A DNA stretch of 64,000 nt. It comes from Todiramphus chloris collaris. Its lineage: Eukaryota; Chordata; Aves; Coraciiformes; Alcedinidae. The notes beneath the pieces are model-generated. The model saw only the letters and a program-made list of their open reading frames with translations. It did not search any database and was not told where the DNA came from. The stretch lies in assembly GCA_025345505.1 (NCBI GenBank), contig JANVCC010000125.1:3851670-3915669 (forward strand), in the 5' to 3' direction. Within the stretch, counting starts at the first letter, position 1. Every line of letters starts with the position of its first letter. Below are positions 1 to 64,000 of the stretch, piece after piece. A program made the translations under genes and the position numbers.

Positions 1-1440
1 CCACCTTTCTGCAGCTGAGATGACCTCTAAAAACACCAGCAATGTGCTCTGCTTCACTGCTTTTGTCCTCCAGCCCTGACCCATTCCCCACCTGAATCTG
101 GCCGAGCTTTGTTCTCCTGCACCCATAACAGGTCCCCCCGTGTGACATGGAAATGAGAAGGTGGTGGAGTAATGAGAAGGTGGTGGAGACACCTTGCCCA
201 TTGCAGCTCATCCTCCCAAAGTGCCAGAGGCCATAAAAGCACTCAGAAACATTTTATTAGTGAGTGCACATCCTCTCACCAGAGCCTAAATCCTCCCTCC
301 ATGAGCTGCTACTGTCCAGTCAGCCTCAGCTCAGCAGAAAATCAAGCTAATAACCCTTTGCATATTTTGTCTCTGAAGGACCCCAAGTCACTCCTGTAGA
401 GTGGCTCCTGCCTTCACAAAGTCTACACCAGCAGGAACCAGCCCCCCTTTCTCAGCATCATCATGCACTGCCACATTTCGATTTATTGGACTCTCAAAAT
501 GCTTTATTACAGGCGAGTGTTTCTGCCCTGATTCCTGCCCTTACATGTGCACTGAACCCTCTGGGTTCACTGAACCTCTTTGGGTTTTGTTTTTGATTTT
601 CACAAGGGTTTTTTTTTTTTGGTTTTTTTTTTTTTTTAAACAGAAAATAGTTTGCCATAAATTTTGCCCTTTCGAGTGTTTAGTGACAGAACGGAGCTGC
701 CCTCAGTCACATCTGTTTATCCTGGTAAGCACATTTATAAAGTGATTTCCCATCCTCGTTACTCTGTCAATGGCATTTCACACTGTAGCTGCTTTAATGT
801 AGCATTTTATCACTTGTCCCGAGGGCTGCTGACAGCTGCCAATTTCAAGGCTTCATTCCAGTCTTAATTTCCTTCTTTTCCTTTTCTCTTTTTGTCCCCC
901 TTGCCCCATCTTCTTCTTTACTTCCAAGGTCTCTAGGGCTCTGGGAAGGAAGGGGAGTTAGATGAGTGCAACAAATGATGATGATTTGCTCTCCCTTTGA
1001 ACACAGAGACATTATAATCCCATAATGTGAAGTTGCATTACCGAGGAGAAGTTAAACTTCAGGAAAGTGTAGCTGCATTTCAGTTGGCTATTAAGACTTT
1101 TCACTTTCCCCTGATAAATTCTCCATTAATGCTACTTGGTTTAAATTTCCCTGTTCCCTTGCTGTGCAGAAATTGGACTGTTCATCTCCCAGGGAAGGTG
1201 CTTTGCATTCTTGCTTGTTGTGATCCTCCCACCATCCAGAATTACCTAAATCAACCAGAACAGGAGACAATCCAGCTCAACCACAGGAGAACAGGAATTT
1301 TACCTGAGGAACTATACACACATATTAGCCCATCTTGAGACAGTTCACTTCTTGCCCCAAAACTTCTATTTCCATCCAACATGAGGGAGGAAGAACTGAA
1401 TAGTTTGTCTTCACCAAAAGGATGGTAATCCAAACCTGAT
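1..1440. other. Intronic sequence without recognised features
   Basis: TSNARE1 intron by inference from the exon at 21826. It holds two T runs (about 609-640) and the 19-bp duplication. Several short chance frames are present; I see no exon or repeat family. Confidence 0.5.
152..189. repeat. Tandem duplication, 19-bp unit
   Basis: The unit AATGAGAAGGTGGTGGAGT occurs at 152-170 and again, identical, at 171-189. It is a simple slippage or duplication event. Confidence 0.9.
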
Positions 1441-1999
1441 CCTACTGCAGCTGAGAGCCCCTGGGCTGGGCACTGGGGAGGCTGCACCTCAAATCTCGGG
1501 GTCAGTTTTGGGCCCCTCATCACAAGAAGGACACTGAGGTGCCGGAGCGTGTCCAGAGAAGAGCAATGAAACTGGAGAGATGTCTAGAGAACAAGTCTTG
1601 GTGAGGAGTGGCTGAAGGAACTGGGCTTGTTGAGCCTAAAGAAAAGGAGGCTCCGGGGAGACCTTCTCGCTCTTGACAACTCCCTGACAGGACGCTGGAA
1701 CCAGATGGGGTCCCATGTAACAAGCAACAGGACAAGAGGAATGGCCTCAAGTTGGGACAGGGGACATTTAGGCTGGAATATTAGGGAAAAAATTCTTCCT
1801 CGGAAGGGTTGTAAAGCCTTGGAACAGGCTGCCCAGGGAAGTGGTGGAGTTCCCATCCCAGGAGGCATTTAAAAGAGGCTTAGATGAGGTGCTGAGGGAC
1901 ATGGTTTAGTGGTGGACTAGGCACTGCTGGGTTAATGGTTGGACTTTATGATCCTAAAGGTCTCTTCCAACCATAAAGATTCTAGGATTCTGTGGTTCA
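1441..1999 (+). mobile_element. CR1 LINE 3' fragment
   Basis: About 560 bp of CR1 in sense orientation. It runs from the conserved 'ggaggctgcacctc' and 'ttttgggcccctca' segments, through 'gagaccttctcgctctt' and 'aacaggctgcccaggga', to the 3' end 'aaggtctcttccaacc' with an ATTCT-type tail. It covers the C-terminal ORF2 remnant and the 3' UTR, is 5' truncated, and is broken by many changes, so it is inactive. It lies antisense to TSNARE1. Confidence 0.93.
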
Positions 2000-4900
2000 A
2001 TTAGTTTCAGAATGCTTCTTCCCACACTACCTCTCACCCCCAGAACAGAAATGTCCAAAGACAGCTTGCTTTCCAGTGGCCAGAAAGAGATATTTCACTG
2101 TTACAGCAGTAGCCTTCTGAGAAGGCAGCAAGAGCTATAGCATGAAAGAAACCACAAGGTGAAACTTTTCACTGGGCCTAAATATTTTTGGTTGCCTCAA
2201 ACTGAGCTTTGCTTGTGCCTTAATGGTAACTCCTGGTTTGCTCAACGGCGCAGCAGAGACTTTTAAGTGGCAAGACAGCATCGCCACCAGGAGTCTTCAT
2301 AAGTCTTAGAAAATTACAGAAACTCAGTCCTTAGGGAAGGTGGGACCAGAGCATGCATCCAAGGTTGGTGTAAATGTGCTGCACACTACCCAGGTGAGCA
2401 ATGCTCAGAGGCTGCCCTTTGAAGCATGCAGTGGACATGATTCATATCAAGTGGCTTGCAGACACTGTCCTGCAATGGCTCTGCCAAAGCCGGGTGCTAG
2501 GGCAGGACCAGGGCTGCCACTTTTGTACAAGTGTTTCCCTCCTTGACACTTCACCTGGAAATTATTACCAGGGCTCTCCTGTGCATCTCCCAGACTCCGG
2601 ATATACAAACATTCTTCAGATGTGCAAGAGGACAGATTGAGCTCTTAGTTGTCGAAGTGAACTCTGCTAATCCTTTAGGTTGCAAGTCTTTTTAGATAGC
2701 AAAGCCAGAGTAGGAAAAAATGTTTTGTCAGCTCTAGCCTGATTCAAGAGACTGTTGCTGCTTTGCAAGGTCATATCAAGGAATGTGTTGCACCATTCTC
2801 CAACAGAGAACAAGTGATTGCTTTCAGCCTGACGTGGGCAAACTGTTCTGTTGCTCACATTTTCACTCTAGTTTTCCTAAACTGTAAAAATAAAATTCTT
2901 CTCCTGATCTACAATTAACATGACATTCAATTACTGTTCTGTTTGTGTGGTGGGTTTGTTTTTTTTTTTTTTTCAATAAAATTGATTTCTTTTCCCATTT
3001 TACTGCTGGAATGTCTGTCACGTTGGCGAAAGGGCAACTTGCCAGAATATTACTTAGATAACCCTGGCATGCCTAAATGGAAAGCTTTTCACTTGTTCAA
3101 TTAAAAGTAAGCATCAAAATCAGGACATTGTTTTCCTTTAATTTCATTATCCAGACTGGTGGCTTATAAATGCATTTACTCATGTGGTCATCAGTCCATG
3201 ATTATCAGTAGAACACTATGCCTCTTCTCTGGAACTACAGAGGACCAACCACAATGAAGCTGATGGTGTAAATCAAAATACTATCAAAATACTACACCCC
3301 ACTCTTAAGAGCAAGCAGAAAATGAAAAGGTTCAGATTGGTCTCTGAAAAACAAGGATGACCTAAAAAACCTAAAGATGAAAGGTCAAATTACAAAAGCT
3401 TCAGGTGACAAAAGCTTCTTTAACTACAGACCCAAAGTGATAAGGTGAACTAAGAGATGGGAATGACAGAAGCAGGGATGCAACACTGCCATTCGAAGAA
3501 AAAGTCCAGCGAAAGAGCGTTGTATTCAGTCTGGTCAAGATGAAAAATGTAGGTACCAGTGATTCTGGATGAATGTCTGATCTTGTGAGATAAACAGCAC
3601 TTCTAGCCAATGAAGAGAAACAGGCTGATCACAGGTCAGCTCATGGTAGAACAGATGTTGAAAATCACATTGGATGAACTATGTTCTAGAAGTCTATTCT
3701 CATAGATTATTTTTGAGACCTTAAAGTTAGGCAGGGACATCCACATCCTAGAAACTTATGGCTAGGGAAGAGGTACCTTGCTGTGAGTGACCAGAAGTCC
3801 TAATGACCTGCATTATCCAACAGCTGACTTGCTAACTGGAATACCTCATCTCTCTTTAAGAGCAACTCCTGTTGCAGATTGCCCATTACAAATAACTGAG
3901 CTTGACAAAAAGTCTTGGCTGCTTGAATGATGAATAGAGTAATAAACCCCTTACTCCTCATGGTAAAATGGCTAAAACAGAACAAAACAGCAAAACACGT
4001 GCAAAGCTGTGGTAGCCTGGTCCTTGTGAGGGAAATCACAGCTCCCTTATCCCTTGCAGGTCTTTAAACGAGTCAATAACTCAGTGGAAATGAAACTGTA
4101 AAACAGTTGTTTTAATTCTTTCTCAGATTGTAAAGGTCTGTGATGTTGTCACTCCTGAGGTGACTACAGAACTACCATGGAGTGAGGTACAAAACAAGGT
4201 CATGTGCAAAAGCAGGTCAGGAGAAAGAAGAAGAAGAAAAAAAAACTCAACCCCTTCAAAAAAAACCCCAAAAGTAAAAGTAGGTCATTTTTTCAACATG
4301 ACAAAAGGTTAACAGTCAGCTACCCCCAGGCATTTTGCTGGATGGCCTGTTGTTAAATATATTTATTAGTGTTCTAGGAATAGGAATCAGTGGTGGAGGG
4401 GGAAAATAAAGAACTCCTAAAAAAACAAAAGCAAGAATTATCAAACTGTCATCATGATGCTCCTTCAAATTCCATGTAAACATGAGAGCTCAATTCAGGT
4501 GCAGAAGACTGTAACCTTTGTTCAGCTCCCTTGGGCTGATAGATACAGAGCTATCAACAAACCCAGGACCACGTGAACATCCTCATCTGGAGGGTACATA
4601 GGTAGAGCAGGCATAGCTACCCAAGCACACACAGCACTATACAGGTTACAAGTCAAGCCAGTGACTACGCTGAGCCCTCTGCCAAAATCTTCTGGCAAGC
4701 TTTGAGACTGGAGGATGGAAAAACCTGCCAAGAAAAATGAAACGTGGAACTGATTCAGTAACTGGCTGTCTGGTGAGAAGCAGAGTGTCTGGAGACATCT
4801 GGACACATCTGAGGAGGATCTGGCTAATCATAATCAGATCTCAAAACACTGTTAGAGGTGACCAGATCCTACAAGGGTGAATTTGGGTGGCTCAGCAAGG

Positions 4901-7900
4901 ACCCTGTGGGATAGACCAGCTGGGTGGTAAAGCCAGACTGCACCCAGAGTGCAGTGAGCAGTGTGTAGGGCATCAAGGGGAGAGCTGTCTAGAAAAGATG
5001 GAATGATGAATAACATAGACCTGGTACAGAGAAGATGTAGATGTCAACCACTGAGGGCAATGTGCAGGGCAGGAACAGACTGTACTTGTGTAGCCAGGCT
5101 TGCCAAGATTGGAAAGGGCAGTCAGCAAACATCAGAAAGACCAGAGCACTTTTAGTAATGTGACAGTGAATGATGTTCAGCACTGATGAATGCCAGCCTA
5201 AGAGGGGAAAATTAAAATGGCTCGTACAGCTCACGTGACTCCACATTTGGCACACAAGTTCAACAGACAGACTTGAACAGCCCTAGAAAACCACTGCTCA
5301 TTGCAACGATGCCTTCCAAAATAGCAAACAAGATATTAGGAAGCACAACGAACCGGGCAATAAATAACACAAGGTTGCCAGTTTGGCACCACTTACCAGC
5401 TCCAGCCTCACTTAGAAGGAAAGGATTAATTGATGTCCGTGCTAATGCAATATGGCCAGCGAGTGCCAGCGCCTTTGTTGTAGATGGGAACAACGTGGCA
5501 GAGGCAGGTGGCACTTCAGTGGCACTCCTGTCCCCGTATCTCAGAGGCTAGGGTCCTGCCTCACCTCGTTTGAAGGTCACCAAGCAGCAGAGAACCTGCA
5601 ATACATAGCCAGCTGCTCAGCCATCCCTTCAACTCAACCTGGTGCTGTCCTGACACCCCAGGAGAAAACCCACCTCTGAAACAAAAGTGCTGGCTTCTCA
5701 CAGTTCTTCCAAGGCCATCATGGCAGTCTTTTTGATGGCACACAACAATAGATGCTCTAACTCCCCGGGCGTCGGGAGAAAAAGGCTAGCAAGAGGTACT
5801 AATATAATGGTGTTTAACCCAAACCTCACCACTGATGCAAAATCAATTAATGCTTCTCTTTCAGGGGGTATGGGAGAATGGAGAAAAGCAAAGAAAGCTC
5901 AGACAGACCGAGAATTGAAACCAAGACTGTTCACCATGGTGTGACAACTGAATGCGTCTAGCGGGGATGCGCCGGTGCCCTGGGGACACCAAACCTCTAA
6001 AAATGCATGATACAGCACTGTCCTCTGTGTGACTGTGACTGAGGAGGGGATGATGGTACTGCGATACCAAAGATACCCAACTTGTCCCTCAGCCAGGACC
6101 AGACCTCCTCTGTGTTGCCCAGCTTCCACCCTGAAATCCTTCTGGGCTGCCTTCTGCCCGCAGCAAGGGCTGCAATCCCACAAGGTCTTCCCAGCCCCAG
6201 CAGCTCACGGCAGGAAGAAACAAGAAAAATGCTCCATCTGACTTCTTCTCTCAGCAAAGGTCCAGGGTAAAGTACCAGTGTCACAGACATGGGACTGGGA
6301 CAACAGGGAAGGACCACTGCACCCTGAGTGGTGGTACCTTGAGGGAGGGACAAGGAGAGAAAAATGCTGCCAGACGATCTAGTCTGGCAGGATCTGTTTG
6401 AGTGTGGTTGTAAAATATCTTGTGCTTCTGGAAAAGCACCCAGGGGAGAGGAAAGCTGTGCATGAAAGAAATGCTGTTCACGCTTTTCTTTGGAGGTGTT
6501 TGAAAGTCATTCAAAATGAGACACCAGTTCATTTACAGCTCATAGAAATCAGCAGTGAAGTCAGTTGACAACCAATTTCCAATAGCTGGGGAGCTATCCC
6601 ATAAGCAAATGACCTCACTCACCAAATCCCTCAAGTGTGTCTGGGGGAAGACTACCTTTATTTAAACCCCACTGATTCACGAGAAGCTGAGCTTGGGTCT
6701 CTTTCCTATGAGGTGACATCCCAGAAGGAAGTAATAAACTTTCTACTATGGTCTGAATAAAAGGAAGGAAGTTCCTCTGAATCTTAACAAATGAGTTGTA
6801 AAAAGTTGTGACATTCAGCAGCACCTGGAGTTAAATGGGAAGACTCAAGACTAGAAGACACAAAGTCCTTAATTCTCAGCTAGGGAGACAGGGAACTGGT
6901 AGAGAACTGCATGGCTGTTTGCATTTAAAGCTTTTTATTCACTGGTTCAGCAGTTCTGCTGTGGCATTTATTTTTAATGCTTTATTTGTGCAATTTGACT
7001 TTCTAATGGCAACACCTGAAGTCACCTTCCTTAACCCTTCACAGTGATATAAAATAGAAAGAACTAAAGCAACAAGGCTTATCCTTGTCAGACCTCAGAA
7101 GGAGATGACTCCCTCTTAAAGACTTGGCACCAACATGCAAAGCTGTAGGATTTCCTTTTATTTCCTCCAGATGGGAGGACCTAATCCCAAAAGTCCTTGC
7201 ATCCCAATGCTGAGACTCATAAGCATGAGCTGAAATCAGAGAGGCAGAGAAGTCATGGGGTTTGCTTTTAGTTTTTTCACCCCTTGTTATTTTCTGGCTG
7301 CAGTTAGCAAAGAATAAAAAGGAGAGAAATGCCTCCTGTGACAACCAAAATGCTCCAGAGAGGTCATTTTTAGGGCTATTTCTAAGGATAAAGCCAAATA
7401 TAGGGACTGATGCTAATGGAGTGACTTTTGGACCCTGGCTGCTGGCAGAACCTGCTAATCAAATCAGGCTAAAGAGCTGAAATTTGCTCTTGTTTATAGG
7501 GATTTTTGAAATGAGACTAAATATGACATTCTGCCGAGACACCACAGAGCTAGACATCCTTCATTTTGCCTCCTTACTGGTCTCCCACCCTCCCTTCAAC
7601 ACCACTCCCCACTGCTTCCACCCCATGCAAAAAGAATAAAGAGGCACTTCTGTTCTCATCTGAGTTTTGTCAAGAAAGACCCAAATCCCTGAAAACCACA
7701 GGGATGGAGACTCACCAGGAGTAGTTTTGCATGTGTTGGGCAAAGGGGCTGCTTTTTGCACCCCCTTCTGCTGCAATGATTGGGTACGGCCAAGTTCTTG
7801 GCCAAGAGCGAGCCACCAAATTCATTTCATGCCTGACAAATTGAAGCATTCCAAAGGCACTTTGGTTCACCAAAAACCTGATCAGCACAGAGGACAGGGA

Positions 7901-8859
7901 AGTAAAGAAGGGTTCCTCAAAATCTCTGGACTTTGGGCCAATCTTTAAAGCCAGCCAGGCAAAGAGACAGTAACTGTTTTCCTCAAAACCTCATCTCCCA
8001 TGTAAGATGAGGGTTTTTCACATGGGAAAATAGCAGTCGTCTTAGAGAGAGTGCAAGAGCTCTCAGTGCTGTATGACATTTGAAGTTGTTCTTCCTTATC
8101 ATTGACAGATATCTGGGCTCCCAGCATTTCCAGAGGAGAAAGGAGTCCACCAAGAAGCTTGACGCCCTTGTACGTACGAGGGCTTTCAACACAGATCCTT
8201 TTTGTGAATGCAGCCAGCAGCAAACCATCTTCTGTAAAACCAGCAGATGCTGATTGAAGTCTCCAGCATTCTGGTCTAAGCACTGGACCTGAATTCCCCA
8301 TGGACATCTGTCTGTCCATCCCACAGTGCTCAGAAGATGCTCATCTTTTGAGAGCTTAACAGCCTGTTGTCTGACAGAGCCAACACTCCTGTTAAGTTTT
8401 CCCCCAGGTGTGTTTTATGTGTGCAAGTATTGAAGCAGCTCTTCTCTTCCGTGCCCTTCCTCCTATAGCCCCAACTTCCCATCTCTAGACTTTTCAGAGG
8501 GCAAGAAGTTCTCTCTCTCTCTTTGACAACGCAATCTGCTAGGTGCTCTTGGAGAGACGGGCTGCTATTTTGCTTCTCTTGATAAAGTCAAGATATCATG
8601 GACGAAACTTCAAGGTGCAGCAAGATGCCCCTGTAGGGGAGATCTGCCTTCAGTTACAAATGATGATTAGCATTTTCCTTGAGCTTCATCCAAGCTGGAT
8701 AGATGACAGTGTGTTTTGAGAGCAGGAGCACGTTCCATCTGCCTAGCAATTCAAATAAGGGGAGAAAAATCACGAGCCAGATACTCCAGATCTTGTATTT
8801 GGATCTCTCCTTGCAGCGCGCTCTGAAGGGAATTTGGTGTGGAAGTACAGAACAAGCAG
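2000..8859. other. Intronic sequence without recognised features
   Basis: No domain-bearing frame, RNA gene or repeat family recognised. There are poly-T near 2958-2974 and A-rich runs near 4230-4270. The longest frames (7945-8319 and 5997-6353, both minus) have no family features or supporting splice signals. Confidence 0.5.
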
Positions 8860-8985
8860 CATTTTAATCCTGGCACCGATACTGACTCCTTCCCAGGCAT
8901 TTACATTTCTATGAAGCACGACTGGCAGAGAAACAACCCATAATGTCTCAGTTTCCCCAGCTGTGAAATGGGGGTAGGAGCACGG
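8860..8985 (+). mobile_element. MIR/CORE-SINE-like fossil
   Basis: 'gtctcagtttccccagctgt' then 'gaaatgggggtagga' matches the conserved core end of MIR-type SINEs (ctcagtttcctcatctgtaaaatgggg). The upstream 'ttaatcctggcaccgatact' fits the earlier 'aatcccggctctgccactta' segment at roughly the right distance. Such old SINEs are rare in birds, and a chance match cannot be excluded. Confidence 0.42.
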
Positions 8986-11140
8986 TAAGAAATCAGCAGC
9001 AGCTTCGACGCCTTGTTGGCTACGTGGGCAAGAGCTGGCAAAGAAAGATGAGACTCAGGAACTTTTGCTCTAAAAAGCACCAGCACCAAAGGCAGAGTTA
9101 AAGGGAAGTAGATGTTTCTTGGTGTAGCAGAACTGCCTGCTATGGGTACATGGAAAAAGGGAAGTCCTAGACATTCAGAAGAGTGTTTATAGTGATCCAG
9201 GAAAAGTCCTTTTAGTCCCCGACAGCTCAGGAGAAGATGCTCAGTCTAATATTACAAAAAACTGGCTATGTTTTGATCTGTGACCCACGGCCCTTCCATC
9301 TCCTTTCCTTCCACAGTGATCCTTCACCCTTAAACCAGAAGATAATTCAACTTTGTTCTTTACATCAGCAAGAGGCCACATCTTCAAAAGAACGTGCGTT
9401 TCCAAGCCTACACGAGCACGGGTGGGTTTAAGCATCAGTTTCCAGTTCCCTTTCTAAATAAAGCAACTACACTTTCACTTCATGATTGACCCCACCACAT
9501 CTACATTCCACTTGCTGCTGGAGAAGGCCTGAATTCTTCTGATAACGTGACCCTGGTTGTGTTCAAACTCTCTGCAATCAAAATAGCCCCCACCTTTGTA
9601 CATAATGAACTTCCAATCTGTACTGTGAATACAGAAGGGAGGAAACTGCATCAACCCAGGTGCTTGGATGTCTACTACACTGCCAGGAAGGGATGGAATA
9701 TTTAAAAGCTATTGAGTTTTGATGTTTGAGGTTTAAAATTTCAGGCTAAACCATGTGCTTCTGCAAGTTTTATGAGACTAGCAACACCCTACTGAGCACT
9801 ACTCAGGCTACTCAGGCATCTATTTACGCTATCCACGCTTTGCTTCTTTTCTCTGCTTGACTAAAAAACTAATAAACACGGTAGGAAAGCAATGATTCCA
9901 ACATACTCTGTTGAGATCTGTTCCTCAAAAAGGAATAGTGTTGAGAAATAACATGCTTAAAGAAGTGCTCAGAAAGAATACATCTGTCTGGGCCAATCCA
10001 GCAAGTTCAATAGTGATAGCACCACAGGAGCAGTCTGCTACGTCTTGGTTAATACACCTCTCCCATGAGTAAGTGAAGGGGTCATGCTGCTAATGGCTAC
10101 CAGACTTCTGGTGAGCTTGATGTATGGGAGTGTGATGTTGTGTCAGTTGGGCAGAGATAGAGCAAGTTTGTGCTGGGTCTGTGAAGGACTCATGACAGAT
10201 GCTTGCAGGAACGTGAGGGAGAAAGTTGCGCAAGAGGAGCGGAGTCCATTGCAACTAAGAGTTGGCAAAAGGGACAAAAACTGGAAAGAATGCACATCAC
10301 ACTTGAAGAAAGAAGGACAATGTGGCAGAGTGTTGAAGTGTCCCCTGAAAGTATTGAGAGATCCACAATCAACAAAGGTCAGCTTAGAAAAATTCAACCT
10401 CTGGTCTTGCCTAACCCAACCCTATTCTATGAATCCCTATTTCCATCCCCTGATTATCAACAGACTCTAAGAAAACAGTGTACGTAGCAATGCCTACACT
10501 TGGGATATCCTCATCTGGTCAGGTGAATACCACCACGGGGCACCCACCATTTTTTCTCCACAGCCACACTTTAAGACATGTCTTTACTGTTCTACAGACC
10601 AGACTGCATGACCAGCAAAGGGCAGTTCCACTGGTTACTCCTAAGATCAGCATTGTTATCCACACTCGTAGTGAACACATCAGTGCAGACCTGGGACCGG
10701 TCAGAGTGTATGGACACAGTGTCTACAGGATGTCCACAAAGTAACCCCGTTGATGGGACATAGACCCACTGGGCACAGGCCCATCTCAGAGGACTGGTCT
10801 TCCAGGGAGGTGTAGACAAAAGCATGGACACTGTCATACACACCGGTCTTTGCTGAGTTCTAACCATTCACCTGATGGAGAAATGGATGCTAACATCCTA
10901 ATATTCTTCCATATAAATGACAAATGTGATGTCAGAGGGGAAGAAAAGCATGAACCCCTGCCTGTGGTAGCAATACATGGAACAGGAGAGAGAATGAGAG
11001 TGATGTGGGACATCACACAGGCAGGGGAACAGAGACGTCTTGGCTTTAGATTGAAGCAAGATTAACACATGAACTTCTGGTGAACTTTTTTGGAGCCCTT
11101 CAGTGGTGCAATCAGAGGAGATGGAGAGATAATGGGATTA
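8986..11140. other. Intronic sequence without recognised features
   Basis: Only the imperfect inverted repeat near 10699-10848 stands out. The 128-codon frame at 10084-10470 resembles no family and is judged chance. Confidence 0.5.
10699..10848. repeat. Imperfect inverted repeat
   Basis: Around 10699-10733 ('gaccggtcagagtgtatgga' then 'cacagtgtctac') and 10811-10848 ('gtagacaaaagcatggac' then 'catacacaccggtc') the two stretches are partly complementary. The ends pair well and the middle does not. Confidence 0.5.
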
Positions 11141-11274
11141 CAGGATCACAGGATAATTCAGGTTTGAAGGGTCCACAGGAGAACGTCTCCATCCAGTCCA
11201 CTCACAGTGGAGTCCAGCCTCTCACTCACAGCAGGACCAGCTATGAGGTCAGAAGAGGTCGCTCAGGGGTGTAG
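11141..11274 (-). mobile_element. CR1 LINE 3' end, diverged
   Basis: Antisense CR1 tail. 'ggatcacaggataattcag' corresponds to the reversed ATTCTATGATTCT end, followed by the 'gtccactcacagtgg' and 'agcaggaccagct' positions typical of the CR1 3' UTR. It is short and highly diverged, so its outer limits are approximate. Confidence 0.72.
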
Positions 11275-11824
11275 CTACATTTCGCATTGTAAAAACAAAT
11301 GCATTAAACTATTTACTTAAGTTTGCATTTCTCTGTAACACCAAGGTGAGCCTTAACAGTCTTTCTGCCTCAAGTGTGCTGGCTGGTAGCCTTAACACAA
11401 AGGGGAGCAGAAGATTTCAATGCAGGGAAGGAAATGACAACCAGAGGAGACCCACTGGGCAGATGGATGGTGAACAGAGTGGTGAGGAAATACAGTTCTC
11501 TAACATCCCCTTTTAGAAAGAAGCAATTAAAAGAATACTTGAAGAAGATGAGCTTGCATAGGGCAGAGGGTATAAACTAATGCTGTCTTTGGCATCAGCC
11601 TCTAAAATTTAACACCCATTGTTCATACTGTTAACATTGTGATTATCAGTCTAATTTTTGTAGGGATATGGGAGAATATTACTGTCAAGGCTAATTATAA
11701 AGAACCAAACATCTTTTGGTAAATAGGAGGGAAGATGAACTGCTCTTGCTGTGAAATGTGGATTTCCATCACCTTCGTAGTCATCTCTTCCCTTGTTATT
11801 TCTGTCTGGTCTTTTCAATGCACT

Positions 11825-12055
11825 TCACAGAATCACAAAATTGTCACAGTTGGAAAGACCTTCAAGATCACTGTGTCCAACCGTTAACACCTCAGCATCC
11901 CACCAGAGCATGTCCTGAAGTGCCTCATCTATGTATTTTTTTAATACCTCCAGGGATGGTGACTCCACCACCTCCCAGGGGCACTGAACAAGACCAGAAT
12001 GCTTTGTCTGCCTCCTCTACATGGCTGGGTGGTCACCCTCCTCTCTCCTGATATG
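11825..12055 (-). mobile_element. CR1 LINE 3' end
   Basis: Antisense CR1 3' end beginning 'cacagaatcacaaaattgtc', then 'ttggaaagaccttcaagatc' and 'cctccagggatggtgactcc'. These are reverse complements of the conserved CR1 tail and 'ccatccctggaggt' block. It is 5' truncated, and the right boundary is vague because the end is diverged. Confidence 0.85.
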
Positions 12056-12737
12056 TTCAGGGAGGACCGACTCCCTCTCCAACCAGCAGGGTCTCAATGG
12101 GATGCTCCAGGGCTTTGCCACATCACCTTTTACCTACCCATGACACAAGACTAACCTGTTGTTATTGTCTTCATGTGGATTGGGGAAAATGCTATTTTCC
12201 CTGCCAAAAACAAATAAAAAAGAAAGCAAGGCACTCAGTCCAGGAAGGCAAGGAGTCAACTCTTCAGTAACAGCTCCTGAGAGCACTGCTAGGGGATCTT
12301 GGACGATTGATGGGCTATTGATCTACATTGTTAATAATTAGCACTAGAGAACTAGAGAGTGAACTGCTCTAACCTAAGTAATAGGTGAGAGAAGTAATTC
12401 CCCTTTAGGGCAGCAAATCACATCCACCAAAAAAAAAGCTGTACTTATGAGGCCAGTGCTGTTTGTAGTGCCTGTGCTAACAGAAACAGGAGCAAGGTAT
12501 TGCCTTTGTTGAGACAGTTGTGATCTGGCAACAAATAGGCAAAAATGCAGCAAACGGGGGGGAGGGGGGAAGCAATGCATCCTTTTAACAAAGGAAATAT
12601 TAACTCCTAAACAAGGGGATTTGCAGAGCTAAGCACTATTTCATCACAAGCCCTAGAGATCTCTCTCCAGCTCTCTACCTTCTCAATGTACATTGACAGC
12701 CAATAGACGAGTCTTTAACTCAGCTCAGTGCCTGTGG

Positions 12738-12757
12738 AGATATATATATATATATAT
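12738..12757. repeat. (TA)n microsatellite
   Basis: About ten uninterrupted TA dinucleotides. Confidence 0.95.
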
Positions 12758-13039
12758 GCAGATGGGTCTGCCTAAAATGCAGATTATTAGCAAATAATGT
12801 ATGTGTCAGCACTCTTTTCTCCTTCTGCAGAGGAAATACTTCACTTTTAGTAGGTGCTAAAGTCCATCCCTATTCAGTAAAGCTTTTAAGACATACATAA
12901 GTGATTTGCTAAATCAAGGTTTTCCTGACTAGCTTCCTGCAGACTCCCTGAAAGGGAGAGTGCATGACAAAAAGGGTTTAGGGCAAAGACTCCCTGACAC
13001 TAACAGACTTTGGCTGAGGCACTGGGGATCTTGAGTCAG

Positions 13040-13335
13040 AAAAGGAACTTATCTCTGGCACACAGAGGAGACCTCTCCAATGTAGTTAAAAGTGCTTCAT
13101 CATTTAGGACGAGGGGCAATGGATTCAAGCTCGAGCACATGAAGTTGCACCTCAACACGAGGAAGAACTTCTTCACTGAAGGGGCTGTGGACTCTCCTTC
13201 TCTGGAGACTTTCAAGAGCTGTCTGGATGCATTTCTGAGTGATTTACCCTAGTTTTGGTCCTGATCTGGCAGGGGGATTGGACTCGATGATCTTCAGAGG
13301 TCCCTTCCAACCCCTGACCTTCTGTGATTCTGCGG
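13040..13335 (+). mobile_element. CR1 LINE 3' fragment
   Basis: Sense CR1 of a subfamily with 'ggacgaggggcaatgg', 'aggaagaacttcttcac', 'ggattggactcgatgatctt' and a 'cttctgtgattctg' end. It is old and 5' truncated. The 80-codon open frame across it is the decayed end of the element and not a gene. Confidence 0.85.
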
Positions 13336-14595
13336 GAAGGTTAAACCTCAGAGATGACAAACGTCTAGGCATAAAAATAAATGTTATGCCTTCCTGAACC
13401 CTCTCTGTCTTGCAACGTGAGATCCTCGGTGGTACGCGTATCCCTGATGAAATACTGATTGCAAAAAACATATGCGAGCTCTAATCATTCCCCTGAGGAG
13501 AGGAAGAAACACAGTTTCAGCCAGACGATCAGAAGAAGTTTGGACTTTTGCAAGCAGTCCTAGAAAAATGATATGTGAGCAGAAAGGAGATGATGAAAGA
13601 ATTTTCACAATGTCTTACCCGGAGATATTTCATCTCTGGCCTCTGTGCCTGGATGTGTTGGGTTTATGGGCCAGATGAATGTCTACTGATACACTTCTAA
13701 CAGTAGCATTTAATAAACAGTGGAAATGGAAGGAGAGGGAAACCAGCAAGAACTTTCTGTGGTTGCACATGATTTTTGTGCCTGCTGTTTCAGCGTGTGA
13801 CTGCCACCTATACCATCCTCCGGGTTGCTACTGAGTTGTCATCCTCCGTGGGCTGCAGCGGTGACGACTCAGACATTTGGTACGGGTTGGTTGAACACCA
13901 TCCCATGTGAGGCCAGCAGAACTGACTAGCTATGCTCACACTGCAGAGCACTTCACTTGGACCTCCCCTGGGTCCCATCTGATGCCCCTTTAGCTCTGAA
14001 ATGTAACCTTCTATTTGTTTTCTGTCCATAAAGTGGTGGGTATCAGCAGAGACTCGTGTCATAGCTCGTTGGAATAATTTTCTTGTAGCCTGATGGTGAA
14101 ACTCCTCTAGTATGATGATGTTATGGGCTCTAGGACATAATTAAAAAAAATTAAAAATAAAATATATGGCACTTTCAAGCAGCACTGGGATGTGTTCTGG
14201 GTGGAAAAAGCCTATCTTAAGATAGCATGTCATCACACTAGCTTTCTGGAAAAGGCTCAGAAGCAGATTATTGCTCAGTTCTTCTGGAAATAATTCAGTC
14301 TGTAACCTGCACTGTCAAGTGCAGGGCAGCAGGAGAAGATGTAGAGAGAAAAGGAGCTGGTGCTGGGGACCCCATATCCTAAGTATCCATGAAGTTTTAT
14401 CTCACACTAGCTCTGGTCTGGTCCTATGGACAGAATGTCTATTACTGGTCAGAGTCCATGAGGTGGATGTTTGCAATGTATCTTTTAATGGAGTTTCATC
14501 CCACAATAATTTGTGAGCTCTGAGGTTGCTCTGGAAAGCAAACTAAAACACAATATGTGAGCACAATGTGTGATTCACACCAAAATATGAACCAC

Positions 14596-15197
14596 TGTGT
14601 GCCCCAGTGACCAAGAAGGCCAACAGCATCCTGGCTTGTATCAGAAATAGTGTGACCAGAAGGGATTGCCCCCCTGTCCTCAGCAGTGGTGAGACCACAC
14701 ACTAGTTTTGGGTCCCTCCCTACAGGAAAGACATTGAGATGCTGGAGCATGCCCAAAGAATGGCCATGGAGCTGGTGAATAGTCTAGAACACAAGTCTTC
14801 TGAGAAGCAACTGAGGGAACTGAGGCTTGGAGAAAAAGCAGCTCAGGGGAAACCTTATCAGTTTCTAGAACTACCTGAAAGGATGTTATAGTGAGGTGGG
14901 TGTCAAGACTCTTCTCCCAAAGAATGAGGGATAGGATAAGAGGAAACAGCCTCAAGTTGTACCAATGGGAGTTTTAGGTTGGATATTAGGAAAAAAATTC
15001 TTCCCCTCGAAGATTGCCAAGTATTGGAATAGGCTGCCCAGTGAAGTGGTGGAGTCATCATTCCTGGAGGGATTTAAAAGACGCTTAGGGACATGGTTTA
15101 GCATTGGGCTTGGCAGTGCTGGGTTAACGGTTGGACTCAATGACATCAAGGGTCTATTCCTACCTAAATGATTCTATCATTCTATTCTAGGATTCTA
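14596..15197 (+). mobile_element. CR1 LINE 3' fragment, about 600 bp
   Basis: Sense CR1 beginning in the reverse-transcriptase C-terminal part ('ccaagaaggccaacagcatc' and 'tggtgagaccacacac'). It continues through 'gctggagcatgcccaaagaa', 'ttggatattaggaaaaaaat' and 'ataggctgcccagtgaagtg' to repeated ATTCTAT tails at 15170-15197. It lies antisense to TSNARE1. Confidence 0.93.
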
Positions 15198-17079
15198 AAA
15201 CTGCCTTTCTCATACAAGCCAAAACACCTGAATAGCCACAATCTAGGTATCTCCACAAAGCAGACTGGAAGTTAACCAGCACGTGTTTAATGACGATGCT
15301 CAAGAGAGCATCAGATGGAGCGAGCCAAAACGACACTGAAAACACCAAATCAAGCACTGGCCCACTCAGCACCGAGCCTCGAAAACTCCAATTAATAAAA
15401 CTTTTCAGTGTTGCCAGGAACAACACTGGCAGTTGGAAGGCAGCGTGTTTAGGATGTGGAGATTGCCCATGAAGGGTTTTGAAGTGAAGGCAACTGATTG
15501 CAGTTCAGAGCCACGCGTCAAGTTGTGGAAGCCACAAGGGAAGAGCAAGGGGAGGTGTGAGCAAATCAATATGCAGTGGAAACAGTCCCTGCATGAGTCT
15601 GCTGGGATAGACTCTTTTTTTTTTTTGCTCTTAATACTTGCTAAGGTTCCTCTGCATTTTCAAAGAGGCCGGATGTTATTTTCACATATGCCATATTTTG
15701 CCCTCAGGCTTGCACAGTTTCCCGCAGAATTTACCCTTAATTCGCCTTAACCCCCCCTCTTCCCTAAGTATCAATGAAGACTAAGGAAACTTTTGTGATC
15801 AAATCACCAAATCAATAGGACTGCAGCCGTACAAGGACGTGGAAGATGCCTGTTCTCAGGCACTGAAACTGCAGGCTTGCACTTCATTGCATCCACATCA
15901 TTGACTGCATCGAAACTGCTTACGGAGAACACGTTCACTCTCAAACCATGTTGATATTTGAGGAAGCACTTGCTAATCCGGGTCAAAGTGTGCCAGGATA
16001 CGACCCGATGTTTCTGTGACTCTATGATATGCTCTAACAATTCAGAAGTGCAATGAATCCGTTTCTAGTGCCCTCGGTACTGCTTAACTTACTAGTGTAG
16101 GAATTACCTAGAAATTTTCCATCAGCATTTGTTAACCCGCGTGGGACTTTTTACACCTTTCTTCTGTTCAGCTTTGGTACAACACCAAGGTCCTATATAT
16201 GGTCTGCTGCTGGAGGAGAATGGAACGAACAAATGGGAAATAATTGAGAACAGAGCACTGAAGTGACTGAAAAGCAAGGGAGACCGACTTGTGACAAGGA
16301 GGATAACTGTTAGCATTTGAAGAGTTTAAAAGCCAAAGGGGAAGAAAAATTATTTGCAGGGTCCAGTGAAGTTTTACTAGGTGGAAAGAGCTGAGAATGA
16401 GAAAGGGATCTTTAGCAAGAACAGAGGGAAACATTTTATCAACTGTGAAGCCTGCTGGACCGTGAAATAGTCTCCTGAATTAAATGGTGGTAGTCCTACA
16501 GCTCAGGTCATTTTAAATTAGACTGGACAAAATACTCAAGTGAATTCTTTAGGGAACAACTCAATACCGAGTCCCAGGGATGGCCATGTCAACCTTGCAG
16601 GCAACTCTGCTGCTCGTGGCAATTAGGCTGCACCATGCTGCCGTGAAAAGAGAGCGGCTCGACGCTCACGCAGCACCAGATCTTTCACTTCGGGTTCTTG
16701 TCATGATACCGTGTTATTTATACATTATTGTGAGACAAAAACTCTCTGTGAAGAGGCAGGCAAAGCCCTCGTAAGTCAAAACCTCGGACTATTGAAGGTG
16801 ATGAAAGATATAAAATAGCTTGCATTAAACCTTCTAAACTGCTCGCATCAGTGAGAGATTTTACTGGAAATACCCCTCAGCAAGGAATGATACATAGTGA
16901 TGAGTGAAGAAGGAACATGTCTGAACTAACAAACACACTCCAACAGATTCTGTGGGCCTTTTCTTTTGTTTGTTTGCTTTATTTTTATTGTATTCCATTT
17001 TCTGTCTGCTTACAAACGCTTGACTGACAGGAGTGGAGGCTGGAATCTATCACTTCTCTTCAAAACAGACAGGGAACGA
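15198..17079. other. Intronic sequence without recognised features
   Basis: Between two CR1 copies. It contains a T run at 15616-15627 and a small CpG-rich patch near 16640-16690. No gene signal. Confidence 0.5.
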
Positions 17080-17375
17080 GCATCAGCCTGGAAAAAGAGA
17101 AGGCTCTGGGGAGACCTTATTGTGGCCTTCCAGTATCTGAAGGGGGCTACAAGAAAGCTGGGGAGGGGCTTTTAGGCTGTCAGGCAGTGACAGGACTGGA
17201 GGGAATGGATCAAAACTAGAGATAGGTGGATTCAGGTTGGACATTAGGAAGAATTTCTTCCCCATGAGGCTGGTGAGACACTGGCACAGGTTGCCCAGAG
17301 TGGTGGTGGGAGCCCCATCCTTGGAAGTGTTTAAGCCCAGGCTGGATGGGGCTGTGAGCAACCTGCTCTACGATC
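17080..17375 (+). mobile_element. CR1 LINE 3' fragment
   Basis: Sense CR1 of the subfamily with 'gggggctacaagaaagctgg', 'ggttggacattaggaagaat' and 'ggatggggctgtgagcaacc'. It is truncated at both ends compared with a full 3' UTR and lacks the octamer tail. Confidence 0.9.
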
Positions 17376-20159
17376 AACACTTCTCAACACCACGAGAGGG
17401 AACAACCTTTCCTAAAAATAAAATGCATTTTCCTCACACCTGTTGCCAGACCCCATCCAACTCTCCTTCGTTTTTTGCCAAGAGAAACATCAACTAAAGT
17501 GAAGCTCTGTTGATGGTCTCTGATTTCTTCAGGATATGCTCAACCTCTGATTAGAAACTGGAAGGAGGTATTCTCACTATATACTCACTTGCCAAAAGTG
17601 GCTTCACCAGACAGCATTGGCTCTCAAGCTCTGATGACCATGGATTACTGGAAAAATCTGTCAACCTCCTCACATCAGCCAAGATAATACCCGAGTTCTT
17701 TATAAATGCAAAAAGAAAGAAATGGAAACCTGTGGAGATATCTGAGGGAGCAGGGAGGATCCTTCTTGCTATTTACTGTGTCTTCTGACCAAAATGAGGA
17801 AGGAACGGGCTAAACAATTTATTCCCCCAACTCCCTCTGAGATGCAGGATGAAGCTTTCAGACTTGTTTTATAGGCAAGTGACTTCTTATCTGTGCCAGG
17901 GCACAGAAGGAGTTGGTGGCAGAGAAAGGTGATGTGGTCAGTTATGATAGTGTCAGGCTTGGTAGCTGACAAAATGAGTAGCTTCCTGCTTCCATGGACT
18001 GAGCTCTTATTGCTGATGTTCCTCTTATGGGGTTGGAGAGAAAAAGGGATGTAGGCAAGTCAGGATAGATGAAGTCAACCTTGATATTTCAGGGACAAGT
18101 GATCCCAACAGCAGGAGCAAGCCCTGCTCTTCATATTTGCCCTTTCCCTAGTATACTTCTGTCTCATCTACTCCCCAGTCTTTGTGGTAGGAGAATGCTC
18201 AGTGCTGCGTTAACAGCCAGGGAAGCACAGGAGTGGGATGGGAGACTGCTACAAAAAAGGGTTCTGGAGGAGGTGGGATGACTTGGTGGCTACTCCAAGG
18301 TGACTCACCCGTGGTGGTGGAGACCGTGAAAGGTTCATCTAGTCTTCCTTTTTGATAACCTCTGCAGAAGCTGTTTGCATGGGGAGGATCGCTGGAGGCT
18401 TTCTGAATCAACGTGGCATTCAACATCTTTTTAAACAGATCTTCCCATCCACCAGCTGAAAATTCTGAAGCTCTCCGTTCACTTATTACCCATTTCTTCT
18501 GAAAGTTTTTATCTCCTTCCATTTCTTACATGACCACAGGTGCCAATGAAAGGCCTGGGATGCTAAATCAGATGTTATTTGCGCCAGCACTGAGCACTGA
18601 CAATGCACACTGCAGTTCAGCTCATGTATTTCTGATGGCACATTTTACAGTGCTATATATAAAGTTGTTATGGCATCTATTATTCACTGCCAATACAGTT
18701 CAAGTTAAAATAGGTTTTATGTAACAGTTCAAAGCAATATTTTAAGAAATAACACTTGTGTCAAGGCTGCTGTGTCCTACCAGATTTTGACATTTCCAAG
18801 CAATAAAGATCTTTATCCGAAATGTAAGGTTTTGGCGAGACATCTCCTTTGCAGACTTCCCTATGCTTAATCTGCAGGCAATAGCAAAAGCAGCACATTT
18901 AAATAAAATGAACAGCCAGCTGAACTTTTGACATGGCTGTTATCTTTCTAGGTGGAAACTGAATGCTGGAAAGTGCCTCAAGGGATGTTCATGACAGAGA
19001 ACAATGTCCCATTAACCTGAACCTTTGAAGAGATTCTGGAGATGTGGAAAACACACAAGTAGGAAAAAGTCATTGGAACATTGAGAAGATGTCTATTATG
19101 GGCACAATTTTATATCTGTTTCTCAGGACACAAGTCAGGAAAGGAATTTATTTCCTAATTTCTTCAGCAATGAAAAAGGTTTTATAACTGTTCTTGCAAA
19201 GAGGGCAAATTCAGTGTCTCTTAAAAAAAAAAATGAAAAGGCCCATTACTGGTACAAGCACCATCAGCTTCCTCAAAGTTGTGCGCTCATTAGTGTGGTC
19301 CAGGAGATATGATAATCTGGCAATGCTCTTTGACCTCTTCTGTGCTGCTTAAGATCTAAATGTTTCTGGTGCTGGATATACAGAAACACAGAAATCCCAG
19401 CAAGACCAAACTACTTGCATAAGGTATGTTTTGCACAGCTCTGTTCTTCACTCTGGTCCCGAAAGAGCAAAGGATTGCAAATCCTATACCTCAATTTGGC
19501 AATAAATTTAGTTTATTAGGTGTGTTTGACAGTTAGGAGTAATGTGTCCTTTTTACCTTCTCGGTTACTCATTGATTTTGAAAACATATTGGGAAAATGT
19601 TGTAAGGGTGACTATGAGCACAGCGAGTCCCTTCTCTGTATACCCACAACTTCTCAAGAAATCATGGAAGTTTTAATGTGCTAGATGAGTCCTTTCACAA
19701 GAAATATGTCCATGTGGGTCAACAAAGAACAAAACCCAGTGAAAATTACTTAAAATCACCATCTGCTTATTCAAGTACAGCCGGGGAGAGGTACAACACA
19801 GTCCAAAAATCCATCTCATTTTCATTGTATCTCTTTCAAGAGAGATGTTAAATAAAATACTATCAGTCCTAAATGTTTTCCTCTTGCAGAGAAATGTTCC
19901 AATAATGGAACATACTCGTGAAATGCAGTCCTCCTTACAGGATGAACGCGGAGCTCAGATAGCAAAGCAAAACAGATGCAGGAGATGGGGAAAAAAATAG
20001 GCAAAGAGGAAGTGCACACATTCTCAGGAGGCAGAAGGCTGAACAACATTCACTGCTTAAGCTGAGGAAGTTCTTACCTGTGTAGGTTAAGTCGTTCAGA
20101 GGTAAACTCATATTAAGCAGAAAGCTATAGAGGATCTACCACATCAATAGATACACAAC
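17376..20159. other. Intronic sequence without recognised features
   Basis: No gene or repeat recognised. A consensus-like donor on the minus strand (CACAG followed by GTAAGAAC, at about 20085) has no convincing exon before it. Confidence 0.5.
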
Positions 20160-20421
20160 CTGCACGATAGGTGAGCGTTGCATTTATTGAGAAGCAGGGC
20201 CAGGACTGGATTCACTCAACTCGCCCTGAAGCAGCCCACCAGAGCCACCTGGTCCAGAGCAGCTCGAGGCAGAGATACCCCACTGTGACACAGAAACAGG
20301 ATTTAACCAGCAAAATAAGGATCTCTCTAAGGACGACGTGAGTGCCCCTCTTGATCTTCCAAAAGCTGGTGTGCTTGAGGATGGCTTTGAGTTTTTCAAA
20401 CTCCACTGCTTAATGGGCTAA
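20160..20421 (-). other. LTR-like block or candidate alternative last exon
   Basis: On the minus strand, two overlapping open frames of 64 and 71 codons end within 30 bp of each other. An AATAAA signal at 20188-20183 overlaps the TAA stop of the second. If an acceptor at about 20422 (ATTAAGCAG) were used in phase 0 from the exon at 21826, an open frame would run without interruption to that TAA (…ELSESSPGPASQ). A solo LTR with its poly(A) signal is an equally good explanation. No known domain is seen, and the product has no transmembrane anchor in that frame. Confidence 0.25.
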
Positions 20422-21612
20422 TGCTAAATGTGGGTTTTTACTGGGAAGGACGGGGCAACTTAAAGATGGAAAGAAAAAGGCAATGATTCCATTTCAAACA
20501 AATGGATCACAACAATATCCTTCGTATCCACAACACCATTATAGAAATATGTTTACTACCACTCTTCCTGAGCATCAAGTGCACGGACATCCCAAAACAT
20601 GCATTTTCTTGCTCCAAGGTTCCCTAGAGTTTGTCCTGGTGGAGACAAAGAGATTCCTGAAGCATGAAAGGACAATTCACACCCAAGGATACTCAGTGTG
20701 AGAATGTTCTTTAACAGTTTCATCCCTAGTAACGTACTCGAGCCCACAAAGCTCAATCATCTCTATTCAGCAAACAGTAACAGAAATCAGACATATGCTG
20801 ACCTCGACCCACTCCTATAAAACTATTAATATTTCTTATTTACAGCGTTGAATTCTACGTAGCCATCACTGTTTGCAGAGACCAAAGCCTCAAAGCACCA
20901 TTCCACAGCAGGAAAGTTTGTCCCCTTTTTGCACTAACTCAATCACAATTCCTGCTATACTGCAACCCAAATCTATTCTGATAAAATTAGCTCAATCCAA
21001 TTAAAGGACAAAGTATAGTCCTTAATTAGATGTTCTGATTATTCCAAAGCCCACTTTTTTTTTTTTTGGTTCATCTTGAGTTTAGGCCTGCACAAGCATA
21101 CAAATTAGAACGATTCTAAATGTTCTTGTTTTACTCATTTATTGCTTAAGTTTGAGTAACAAGAGTTTCCCAAAAGCATTAAAAAGAGAAGTATAAAAGG
21201 AAAAATGTGGGATGTTTAACTTATTCAGACCTCTTTTTGTTCCTTTTTTTCCTGTTTTATTTATACCACTTCAAAAAAAAAAAAAAAAAGGAAGGGAATT
21301 AAAATAGTATGTCTTCTTTTAACTACATTAAGAATGCCCAAATACTTTGATAAAGCAAAAATATTGAATTATTTGAAAAAGTTAACAAGTTATTTCCTTT
21401 CCTTCTCCTATTATTCTCTCTAATGCTAAAACTGAATATTTTCTGTCTCTGCCAAATCCCAGTTTCAAGTTTGCACGTACCAAGGAAGTTTTTTTAGCTG
21501 CAGAACCAAGCTCAATGGAACTACCCCACTTCAGACTCTATTATGGAAGACTCACCGAGTTTAAAAAATCCACAAACCCCAAACACGTTAATTAGCCCAT
21601 CAACATTAATTA

Positions 21613-22077
<465 letters not shown>

Positions 22078-25000
22078 CTAATATAATAGATTGCAAAAAG
22101 GCAAAGAGAAGAGTAAGTTATGTGAGAGAAAACACATCAAGTCTTGAAGGAAGTCTTAGGACCTGAAGCCAGATCTCCTGAGCTCCATTAAAGCCCCAGA
22201 AACCAATTTCAATTTTCCAACAGTTCTGACACAACAAAATGTTTACATGCATTTGAAAAATGACACCTTTAACTGCTTGATTTTCCTGCAGATTCTTCTG
22301 GAATTAGAGACTCTCTCGGGCAGACATAAAGCCTATGCATTTGTCTGGAAGTCTTTATGATCAAGCTTGCAACACTCACCATAACAGAGGATCCCACTGT
22401 GTCCAGTTATGAGATAAACTAAATACAGCTAAAAAAAAGGGAAAATCATTTCAATCATGCGACCACACAGTCACCAGTTTGAGCAACTCATCGTTCCACG
22501 ACGTTCACTCTATAGAGCTGACCTGGTTTGGCTGACACATCAGATGCCATTTTCTAGGTAGCTAGGTGTTCGTGCTACCTTCAGGAGCTGTGCTTGTGTT
22601 CAGACCCAGATCTTAAGAGCCTGTTCATGATCAGTTGCATCTACACTAAAGGCAGGGGCAGTGGTTTATCACGGTCTTCTCCTCCCAGCCTTTAGCTTCT
22701 GTTCCTATAGAGATGTTAGCTTCAGTCTAGACTACACTCAAGAGAATGAACTGACGCAATTTGGTTTGGAGCATCAGGAGGTTGAGCTCAAGTTCTAAGC
22801 TAACAGGCAGTGCTAAAGACTCCAGTTCTACAACTGCACGAGTGTTTTGCTTAGAACAATGCACGTGGTCCTTTAAGCTGGCCCTGAGCTGAGCTTTGAC
22901 TTCTAATCAAAAGTTATCATAAAAAAAGCAATCCAGGTGTTTCCCAAGTTGAAAGACGAAACGTCGGTCGGGACAGCACATCCTTGACCTGAATATCCTC
23001 AAAATCCCTGAAAGCTACAGGAGAAAACAAGGAAAAGAATTCAGAGGGATGCTCAGTCCTCTGAACGAGGGCTTATCCGAAGCACAAAAGCCAGGGTTTT
23101 TCAATGAGTTGTGCCTGAGAAACAAAAGCCTTTGCTGTCTTACCGCGGCTACGTTTTCAGAGATACTAAATGCCCTGAATTCCCACAGAGTGGAGAGGAA
23201 ACAAGGCCATCTGGTAGCAGCATGGACCAAAATGCACGTGAATGGAGACTGAGAGCCACGCCTTCCTACGTAGATAAGCATTTCAGGGGAAGATAACGAA
23301 TTTAAAAGCTTTCAAATGTTTCCTGCCCTCTGACGTGGGAGCACAAAATTACCAGGAGAGGCAGCAGTACAGCAACCAACTCTTCAAATTGTACAAGTCC
23401 ATGTAATACCACAGTCGTGTCCCAAATGTGCTTGATCTTGGCCTGTGTCAACTCTATTAGTCACCCTTTGTTGGTCCTAGTGTCTGTAAATAACACATCC
23501 CCCCAAATAATCCAGAGAGTGTAATGCAAGTGATGCTGCTCAGTCATCTCTTACAAAAGCCAGCTATTCATGTGTTTAAATAGATAATGGTCTAGACACA
23601 GATGTTTTTCTCTAAACAAAGCAGTGGCTTAAGTTAATTTCAGAGCTGCTGAAGGCAATTAGGGGAGTTTGCATCCTTAACAGTGTTCGAGAAAATCCAA
23701 CCACGGCTGCTCAACGAGTAAATCAGGAAACAACAGGATGCAGGGAGGGGGGGCTGAAATTTCCTTCCAGACATAGAAATGGGCTCCACAGTAACATTAG
23801 TCACCATCACCTGCTACTGAGGGATGTATGGTGGCTGGCTGTGCTAACATATTAGAAGTGATTTTGTGAGTTGATGGTACAGAGCCCCTCATTTCTGTGA
23901 TAAAATGAACAAATCCCAGAGTCAAAAGCAGGGGGGGAAATCTAATGACTTCTAATACCCCTGATTGAAAACAGCACATAGCTTGTTTTATCAGCGGTCT
24001 TTTGTTTCCTTTTGAGTCGTGATCATTGCCATGTCTGACAAAATATTTTATTTATAGCAAGAAAAGATATGATGGAGGGCACTCGCTTGGGCCTCCACTG
24101 ATCAAGTTCCTTTTGACAATGCCCTGGAAGGGACCGCAACTCCCTATCCAGGCATTTCCACGTTAAATTTGATTTAGAGCCAAATTTTCTGCCCTGTGAA
24201 TCCCTACGTAATTTTCTGTTGGATTTCCTTTCATAAATTGTTAATTGGATGTGTTTGAAGTTGTTCTTTTGTTGGAGTTTGCCTGTGGCGGATTTTTATC
24301 GAGATGCATCTATAAACCAAACTCTGCCTGTGAAAGAAATGATAGGAGACAAAAAGTTTGAGCATATCTGATATGTTGAGTAGTTCTTTTAAAATTAAAA
24401 TCTGAGGACTGAGGGTCACACGATGCTGTTATTCATCGTATCTGAAAAACTGTATCTGGGCACAACATTTTTATTCTGTTGGATAAAATCTTCTCACTGG
24501 GATAAAATCGTTGCTGCTTACAACTACATTTCTTATCAAACTTATTCCCCCACTGGGAAGATGCTATATGCAGCTGCTGATAGAGAAAAGGGTAAAAAAA
24601 TAAAATAAAAGCAGGTTTTCTCTGGATGGCGACAACTTCTGCCAGTCTCTGTACTTTATCAGGAGTAAAATCAGAAGTTGCATGTCTGAGACCCCCTCCA
24701 AAGATGACCCCTTCCTAGCCCTGTGACTGTCTCACTCCCCATTTGTATATTGGGAGGGACAGGAGGGGAGAGTTACTACACACTATTTCTTCTCCTGGTA
24801 CACAACAGTACCATCAGCTTTAGAACTCATGTCACGTAAAATCACCAAGCAAGGGACTGAAGTGACCTCTCTTCTATTTCTCATGTGGTCTTTATTCCAC
24901 CTGGAAGCAGAAATCTAACATGAACCCCCCCTGTAATGTAACATCAACCAGCCTTCATGGTTCATCTTCAGAGAGTTAGGGAATCTCCTGTAGCAGGAAG

Positions 25001-28000
25001 ATGGGTACTGGTACCGTTTCAGTCCTGTAGCTTCCTTGTACATCTCTAACGATGCCTTTTCTGATTGCTTGTTACACAATCGTTCCCCTCTCAGAAATTA
25101 AGGACGTGACATGTTGCCTGGAGATGGATGAGAAACGGCTCTTAGTGTCAGTGAAACCTTTAGTGATTTCAAAGGAAAACAACTTCTCCATACCTCATCA
25201 CAAACTGAAGATGCAAAGAACTATATAACAGAGAAGAAGAGGGAGACACACACACAGAGCCCCTCCAGCTCAGGTTAGTTACAAGTCAGATAATGAAGGT
25301 CCCCAATGTCAGCTAATGCAGATAATTGAGATTTATTGGAACTGGATATACAGACTTTGACCACTCGATGAATGACACCCTAGAGGGACAGGATGAAGGG
25401 CTGAGGAAGACATTCACACACACACCCTTCTACTTTCAGCTTCAGAATAAAGGCAGTTGAAAAACAGACATGAGTTCAGTGCCTGTGAAATTAAACATGA
25501 ACCCATTTCTACACCATCTCCATCCACTCCAGCTTCACCAGAAGCTGTGTCCTGGAGAGGACGTTTTCATTTCTGACTATGTGTGAAAACATGGGAAGAG
25601 GATACTAACAGAGTATCCTAAGATGGATGTGACAGAGCTGTTAGTACCATTAAAGTCATGAAGGTAGGACTCCTAACTAGACTGAAAACCTAATTCTGAA
25701 GATTAAGAAGGAACCCAATTTCCTCCTTTTCCAACTACTTCTCCACTCCCAAGCACATTTCAAGCAGTTGGAGCTGTCCTCATCATCACTTGGCTGTAAG
25801 ACACTTGAAACTGTCTTTGATATGGACAGCACATTTCACAGATTTGTTGTTACCTCCAAGTTTATACGAGGACAGGTAAAAGAAGTCTCACTTACGTAAG
25901 CTAATTTGGTACTACATCCTGCAGGTTGTTCCAAAGATATCTTCTGCAACCATGAAAACAGAGTATTTTAGAGCTCTTCCGTGACTCAGGTAGTAAACCA
26001 GGGAAGGTTGCTCGGTCTTCTCCAACCTCCAGAAGACTTTTGCAGCTCTAGCAGGGATATGGCCAGTTCCAGAAGTAATCAACACACCTCCCACAAACTA
26101 TCACATCTCCTTGGGTAACATTTTGGCTCTGACTTCCAAACAAAATGCAAATGCAGAGATGCTTCTCTCTTGCTTTATAGTACGTATAGACATATAAACA
26201 GCCAGGCTACACTTTACGAGGATATCCTGTTCTCACCAGCACCCAGGCTCAGAGATTCGCTTTTTATTGCATGTACAATAATGAGGCTGAAGCTCTTGCA
26301 TTAAAGATGGATAAAATACTTGAGACGGAGGGTTTCCATGCAGAACACTGCTGCAGTTATCCTGCCTGGGCCCCACACATTTTCAACAGTACATTGGCAC
26401 TGCAAGCTGCCCGGGACAAAAATGTCACGGAGCAGCCAGCTCGACCTGCCTACCTACAACTTACAGCTAGGTTAAAAAGACAGATAAATCGGATTAGATG
26501 ATCTTTCTCAAGCCATCCTTCCAAAACAACTAACCTTGCAGTCTGAATGAGATTTAGGGTTGTATCTCGCCAAGCAAAGGCCCAAAGCAATTACAGGTAG
26601 AAAGGCCTCGGGCAGGCACAGAACAAGCAGCCTGGGACTTCTAAATCTGTTAGGGGAGTGAAATAGTGATATTACAACATTGCATTACCTGTCACACAAA
26701 AGCCCGTGGCAGTGATTGGTAACCTGAGCTCTGTTATCTTAAGGTAATCACAAATGAACCAGGGCTCGCTCTTGCTTTCCACTCAAACGTGGGCGCGTTT
26801 AAAACGACCGCAACGAGGACAACTTTTAAGTGGGGTGTTTTCAATCCTTCCTGCATGCATCACTAACGTGGGCAAATACAGGAATGAGTTCAGCATTTTC
26901 TTCTAAGTTATGTAAATTTGATTGCTCCGCACCAATGTAGCATGAGGAAAACCAGCATGGGGAAATTAGCATAAAGGGAAGGGCTGAAGTGCATTTTTAT
27001 TTAAATTAACTGGAATCTCTCATGTGTTTCTGTCTTCACTCTTGATCAAGCTGTTTACTTTTGAATGATGTGAACCTGAAATTGAGCAGGAAAATCACCA
27101 TTTCTACCAGCTTCCTCCTAGAGAATCTGCAAGAAATTGCAGGGAAAATGTAATAGCAGAAACTATTTTGCTAGTTTGCTTTTCTGCATTTATAAATTTA
27201 ATCGTTCAAATCTCTGCAGTCATGAAGAATAAGAAAACCCAGTTAGTTTCCAGGAACTTGAAGAGGCTTTGTAACCGAGCACCTGGTTCACACCTCCTAC
27301 TGTTTTCGTCGTCTTTATTTTTCCTTCAAGATTTTATTACTTCACCACATTCATTCTGAGCAATCCTGACCTCATCACCTAGGGCTCCTGTAGTTCAGAG
27401 CTGATCTTTCTGTACTCGGGGTGAGAGAATTAGACCACACATCTGTGGTAGATGAAGAAAAAGAAAATAAGCCAGGGGCCTGGGGTGTAGCTCTCTGATA
27501 ACCAACATGCTTCTAAGAAGCAGAGCATATTTTCACCCCAAGGTGAAGACCAAATGTAGGAGGAATGCCCTTCCTACAGGCTTAGATAGTAATTTGCTCA
27601 TGGAGATCATCAGCTTCTAGGATATACTTCAGTTGATCGTGAGGGCTACATCTTCTCATGTATTTTCACCCTGTGTAATTCTTACAGATGTCCCATCAGA
27701 GAGGGAAGGTGCAGTTTGTTCTGTTCCCATTTCCAGTTCTCATTTTTTATTTAATTTGGCAACTTTATTTACCATGCAAATAGATGGTCCCATGGCAATG
27801 TGAGTGGAATGAAACAGTAACCGTGAAGAGAAGTATAGATTTCCCCCCTTTGTAATCTAACATCTTTTTATTTTCCAGCCCATTTCATTGAGTGACTGAA
27901 GCCTGATTACACGTGTCTACACCCATCCTTCTCAAAGCCAACTGCCTGTGCCATCACTAGCTTCAGGTGCCATCTCTATACATGCAAAGCAAGTGGATAA

Positions 28001-30130
28001 ACATCCCTTTAAGGCTGTCAGGAACACGAGCATTCACTGATTTTTTACAGCATCACGTCACATCCTAAAGCTGTCCCTGCTCTTTCCTGGCTGTCTGAAT
28101 TACGTTCTCACAATTCCCCATCTCTGCACAGCTTGTTTTGGCTGGCACTGCTGTAGGAGAGCTGTACTGCACATCGTCCCCGGGTCCTGGTGCCAGGCAG
28201 AGAACTCCCCTGCTCACAACTCCCTCCACGAACATCTGAACCACCCAGCAGTTGGGGAAAGGCACCACGCTTGCAAGAGCTCGCAGATACATCAAGACTG
28301 TCTAGAAAGGACCGAGTCGTCTCTGCCTCCTGATGTACGTGCCACGCAGCTGGTGAGCAGGTTCCTGCTAGAAAGGCAAGCAACAAGGAGAGCGAGGCTC
28401 TGGCTCACTCATTAACACCCATTTAATGAAAAAAAAAAAAAAACAAAACCCACTCAAAAACCTGAAAAGTCTTTTTCCTGGGTTTACATGGAGGCAAGAG
28501 CCAAATTCAGCATGATTTCCTGCAGCAGAGACAACCCTGAGCATGGGTACCATGCCACTCTGCACCATGGAGCAGTGGAAAAGTAGGAAGATGCTGTAAA
28601 CAAACAGTGTATTTTTCTTTCAAAAAACTGATTTTGTATTTTACGTTTTGCTTTTGGAGTGCTCAGCCCCTTTTTTTAAGAAACATGGTCGACTCCCACA
28701 AAACCTCTTTGGCACCAATCTTTGAGTCTGTTTTTGTTACTGGCCTTTGGCAGGGTTTCAGTGCACTGCTCGGGGTCCCCAGCAAACGTTCACAGCCTGG
28801 GACTGAGGACCACTCGTGAAAATATCTGCCCCTGAACTGTCTGTGCTCACAATACTTTCACTATCGACCCCAAACTGGGACAAAAATCAGAGGCAGCTTT
28901 TCACCACCCAACTGGAAGAGCTTTGCTGAGCCGTGTCAGGGAAGGTGGTCGGTTAACGAGGATGGGGAGACAAGACAAGGTTCCTGCCTCTTTGTGAGAG
29001 TGGGGTCCACCTTTGGGGGAGAGGAGGAGAAGAGTCAGGGCTGATGAGTGGTAGGATGGGACAACACCCGTTCAACACACCACAACTTCTGGCATCACCC
29101 ACAGAAAAGCCCCCTCTCGAATGATACCAACATTGTCCTGGGAAGACAGCAAGATGCTGCAGCACAGAAATGACCAGCTCTGCACTGGGACAACAGCAAC
29201 TCCTCTGCAGGAAAACAGAACCTATTTTCACTTACAAGCTTTTCTCAGTAGCCTTCTATTATCCATTGGATTTCAACATAAGGCATCAAGACATAAATGG
29301 TCTGTCTTTTATCGCAAAGGGTGCTCAGCCCTTTGGTCCAGTTATCACAGGCTGGGAACCTGAAAACATAAAGTCAAATTGATTTTTTCTGCTGATTTTT
29401 TTTCCAAAAATATCAAGGAAAAGTGTCGGAGCCAGCTAGAGTCCATCTGAGTTATTAACTGGGGACTCCCATGTGGCATCCCACCTGAGGAAGCAACCTC
29501 TCAGTAAGAGAAAATCAGGTCTAGGAGCCTAGGGCAGGATTTGTCCCTTCCAAAACAGCCACTCAAGGAAGGATGAAGCCAGCAGAACACACTGCATGGC
29601 AGAAACCAAACAGAAGAAAACCAGAAGTTGGGAAGTTCAGTGAGAAAGTGTCTCCGACAGACTCTTCACATGTGCATGGCAGTGATGGGAGAAGAGAGAA
29701 GTTCACACTTCCTCCATAAACCCCCTTTCTTTTTTTTAATTGACCCGTAAATTTGCTACAATAAAGCCTATTGATCCAAGTCTGATTGCAGGCAGCTGCT
29801 TATTAGGTACTACACCAATTATACACACACTCTCTTAATTGTTTTTCTTCAGGACGTTTTTGGTTTTAATTAAAACACAAACAAAGGTAATAAAACTGTT
29901 TAAAAGGTACAAAATGAGAGGCACCTGCAGTGAAAGAAGAGCCAGCAACTGAGTCCCAATGAAAATATTACAAATCTAATTGGAGCCTATCTAGCAGCAC
30001 TACCACACAAAAGGCTGTCGTGGATCACTGATGTGATTGGTGACCAACCTCTGGTGACCTCATTCACAGCAGCCAGGCAGCATGGGAAGGGCTCACCCTG
30101 GCTTCTCCTTTCAACAGATTCAATGAAAAC

Positions 30131-30149
30131 ATTCTCTCTCTCTCTCTCT
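30131..30149. repeat. (CT)n microsatellite
   Basis: About nine CT repeats; pyrimidine-rich on the plus strand. Confidence 0.9.
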
Positions 30150-32364
30150 TTAACCAACACTGACCAGAAGTGAATCTGTCATGAGCAGCTCAGATAAAAT
30201 GAGATTTAGGAGAGCAAAGACACCGTGAAGATGATGGAGGAAATAATCATTAGCAAAGACTAGAGGATTATGCTGAGATACTTCCCAAAACCGTTAGAAT
30301 CAAAAACCTGCCTGTTTTGTTTTTTTTTTTCCTAGGGATCCTTTTTAGATCCAGGCAAGTGATCTTGGCATGTAGTTTTTGTGAAAGCCCCTGACCCCAC
30401 ATCAGTTATACATGCAGGTGACCTTAAAACCAGGTGGATGGATATTCTCCACTGGTTTTGCTACAGATGGACTTGGGAGCAATCCCAAACCTCATCCTGT
30501 TAGGAAAGCTGTGAAGACAATCCTAACACAGCTTGAGTGGGTTGTGTTTTCAGCCAGCTCAGCTGGACCTGGAGGTGTGCATCTGTCTATGCTTATTATA
30601 GAGGTTCTGATCCTCTTGGGTCAAGATAATAACCAAGGCCAGGAAAGCACAGTCTTTATGGGCTTTTCTTTAAACTTAGAACACAAAATAGGGTTTTAGC
30701 AAGACCAAGCACTATTTTCCCAATATTACTTGCAGTTTCTGTGTGTTGCAATCAAGAACTGTTTGTGAAGCAAGTTCCTTGGTCTCTTTTAAGTGTTAGC
30801 TCAAGCTAACAAAGACTGTGCTGAAAGTGTAAAACCTAATAAACAGTAATTCCTTTTACTATCTCTCCATGCTTCCTACATAACTTTTTTTTGTTTTTCT
30901 TTCCCTACAAACATGGTATGTTCCATGATCATCCACCTGGCAATGCTGGGAGGAAAGGAAGATACTTGAAACTTAGCATTTGCTTCTAGTTTTGTTTTTT
31001 GTTAGGTGTAGAATTACAGGAGAGCAGAGCCTGGTTAGGAACTTTTGCAGCCAAAAGGTCTGTAGCATTTGTTCCTAAAGAGATACTTTCAGTGAAATAG
31101 AGATCAGCTTCTTTACTATATTGACAAATTGGTTGTTGTTCCTCTAAGAACGCTCCTTCTGAAGTCCAGAAACATCAATAGGGACATTCCCAGTGTCTAT
31201 TCCACTTACATGTCCTGGACATCCATGCAGGAGGAGAAAAGTCTGGTTCTTTCTTCTGACTAGCAATAGTCCCTGCTGAACACAGTCTAATCTCCCAACC
31301 TGTAAATGACCTTAAAAAATAGGTTCAATTGAAAGGAATTAAATTGAAAGGAAATAAATCCCCTAGTTTCTGTGTGCTGTGACAGCAAGGAGTGACACAG
31401 GTCAGGGGACAGTGTTTTACTGGCAATATTTAACAAGTAGTCAACTTCATTTGGAGGATGTGAGCTTCAATCTCAAGAAAAATGAAGAGTGACAGCTTGA
31501 ATTTCAAGTCAAATGAAGTCAGGATATTTACCAGTTTACAGAAAAACACAAGAACGGCAGCAAGAAAATTATGTTCTTCCTCAAGAATAGTAATATGGTT
31601 ATTACAGATCTAGACAAAGTCTCAAGAAAGGGAAACTAAAGATATTAGGTAAATTTACTCACGGAGGAGTATTTGCAACCAAACTGCCTGCAATGTGAAA
31701 TAAAAGAAAATGGGAAGCAGAAACGTTGCTAAAGGGAACAACATCTTGTTTCTGAATTAGTTTGTCCAGGGAGGATTTGGCAGTTTGCTAATTTATCCTT
31801 ATACGAGTTCTTCACAGGACAAGATGAAGTGAATTTAACCTTCCCAACAGTGCCAAGAAAGAGGAAGTCCCAGGGAAGGAAAGAGATGCAGCCCAGCTTT
31901 ATTATCCTCATGTGCTCCACGCTGTCTCTGTGATCTATGTTCACAGAGATGCCAACCTGCCTTCAGCTCGAGCGTTCGGTCCCGTACCGCGCGATTGGCG
32001 TGCAGGCTTGATGAAGGCTTTCAGGGCATTGAAAAGATACTTAAAATATTTGCAAAATAAAACGCTTGGGGGAAAGGATTAAGATCCAAAAAAATGCTGA
32101 AAGGTTTTCAGCTCAACTCCTCTGGAACACAGCTGTCCAAAATCTGTGCATTTTTCCAGTTAACATCAGGATTTCATCATGTCAGAGGCAGGAGAGGCCA
32201 CAGATAAATATGCAGATAGCTTCCACCACATGTTTTTATTAGACTACCATTATTTTATTTATGTTTTAACCGTGCTCTTGGCTTTCCAAACTGATGGGGC
32301 ATTAACTATCCAGAGTAGCTTTAGCACTTAATCTACATTATTTCTTTCTTAACATCAGGCCGTT

Positions 32365-32600
32365 CTGACTTCTGTCATTCTGAGTAATTCTCCTGAATAA
32401 TTCACCTGGTCTTCATTTGTATTTTCACCTTGAAAGTATTTATAGACTGCAATCATGTCTCTATTGATACTTTCTTCTAGACTACTTAATTTAGCTCCCT
32501 CGTTTTCTCAGATGATGTTTATAGACTATACACCTCATGTCATTTTACTCGCCCTCTTTGTGTTCTTTTTTATTCTCTCTGTGCATACCAATACCCTTCC
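32365..32600 (-). mobile_element. Ancient CR1/L3-type LINE fossil
   Basis: The stretch 'tatttatagactgcaatcat' 'gtctctattgatactttctt' 'ctagacta…' followed by 'tcatttta' and 'cctctttgtg' follows the antisense consensus of the old amniote CR1/L3 family ('tgatcatgtcccctcttaat…cttctc…aggctaaa'). It is far more diverged than the avian CR1 copies in this window. Recognition is by pattern memory only and the limits are approximate. Confidence 0.55.
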
Positions 32601-35600
32601 CAAGCCATAAACTCCAAGAATTCATCGTTCGTGCCATAAAAATACATTCCCGCTGGAAACTTTCATCCAAACACAGGAGAAATTTTGTCACGTGTTAAAG
32701 TCCACTCTGAAAACTGCCCTATGGGGCTTTTGCCAGTCGGTGGATTGGTTGTCTCCTGCTAATTTTCCTAATTACTTGATCTAGTCTCAAAGGGCTCTAA
32801 TATGGATGTTTTCCATTCTTACAATAATAAAGGAGAATTTAACTGATTCTGACAGGCAAGGACATATGGAATTAAAATCATATCTCACTTCCCAAAGCAG
32901 TTCTCTGACTCCAGAACCAAACCAGAGTAGGATCCTCTCAGTGGAAAGATGACAGTTTTCTCTGGTGCTTTTGAAGAAACTACTTATTATTCAAAATGCA
33001 CCCTTTTTTTCCTTACTATTTTTGCAAATCAGGACCTCAGCAATGAGCTGCTCCAGGAACAGTCTCCCCAGAGAAGTTCTGTAGTCTTCTCTGGAGTAAT
33101 TCCAGTGGGTAATTCAGCCCAATAAAGTTATGCTCTTGCTTCATTTTTATTAATATATATTTTTTTGCTTTTCTCCACTGACTCTCTAAAAAGCTATAAA
33201 CTATCAATAGAGCCAAGGAGCTACACTCTGTTAACAGAGCCACCTGAAGCTGGATGCCAGTTTGTTGTCTCCAATATTAAGCATCCCTTTCAGAGCAAGA
33301 GGGATAAATTAGGCAGATGCTGGTTCAGGACTGGAGGTATAGCCATGTCAACGGGATCCCTCTTAACACTAATCTGAAATGTTTTCACAGTAGGTATCTT
33401 CATTGAAATTCAAAAGCCAAATTAAACTGCCAGAAATCTACCTGGCCAAGCTTTACATACCCATATTAGAAGCACTTGCCTCCAAGCTCCTTGTTAAGAC
33501 TCCCATTATATTTAATGGAGACATGGCCAATAAAGTCAATGGAGATAAGGGCCCTTTTTTTTCCAGATTAAGAAGATTGACAGTTACTTAACATGAGATT
33601 TGTCACAGGCTATAAAGGGAGCCTTGAATGTCAGGCTCAGAAGTAGGGACCTACACTTCACATGCCAGGGTTCGGCCAAGGAAGACTATGGAAAAACAGA
33701 ACAAACCAACCAAAACAGTACAAAAAACCAACCCAAACTCAGGCAAGACTTCTTTTTTTGTCCTAGAGAGCTTAGCTCTACTTAGCTCAGTTGAGTACAC
33801 CAAGGTATGCCTATTTCTCTCAACTGACTGTGGAAAGAGTCTTGTTGCCTTCAGAGGTAGAAATCTACATTGTGGAACAATTAACAAAGATTTCTTTGCC
33901 ATACGTGGTTTGAGATCCTATTAGATTTTCTGGTACTGGATGAGGACAGTGAGTTGAGACAGATCTGGGGCAGTGCCTTTGAATCTACCTGGATTCCCTC
34001 TTCATGGAGAAATCCTGTCTTCCCCCACAGGGCACGTTTAAGGGTAGAAAACATCGTTTGCAATTATCTAGTCAGCGTAACCAAGAAGTGACAAAAATTC
34101 CACTGTTCTATTGATGTGCGGTTTGTGTTTTCATGCTTCACAGAAAGTGACCTTCTGTCTCACCACACAGAAGACTGAACCATGTGAAATGCTGAATTTC
34201 TTTTGACAGGTTTCCTTCAGCTGGTGAGATCTGGAGACAATCAGCATCTCCCTCACAGACCAGGTCCTTAATAGACTTACTAATACCATGAGGATATGAA
34301 GTGATCTAAGCTACATATTCACACTGTATGAGATCATACTGCATCAAAACTTTGATAGATGCCTCTGCTATTTTGCTCATCCTTAAGGAGCAATGACCCG
34401 AACATTAGCATGTCTAGTAAATTGTTCTAATGTGTGGTGAAAGGGGACTAATGGATACAGTAATTGATTGTTTGATGGATAGCTGGGGAGCCCTTTGATT
34501 ATGAGTTTTTGCTATGGTCCAAGACATTTTCATTCTCCAGTTAACCCAGAGCTGATTGCTCGCATGAATTACCTCCTTCTCTGCCTGCAAATATCATTTT
34601 CTTAATAAATATTTCATTAGAAACAAATCAGTGGTGGGGAGAGAGGAGAAAGCAGATGCTCAATGCTGTGTCTTTTGAGGACGTTACAGAATCTACACAA
34701 CAGGCATAGAGATTATCTGTGAAATGTGCTCAGGTCAGACAAGAGGTCTGCTCCTCTAGGATTTAGTGCTCAGAACAAGGCAAGAGTCAGGAAGAAGCCC
34801 GAGGGTCAATTTTAATCAATCAAGGGAGGTCCAATATAGACCAAGAAGGGTGTACTGCAGTGGGAAAGCCACTTGTGTTCAAGCTGGCTTCCTCACACAT
34901 TCCACCTTCCTATCTCCCAGGCTCCAGGCTGAGCTTTCGTGTTACAACAAGGAAGGATTCTGACTGAGAAAAAGAACATCAGCAAGAAAATCATGTTATA
35001 ACTCCTGGGTTGAATTTTGTTCCTACTTTGCTTATGGCGAAATTCTCATGGGTATCAACGGGGCCTTTTTTCATCATTTTTCTTCCCATAATAACTTCTC
35101 TGAAGCTATTTACCACCTCTGCTTAGCTTTATGGTATTTAACTATCCAAAACACCTGTACAAAGGTGGCTACTCTTCTCTCCAGACAGACTACTCTGTTC
35201 TCCTAACAGACAGTGCAGAAACAGGGCAGAAGCAGAATGAATGGGAAACAGGCTCTGCTCTGCCACTCAAACTCCCAATCCTGGATCAACCCTTCTTTCA
35301 TCTGCCTTCCAATTATCCAGCACGAAGAGAACGGTATTTGCAAAGAACACTCCGGACTCTCCACAGGTTCCAAAGGAGCAGAAGAACTTCATAAACTGAG
35401 CTCGAGTCACAAAAGTAGTTTGCTACAACAAAGGAGTCTCTACACAAGCTAATCCCAGCTCGCTCCAGTGCCACATGCTTAGTATGCTGGAAACGGCTGC
35501 GGGTTTTAAATCCTCTTTTATTGAAAAATTGTTGATGAGTAAAATACATAATGTTCCCTATTACTCTCCACCCTGTGTACATCCCCTGGGCATTGAGACA

Positions 35601-36332
35601 CGTTTATCTTGTTTTCCTAGCTGTTCCTCGAGCATACTTCTATTGTTATTCTCACAATAGGTATCATTATGTCAATAAGCACAATTTAAGCGGTAATAGT
35701 ATGGTTATGGGCAGAAATGCAACCGATTGTATCACATGCTCTAAAAAGGGGTACACATGTCAAGGAAATGGCTTCTGTGCTCTTTGCTCTCAATTCTTCG
35801 CCAAAACTTCGACGGAGGAGGAATGGCATGAGCAAAAGATGGGGCAGAAGGAGAGACAGTGACAGAGGAAGAGGGACAACTAACCAAAAAGAGAGCAGGG
35901 AGAAGGAAGAGCACAGAAGATGCTCAAAAAGGGGGAGAATGGGACAAAGAGGAGAGAAAGAACAGAAATTAAATGAAAGGAAGCCTAACGCAGATCCAGG
36001 ATGCTTCCAAAATGCATAGACCACCCACTCAGGTAAGGCAGGGTCTGAGACAGGACCATCTGCACATTTTTCTTACAGGGAAAGAAACCTTCAGTGATGC
36101 CAACATATTTCAGAAGGGATGGGAGAAGGAAGGCACGGAATCTTTCCAAAACCAGTGTAGCCATTAGGGAAGCCTGTGCATTACTGTTGCTGCTCCTTAG
36201 TTATCATATACAAGCCAACTCGGGGGGGGAGTAAATTCCACAGTGGTTGAACAGCAAATCTCATTTATAAATGAGATATAAATGAGAGAAATATCTCTCT
36301 CTTCTCCTGGAAATTATTTGGCACTAATTTCT
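32601..36332. other. Intronic sequence without recognised features
   Basis: No gene or family recognised. Homopurine stretches at 35810-35960 produce long chance frames on both strands. Confidence 0.5.
36258..36277. repeat. Perfect 20-bp palindrome
   Basis: ATCTCATTTA followed by TAAATGAGAT reads the same on both strands. The half-site is partly repeated just to the right (TAAATGAGAGA). Confidence 0.9.
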
Positions 36333-36490
36333 GAATCATAGAATGTTAAGGGTTGGAAGGGACCTTGAAAGATCATCTAGTCCAACCCCTCTGCCAGAGC
36401 AGGATTACCTAGAGCAGGTCACATAGGAACGTGTCCAGGCAGGTTTTAAATGCCTCCAGAGAAGGACACACACACAGAGAAGACTCCACA
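36333..36490 (-). mobile_element. CR1 LINE 3' end
   Basis: Antisense CR1 tail: 'gaatcatagaatgttaaggg', 'ttggaagggaccttgaaaga', 'tgccagagcaggat' and 'cctccagagaagga'. Just after it, a 15-base motif (aaaccaacatcctga-like) is duplicated in tandem at about 36496-36529. Confidence 0.88.
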
Positions 36491-37093
36491 ATAGATAAAC
36501 CAACATCCTGAAGGTAAACCAACATCCTGCCCACCTTCTGGAAAGGAAACTTTCTCTTTCCAGATAAATAGTAATCTGTATACTGACCTGAGATCAGACC
36601 AAGTGAGGAGATTGTTGGCACAGTTAATGTTGGACGTATATTTTTCCCTACCAAATTGCGGAAGCAGAGTCCATAATATCACTGCATATTTTACCATAAT
36701 CATTAGGCTGCACGCTGTCTTTCTCCGTGGAAAGCCCTCTATGAACCACTGGCACTGCCTGCTGAGGGAGGTGACACTTTCCATCAGTAAAGAGGCATCG
36801 ATCTGGCTCAGCATTTGAAAGTCCCTGATGGGTTTACATTACCTTTCAGCTGGAGTCGTTCTATTTGCTTCCACTGCCCACGCTTTTACCCTGCTGCTGC
36901 TCAGCTCAAACACAGCTGTGCTAATATGCCAAAGCCACATACCCAATCCATGCCTTTTCCAGCTATTTTCAGGTCTCATTTGACAAGCAGAAGGGGATGG
37001 GACTGGGATGATCACTGCTAAGAAACAAGCCCTTGTGGTATCTCCTAGGCCAGTCTCCCAAGAACGCTGACACGTGTTTTAATCTGGTAGGAA

Positions 37094-37175
37094 ACCACAG
37101 AATCACAGAACATTAGGGGCTGGAAGGGACCTCGAAAGATCATCTAGTCCAACTCCCCCTGCTACATTTGTCTGA
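37094..37175 (-). mobile_element. CR1 LINE 3' tip
   Basis: About 80 bp of antisense CR1: 'cacagaatcacagaacatta' then 'ggctggaagggacctcgaaa' and 'atctagtccaactcc'. It is severely 5' truncated. Confidence 0.85.
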
Positions 37176-37942
37176 GCTTCACAAAAGGCTCTGAGCATTG
37201 GCTAACACCCAAAGTTGCAGGGATTTCACCAAGAGGAGTCACGTTAGTCCAGCTGTCCTGGTGTCACCATGAAGAACTCTATTCTGCTACCCAAAACACG
37301 TCTACTGGACTGTAGTGATGATGGTGGCATTCTTCTCCTCCAGTCTCACCCTGTCACGCAGTTGGCAGTGCCAAGTTTGGCACTCCTCAGAAAAAAATGT
37401 TGATTTTCTCAGAAAGAAATTTGAGCCCTTCCACCCTTACTTGTTCTAAATACGCCTGGGAGGTCTCATGAGTAATGTACCTACACAAAGAGATCTCCGA
37501 AAACGTACAGATTGTGCAGGAACATAAATTTTGCCTGAACAAGTGATGAATAAAATGCAGAGCAACATCCTCAGATTTTGGGCAAGGAATATATAATCAT
37601 TCAGTGGTGTTTGTGAAACATGTCAGGCTCTGTCAGGAAGAAGGGTTATGAATAAATCTGAGGTAGATACTTTAATAATGCTATTTCATATACATGCAAT
37701 AATGAACTTTAATTATTTCTTTGGGTTTCTTTCTTCTTTTACTGGAGCAGATGAGTCAAGCCCAGATGTGTAATGAAACCGATACCGGCATCACAGCGTT
37801 TTCTTTAGAGGTGACTGAAAGAGCTCCACCAATCAGCTGCCAAATCATCCCTTCTCCTATGGGGTTTCCTTCGTGCATCTCACCCAAAACTTAATTCACC
37901 CACATGGGACTTAAGTGAATCATAGTGCAAGGAATGTTCCTG

Positions 37943-38281
37943 ACAGAAAAGGATTTGCAGACAAGCTGCCTTCTCACATCTCTTGTCCTAAAATGAAGCC
38001 AAAGTCATCTTTACCATGCTCAGTGGAGCAACCTGCCCAGAGGAACCTGTTGCCACAGTATGTAAGGAAGGTCACGTATAACCTTGCATTTGGAAACTAT
38101 GAAAGTTGATTTAGAATTCATCAGTAACCTTATCACCAAATATTTGTGCCAGGAAAGGAGGAGATGGATTTGTTTCCTGCTGCGATGCTGGGAATTAACA
38201 GAGGATATCAAAAGGAAAGCTTAGAGATGTTAAATGTAATGACGTTGGGTGAAATAACCTCACTCAATCCGTGGCTCTTCA
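37943..38281 (+). repeat. Left arm of a long inverted repeat
   Basis: This arm and the reverse complement of 38940-39280 align over about 340 bp. The core of about 318 bp has roughly nine mismatches that I counted by eye (about 97% identity), eight of them transitions. A one-base length difference occurs near the outer end. Neither arm is CR1 or any other family I recognise. Confidence 0.95.
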
Positions 38282-38939
38282 GCAGAAACTCAGGGAAATT
38301 AACAGAGCAATGAGGCACATCACTCCTTTTGCAAAATGCCTTCCTTTTAATGCCTACAATGACTGCATGACTTTCATGAAGAAGAAGTCATATAAGGTGA
38401 ATCTCACTGAGATACTTTCATTGTCCTTTCTATCTTTCCTGCTCTGTAAGCAAGGCCAAGGCAACACAACCCTACTGAAAGCAACAGGGTAAGTTCTTCA
38501 AATCCTCATACCATGAAGATGCCACGGCCTGATTCCTTTGCTCTCATGGACAGAAGCTTTCAAACTCAGAGGGGCTACCCAAAAGTACCTGACAATTTGT
38601 TAGGACTACTGCTAATCCCATACCTAACACTCCAACAGTGGATAAACAAACTCAAGAAACCCATAAATGCTGCAGACTCCTTGCATGCCACAAATCCTTG
38701 CATTTGGCAGCTACTCAACCTGTTCCTCTTTGTACACACCTCAAGATCCATCTACCTCCGCTTCCTTCTGAGCATCACAAAAACAGAACCAAACAAGTGC
38801 CCCCAACCAAGGCACACGGATAAAAAAGCAGATAACCACGGCATGGTTTCCTCTGGGAACAAACATGTTGTGCTTACAACGGTGCCAAAGGCAAATCTGC
38901 TGAGCTCAGTCTAATCTGCTGCACAACTGACAATGTCCA
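38282..38939. other. 658-bp spacer of the inverted repeat
   Basis: Unique-looking sequence between the arms. It contains a 133-codon open frame (38513-38914, plus strand) without any motif, domain or codon pattern that would support a gene. I treat that frame as chance. Confidence 0.6.
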
Positions 38940-39280
38940 TTGAAGAGCCATGGATTGAGCAAGGTTCTTTCATCCAACGTCATTACATTTAACATCTCTA
39001 AGCTTTCCTTTTGATATCCTCTGTTAATTCCCAGCATCGCAGCAGGAAACAAATCCATCTCCTCCTTTCCTGGCACAAATATTTGGTGATAAGGTTACTG
39101 ATGAATTCTAAATCAACTTTCGTAGTTTCCAAATGCAAGGTTATACGTGACCTTCCTTACATACTATGACAACAGGTTCCTCTGGGCAGGTTGCTCCACT
39201 GAGCATGATAAAGATGACTTTGGCTTCATTTTAGGACAAGAGATGTGAGAAGGCAGCTTGTCTACCTTTGCCTTTTCTGT
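38940..39280 (-). repeat. Right arm of a long inverted repeat
   Basis: Reverse complement of 37943-38281. The similarity starts abruptly at 38940 ('tgaagagcca') and ends at 39280 ('ccttttctgt'). No target-site duplication is evident at the outer ends. Confidence 0.95.
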
Positions 39281-41039
39281 AAAATGGGGATTGGTTCTTC
39301 CCCCTGTGGAACTGAAATACCTTAATTTGCAAACTGTTTGAGATCTGCAGAGACATCTACTAAAATTCAGAGCTGGAGAGTTTCCCAGCTCATTTCCCTC
39401 TGTTTCACATCAAGTCTTCTATACAATCACCTGTTGATAAACAAAGAAGCCCAATAGAACATATAAAAAAAACCCAAAATATCCCACAAAACTCCATACC
39501 ACACTTTTTGAAACATGTCCTTTTCTTTTAGTGGCCAGTTTATATTCTGTAATGTTTTCCAGCTGGAAAGGGGAAGAAGAATGACTGGTGATCTGTGAGT
39601 TTCAAGAGGGCAGAAGGGAAGAGGCAAGAAGGCAAAAGGGTGATTAAAGGGATTTTGTGTGAACTCGGGTCTCTACACGGGCACAATGCCTGCAGGCTTG
39701 GGAGCAACAAGAAGTGCTAGGAGGAGAAAAAGGTTTAAAATACTGTTAGATAACGTAAAGCTCAAAATAAAACGCATCTCAAAATAAGCAGGATTGGTGT
39801 AGGATACGAACACAGATGCCATCCCACAAGCAAAGGACACACCTTTATAAAATGAGAGGTATAAGAGACAAAATATATAAAATAAGTGAAAAAATGCAGA
39901 TCCCAAGCTCATCATTTTTAAACACAAATAACGTGGTTCTCTGCAACAAAAAAGTCCTTCCCCCTCTATAGTTTTCTGCAGACCTCTCCCCCTTGCCACA
40001 CTTCTCCTCAGCCTGACAGTGCCTACCAGCTCTGACCAGGGAGGCAGGGAGACGTCCAGCCAAGGAACACAGCTTGACATCACCATTACCCATACTCACA
40101 CAGATGAGCTGCAGTTTTTTGTTAATTTAAATTATTCTGAACCTTTTAAACTCACAGATAGCAGACCAGCACTACCCCACGCTGCACCAGTGATGTCACC
40201 ATGCCTCCCTCTCCCATGTATCAGACACACACTCATGGCCCCACTAGACCCTACTGGGGCCCAATCCAGATGCACTGATGGGCAATGCCTACTCCCACGG
40301 CTGGGGTGCCAAAATGATGTGAAGAGACAAGAGGGAAAACCTGCACAGCTCCATCGACTCCACCACAGCTGAGCACCAGCCTAGCTGAGATGAAAAACTG
40401 GCAAACACCCTGACACTTCCCAGCAGATGTGACCTAGAGATGAAATTTCTTCTCCTGAGGAACCTGCAAAATTATGTATGTATACACATAAATTCATTGA
40501 TCTTATACTTATCTCAACTCTATTTAATATGTGTGTTCTACCTGGTACAGAGAATATGTAGCACTTGGTTATTCTACTGCGTTTTTCCACTGTCTAGTAA
40601 GCAGAGATTCTGCCTCAACAGAAGCATAAAACATCCAATTCCACCCCAAATCTGTACAGATGTTATCCTCATCTCAGTGACAGTAACTGACAGGAAGCAT
40701 CCATGGTTTATCAAACCTCCTCCACCTCCGTTCTCACCCGAGTGCTACTAAACAAGGCTCCTGTAGCTGACTGAGTCCTATGCCAGCAGATGGCACTCCA
40801 AAATGTGCATCTCCACAGCTTCCCTTGCCCCATCCCCACTAACTGCTAGAAAAGGCTTTTTTTTTTTTTTCTGTGCTCATCTCTTCAGTGCTGCTTTTAA
40901 CCATTTAGGGGTCAAGGAAGCAGCTCACACAGTAAGGCCATCAACCTTCCCAGTCCTCACCTTCTAGGAGAGATCAGTCTGTCCTGCACACAACAGCCAC
41001 GTTCCCACCTTCTTTCCTTAAATCACCTCACCAGTTACA
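39281..41039. other. Intronic sequence without recognised features
   Basis: A 137-codon minus-strand frame (39673-40086) is rich in Leu/Phe because the plus strand is A-rich. It has no motif or splice context and is judged chance. Confidence 0.45.
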
Positions 41040-42290
41040 AACTACTGGGCACAGAGAGAACACCTTCCTCGCTCACCAGAAATCCATCGTGCACGTTGGC
41101 TGGGCCTGATCCCCCTGTTGCCCTGCACTTGCTTCATTATCACCCCCAAGATGAAGTGTTCCATAATCTTTCTCTGTACCGAGGTCAGGCTGACAAGCCT
41201 GTAGTTCCCCAGATCCTCCTTCCTGCCCTTCTTGTAGATGGGTGTCACACTAGCAAGTCTCTTTATCTGGGACCTCCCCTGTTATCCAGGACTGCTGACA
41301 AATGATGGGGAGAGGCTTGGCAAGTTCCTCCTCCAGCTCCCTCAGCACTCTCGGGTGGATCTCATCCGGACCCACAGAGTTATGGGCATCCAGCTGGTTT
41401 AGCAGGTCATTCACTGCTATTTCCTGGATTACGAGGGGATTATTCTGATCTCCATCCCTATCTTCCAGCTCAGGGGACTGAAAACCTTGAGGATAACTGG
41501 ACTGACTGTTAAAGACAGAGGCAAAGAAGGCATCAAATACCTCAGCCTTTTCCTCATCCTTACTAACGATGTTCCTCCTCGCATCCAGTAAAAGATGGAG
41601 GTTCTCCCTGGTTCTTTTTTTATTAAAATGCTTTTTATTATCTCTTGCAGAGGTGGCCAGGCTGAGTTCTAGCTGAGTTTTTGCTCAGCTAATGTTCTTT
41701 CTACACGACCTAACTGCATCCCTATACTGTTCCCGAGTAGCCTAACCCTTCTTCCAAAGGTGGTAGACTCTCCTTTTTCTCCTAAATCCCACCAAAAGCT
41801 CCCTGTTCAGCCAGGCCAGTCGTTTTCCCCACCAGTTTGTCTTATGACACATAGGGTCACCCTGGCTCCTGTGCCTTTAGAGTTCCTTCTTGAAAAGAGT
41901 CCATCCTTCCTGGACCCCTTTGCCCTCTAGGACTGTACCCCATGGGACTTTCTCAACCAGTGATCTGAACAGACTGAAGTCTGCCTGTCGGTAATAGTTT
42001 CGCTGCCCCTCCTCATTCCTTGGCCAAGAATCCAGAACTCTATCATTTCATGGTCGCTAAACCCAAGACGGCTTCTGATCACCACATCCCCCACCAATCC
42101 TTCTCTGGTTGTAGATACCAAGTCTAGAAGGCACCTTCCCTCATGGACTTACCAGCTGAGTCGGGAAAGTTACCTTCCACGCACTGCAGGAGCCTCCTGG
42201 ACTAATCCCTTCTACACATTTTGCTTCTATAAGTTTCTCTATACCTTGGTTTCTCAGCAAGGAGGACTTTGGGAACCTTCTGTTTGTGGT
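41040..42290 (-). mobile_element. CR1 LINE ORF2 fragment (endonuclease to reverse transcriptase)
   Basis: Antisense CR1 coding remnant of about 1.25 kb. Read on the minus strand from the right, 42121-41927 gives EGLVGDVVIRSRLGFSDHEM, the C-terminal part of the CR1 AP-type endonuclease (SDHEM/IEF motif). A linker follows, and 41248-41042 gives TPIYKKGRKEDLGNYRLVSL, the N-terminal motif of the CR1 reverse transcriptase. Stops and frameshifts separate the pieces, so it is a dead copy. The 3' UTR and tail normally present in CR1 fragments are missing here, so it is truncated on both sides or was cut by a later rearrangement. Confidence 0.9.
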
Positions 42291-42415
42291 GTTTTGCGTT
42301 GGGAATTTGCACAAACAGGGGCCAGGTCAGGTTTCCTTCACTCCATACCCCTTGGAAGCATTCAACTGCCTGCAGTACAACTGTTTGTTTTCACAAGACT
42401 CTGGCCCATCACATG

Positions 42416-42487
42416 TAAATAAATAAATAAATAATGATAATAATGATAATAAATATAATTTAAAAAGTAAATAATAATAAAAAAAAT
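42416..42487. repeat. AT-rich simple repeat (TAAA/TAA units)
   Basis: A run of TAAATAAATAAATAAATAA followed by TGATAA and TAATAA units and an A-rich end. It lies just right of the CR1 ORF2 fragment. Confidence 0.92.
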
Positions 42488-43077
42488 TCTTTCATCATGG
42501 GAAGTATTTCATTTGTGTAAGCTATCTGAATGATCCAGGCAGGAAAATGAGCCATGAGGAAAAACCTGCCTCACTCTACTGTTCCCAGCTCCTTTCCAGC
42601 ATCTGGAGAAGAGGAGCACTCAAGTTGAGCACAGAGAGAGACAAGAGATGAGAATTAGCTGATTTCAGGAGCAGGGAAAAAGTCCTCTTGCCCCAAACCT
42701 ATTTGATGCAAGGCTCATCGGAGTGACCGACTGCCTCACGCTCGTCCTAGTGCACCGCGTGGTAACACAGCTTTAATTAAAGCAGGATTAATGAAAGGGA
42801 CACTGCAAAGGACTGCTGTGCTTTCCTGCAGGGGAAACAGTGAGATGCATTCTTGTCATCTTGCTGCTGAAATGACAAATTGCCTGTTTGAACCCCCGCC
42901 GGAGGAGAATACCCCGTGATGGCTTGGCTGAATCGCCTCCCCCGGGACTCATCCACAGCTCACAGGCATGAAGAGGCACACGGGCAACGCTAAGCAGGTA
43001 CCAGCCACGCACGGCTGATTTCCTCCTGACAGCAGCAGTGACAAGCAACCCTCACAGCTCAGGCTTTCCATTCAGAG

Positions 43078-43136
43078 AAATCACAGAACGTCTCAAGTTG
43101 GAGCGGAGCCGTAAGGATCACCGAGTCCAGCTCCCA
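43078..43136 (-). mobile_element. CR1 LINE 3' tip, first of two adjacent copies
   Basis: 'aatcacagaacgtctcaagt' followed by 'tggagcggagccgtaaggatcaccgagtccag' (in part) matches the reversed CR1 3' end. It stops about 20 bp before a second copy. Confidence 0.72.
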
Positions 43137-43155
43137 TTTCATTCCCACCTATGGG

Positions 43156-43310
43156 AGCATAGAATCATAGAATGGTTTAGGCTGGAAGGGACTTTAGGAT
43201 CATCTACTTCCAATTCCCTTGGCACGGGCAGGGACACAGTCACCTAGACCACAGTGCTCAAAGCCCATCCAACCTGGCCTCGAACGCTTCCGGAGTTCCT
43301 GGGAATTTTC
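43156..43310 (-). mobile_element. CR1 LINE 3' end, second of two adjacent copies
   Basis: Antisense CR1 tail: 'catagaatcatagaatggtt', 'aggctggaagggacttta', then 'ggcacgggcagggacac' and 'ctcaaagcccatccaacctg'. Same orientation as the copy just to its left. Confidence 0.9.
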
Positions 43311-44797
43311 AGCAGGGTTTGCTCATGGCACATGTCGTGAGCCACCACCTCATTTCAGATCTGGGACAGCTGGACATAGCTAAGAAGACTCTTGAATTTA
43401 GGGGATGATTTGCTACAGAGAAACCTTCTCAGATTGAGAAGTTAGTGAGAGTTACAAGGGAGAAACACTGTGTTTAGGTGAGCACATTTATTTTATCATA
43501 GACTATTGTTATCAGCTCAAAATAACTATGTGAAACATCACCTGCAGCACATGCCTTATCTCACAGATCCTGCTGTACTTTGTAAAGAAGCTACATATAA
43601 ATTACCTCTCTGCTATATGTCCAGCTTTATCATTTCACTCCAAAGGTATTGAGCATCCTGACTTATCATTAGAAGCAAAGATGAAACTCCGTAACAAACT
43701 GAAGCATCAGTGGAAGTTTAAATTGGCAAAACAACACAAACTTGGAGTACAGTTAACAGAATAAAGAATACCAAGTTAGAAGGCTGGTCCTGTGTTTGCA
43801 GTAAATCAGGAATAACTGTGATGAATTGAGTCTGAGATAGCAAGTCTGTCTTAATATGCCAGGTCAATCTGGGGGCTGGTATGTGCAATAGCTGGAGCAT
43901 CATATGGCATTTAATGGATGATACACAGTATAGGGGAGGTAACAGCACTGCCCTCTACATAGGAGTGAAAGGGGTTAAATATCTTTGAATTACACAATGG
44001 ATATAACACGGGTTATTGAGATCCTGAAAACAAACCTGATGGAGCTTTAGAAAGGTCACCAAATATGATTTTTATCATCACCCTTGTGAAGCAAGGGTTA
44101 ATCCATTTCCAAATACATTATTTTCATGGGAAAATACCATTGCTGTTCACATTTAATCATGTGATAAATGCAGCCATCAAAGTGGGTTTAGAAGAATACA
44201 ATTTCCTTCCTTTCAATAATCCCTCTCCACAGGGGGGTTTAAATGTATTAAATAACACTGCCTTCACTTTGGAGCAAGGTGACACACTCAGTAAAGTTTC
44301 ACATTTGTTTCTCCAGTTACCGTGTGATCTTTGCCAGGGCAAAAGTCAATTTAGACTCTTGCAACGCAACTTCTGCAAGGTGAGGTGGAAGGAGGGGAGG
44401 TGGGTGAGGTCATATGAGCATCCTCATCACACCAGCACAAACCACTTCCACTGGGCCTTCACAACCAGGCTGTGGCACAAAACAAACTAAAATATAAAAT
44501 AAAATACATATAGAGAGAGGAGGAAAGCCCACACAGCATACAGTGAAGAGAATTCAAGCTTGCAGACTGGTGCAGAGGTTGACTTTTAAAATTATACCAC
44601 TGCCATCACGGGCACGCGTGTGCCAGACCCAGCCCACGTTTCATCATCTCTGGGATCTTAGCCTGTGTTTGCTCTCCTGTCAGCACAGCTCTGACAGTGC
44701 TGCCAAAGGTGACCCTGACTGCCCAGAAAAGCTGCATGCAAGGAGAAAGCTCTGTGACCAAGGTGAGCATCCATTCAACTGGCCTCACCTATCGCTA

Positions 44798-44916
44798 TAT
44801 TGCTATTTCTATTTATTCCTATTTATTTCTAATTCTTTCTATTATTTCTATTTATGTAGATATCTACAGATATACAGCTATGTCTATAGATACTCAGCTA
44901 TGTCTACAGATACACA
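44798..44916. repeat. Degenerate simple repeat (CTATTTATTT then 20-bp units)
   Basis: First a CTATTTATT/CTATTTCTAAT-type run, then about two copies of a 20-bp unit resembling CAGCTATGTCTATAGATACT. The long open frame across it (44543-45022) is an artefact of repeat composition. Confidence 0.85.
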
Positions 44917-45942
44917 AACCCATGCCAGCAGTGCTGCCTGGGACCATGCAGCAATGAGCTGCCCACACTCGCTGTGCACAAAACCAGCGCTCAGGAGAAA
45001 ACAAGAGCCAGCACTCCCTTGAAGCTGTGGCCAATGCCTGATGCAACAGGTGAGAAAGGCTTTTCCCATCTTTGCAGGCTCAGGGATCCCCTCTATGAAT
45101 GCCCCTGATTTGGAGACGTGGTTATTTGCAACATCCTTTACGTTTAACAGTTGGGAATAATCAGGCACCTTTCACAAGCAAAGGCAAAAAAAAAATATCT
45201 GTAGAGCTGTCGCTGGCTATGGAAGAGTAATAATGTGGGTACCACTTGGGGTACGTTCTGTGTCTGAGCCTCTGGGCACGATACAGGCTTACTCTCTCCC
45301 AGTAACAGAGCCACATTTGCACTGGTGTTTCACCCCCCGACCCCAAAGGTCCCCACGCAGCCCCAGCATCACCGATTCCCACGCACAGCGGGGTCCTCAT
45401 CAGCACGGGGTGAGGGAAACTGGCCCCAGGATTTGGGAGCATCAAAGCAAGCTCTTACAGAGCTGGGCGATGAGGCTGGCTCATTCCAGACAAGACAACC
45501 CCTCCGGTTTGCGAGCCGGCTCCGGCAGTGACTCAGAGCTGGGGTAGGGGAGAGTGGCATCAGCGCGGCGTGTGAAGCCAGCGAGCTGCTGTGGAGGAGG
45601 CTTCAGACAAAAGAAATCCTTTCCCCTGCCTTCATCTCCTCTGCCCACATAAAAACCTCCGTCCTTTCTCACTCAAACAAAAGAGAGAAAAAAAAATATG
45701 AAAAAAAAACCAAAAAACAGAAAATCAGCCCTCCCCAACCAGAAAACCCAACTAGTGAACTACAAAATCCTTTGCTTGAGTGCTGATACAGGCAGCTGCA
45801 GTTTCCAGCTACATCAGCAGACATGAGCAAGCAAAGCAGGCTTATCCCCTGACAGACGCTTGATTGGGGATTGCTAAGGAAAATCCACCATGCTCAAGTT
45901 GTTTGGGCAATTTAGGAAATGACAAGTTCCCCTCAGCCTTGG

Positions 45943-45979
45943 TTATATAGATTTGGTCTTTATATAGATCTGGTCTTTT
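45943..45979. repeat. Tandem duplication, about 18-bp unit
   Basis: TATATAGATTTGGTCTT is followed directly by TATATAGATCTGGTCTT. Confidence 0.85.
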
Positions 45980-48900
45980 CATTTTTTCCTCCTTTTGTAG
46001 AAAAAGGAGCTATATGTTATTGGAAGCTCAAGCCTCTAGCCTTTGCAAATTACCTCCTTTATGGATATAGCAGGATTTGGGGAGGTTCTTAGGAGTTTTT
46101 ACATATAGCACTGAAGTCCTGAGCACTCCTTGTGCACCCACAAGCAGTATGAGGAATAGGAATGGTTTGGTTTTTTTTTCCAAGGGCTCGGATGCAAGTT
46201 TCATTGACCTTAAGGATGAAGGAGTCTTCACTTTAACTCTTAAGAGTTGCAAAGTGCTGCATCCCTGATGCACCAGAAAGGGAGTTTAATGGGTAGTGAA
46301 CTACTGCACCTGGAAAGCCCACTGGTGTTTCTTGCCAAGATGCTGAGTAGAAAAGACCCCCCCCCAGACATAGCAGAACAAGGGCAGAACTTTGGGCCAT
46401 TCAAAAAATATTCCCCCTCCCTCAGGAATATAGGGAGCAAAGAAAGAAATTGGGTGTGAATCTACTTCCACCCGCTTCTTAAATCCCTGTATCAGAATTT
46501 ATTTCCCTACCCCCAAATGGGCAGAAAAAGAGAAAAAAAAAACCAAAAAAACCAAAAAACCTTAGGAAAACTGCTTTAATGATTGCCTTAAAAAAGCCCA
46601 AAAACCAAACAAAAACCCACACTTCAATAAAAGTCAAGGAATAAAAATCAGCCACGTGATTTAAGTGCTCCATATTGACAGCCCTAGGATCAGAGGAGTG
46701 GGTTGCTGAGAATATGGCTTTTAATGGATGCACAGCCATCTGAACCAAAGTTGCCATTATTGAAATAACACTTTTTGCAGAAGCAGCTGCATACCAGATG
46801 ACCTTGAGAAGACACAGCAATTACTACCACAGCCCCGAGAGCTTTGGACTTTCAGCACAAAAAGCACACATTAAAAAAAACCCTAAAAACCTCCTAAACT
46901 AGCATTCAAAATAACCTGTTGGTGTTTGCTTAGCCTGCGAGATCCTCAGGGTGGCACAATCTAATAGCTGTGCTCATCCAGCATCTCCCGTGATACGGAC
47001 CCTGGAAAAATAGAAGCCCAAAAAAGTAGTTACACGCACACACACGTGTGCAGTTGATGCAGATCCTATTGCTGAAAAATTATTCTCCCATCAAGGATTG
47101 CATCTCGCTGCCCCCAGAATGAGAATTTTACTCCGATCGCATAAAAAGAACAACTTCATCAACACAGGAAGAGAGAAATGCTGCTTCCTGTGAGAAGGAA
47201 GTCCATTTGCAGCAGAAATAAATTGATGCAGTCAGGAGAAAAATGCTTGTATATGCAAATAGAGGTTTATTACCCATTTTTGTGCTCCTAAGGAACGTAA
47301 TTTACTGACCTTTGAGAGACGGGTCAAGTAGGCTTACGGAATAAGAAACAAAGACATCTCTTTTGGCAACTGCCATGTTCCAGAGCAGTAATTATCCTTC
47401 CCTCTCCCCGTGAGCAGCAGGAAATGAAGAGCGATGCCATTACACTATGACAATTACTGTAATTTTAATTTCTAAAAATTGTCAGGAAAGTTTCCTCTAT
47501 GGAAGAAGAAAAAAAAAAAAAAGTAGTCTGTTCAGATTTTTGGTGTGGTTTTAGTTTAAAACTCACTCCTCAGCTAAAACAAGAGTCACGCTTCCCCTTC
47601 TCCCACTCCCTTTGGGGAACCACTCATGAAGTCTACATGGTGTGAAAGCCCACTTCCCTCCTCATTAATTGAGAAGATAAAGGGCTCAGCGTGGTCACTA
47701 TTAAACTGGATCCAGGAAAGACAGAGGTGGCCCAAAGACACACTGCAGATGCCATAAGGATGCAGAAACTGGGCTGTCCCTGCTGGCTGCTGCCAGGGAT
47801 GGATCCTCCAGAGCCCTCAGCTTGTCAGCTTCGGCTTTTGCTGGGTTTAATATCCCTTGAACTTACTCAATCACGGGCAAAATAACATATTCTTCTTTCT
47901 ATGGGAAGCAGATGATGGTAGAAGCATAATAATTAAAAAGAATTAAAAAGAAGGATTCTTTTCATCTCCTAGGCTCAGAGGAATTATTGGCTATTTTGTG
48001 GATTTGCTGCAGGCTACCATTTATTACCTTAATATTATGGATAATCTATTCTGTGCTATCAGAACATTATCATATTTTATTACACCCAACTGCTGCACTA
48101 TGGGATGGACTTATCCCAAGAGGACAGATCTGCTCAGCTGTCCAACCTCACTGACCACACCGTCCCAGGCTCTGCACCACTGCTATGAAGGCCACCTGAA
48201 ATATTCCCTCTCCTACAGTGGAAATCTCTGCCTGGAAGGAGGAACAGCTGCTTTGCAACCAACATGTAGCTGTGCACAGGGAGAAGGTGGGATCCGAGGC
48301 ATGTTTGCCCCATACACAAGCAAGAACCAAAGGTGACCACATCAACAAATATACTGCCATCTCCACCATATCCATCCACCTACCACCACTCATGAATGGG
48401 AAGCTGCTTTCCAGGATCCCTCTGTGCACTCCCTTAATGAGACTTCTGAGGTCTCATTTTGGCCACTGGGTGAATATTGATAATTGCTTTTGCAGATTCA
48501 AAGGAAAGGGCTTTTATTTTTTTTTAATAGTTGCCACCACTCACCTTAAACAATGATCATTTAGCATAGTATAAATCTCTCTTTCGATATGTGCAGTAAT
48601 GCACCTATAGACCTACATCTATTTGTCTCCACATAAATACATTCCTAGAAATACATATTTAATTAAGAATTTATAGAGCTTCAGGGAATTTTGGATCAAT
48701 TGCACAGCACTTACAGCAAACCACAACAGACAGGAGATTATTTCCCAAAACTTCACTTTCCATTCTTTCCCTGTTATATGGGTCTAGGGAATGAATTACT
48801 CTCTAAAGTGAAATTTTATTACCCAACAACTCACCCTTCCCACCCACCAACAGAAGAGAACTGTAGAGATATACATATAGAAAAACCAGCATTCTTCAAA

Positions 48901-50680
48901 CCTCTTACAATTTGCTGTAAATAAATTGAAGTAGGAATAAAATAAAACAAAGCCTGGCAAGCAAGCAGTATTTGAATCAAGACTGGACCTGCAACAAGTC
49001 AGGAAGTCCACTACACAGTCTCACAAGACCCATAAAGCAGGTCCCCTGGACGTATGTAGTATTTTGCATTACTGTATAGGCTGTTCACTTGAGTGCCTTA
49101 ATATATGCACATAGTGGCCAGGTTACAGTTGCTGTGGGAACTATAATTTTGCATCTCCTGACCAATCTGCAGATGGAAAAATAAGTAAAAAATAATCACA
49201 CCACTGAATTTCCTTCAGCAGGTTTTATACATATAATTTCCCTCCTCTTGTTCTTGAAGGAGGAAGAAAAGACCACATGTGAAGCTGAAAATGTATAGGA
49301 AAACTGAAACAGATGTGAATTAACTTTCATCCTCTTCAAGTAATTTACATGAAACCTCATGTGTCCCCAGCCCAAGCAAATGTCACTGCATGAAAAGCAT
49401 GTGCTCTTGGCCATGATCAAGCCTATTTCTGAGTCAAAAGCATCTCACCAAGGACATACTACAAGCCCCTTTTTCATAAAGCACCAAAGACAACCACCAG
49501 TATTCACTTGCCAGTGACAGCCACAAGTAGAAATGAATCTGCAACTGATCCAGTTTAACACAATTGCTGCTGATGCTGCCTGACCCACACCAAACTGTTA
49601 CTGCTACAGTCTTCTAAAGATTACTTTCTTCCTTGTTTTAAGGCAAAGGGGTTTGTCTCTGTCCCCTTCTTCCTTGAGCTTCTCTTTATTTCCAAGCCCA
49701 TCATCACTTTTCTCCAAGATTTGAGTACTTCAGTCTGACATCTTGGGGTTTTTTTCCCCTATTAAACTTCTGCTCATCTCTAAAGATGGTTGGTTTTGGA
49801 GTCATCAACCATTTTCATACCAGAAAAAGTAGATTGAATGCAGGCTTACTCCAGGGGCAGGGATGCACAATAGCTATGCAATGATTAGCCCTCTTCATCC
49901 TATTAGCAGCGGTTAATGGACAGCAGTGTCCCACATCCTATGGAACAGCCATGGCTATGCCACCACGTGGTAGTCCAGGCAAGACCGGAGCTGTTCCCAC
50001 CTCTGCCATCCACTCCACTCACAGAAGTCTAACAGAGTTGGTTAAAAAACACAAGAACTGATGTAGTCTAGATGGCATGAAAACAACCAACGGCTAATTT
50101 GCACAAAATTACCCCCCTTGCCCCTGAGCTCAACCATCAAACCCAGTAACTGTTCGACATCCAGTGGATTTGGCCGACATTCAAGAATAAACTCTTTGTG
50201 ATCATGCCTAGTACCCACATTCAGTAAGGATCATCAGTTGGTGGGCAAAAATAAGCTGTAGCATTTCTAGAAACGCAGAGCTGAAAAGCGGCATCTGTGC
50301 ACAATCGCTCCAAAGGTGGCAGTGGGAACCCTCAACGAGGGTAAAGGAATGCATTAACCCTTTGGCACACAAAGGCCTTGGTTTCGTTGGCACTGACACC
50401 TAAAACCAACTCGGAGACAAAGAAGGTCCGATGAAAAATTGTAATTGCTTGAAACCTGGCTAGTATTAAAGCTCTGGTCCATTGAATTCCCCTAATGGTA
50501 GTGTCTTTGGTGGCATCGTGCCATCCTTCTTTACAAAGAAGCTTTAATGTTATAAAAACCAACTATTCCTCCCATACTCATTATGGGGGATGCAGGAAAC
50601 CAGGTGGCAGAACAAGGTAAGGAATGAACATTCATTAGGAAAGCAGAAACTCTGCTGCTGACTGCCCTTTAAAGACATCA

Positions 50681-50758
50681 AGAATATCAGAACTCAAAAT
50701 ATCAGAACTCAGAATATCAGAAATCAGAATATCAGAAATCAGAATATCAGAAATAATC
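50681..50758. repeat. Minisatellite, about 15-bp unit, five copies
   Basis: Five imperfect head-to-tail copies of AGAATATCAGAAATC, with 'aactc' variants in the first two. It lies 54 bp from a CR1 3' end at 50812. Confidence 0.9.
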
Positions 50759-50811
50759 ACTGAAATTAGGCATCGAGTTCCACTTTTTCATGGCATGATA
50801 CCAGTTGCAAA

Positions 50812-51030
50812 TAGAATCAAAGAATCATAGAATCATTCTGGTTGGAAGAGACCTTCAAGACCATCAAGTCCAACTGTTCTCCCAGCACTGCCTGGTCACC
50901 TCTAAATCATGTCCCTCAGCACCACATCTCCATGGCTTTTAAACCCCTCCAGGGATGGGGACTCCACCACTGCCCTGGGCAGCCTGGGACAGGGCTTGAC
51001 AGTGCTTTTTGGGGAAGAATTTTTTTTTCT
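50812..51030 (-). mobile_element. CR1 LINE 3' fragment
   Basis: Antisense CR1: 'aagaatcatagaatcattct', 'ggttggaagagaccttcaag', 'cctccagggatggggactcc' and 'gccctgggcagcctgggaca', ending near a T-rich stretch. It faces the sense CR1 at 51355-51775. Confidence 0.92.
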
Positions 51031-51354
51031 AATAACTATACAGCCCCTGAAAACAAAGTAAAAACGTTTTAGTGTGTGGGACTTAAAGGGCCAACCTAAT
51101 CTCTGCTGGACTCGTAGTGCAGCTAACTGATCTCCTGCCATCAAACCTCTCATTGAAATCTGTGGAGATTTCTTACCCACACATAAAGACATATCACATA
51201 TATAGTGTTTCACATTGCTATTCACATAGATAGTATTTTGCATTGCTAATTGTGAAGGACTACAGACATATACGTGTATGTTTATACATAGATGTATCTT
51301 CACACACTTAATCATGTTATATATGTGTACAGGCACACATACATTTAATTATGC

Positions 51355-51775
51355 AATGAAGCTGGTCAAGGGACTGCAGAATAGATCATATGAGGAGTGT
51401 TTGAAGGAGCTGGGTCTCTTTAGTTTGAGGAAGAGGAGGCTGAGAGGAGACCTCATCACTCTCTACAACTCCCTGAAAGGGCATTGTAGAGAGGCTGGTG
51501 CTGGGCTCTGCTCTCAGGTAATTAGGGACAGAACCAGAGGGAATGGCCTCAAGCTGAAAAAAGGTAGGTTTAGCCTGGACACTAGGAAAAAATTCTTCAC
51601 GGAAAGAGTGGTGAGATATTGGAATGGGAGGGGGTTGAGTCCCCATCCCTAGAGGTGTTTAAGCATCGCTGAGATGTGGTGTTGGGGGACATGGTATAGG
51701 GGTGAACTTGTAGAGTAGGGCTAATGGTTGGACACGATGATCCCAAGGGTCTTTTCCAACCTAAATGATACTGTT
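51355..51775 (+). mobile_element. CR1 LINE 3' fragment
   Basis: Sense CR1: 'gaagctggtcaagggactgc', 'gaggctgagaggagacctca', 'ggaatggcctcaagctg', 'aggaaaaaattcttcac', and the 3' end 'aagggtcttttccaacctaa'. A small deletion removes the usual 'caggctgcccagg' block around 51625. It is the opposite-strand partner of the copy at 50812. Confidence 0.92.
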
Positions 51776-52368
51776 GCTTATACTGTATATGCACAAACTC
51801 ACGTACATACGAAACTAAATACCTGCACAAAAGAGTATCTGATTACACATAGTATTTATTTATTGTCAAGGCTCCTAATATGGTTAAAAACAGGAAAAAA
51901 AAAAAAAGAAAGGTTCTTATTGCATATGTATATAATAGCTCAACACATTGTAATGGAACTGAAGAGCACAGAATACATGATTTCTTTCAAAACTTTCTAT
52001 GAAACTGCACTTGGATGTCATTTCACTTGAACCTATGAGCCCAGCTCCCAGGTAAGGGGGTACAGGACTGCTCTTTGATGTATTTCAGAGTAGGCAAAAT
52101 TCCCACCAATAATGGAAAAAACAATCAGAACGTAAAAGCAGAGCTCATTTAAACAGGTCTTACATATGTCTTTTTTTTTTATTTCCCCCTGGGTTTTGTA
52201 TCATCCACCTCCACAGGTGTCACACATCTCTATTTGAAAACCACCTCGCTGGCTTCAACAGAGGCAGTGGGGGAGCAGAGTGTTCTTCAGCATCATTAGT
52301 GGGGTTAGAAAACAGCCCTTTTTAAGTGATGTACCTACTGTCAAACCCAGAGACAGGCAAGAACTTAC

Positions 52369-52425
52369 CTGTTTGGTACTCCTCTGCCCAGTAGGAAGCA
52401 AAGCTTTGGATTTTTCTGCTATTTT
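52369..52425 (-). CDS. TSNARE1: TSNARE1 short exon, linker between Habc and SNARE motif
   Basis: Exon of 57 bp, 19 codons, phase 0 at both ends: KIAEKSKALLPTGQRSTKQ. The acceptor is TTTAAACAG after a run of more than ten T residues on the minus strand, and the donor is a full consensus, CAG followed by GTAAGT. The K-I-A-E-K-S-K start continues the VQK of the previous exon, as in syntaxins (VQKKIAEKS-type). The polar Gln/Arg/Ser/Thr-rich end is the flexible linker before the SNARE helix. The intron that follows is about 30.4 kb, far longer than the two before it. Confidence 0.85.
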
Positions 52426-53782
52426 CTGTTTAAAAAAAAAAAAAAACCACACGTAAAGACAGAGCTAAAATGGCTGAGGAAAAGTCCAAATACTTAGGGA
52501 AGGAATCATATGAAGCTGTTCTGCTTTTTAAATGACACAGCAAAACCTCTTATTTAGAAAAAGAAAGGGACTATAACCGCATTGAAAAGTTTGGTCTTGC
52601 AGGAATTAAAAGTCTTCAAAGCTTGCAGGATGACAAGGTTATCAAAACTGTAGCACGCATTTAAAACATGACAGCTAGGATGTGGATAAGTAGCAATTTA
52701 CCACTCAGATTGGTTTCCTGACGCAACTGGGCATTCACAAACTGCAGTGGCTAATTTTGGCACTCTGGAATTGATGACAGCTTTTAAGAAAAAGAAAAAA
52801 AAAAAAAAGAAACAAACCTACATGTACAGTTCATGATTTTTTACCTGAATCCTTTGTTTTTTCTTTATACCTTTACCTGAATCTTTCCAGCTTCTCATTT
52901 AAGGGATAAAGTCGTTTCATTTACAGACTCTACACTTTGGCTTTTTGAATAGGACAGGGAAATAATTAAAAAGATGAGATAGTCCTAGAGATAATGCAAT
53001 GCTATTATAGAATATACATGCTGTTGAAGGGCGACTTTAGGTGCTTTTATTTATTGTTACACCATAGCCAGCAAGTGTTGGGAAATAAATTAGGACAGAG
53101 TGTTTCTAATAGAGATACATTATTAAGTGCATGTTGCCAGCCAGATTTCATTACACCTGTATAATTACAATATATTCTTCCCATGTGTTGCAGGCAATGG
53201 GTCAAACTCGCTATAGCAGTGGAAGAAAGCAACCAGAGTTTGACCAGGTTGTATTTTAATTAATCCACGTGTACGTTCAAACTTGTTACTGCAGGGGAGA
53301 GCAGCAGTTTGAGGGCAGTAAATTTAAATCATTACTCCAGTGTTTAAAAGCAAAGCAAGTCTGCTCATTGGTAGAGTCTCCGCAGGGTAAAGCTGGAGAG
53401 CCAGAAGCAAATGAAAAGAGCTGGAGTTGAGGATTTGTTTGTTTTATTAAACAGCCTGAACTTGGTGACAGGTCCAACTGACAAGATGTAATCTCCTGGT
53501 AAAACCATGTAGCACAGCAGAGCCGTGAGGTGGGTTAACATTTAAATCAGCAACGTTGCCCACGCATCTTCTCTAGGCAGAAAAGGAGAAAGGGGCACTG
53601 GGAGGTCAGTTCTCCTCCTCCCTTGACAGTGGAGGCCCACCAAAATAAAGTCATGCCTAATCCAAGGGTACCACTGAAGGCTCCACCAGACACATAGCTG
53701 GCAAAAACATTATTTTTCCCTTTTCCATTGCTGCTGAATTGTCTGCAGTCACACGCATGTGAGAAGCAAGAGAGACCCTCAC
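52426..53782 (-). other. TSNARE1: TSNARE1 intron, 1.36 kb
   Basis: Simple GT-AG intron. It contains A-rich runs (52786-52809) and otherwise nothing that I recognise. Confidence 0.8.
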
Positions 53783-53857
53783 CTTCTGCACAGCCCCGTA
53801 TCTCTGGATGGCATCGGACAGCTGGTTCTTCAGCCTGTCCAGCTGAAGTCGCTCTTG
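53783..53857 (-). CDS. TSNARE1: TSNARE1 internal exon, Habc-helix part
   Basis: Exon of 75 bp, exactly 25 codons, phase 0 at both ends. The acceptor is CCCAAACAG and the donor is AAG followed by GTGAGG. It encodes QERLQLDRLKNQLSDAIQRY followed by GAVQK, the syntaxin signature in which a 'QERLQxDRL' helix runs into a 'YxxVQ' segment; syntaxin 7 and 12 have the same arrangement just before the linker to the SNARE motif. The intron to the upstream exon is 3,642 bp and the intron to the next exon is 1,357 bp. The longer open frame around it (53657-53977) is intron read-through. No break or frameshift is seen. Confidence 0.88.
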
Positions 53858-56800
53858 CTGTTTGGGAAGAACAGAGGCCTGGTTAGAGGATCTGTAGAGA
53901 TAAATCAAGCAGTAGACTCGCTCTGTGACCACAGGAAACAGTCCTGGTGGGAGATACCAAGTAAACAAAGCGGGCACAGATAGCGCTCTGAAAATTCAAT
54001 TTCACGGACTGCCAGGATGCTACAAGATTTCATTTTAGGAAGGGAGCACAAGATATTTTGATCTTTCAGGCCAAAGCAATTAAAAAAATGTCACTTTGGA
54101 TATTCAAGATAGTACTCAAGTCATGACTACTGTGTAGTCTGCTACCTGAACCAGAAACCTTCTGTGGCAGGGATATAAAGGGGGATGGTTTTGCTGTCCT
54201 GCTTACTGCAGCAAAAAGGTCTTGCTTCCATACCAGTGCTTGAAGACTGTGGAACACAAGCAAATGAATACTCTGCTGCCATCAAAAGAATGGAATGGTC
54301 GTAGCATGGTATCCTCCTTCTACTTACTGAAAGTCAGCCTTGGATTTTCTGCTGGAGATGATAAACCAAGGGATCCTATAAAAATCCTTTATTTAGATGA
54401 TACACCATGACAGAGTTCATCACCTCATTTGATGGCAACGGGTGATTTACTGGACTTGTGTGGTCTATCAGCCACAACAACCTTCCTTCTGCCTGGCCTA
54501 GGGCCTGATTGTCAGAAACCAACTTAGCTCCATGTTTTCCAAAACACGTACCCCAATGTTACTGCCTTTCTGTCTGGAGCTTCAATCAGCAAGATATTGA
54601 TCTGTGCTTTGGGCAGAAGTGTTGTCAGAAGGAAGACCCCAGTGTAGCCTGCCATAGCTAACACGCTGCAAAATCGCTGCTCTCAGATGGAGTGACCAAA
54701 CCCAAAGGGTGTCAGGCAATGGAAGTTCTCCTGGAACTATTCTACCCCTTCAGATTTCAAGTGTGCAGCAACTCACCTGTCCACTTCGTACGGAAGGGAA
54801 CGAACTGCAAGGAAGTGGGGTGGCACCTTAAAAACCAAGTAGGAAAAAAACCCGATCTACAAACAAAACCCAATCTTCACTAAAGCTACTAATTGGAAAC
54901 GTTCACTTTACAGCAATCTCAGCTGTTTCAGACAACTGCTTAAGAACACAAAACTAAGTTTTATAAAGGGATAAACACCTTGCGCTTTTAATGGGAGTAT
55001 TTTCATATACAGAAGAATATCCCATCAGTTCTTCATCCCAAAATTTGAAACCAGTTTTAGGACAGGGTAAGTATCATTATTCCCATTCTACAGATAAAGG
55101 TCTATAAACCTTGTGCTTCTAGACATGCTAAGTAAGGTAAGATTTCCACCCTGGAGAGCTGATTTAATAGTCCAACAGTCATCCTACAAAAACCTGAAAT
55201 TCCAGATAGGCCTAAGTCATTTGAGGTTAGTTTGAAAGAAAATGGTAAAATAGCCATGTTTGATTCTACATCAGTCTCCTGCCTTGTATCACACCAATCC
55301 CCTTACACCAGTATCTTTGCTCCTGAAATACTATCGGTTTGCTCAGTTGGGCATCCTGACTCCCAACAGTTCCAGTGGCACACTTGGAGCTTCAAAGGAA
55401 GTCAGGAAAAACTCCCACGATGCACCTTGTTGGTAGTGCATTACTAGTGGTAAATAAGGAAGAAAATATTAATATTTTGTCCATATGTGGATGCAAAGCA
55501 ATACACAGAATAATGGCTCAGAAGGACTGACTGTAAAGCTCAGAATTAATGGAAGGCTTTTCATGCTGTGAGAAATTTTATGAGCAGGAAGTCTGCAATG
55601 CTACCCAGATCCCCAAGAGGGACTTACCAACCAGCAGCCAATACCCACCAGAACTATTTATTCTATATAAGGAACAAGGGCTACAGGCTTTATATCAAAA
55701 TTTGTAGGTTTCATTACTTAAACCGCACACTGTTAGAAAAGAAGAGTTAAAAAAAAGTAAAATCTGTTAAATTAATTGATCAGGGAGCAGAAAAAGTTAT
55801 TATGTGATGTCAATAGAGAGCTGCAAGTTTACTCCTCATATTACTGTAAGCCTATTTCCTTCAGCTCTTAAATATTCTCCCTTTAGCTTAGCAATTTTTC
55901 TCCCCATGACAGCAAAATCTGTTCTCCTGAGAGTCCCCAGTGGACACTTCATGGGCCTCAAGGGCAAATAATGCCTTTCTTGTGTGGCACTATAATTGGG
56001 TTTAACGTGACCTTGCCTAATTCCCCTTTGGATCTGGTTTATGTTACAAAACAGAGCCAGGAGATCAGCACAAAGACCAGATCTCCATTATCTCCAAGAA
56101 AGCATCTTCAGTTCCATCAAGAATTGATGGAATTATTCTCAGATTATGCAATAAAAAAAGAAAAAAAACACAGTCCTTGTCACCCACCACTAGTCAAAAT
56201 AACATGATAAAAAAGATCAAAGTTTTAAGGTTGATGCCTGAATAAGGTTGATGTCTACATATGGACAGCAGTCATTCCAAGCTTCCCTCCCTATCCTCTG
56301 AAGTAGATCATCACCCATTCATTTCTTTAGGTGGGTTGAAGTGCACATGGTCCTCCAAAGGTTACAAAGGTAGCCCAGGGTAATTCAGCTCTTAAATCCT
56401 TATCTCATATGCCTCTTGGCAAGTGACATAAATCTAGGCTGTAAAAACCACTTGGACAGAGATGAGTTGTGTGTTTAGAGCAGCAGTTTTTTCCTAGGTG
56501 GAAGGACAGGGAGAACAGAGCTGAGGTAATACAGGACTTTGGAAAGTGACAGGAAGTGAGTGAGGATAAAACACCAATTCAGGTTAAGTTCCTGACCCAG
56601 AAACTATATGGATGCTGGAAGCAAGAACGTAACAGCAAAATCCCAGGCAGAATCAGGTAACAAAGAGTTGCCCTTACTCTCATTCAGTTGCTGAATCACC
56701 TGTTATGTGGGTAAAATTTCTCAAGTCCCACAGCAGCTGAAGTTTGATCTCCACAGTGGGCTTTTGTTCCTCCCCATGATCCATACCACCAGCCAAAGTC

Positions 56801-57499
56801 AGCAGGAACCGATGGGGTAGAAAGGTCAGAAAGCTTCTGTTTGTCCAGTTGTTGCACTGGGGACCAGGGGATGGTGATCACTTATACCTCCATGACAATG
56901 ATGTTCATATGAGTGGAACCTAGTGATGCCAGATGACCAGTTTATCCACACAACAGACAGGGCTGCTGTGGGGTAAATTGGAATTTGAAGTCCTGCTCTG
57001 ATCTGCATCTGGCCATACCCTGTCTTTATCTATCCCCCATCGTTGCCTTCACGCTAGCGTACAGCGCTGAATGAACGTCACATCACAATCTGTTCCACTG
57101 CACTGTCCTTTCTGGACACTTCACCTTGTTTCCAAACTCACCTGCACCCAGTACACCCACTGCACAACCAGTGCCAAATTCATGAGGAGCCAGATGACTT
57201 CTGCAGCACTTTTGCCCAAACTGAGTGGGACCCTGAGAGAGGTGTGAGCCAGTCAAGGCTTTGTTGCCAAGTTCTTGATTTCTAATTCCACATGATCTAG
57301 TTTTGGGACAAGAACTATTTTCTGCACCTGTTTTCCCATTGTCCATTTAGAAATGTAAGCTATGCTTATTGTGTGTCAGGAAGGGAAGTTTGAACAGAAC
57401 AACAAGCTCAACAGCCTCAAAGCACCACTTCTTCATTCATTATTCCTCCCTCCACAACACCCAGCGCTCTCCCTCAACACCATCTTGAATGACACGTAC
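53858..57499 (-). other. TSNARE1: TSNARE1 intron, 3.64 kb
   Basis: GT-AG intron between the two Habc-part exons. It holds the MIR-like fossil near 55063 and some A/T-rich stretches (55740-55800, 56150-56170). No other gene signal is visible; the open frames at 55971-56207 and 57083-57346 lack family features and exon signals. Confidence 0.75.
55063..55106 (-). mobile_element. MIR/CORE-SINE-like fossil
   Basis: 'tatcattattcccattctac' followed by 'agataaagg' is close to the antisense MIR core (tattattatccccattttacagatgagg). Only about 40 bp can be recognised. Confidence 0.42.
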
Positions 57500-57590
57500 C
57501 CTGGATGAGCCTCTGACAACCTCAGACAGCTGCTTGATGGCTTTGGTGCTAGTTGTGATGATTTTATTAGTCTCCTGCTGGGTTGCATGC
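57500..57590 (-). CDS. TSNARE1: TSNARE1 internal exon, Habc-helix part (partial gene)
   Basis: Internal coding exon of 91 bp on the minus strand, bounded by a good acceptor (TCTTCTGCAG) and a donor (AGG followed by GTACGT). The first base completes a split codon and then 30 codons follow, beginning HATQQETNKIITTSTKAIKQ and ending in VVRGSSR. The QQETNK segment and the Ser/Thr-rich helix match what I recall of TSNARE1 and, more loosely, the QQYTNQLAKET region of syntaxin 7/12. In the family this is part of the N-terminal Habc-type helical bundle, which regulates SNARE pairing in the cytosol. It joins in phase 0 to the exon at 53857. The preceding exon, which should encode the earlier Habc helix, was not recognised in 57591-64000. 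Family assignment is secure; the exact orthologue is inferred from the match of four exons in a row. Confidence 0.85.
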
Positions 57591-60500
57591 CTGCAGAAGA
57601 GAAGAGACGATGAGAACTGCAATTGAAATTAATTGCATAATGAGACACTCACAGAAACTTATCAAGCTGCAGAGCAATTGAGACAACACAACACACAGCA
57701 CGTGGAACCGCAGCAGGACTACGCGAGTCCAGGATCTTGACCAGCAATGGCAGCCAGAAGGCTGGAGGCAATACTAGCAAGGAGGTGCCCAAAATGTTCT
57801 TCCTGGGATCAGCAGAAGGACAATTGCTGTAGACCTGCCAAGTCAATCCAGGAAGATAAGGTGAAATCAGGGTGGACAGGTAACGAGGCCATCACAGATC
57901 GTTGGCGCTGCAACTAAAACTATGGAAAGAAGCAAAAAAGAGATTGGACTGGGGAGTCACCCGATGGCCTGCTTGGGAAAATTCTGAACTCAGAAGAGAA
58001 ATTTGAAAAGACAGAAACTGAGCAGGACAAATTCACTTACCATGACCATCTACCAGCTAATGACAGTATCTTCAGGACAGCACCGTGAAATGTGAAGGTG
58101 CAGTGCTGCTTTAGGAGCACTGAAACAGGCAGGCAGAGAGCCAAACCAGCCCCCTCACCAGCCATGATTGTCCCTTACACCCCAAATTCCAGTACCATTA
58201 TTTCTTGTAAGCAGTGGTTGTTGGCTTTGCTGTTTGGGACCACACAAAGTAGGGGGAAGAGGCATAAATGCTGCCCAAAGCTATTTATTAGCTCAATCCA
58301 GTTATTTCTCAAGCTGTAGAAGATCAACAGGGCATTTTCAGCCTCTTAAGCTTCCACAGGGAGCACTTCACATCTTTTTACTCGGAAAGAGGTGGTTTTC
58401 CATAATGCTTCACTCAAAGCTCTAGAAAGCCTCAAGAAAGCCCTGAAGAAAATGATCTGTTTTCTCCCTTGGAGGACACACTGGAGCCATGGTTGCATTG
58501 AAAAGGCTTATTTCTCAGTCCTATTTTTTCAGGACGGGCAGGATGTGGAGTGAATGGAAGGTCTTTGATTAAAAGATGTTGACTGTTTATGGGTCCCTTG
58601 TCCTGAAGATCCATGGCCCATCCTGGCTTTTTGCTCCTTCCTGCTTCTCTGTCAGTACTGATGGAGACCAGGTCTTTCAAGACTTAGGTCAGCTCTTTCA
58701 GCACCTCCTCTGAGGCACGAGGCCAGTCCAAACAGTCTCTACCAAGCACAACCTTAACAACAAATAAATTGAGACCTCTCAATAAGCACTCTACTGACTG
58801 TCCTTTCCCTCTAGTCAGGGAAGAAGGACGTAGGCACCACAAACTGTGATATCCACGCTCACAGCAAACTGTGACTGGTTTTTTCCACTTAAGAAAGATC
58901 TCTGTACAGACAGCTCAGGTGGGAAAGCTCTCCAGTATAAAAGTACACTTAATTTTATGCATTGTATCTACCAAGTGTACAAGTGAACGCTCAGCGTACC
59001 ATGAAGATAACACGTCTTAGCTGCAGAAGAGTAATTCAAATGTATGTTAAGGGTGGAACAAGCACACAGAAGGTATGGACTCCTTTAGCACCATACAGGA
59101 AAGAGAAATAACCTCATATGAAGACAAGATGGGATCCAATCACTAGTTACTCTCAGCTCTCCTTAGTTAAATTAATTTGATACCATCTCTGTACTGTCAT
59201 CAAAAGGCATTTCATTTATTTCTAAGCCCAGGACCCACTGCAACAGCTGACTAATTACATTACTTTTAATACAAGATAAAAGAGGTCATATCTACAACAG
59301 ACAGGTATTCCACACTGGCATCCCAGCTGGGAATCAAATCCTGTCATGTCACCTACATTGAGAAGTACATAGATAGCCTGATCCCCAACTTTTTAATCAA
59401 GCCAATCTTGCCATCAAGTGCACGAATTCTTAAGTAGCAGTTCCAGAACTGAGAATTCCAGAGCTAATTCCTCTTAATGCACCGCAAGACGCTGGAGTCG
59501 ACATCCAGTCATTTTGCAGACCTCATTAAATTCTCTGCCCACAGAAGGAGTCAGGGATTTACATACCAGCAATTCCCCATCCCCAAAGTAAAATGGTTTG
59601 TTAGGCTCATGCATCTGATCCCTCCCAATCTCTAAAGTTAAAGTCCTCGTTTGCATTCTAATGTAAATTTTATGTTGCATCTCTTATGTAATAAATCCAC
59701 GCCAGGCACAAACTTTGCACAGAACCGATGCAAAATAACTGGGAGCAGGGAGTAAAAAAAATGAAAGCTCTGCCTTCCACCTCTGAATTCAAAATGCACT
59801 TTAACCAACATGCTGGTGCTGGATTTTAGCACTTCCCCCTGTGTTGTCAGCACAATTAACTTCTTATTCTTCAGCCTCAGAGATATATGCTCAGGAATCA
59901 GACAGTGATTATATTTAATTTACATTAAATGCTATTAAGATCTTCATTAAAAAAAAGAAGCCTTGAAACTCCACTCCTTGCAGCATTTTATTTTAGTATG
60001 TAACGGTAACGAGATATGTCACTATTATTATTATTAGCTTTCTTTATATTCCTTTCCCCATGGAAGTGTGGAAGTTAATTAAAGGGGTGCCTCTGATGAA
60101 TAAAATTTCCTTCTGAGAAAGTTCTCCACACAATAGCAAGTTAAATACTCAGTTTGTAGAGATACCAAACTACTGAAAATATAAATGTTGTAAAAGACTT
60201 ATCGGTCCACTACTCTAAGGGGGGGGGTGGGGAAAAAAGGCAACTCTTAGGATGAGTAACATCCTTGCTGTGCATTTCCATATGCATAAAGATTGCAAAG
60301 GCTACGGACTAAATAATACAAGAGATGCCACGCTACTGCCTACGAGTTTCCCATGGCTGCTGTTTTCCTCTACCAGAGAGGTACAGCCCACCAAATCCAC
60401 CATCCCCAGCACGCACCTGAGTACAGTTTGCTCTTTCATCGATCGTACCTCTAATTTATTTATCCAGTTTCCAAATGAGCACAGCAAAGAGGCAGATGCT

Positions 60501-63003
60501 GTGACGGCTGCTTCCCTCTCCACAGGGACAGAACAAAGGAGCTTCGCTACCGTTTGCGTCCTTTCTTTCAGACACTTGATGAATGACCAAGCCAACAAAA
60601 AAAAAAAACTAATCAGATCCCAAATGCAACAGCAAAGACCAACGAGGGAAAGACTCCTCTCTGCTTCGCCATGCCTGCTGCCACTCAATAATCCCAGAGA
60701 GCTTTGTTTTCTAGTTTCAGCAGGAGAAAGGCATTTCCATTTATAATGCAGGATATGGCTTCTTTTACTTTCATCTGATCTTAGTATAGGAGCAATAATA
60801 ATTTTTTTCAGGTATGGAGCAAAGATACCTTTACCATACTGGCTTAAACATCGTTGGATTTGGTATCCCCTTTGCCACAGTGCAACTGCATAGCAATGGA
60901 GTAGTTGTATGCATTTAAGAGCTTGGTGGTCAAGTAGGTTTGGCTACAGTTAAGCAAGGTAGCTCAGCAGAACTTAAACCACATAATTGTCTTTTGAGCA
61001 GTAACTGCAATGCTCACTGCAGTTTTCTTGTCTAAAAAGAGGTAAAAAAATACAGAATGTGGAGCAGGGAACAGAGCTGCATGATCTGTGGCTTAAGTAG
61101 AAATATGATGAGCATCTGTATTTACATATATTCCATTGTTGCAGCCATAAATACGTAAGAGCACATCAGGTGTGCATAAGGAAATTGGTCATACCGTAAG
61201 ATTTAAGCTAAACTCTTCCTTTTCTTAGAGATGGATTTCGTGAAGGAATGATGTCTATGGGAGCTGATGAAAGACTTCAGCAAATACATACATACATATA
61301 AATAAATACATACATATAAAACTTTATGCAGGGACAGGCCAGGACTAGCAAGGAGTACTTAGTCCCTCAGGCTCCTATTCCCCTTTCTCCACCTAATCAA
61401 GGTGTTGAACCCGAGAGCTAAGCCATCAGAGGTCCTTCATATTCTGTGGAGAGGGGCACCTCCAAAGGCACTGCAGAGAAGTCCACCTTTCAGCAGTAAC
61501 CCACCAATTTTGGATGTTTCCTACACAGCCAGGATGATCCTCCAGCAGAGCTAAGGATAATTCCAGAAAAGGATGATCCAGGCCAACGTGTTCAACATTT
61601 GTATTAGCACTTCCCTGTAGGATGGATACTTACCACCCCACATCTCACCCTCTAGGGCTGCTGGCTCTGCTTCTGCATGATGAACACAATGGACCTCTCT
61701 CATCTGCAAGCATTCACTGCAGATGCACACAAAGCAGAAAGATGAGCTAGGAGGAAAGGTTGTTTCCCCAAGCCCTAAAGTAGCTTTACTCTATCGTTAA
61801 GCCACCAAAGGACAAGAGGCTAAATCTACTTGTTCTGGGCTCCAAACTAAAATTCACAACTCTTTCCCCTCTCTTCTTTAGGACCTGATTGTGCATCTTC
61901 AGGAATCGCTTACAACAAAGCAAAATAAGAGCTCCGATTCTGATCTGTTAGCAAACTCCTTTCCATAGGTCTAAATCACCCAGCAGAGTAAAAGTCAGGA
62001 GAAAAACAGACTGCTACTACCAAGTTCCAAGCCACACAATATCCTGTAATAAAAGCATCACAGATTTCCAATTTACCCATCACCTGGGAGATGTGGTGCT
62101 CTTTTTATTTAGGAAGCTTAAGGGATGGTCTGTGGTTGTGTGGGAAGAGAAGGGGAGGCATTTCGAATCCTCCTGGCACGGGTGCTGGGTCATCCCTAGA
62201 GATGAACGTGGCTGGAGGCTACTTTATTCGGCAGTTCTAGATTAAAACATGTGAGCAGTTCTCACAAATTTTATCACAGAAATGCAAACCTGAGCAAAAT
62301 TTTCCACGGTATTTTCAGTGCCTAGCAGGCAAGTTTATTTTGCATTGCTTCTTAAAAAGAACTAATAAAAAAATAAAGAAGCAGTTATTACTACAGTAAG
62401 GGGACTGCTTGCTCCTCTCTAGAATTTGACCAGTTTCTTCATGCAGCTAGTTACTCATTGACCTGCTACTAGAGATTCAGTTTTGTGTTCTCCAACTAAA
62501 TTATCTCCAGGACATCATCATGACCCTCTCTCTTAACCTCTCATCACCTACAGATTAGTTCAGCATCGCCTCAGACTCCATCTGTCAAGTCATTACTGAC
62601 AGCTCAGAGAACACTCAAAACCATACCCCATGGGAAGCAGCTTAACAATGTCACCGCCATTAGTCACCTCTCAAGTAATTTTTCCTTCTCCCACCCCTAC
62701 TATTCCCAAGTAAGTTTTAATTTTACAAGTTTCACTTTATTTCCTAATAAAAAGAGTCCCTTGGATCCTTTGTAAAAGCCTTGCTGGCACTGAGCTATAT
62801 TACACCTCCCTCTCTGTCATTATCCAGTAAGCCTCTTAGCTTATCAGAGACAGAAATTAATTTAATTCAATATAATATCATTTTGATGAACCTTGGTGAC
62901 TACTGATCATGATAGTAATTTTTTTGTTTTTCCCCTCAGGTGCTGATAAACTGCTTGTTTCTTTTTAACTATTCTTGCAACTTAGATTGTGCAAAAGTAG
63001 ACC
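57591..63003. other. TSNARE1: Upstream TSNARE1 intron, no recognised exon
   Basis: The exon preceding 57590 must end with two bases of a split codon and should encode an 'LGT…ELR'-type Habc helix. I searched by eye for such an exon and found none. Donor-like GTAAGT sites on the minus strand at about 58040 and 61636 follow sequences that do not resemble the family. The longest frame in the window (164 codons, 60252-60746 plus) overlaps a 128-codon frame on the other strand and has no domain. Confidence 0.5.
61283..61320. repeat. (CATA)n / (TAAA)n microsatellite
   Basis: ATACATACATACATATAAAT followed by AAATACATACATATAAAA. Confidence 0.92.
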
Positions 63004-63378
63004 ATCTGGAGAAAAGGAGGCTTAGGGGAGACCTTCTCATTCTCTACAACCAACCACCTGAAAGGAGGTTGTAGTAAGGTGGGGGTCAGTCTCTTCTCAC
63101 TCTTCTCAAAGAAATAAGTGCTAGGACAAGAGGAAACGGCCTTAAAGTTGCACTGCATGTGTACTGGGTGTTATTTTTCTCACTGAAAGGGATGTCAAGC
63201 ACTGGAAGAGGCTGCCCAGGGAAGGGGTGGAGCGACCATTCCTGAAGGTATTTAAAAGATGTGTAGATATGGCACTTAGGTACATGGTTTAGTGGTGGAC
63301 TTGGCAGTGCTGGGTTAACGGCTGGACTAGATGATCTTAAGGATCTTTTTCCAAGCTAAACAATTCTATGATTCTACG
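63004..63378 (+). mobile_element. CR1 LINE 3' fragment
   Basis: Sense CR1 from 'ctggagaaaaggaggcttag' through 'aggctgcccagggaaggggt', 'agtggtggacttggcagtgc' and 'ggctggactagatgatctta' to 'aacaattctatgattctacg'. The tail is well kept. Confidence 0.93.
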
Positions 63379-63741
63379 CTCTTCCTGCACCAGATTTCTG
63401 CAAAAAGCAAGCAGGTCCCTCCCTTTGCAGCCCGAGGACCTCAGCTGCCCTCTGTGAGCTCTTAATATTCACCAGCACTTCCAGCATTGCCCCAATAATC
63501 CTTTCAGCACCCTAAGATAAATGGCATCAAACTGTGACTATCCTGATTGCTCTGCCTGTGCTTTCTAGTTCTGTCGTGCCTTCTGCATGAAGGAGTGGAC
63601 CACAGCTTAACATCTGCCACGGAAAGGTTACTGGGATGTAGCCCTGCAGCAATTCTCAGTCTTTCCAGGTTTTTCAGAAGGGACTCTGCAGCAGGAGTTA
63701 ACGGAGCCGGTCAACTCGCCAAGAGAGACGGGGAGAGCTAA

Positions 63742-64000
63742 TGGTTGGCCTACAAGAAATCTGGAGAGAGACTTTTTACAAGGGAATATAGGAATAGGAC
63801 GAAGGGCGATGGTTTGAAACTAGAGAAGGGTTGATTTAGATTGGACATAAGGAAGAAGTTCCTTACTATGAGGGTGGTGGAACACTGGATCAGGTTGCCC
63901 AGGGAGGTGGTGAAGGCCCCATCTCTGGAAACATTCATGGTCAGGCCTGACGAGGCTCTGAGCAACATGATCTAGTTGAGGATGTCCCTGCTCGGTGCAA
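63742..64000 (+). mobile_element. CR1 LINE fragment running off the right edge
   Basis: Sense CR1: 'ggcctacaagaaatctggag', 'gggcgatggtttgaaactag', 'ttggacataaggaagaagtt', 'caggttgcccagggaggtgg' and 'gctctgagcaacatgatct'. It belongs to the same subfamily type as 17080-17375, and its 3' end lies beyond the window. Confidence 0.92.

Follow-up and report, generated by a model that had tools for sequence, protein, structure and literature searches.

A pair of inverted arms of about 340 bp within a putative intron of a syntaxin-like gene of Todiramphus chloris collaris, probably a local inverted duplication

In the window, by which we mean the whole 64,000-nucleotide stretch of Todiramphus chloris collaris DNA that was analyzed (C88:3851670-3915669), two nearly identical arms lie in opposite orientation on either side of a single-copy spacer. 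We consider it quite probable that a single local event, an inverted duplication through template switching or break-induced copying, gave rise to the pair. The left arm, arm A, occupies positions 37943 to 38281 of the plus strand (339 bp) and is the reverse complement of arm B, the inverted copy on the minus strand at 38941 to 39280 (340 bp), with 95.9% identity over 340 columns. The spacer fills the 659 bp from 38282 to 38940. A blastn search of the window with one arm returned the same identity over the same 340 columns with an E value of about 3e-158, and alignment and blastn together confirm the two reverse-complement arms of about 340 bp described in an earlier note on this DNA. The coordinates given there hold for arm A and for the end of arm B at 39280, while the start of arm B is at 38941 and not at 38940.

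Most of the alignment is an ungapped core, which pairs 37959-38281 with 38941-39263 and contains nine mismatches and no indels. Eight of these mismatches are transitions and one is a transversion, as the earlier count of nine, nearly all transitions, had it; the core is 323 bp long rather than the 318 bp given before. All 340 columns of the arm alignment contain 13 mismatches and one 1-base gap. At the outer end of arm A (37943 to 37958), the 10 terminal bases are identical to those of arm B and are followed by a block in which the arms differ, with 6 bases in arm A (37953 to 37958) and 7 bases in arm B (39264 to 39270). A 148-bp portion of the arms is free of mismatches (38101 to 38248, with its partner at 38974 to 39121), and no other exact inverted match in the window between sites up to 3 kb apart is as long. 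As a baseline, the whole window was shuffled 10 times by mononucleotides, which gave longest matches of 14 to 16 bp, with lengths below 14 bp not counted. In the alignment and its flanks, the similarity of the arms stops abruptly on both sides, in line with the sharp ends that had been described.

We searched one arm and the spacer against the window's own assembly, which comprises 1,173,753,469 bases in 889 contigs. Arm A matched two places in these 1.17 Gb at E values up to 0.001, its own and that of arm B, and the spacer had one match at E values up to 1, in a search that skips very common words and thus excludes recent close copies, not every ancient relative. Since both arm matches are found here and the spacer is matched once, the event appears to be local. 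Old, diverged relatives of arm A may exist, and so may a wider segmental duplication. A comparison of arm A with the window plus 16 further stretches of the assembly likewise gave no match at E values up to 0.001 besides the two arms. The window and the stretch C88:3840001-3850000 contain repeats which we take to be CR1-like, and these copies match one another and not arm A. This comparison bears out the earlier statement that the arms are not CR1, and a pair of CR1 LINEs was rejected because arm A has no similarity to the CR1-like copies. No Rfam family reached its gathering score anywhere in the window, and a known structured RNA was rejected on this ground. The six open reading frames of the arms and spacer had no Pfam match, to a transposase or otherwise, at E values up to 1, and so coding arms or a coding spacer were rejected as well. 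The earlier remark that the arms match no known family thus agrees with the Rfam result and with the Pfam result for these six frames. As expected, neither the pair nor a 30-base word taken from the arm was matched in a plasmid collection or in viral contigs.

Two close inverted copies of an otherwise single-copy sequence are what a local inverted duplication would leave, and the copy numbers in the assembly, together with the 3% divergence, uphold the earlier suggestion that an inverted duplication took place here some time ago. During replication or break repair, a polymerase would have copied about 340 bp of single-copy intron off the opposite strand or the folded-back nascent strand, placed the copy in reversed orientation about 660 bp away, and then resumed its own template, as in template switching or microhomology-mediated break-induced replication. 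Afterwards, the arms would have diverged, largely neutrally, by about 3%; we infer the neutrality of this divergence along with the mechanism of origin and the age. A core with no indels and with transitions at eight of nine mismatches looks like drift and unlike raw read error. The K2P distance between the arms is 0.0286. We divided half of this distance by the avian intron rate of 2-3.9e-9 substitutions/site/year given in PMC2946954, and the pair would then be about 3.7 to 7.1 My old, provided that the arms never exchanged sequence.

The junctions appear by eye to be blunt or nearly so in the flanks, and no inverted microhomology is evident at them by eye. We read the differing block at the outer end as a copying scar. 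At the left edge of arm A, the word CAGAAA begins with the second base of the arm (37944 to 37949, plus strand), and it is found again one base past the right edge (38283 to 38288, plus strand), a 6-bp direct repeat of the kind that a target duplication or microhomology would give if arm A had been inserted. At random position pairs, 20,000 for each setting, at least six shared bases were seen in 3.2% of cases with an 8-bp context, 5.0% with 9 bp and 10.1% with 12 bp, for a word that had been spotted before the test, and the edges of arm B share 2 to 4 bp in the same test. The sequence at these edges weakly suggests that the left arm is the copy. In arm B, the differing block taken with its preceding base reads GCAAA, where arm A has TTTGC. 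Sharing of five bases would occur by chance in about 1.6% of cases, and a micro-inversion by template switching is a possible reading of these letters.

The distribution of the mismatches runs counter to uniform drift, which predicts no clustering, and it brings in the alternative that the inverted repeat is older and that gene conversion, or template switching between the arms time and again, has preserved their likeness. At the inner end, a stretch of 23 bp holds five of the nine core mismatches (p about 0.008); the mismatch-free 148 bp at the center has a p of about 0.037, and the mean distance of mismatches to the nearest end has a p of about 0.05, each by a test picked post hoc. The outer arm end also differs by a block, and conversion between palindrome arms has been reported on mammalian sex chromosomes, in the accounts given by PMC3723533 and PMC8981503. 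However, the clustering statistics rest on nine sites, and a distance of 0.029 can be explained without conversion. The polarity of the transitions, with G or C in arm A at six of eight, was not significant (two-sided p of 0.29), and error-prone synthesis near the junctions could likewise gather changes at the ends. We regard continued exchange between the arms as rather unlikely. Its fuller form, in which the pair is older than its divergence implies, arm-to-arm templating holds the middle near-identical while the ends drift, and the hairpin is upheld by mutation mechanics and not by selection, strikes us as improbable.

One could also take the pair for a foldback or terminal-inverted-repeat transposon, since a foldback element has a similar outline of long inverted arms with a unique middle, or for two opposed copies of one repeat. 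The earlier note had proposed a search of one arm in the same genome and had taken many dispersed copies as the sign of an ordinary foldback transposon. The search of the own assembly, with very common words skipped, gave the two arms of the pair and no such dispersed copies. Around the pair, we found no target-site duplication, as the 25-bp outer flanks share words of at most 4 bp at positions that do not match. With no target duplication, no family match and no Pfam match in the six reading frames, a dispersed foldback transposon or a pair of opposed repeats is very unlikely.

The local inverted duplication appears to lie within a minus-strand syntaxin-like gene, as judged from three coding exons. 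The upstream exon (53783 to 53857, QERLQLDRLKNQLSDAIQRYGAVQK) is preceded by AG and followed by GT, with edges inferred from the sequence, and its translation ends in ...YGAVQK. The frame of this exon has a weak match to Syntaxin_2 with an E value of 0.002, which is under the Pfam cut-off. The downstream exon (21826 to 21982, minus strand, upstream edge approximate) ends in ...EEAIQQIE next to a GT donor and had no Pfam match on its own. The third exon, a SNARE exon with the frame FADSIEANIETASSNVESANEQLAKASQHQ, scored 38.8 bits against a cut-off of 26.8; it is also on the minus strand, at C88:3823116-3823217, outside the window and 28.5 kb from its start. Searches of the PDB gave nothing usable for either exon in the window: the best match of the upstream frame was an unrelated repeat protein (E value of 0.0086), with Syntaxin-12 at 0.84, and the downstream exon matched phosphatase chains only, at 0.48 or worse. 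With the exons near 53.8 kb and 21.9 kb and the SNARE exon outside the window all on one strand, the pair would be intronic. Between 21.9 and 53.8 kb there may be a further exon that went unrecognised, and the pair would be intronic even so. The host gene may be TSNARE1, the name given in the earlier note. The note had placed the pair in a TSNARE1 intron; the putative intron of a minus-strand syntaxin-like gene stands on the SNARE exon and the Syntaxin_2 match. In the literature, we found nothing joining TSNARE1 and inverted repeats.

We predicted the fold of the 1,338-nt minus-strand transcript of the pair. The full stem was obtained, with a predicted energy of -812 kcal/mol that has no shuffle baseline at this length. 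In the predicted pairing of the minus-strand core, 314 pairs are Watson-Crick and 5 are G-U; of the 4 non-pairs, three are A-C. The plus-strand core would have 314 Watson-Crick pairs, 3 G-U pairs and 6 non-pairs. A stem of over 300 bp in the pre-mRNA had been expected from the sequence, and the predicted fold agrees with it in giving a near-perfect 323-bp stem. Upon transcription of the minus strand, the intron would fold into this stem with a 659-nt loop, and the resulting nuclear double-stranded RNA may be edited by ADAR enzymes before the intron is discarded, without a selected function. Long duplexes are ADAR substrates, and a long near-perfect duplex in the transcript is what the sequence predicts here. 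A-to-I editing of the hairpin is plausible, and double-stranded RNA without a selected function would be the most likely consequence of the pair. Our literature search found nothing combining A-to-I editing, inverted repeats, birds and double-stranded RNA, and for chicken, CR1 and ADAR together it found only a circular-RNA review.

The same predicted stem in the sense transcript, with four non-pairs in 323 bp, could be taken as a selected hairpin, either one that gives rise to small RNAs or one that affects how the host gene is spliced or elongated. PMC5080714 describes lower expression and impeded RNA polymerase II for transcripts with inverted SINEs. However, such pairs can arise by mutation alone, and no Rfam match was found. 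A selected hairpin seems highly improbable to us. An assembly or library artefact is hardly credible: fold-back chimeras do produce inverted copies, but nine substitutions (eight of them transitions) without an indel in 323 bp, a single-copy 659-bp spacer and distinct flanks outside both arms argue against a fold-back read, as the 3% divergence alone had already been taken to do.

As to the stability of the DNA, Alu inverted repeats in wild-type yeast rearrange about 20-fold less when the spacer is lengthened from 12 to 200 bp and about 31-fold less when it is lengthened to 1.5 kb, according to PMC10164571. For the cdc13 mutant, in which long single-stranded DNA is present, the same paper reports no effect of the spacer on rearrangement. 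By analogy with yeast, the 659-bp spacer argues for modest fragility of the pair, single-stranded regions excepted.

Among known systems, we compared the local inverted duplication with template-switch mutations of great apes, in which local sequence is copied as its reverse complement and the gold-standard inserts presented in PMC7954356 reach at most 128 nt, with a median of 12 nt. The pair is like these mutations in that nearby sequence has been copied as a reverse complement, giving hairpin-capable arms, and unlike those inserts of at most 128 nt in that the copy is about 340 bp long and 659 bp away. Because about 340 bp exceeds the ape maximum, a longer-tract process, for instance break-induced replication, would be needed. 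Human fold-back inverted duplications have spacers of 766 to 70,466 bp in the text of PMC3907307 and of 724 bp in a row of its table. They share with the pair a single-copy spacer between the non-inverted and the inverted copy, and 659 bp is just under their range. However, the table rows show duplications of 10 kb to megabases, mostly with loss of a chromosome end, whereas the event here is interstitial and 340 bp in size. Inverted microhomology of 2 to 8 bp is given there for 13 of the 18 fold-back junctions outside interspersed repeats, and thus for most of them, whereas none is evident here.

Small inverted triplications, as described in PMC13334657, have medians of 148 bp for the flanking copies and 160 bp for the inverted copy. 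They too are short inverted copies, often within genes, with an inverted fragment of 20 bp to several kb. However, in that description a third, direct copy is present and the spacer has a median of 30 bp, whereas the pair here has a 659-bp spacer and no third copy. We rejected a small inverted triplication because none of the 14-mers of arm A recurs in other parts of the window and no third copy was found in the assembly; the pair may be the remnant of a triplication after deletion. Triplications are presented as a source of inverted variants in the ODIRA model (PMC10766186). Like the inverted SINE or Alu pairs in transcripts of PMC5080714, the arms would pair within one transcript into a duplex of about 300 bp, a candidate editing substrate if expressed; unlike such pairs, they are single-copy and belong to no repeat family. 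Microinversions flanked by inverted repeats have been described (PMC8755829), and PMC8794818 treats template switching and RNA hairpins together.

We would class the pair as an intermediate-sized local inverted duplication, and it looks like a copying accident, real but ordinary. Birds are not known to have dense Alu-like SINE pairs, and for this reason single-copy pairs could be a notable supply of long intronic double-stranded RNA in birds. The pair would be a clean and datable case of a long intronic hairpin made in one step in a vertebrate, without a transposon and at a size above the ape maximum of 128 nt reported for the gold-standard inserts. As a single locus, its importance is modest.

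The local background of inverted pairs was sampled in 16 stretches of the same genome, two of them beside the window, with 137,416 readable bases in total. Six of the 16 stretches contain N, heavily so in L005 and L009, and L006 and L007 are near-duplicates. Among the matches listed (at most six per stretch, E values up to 1e-5), no inverted pair of at least 300 bp at 95% identity or more was present in the 16 stretches, a sample too small to give a rate. The highest-identity long inverted pair among these matches measures 432 bp at 88% identity and is found in C88:3840001-3850000 (L003). It consists of opposed copies of the common CR1-like repeat at positions 2407 to 2838 and 7411 to 7833 of that stretch, close to the window. 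The two near-duplicates come from contig C2 (14.125 Mb) and contig C3 (14.120 Mb), in which one sequence recurs at almost identical coordinates, with 99.4% identity over 9.7 kb between C2:500001-510000 (L006) and C3:500001-510000 (L007). With these contigs, the assembly may have retained two haplotypes, or one chromosome twice.
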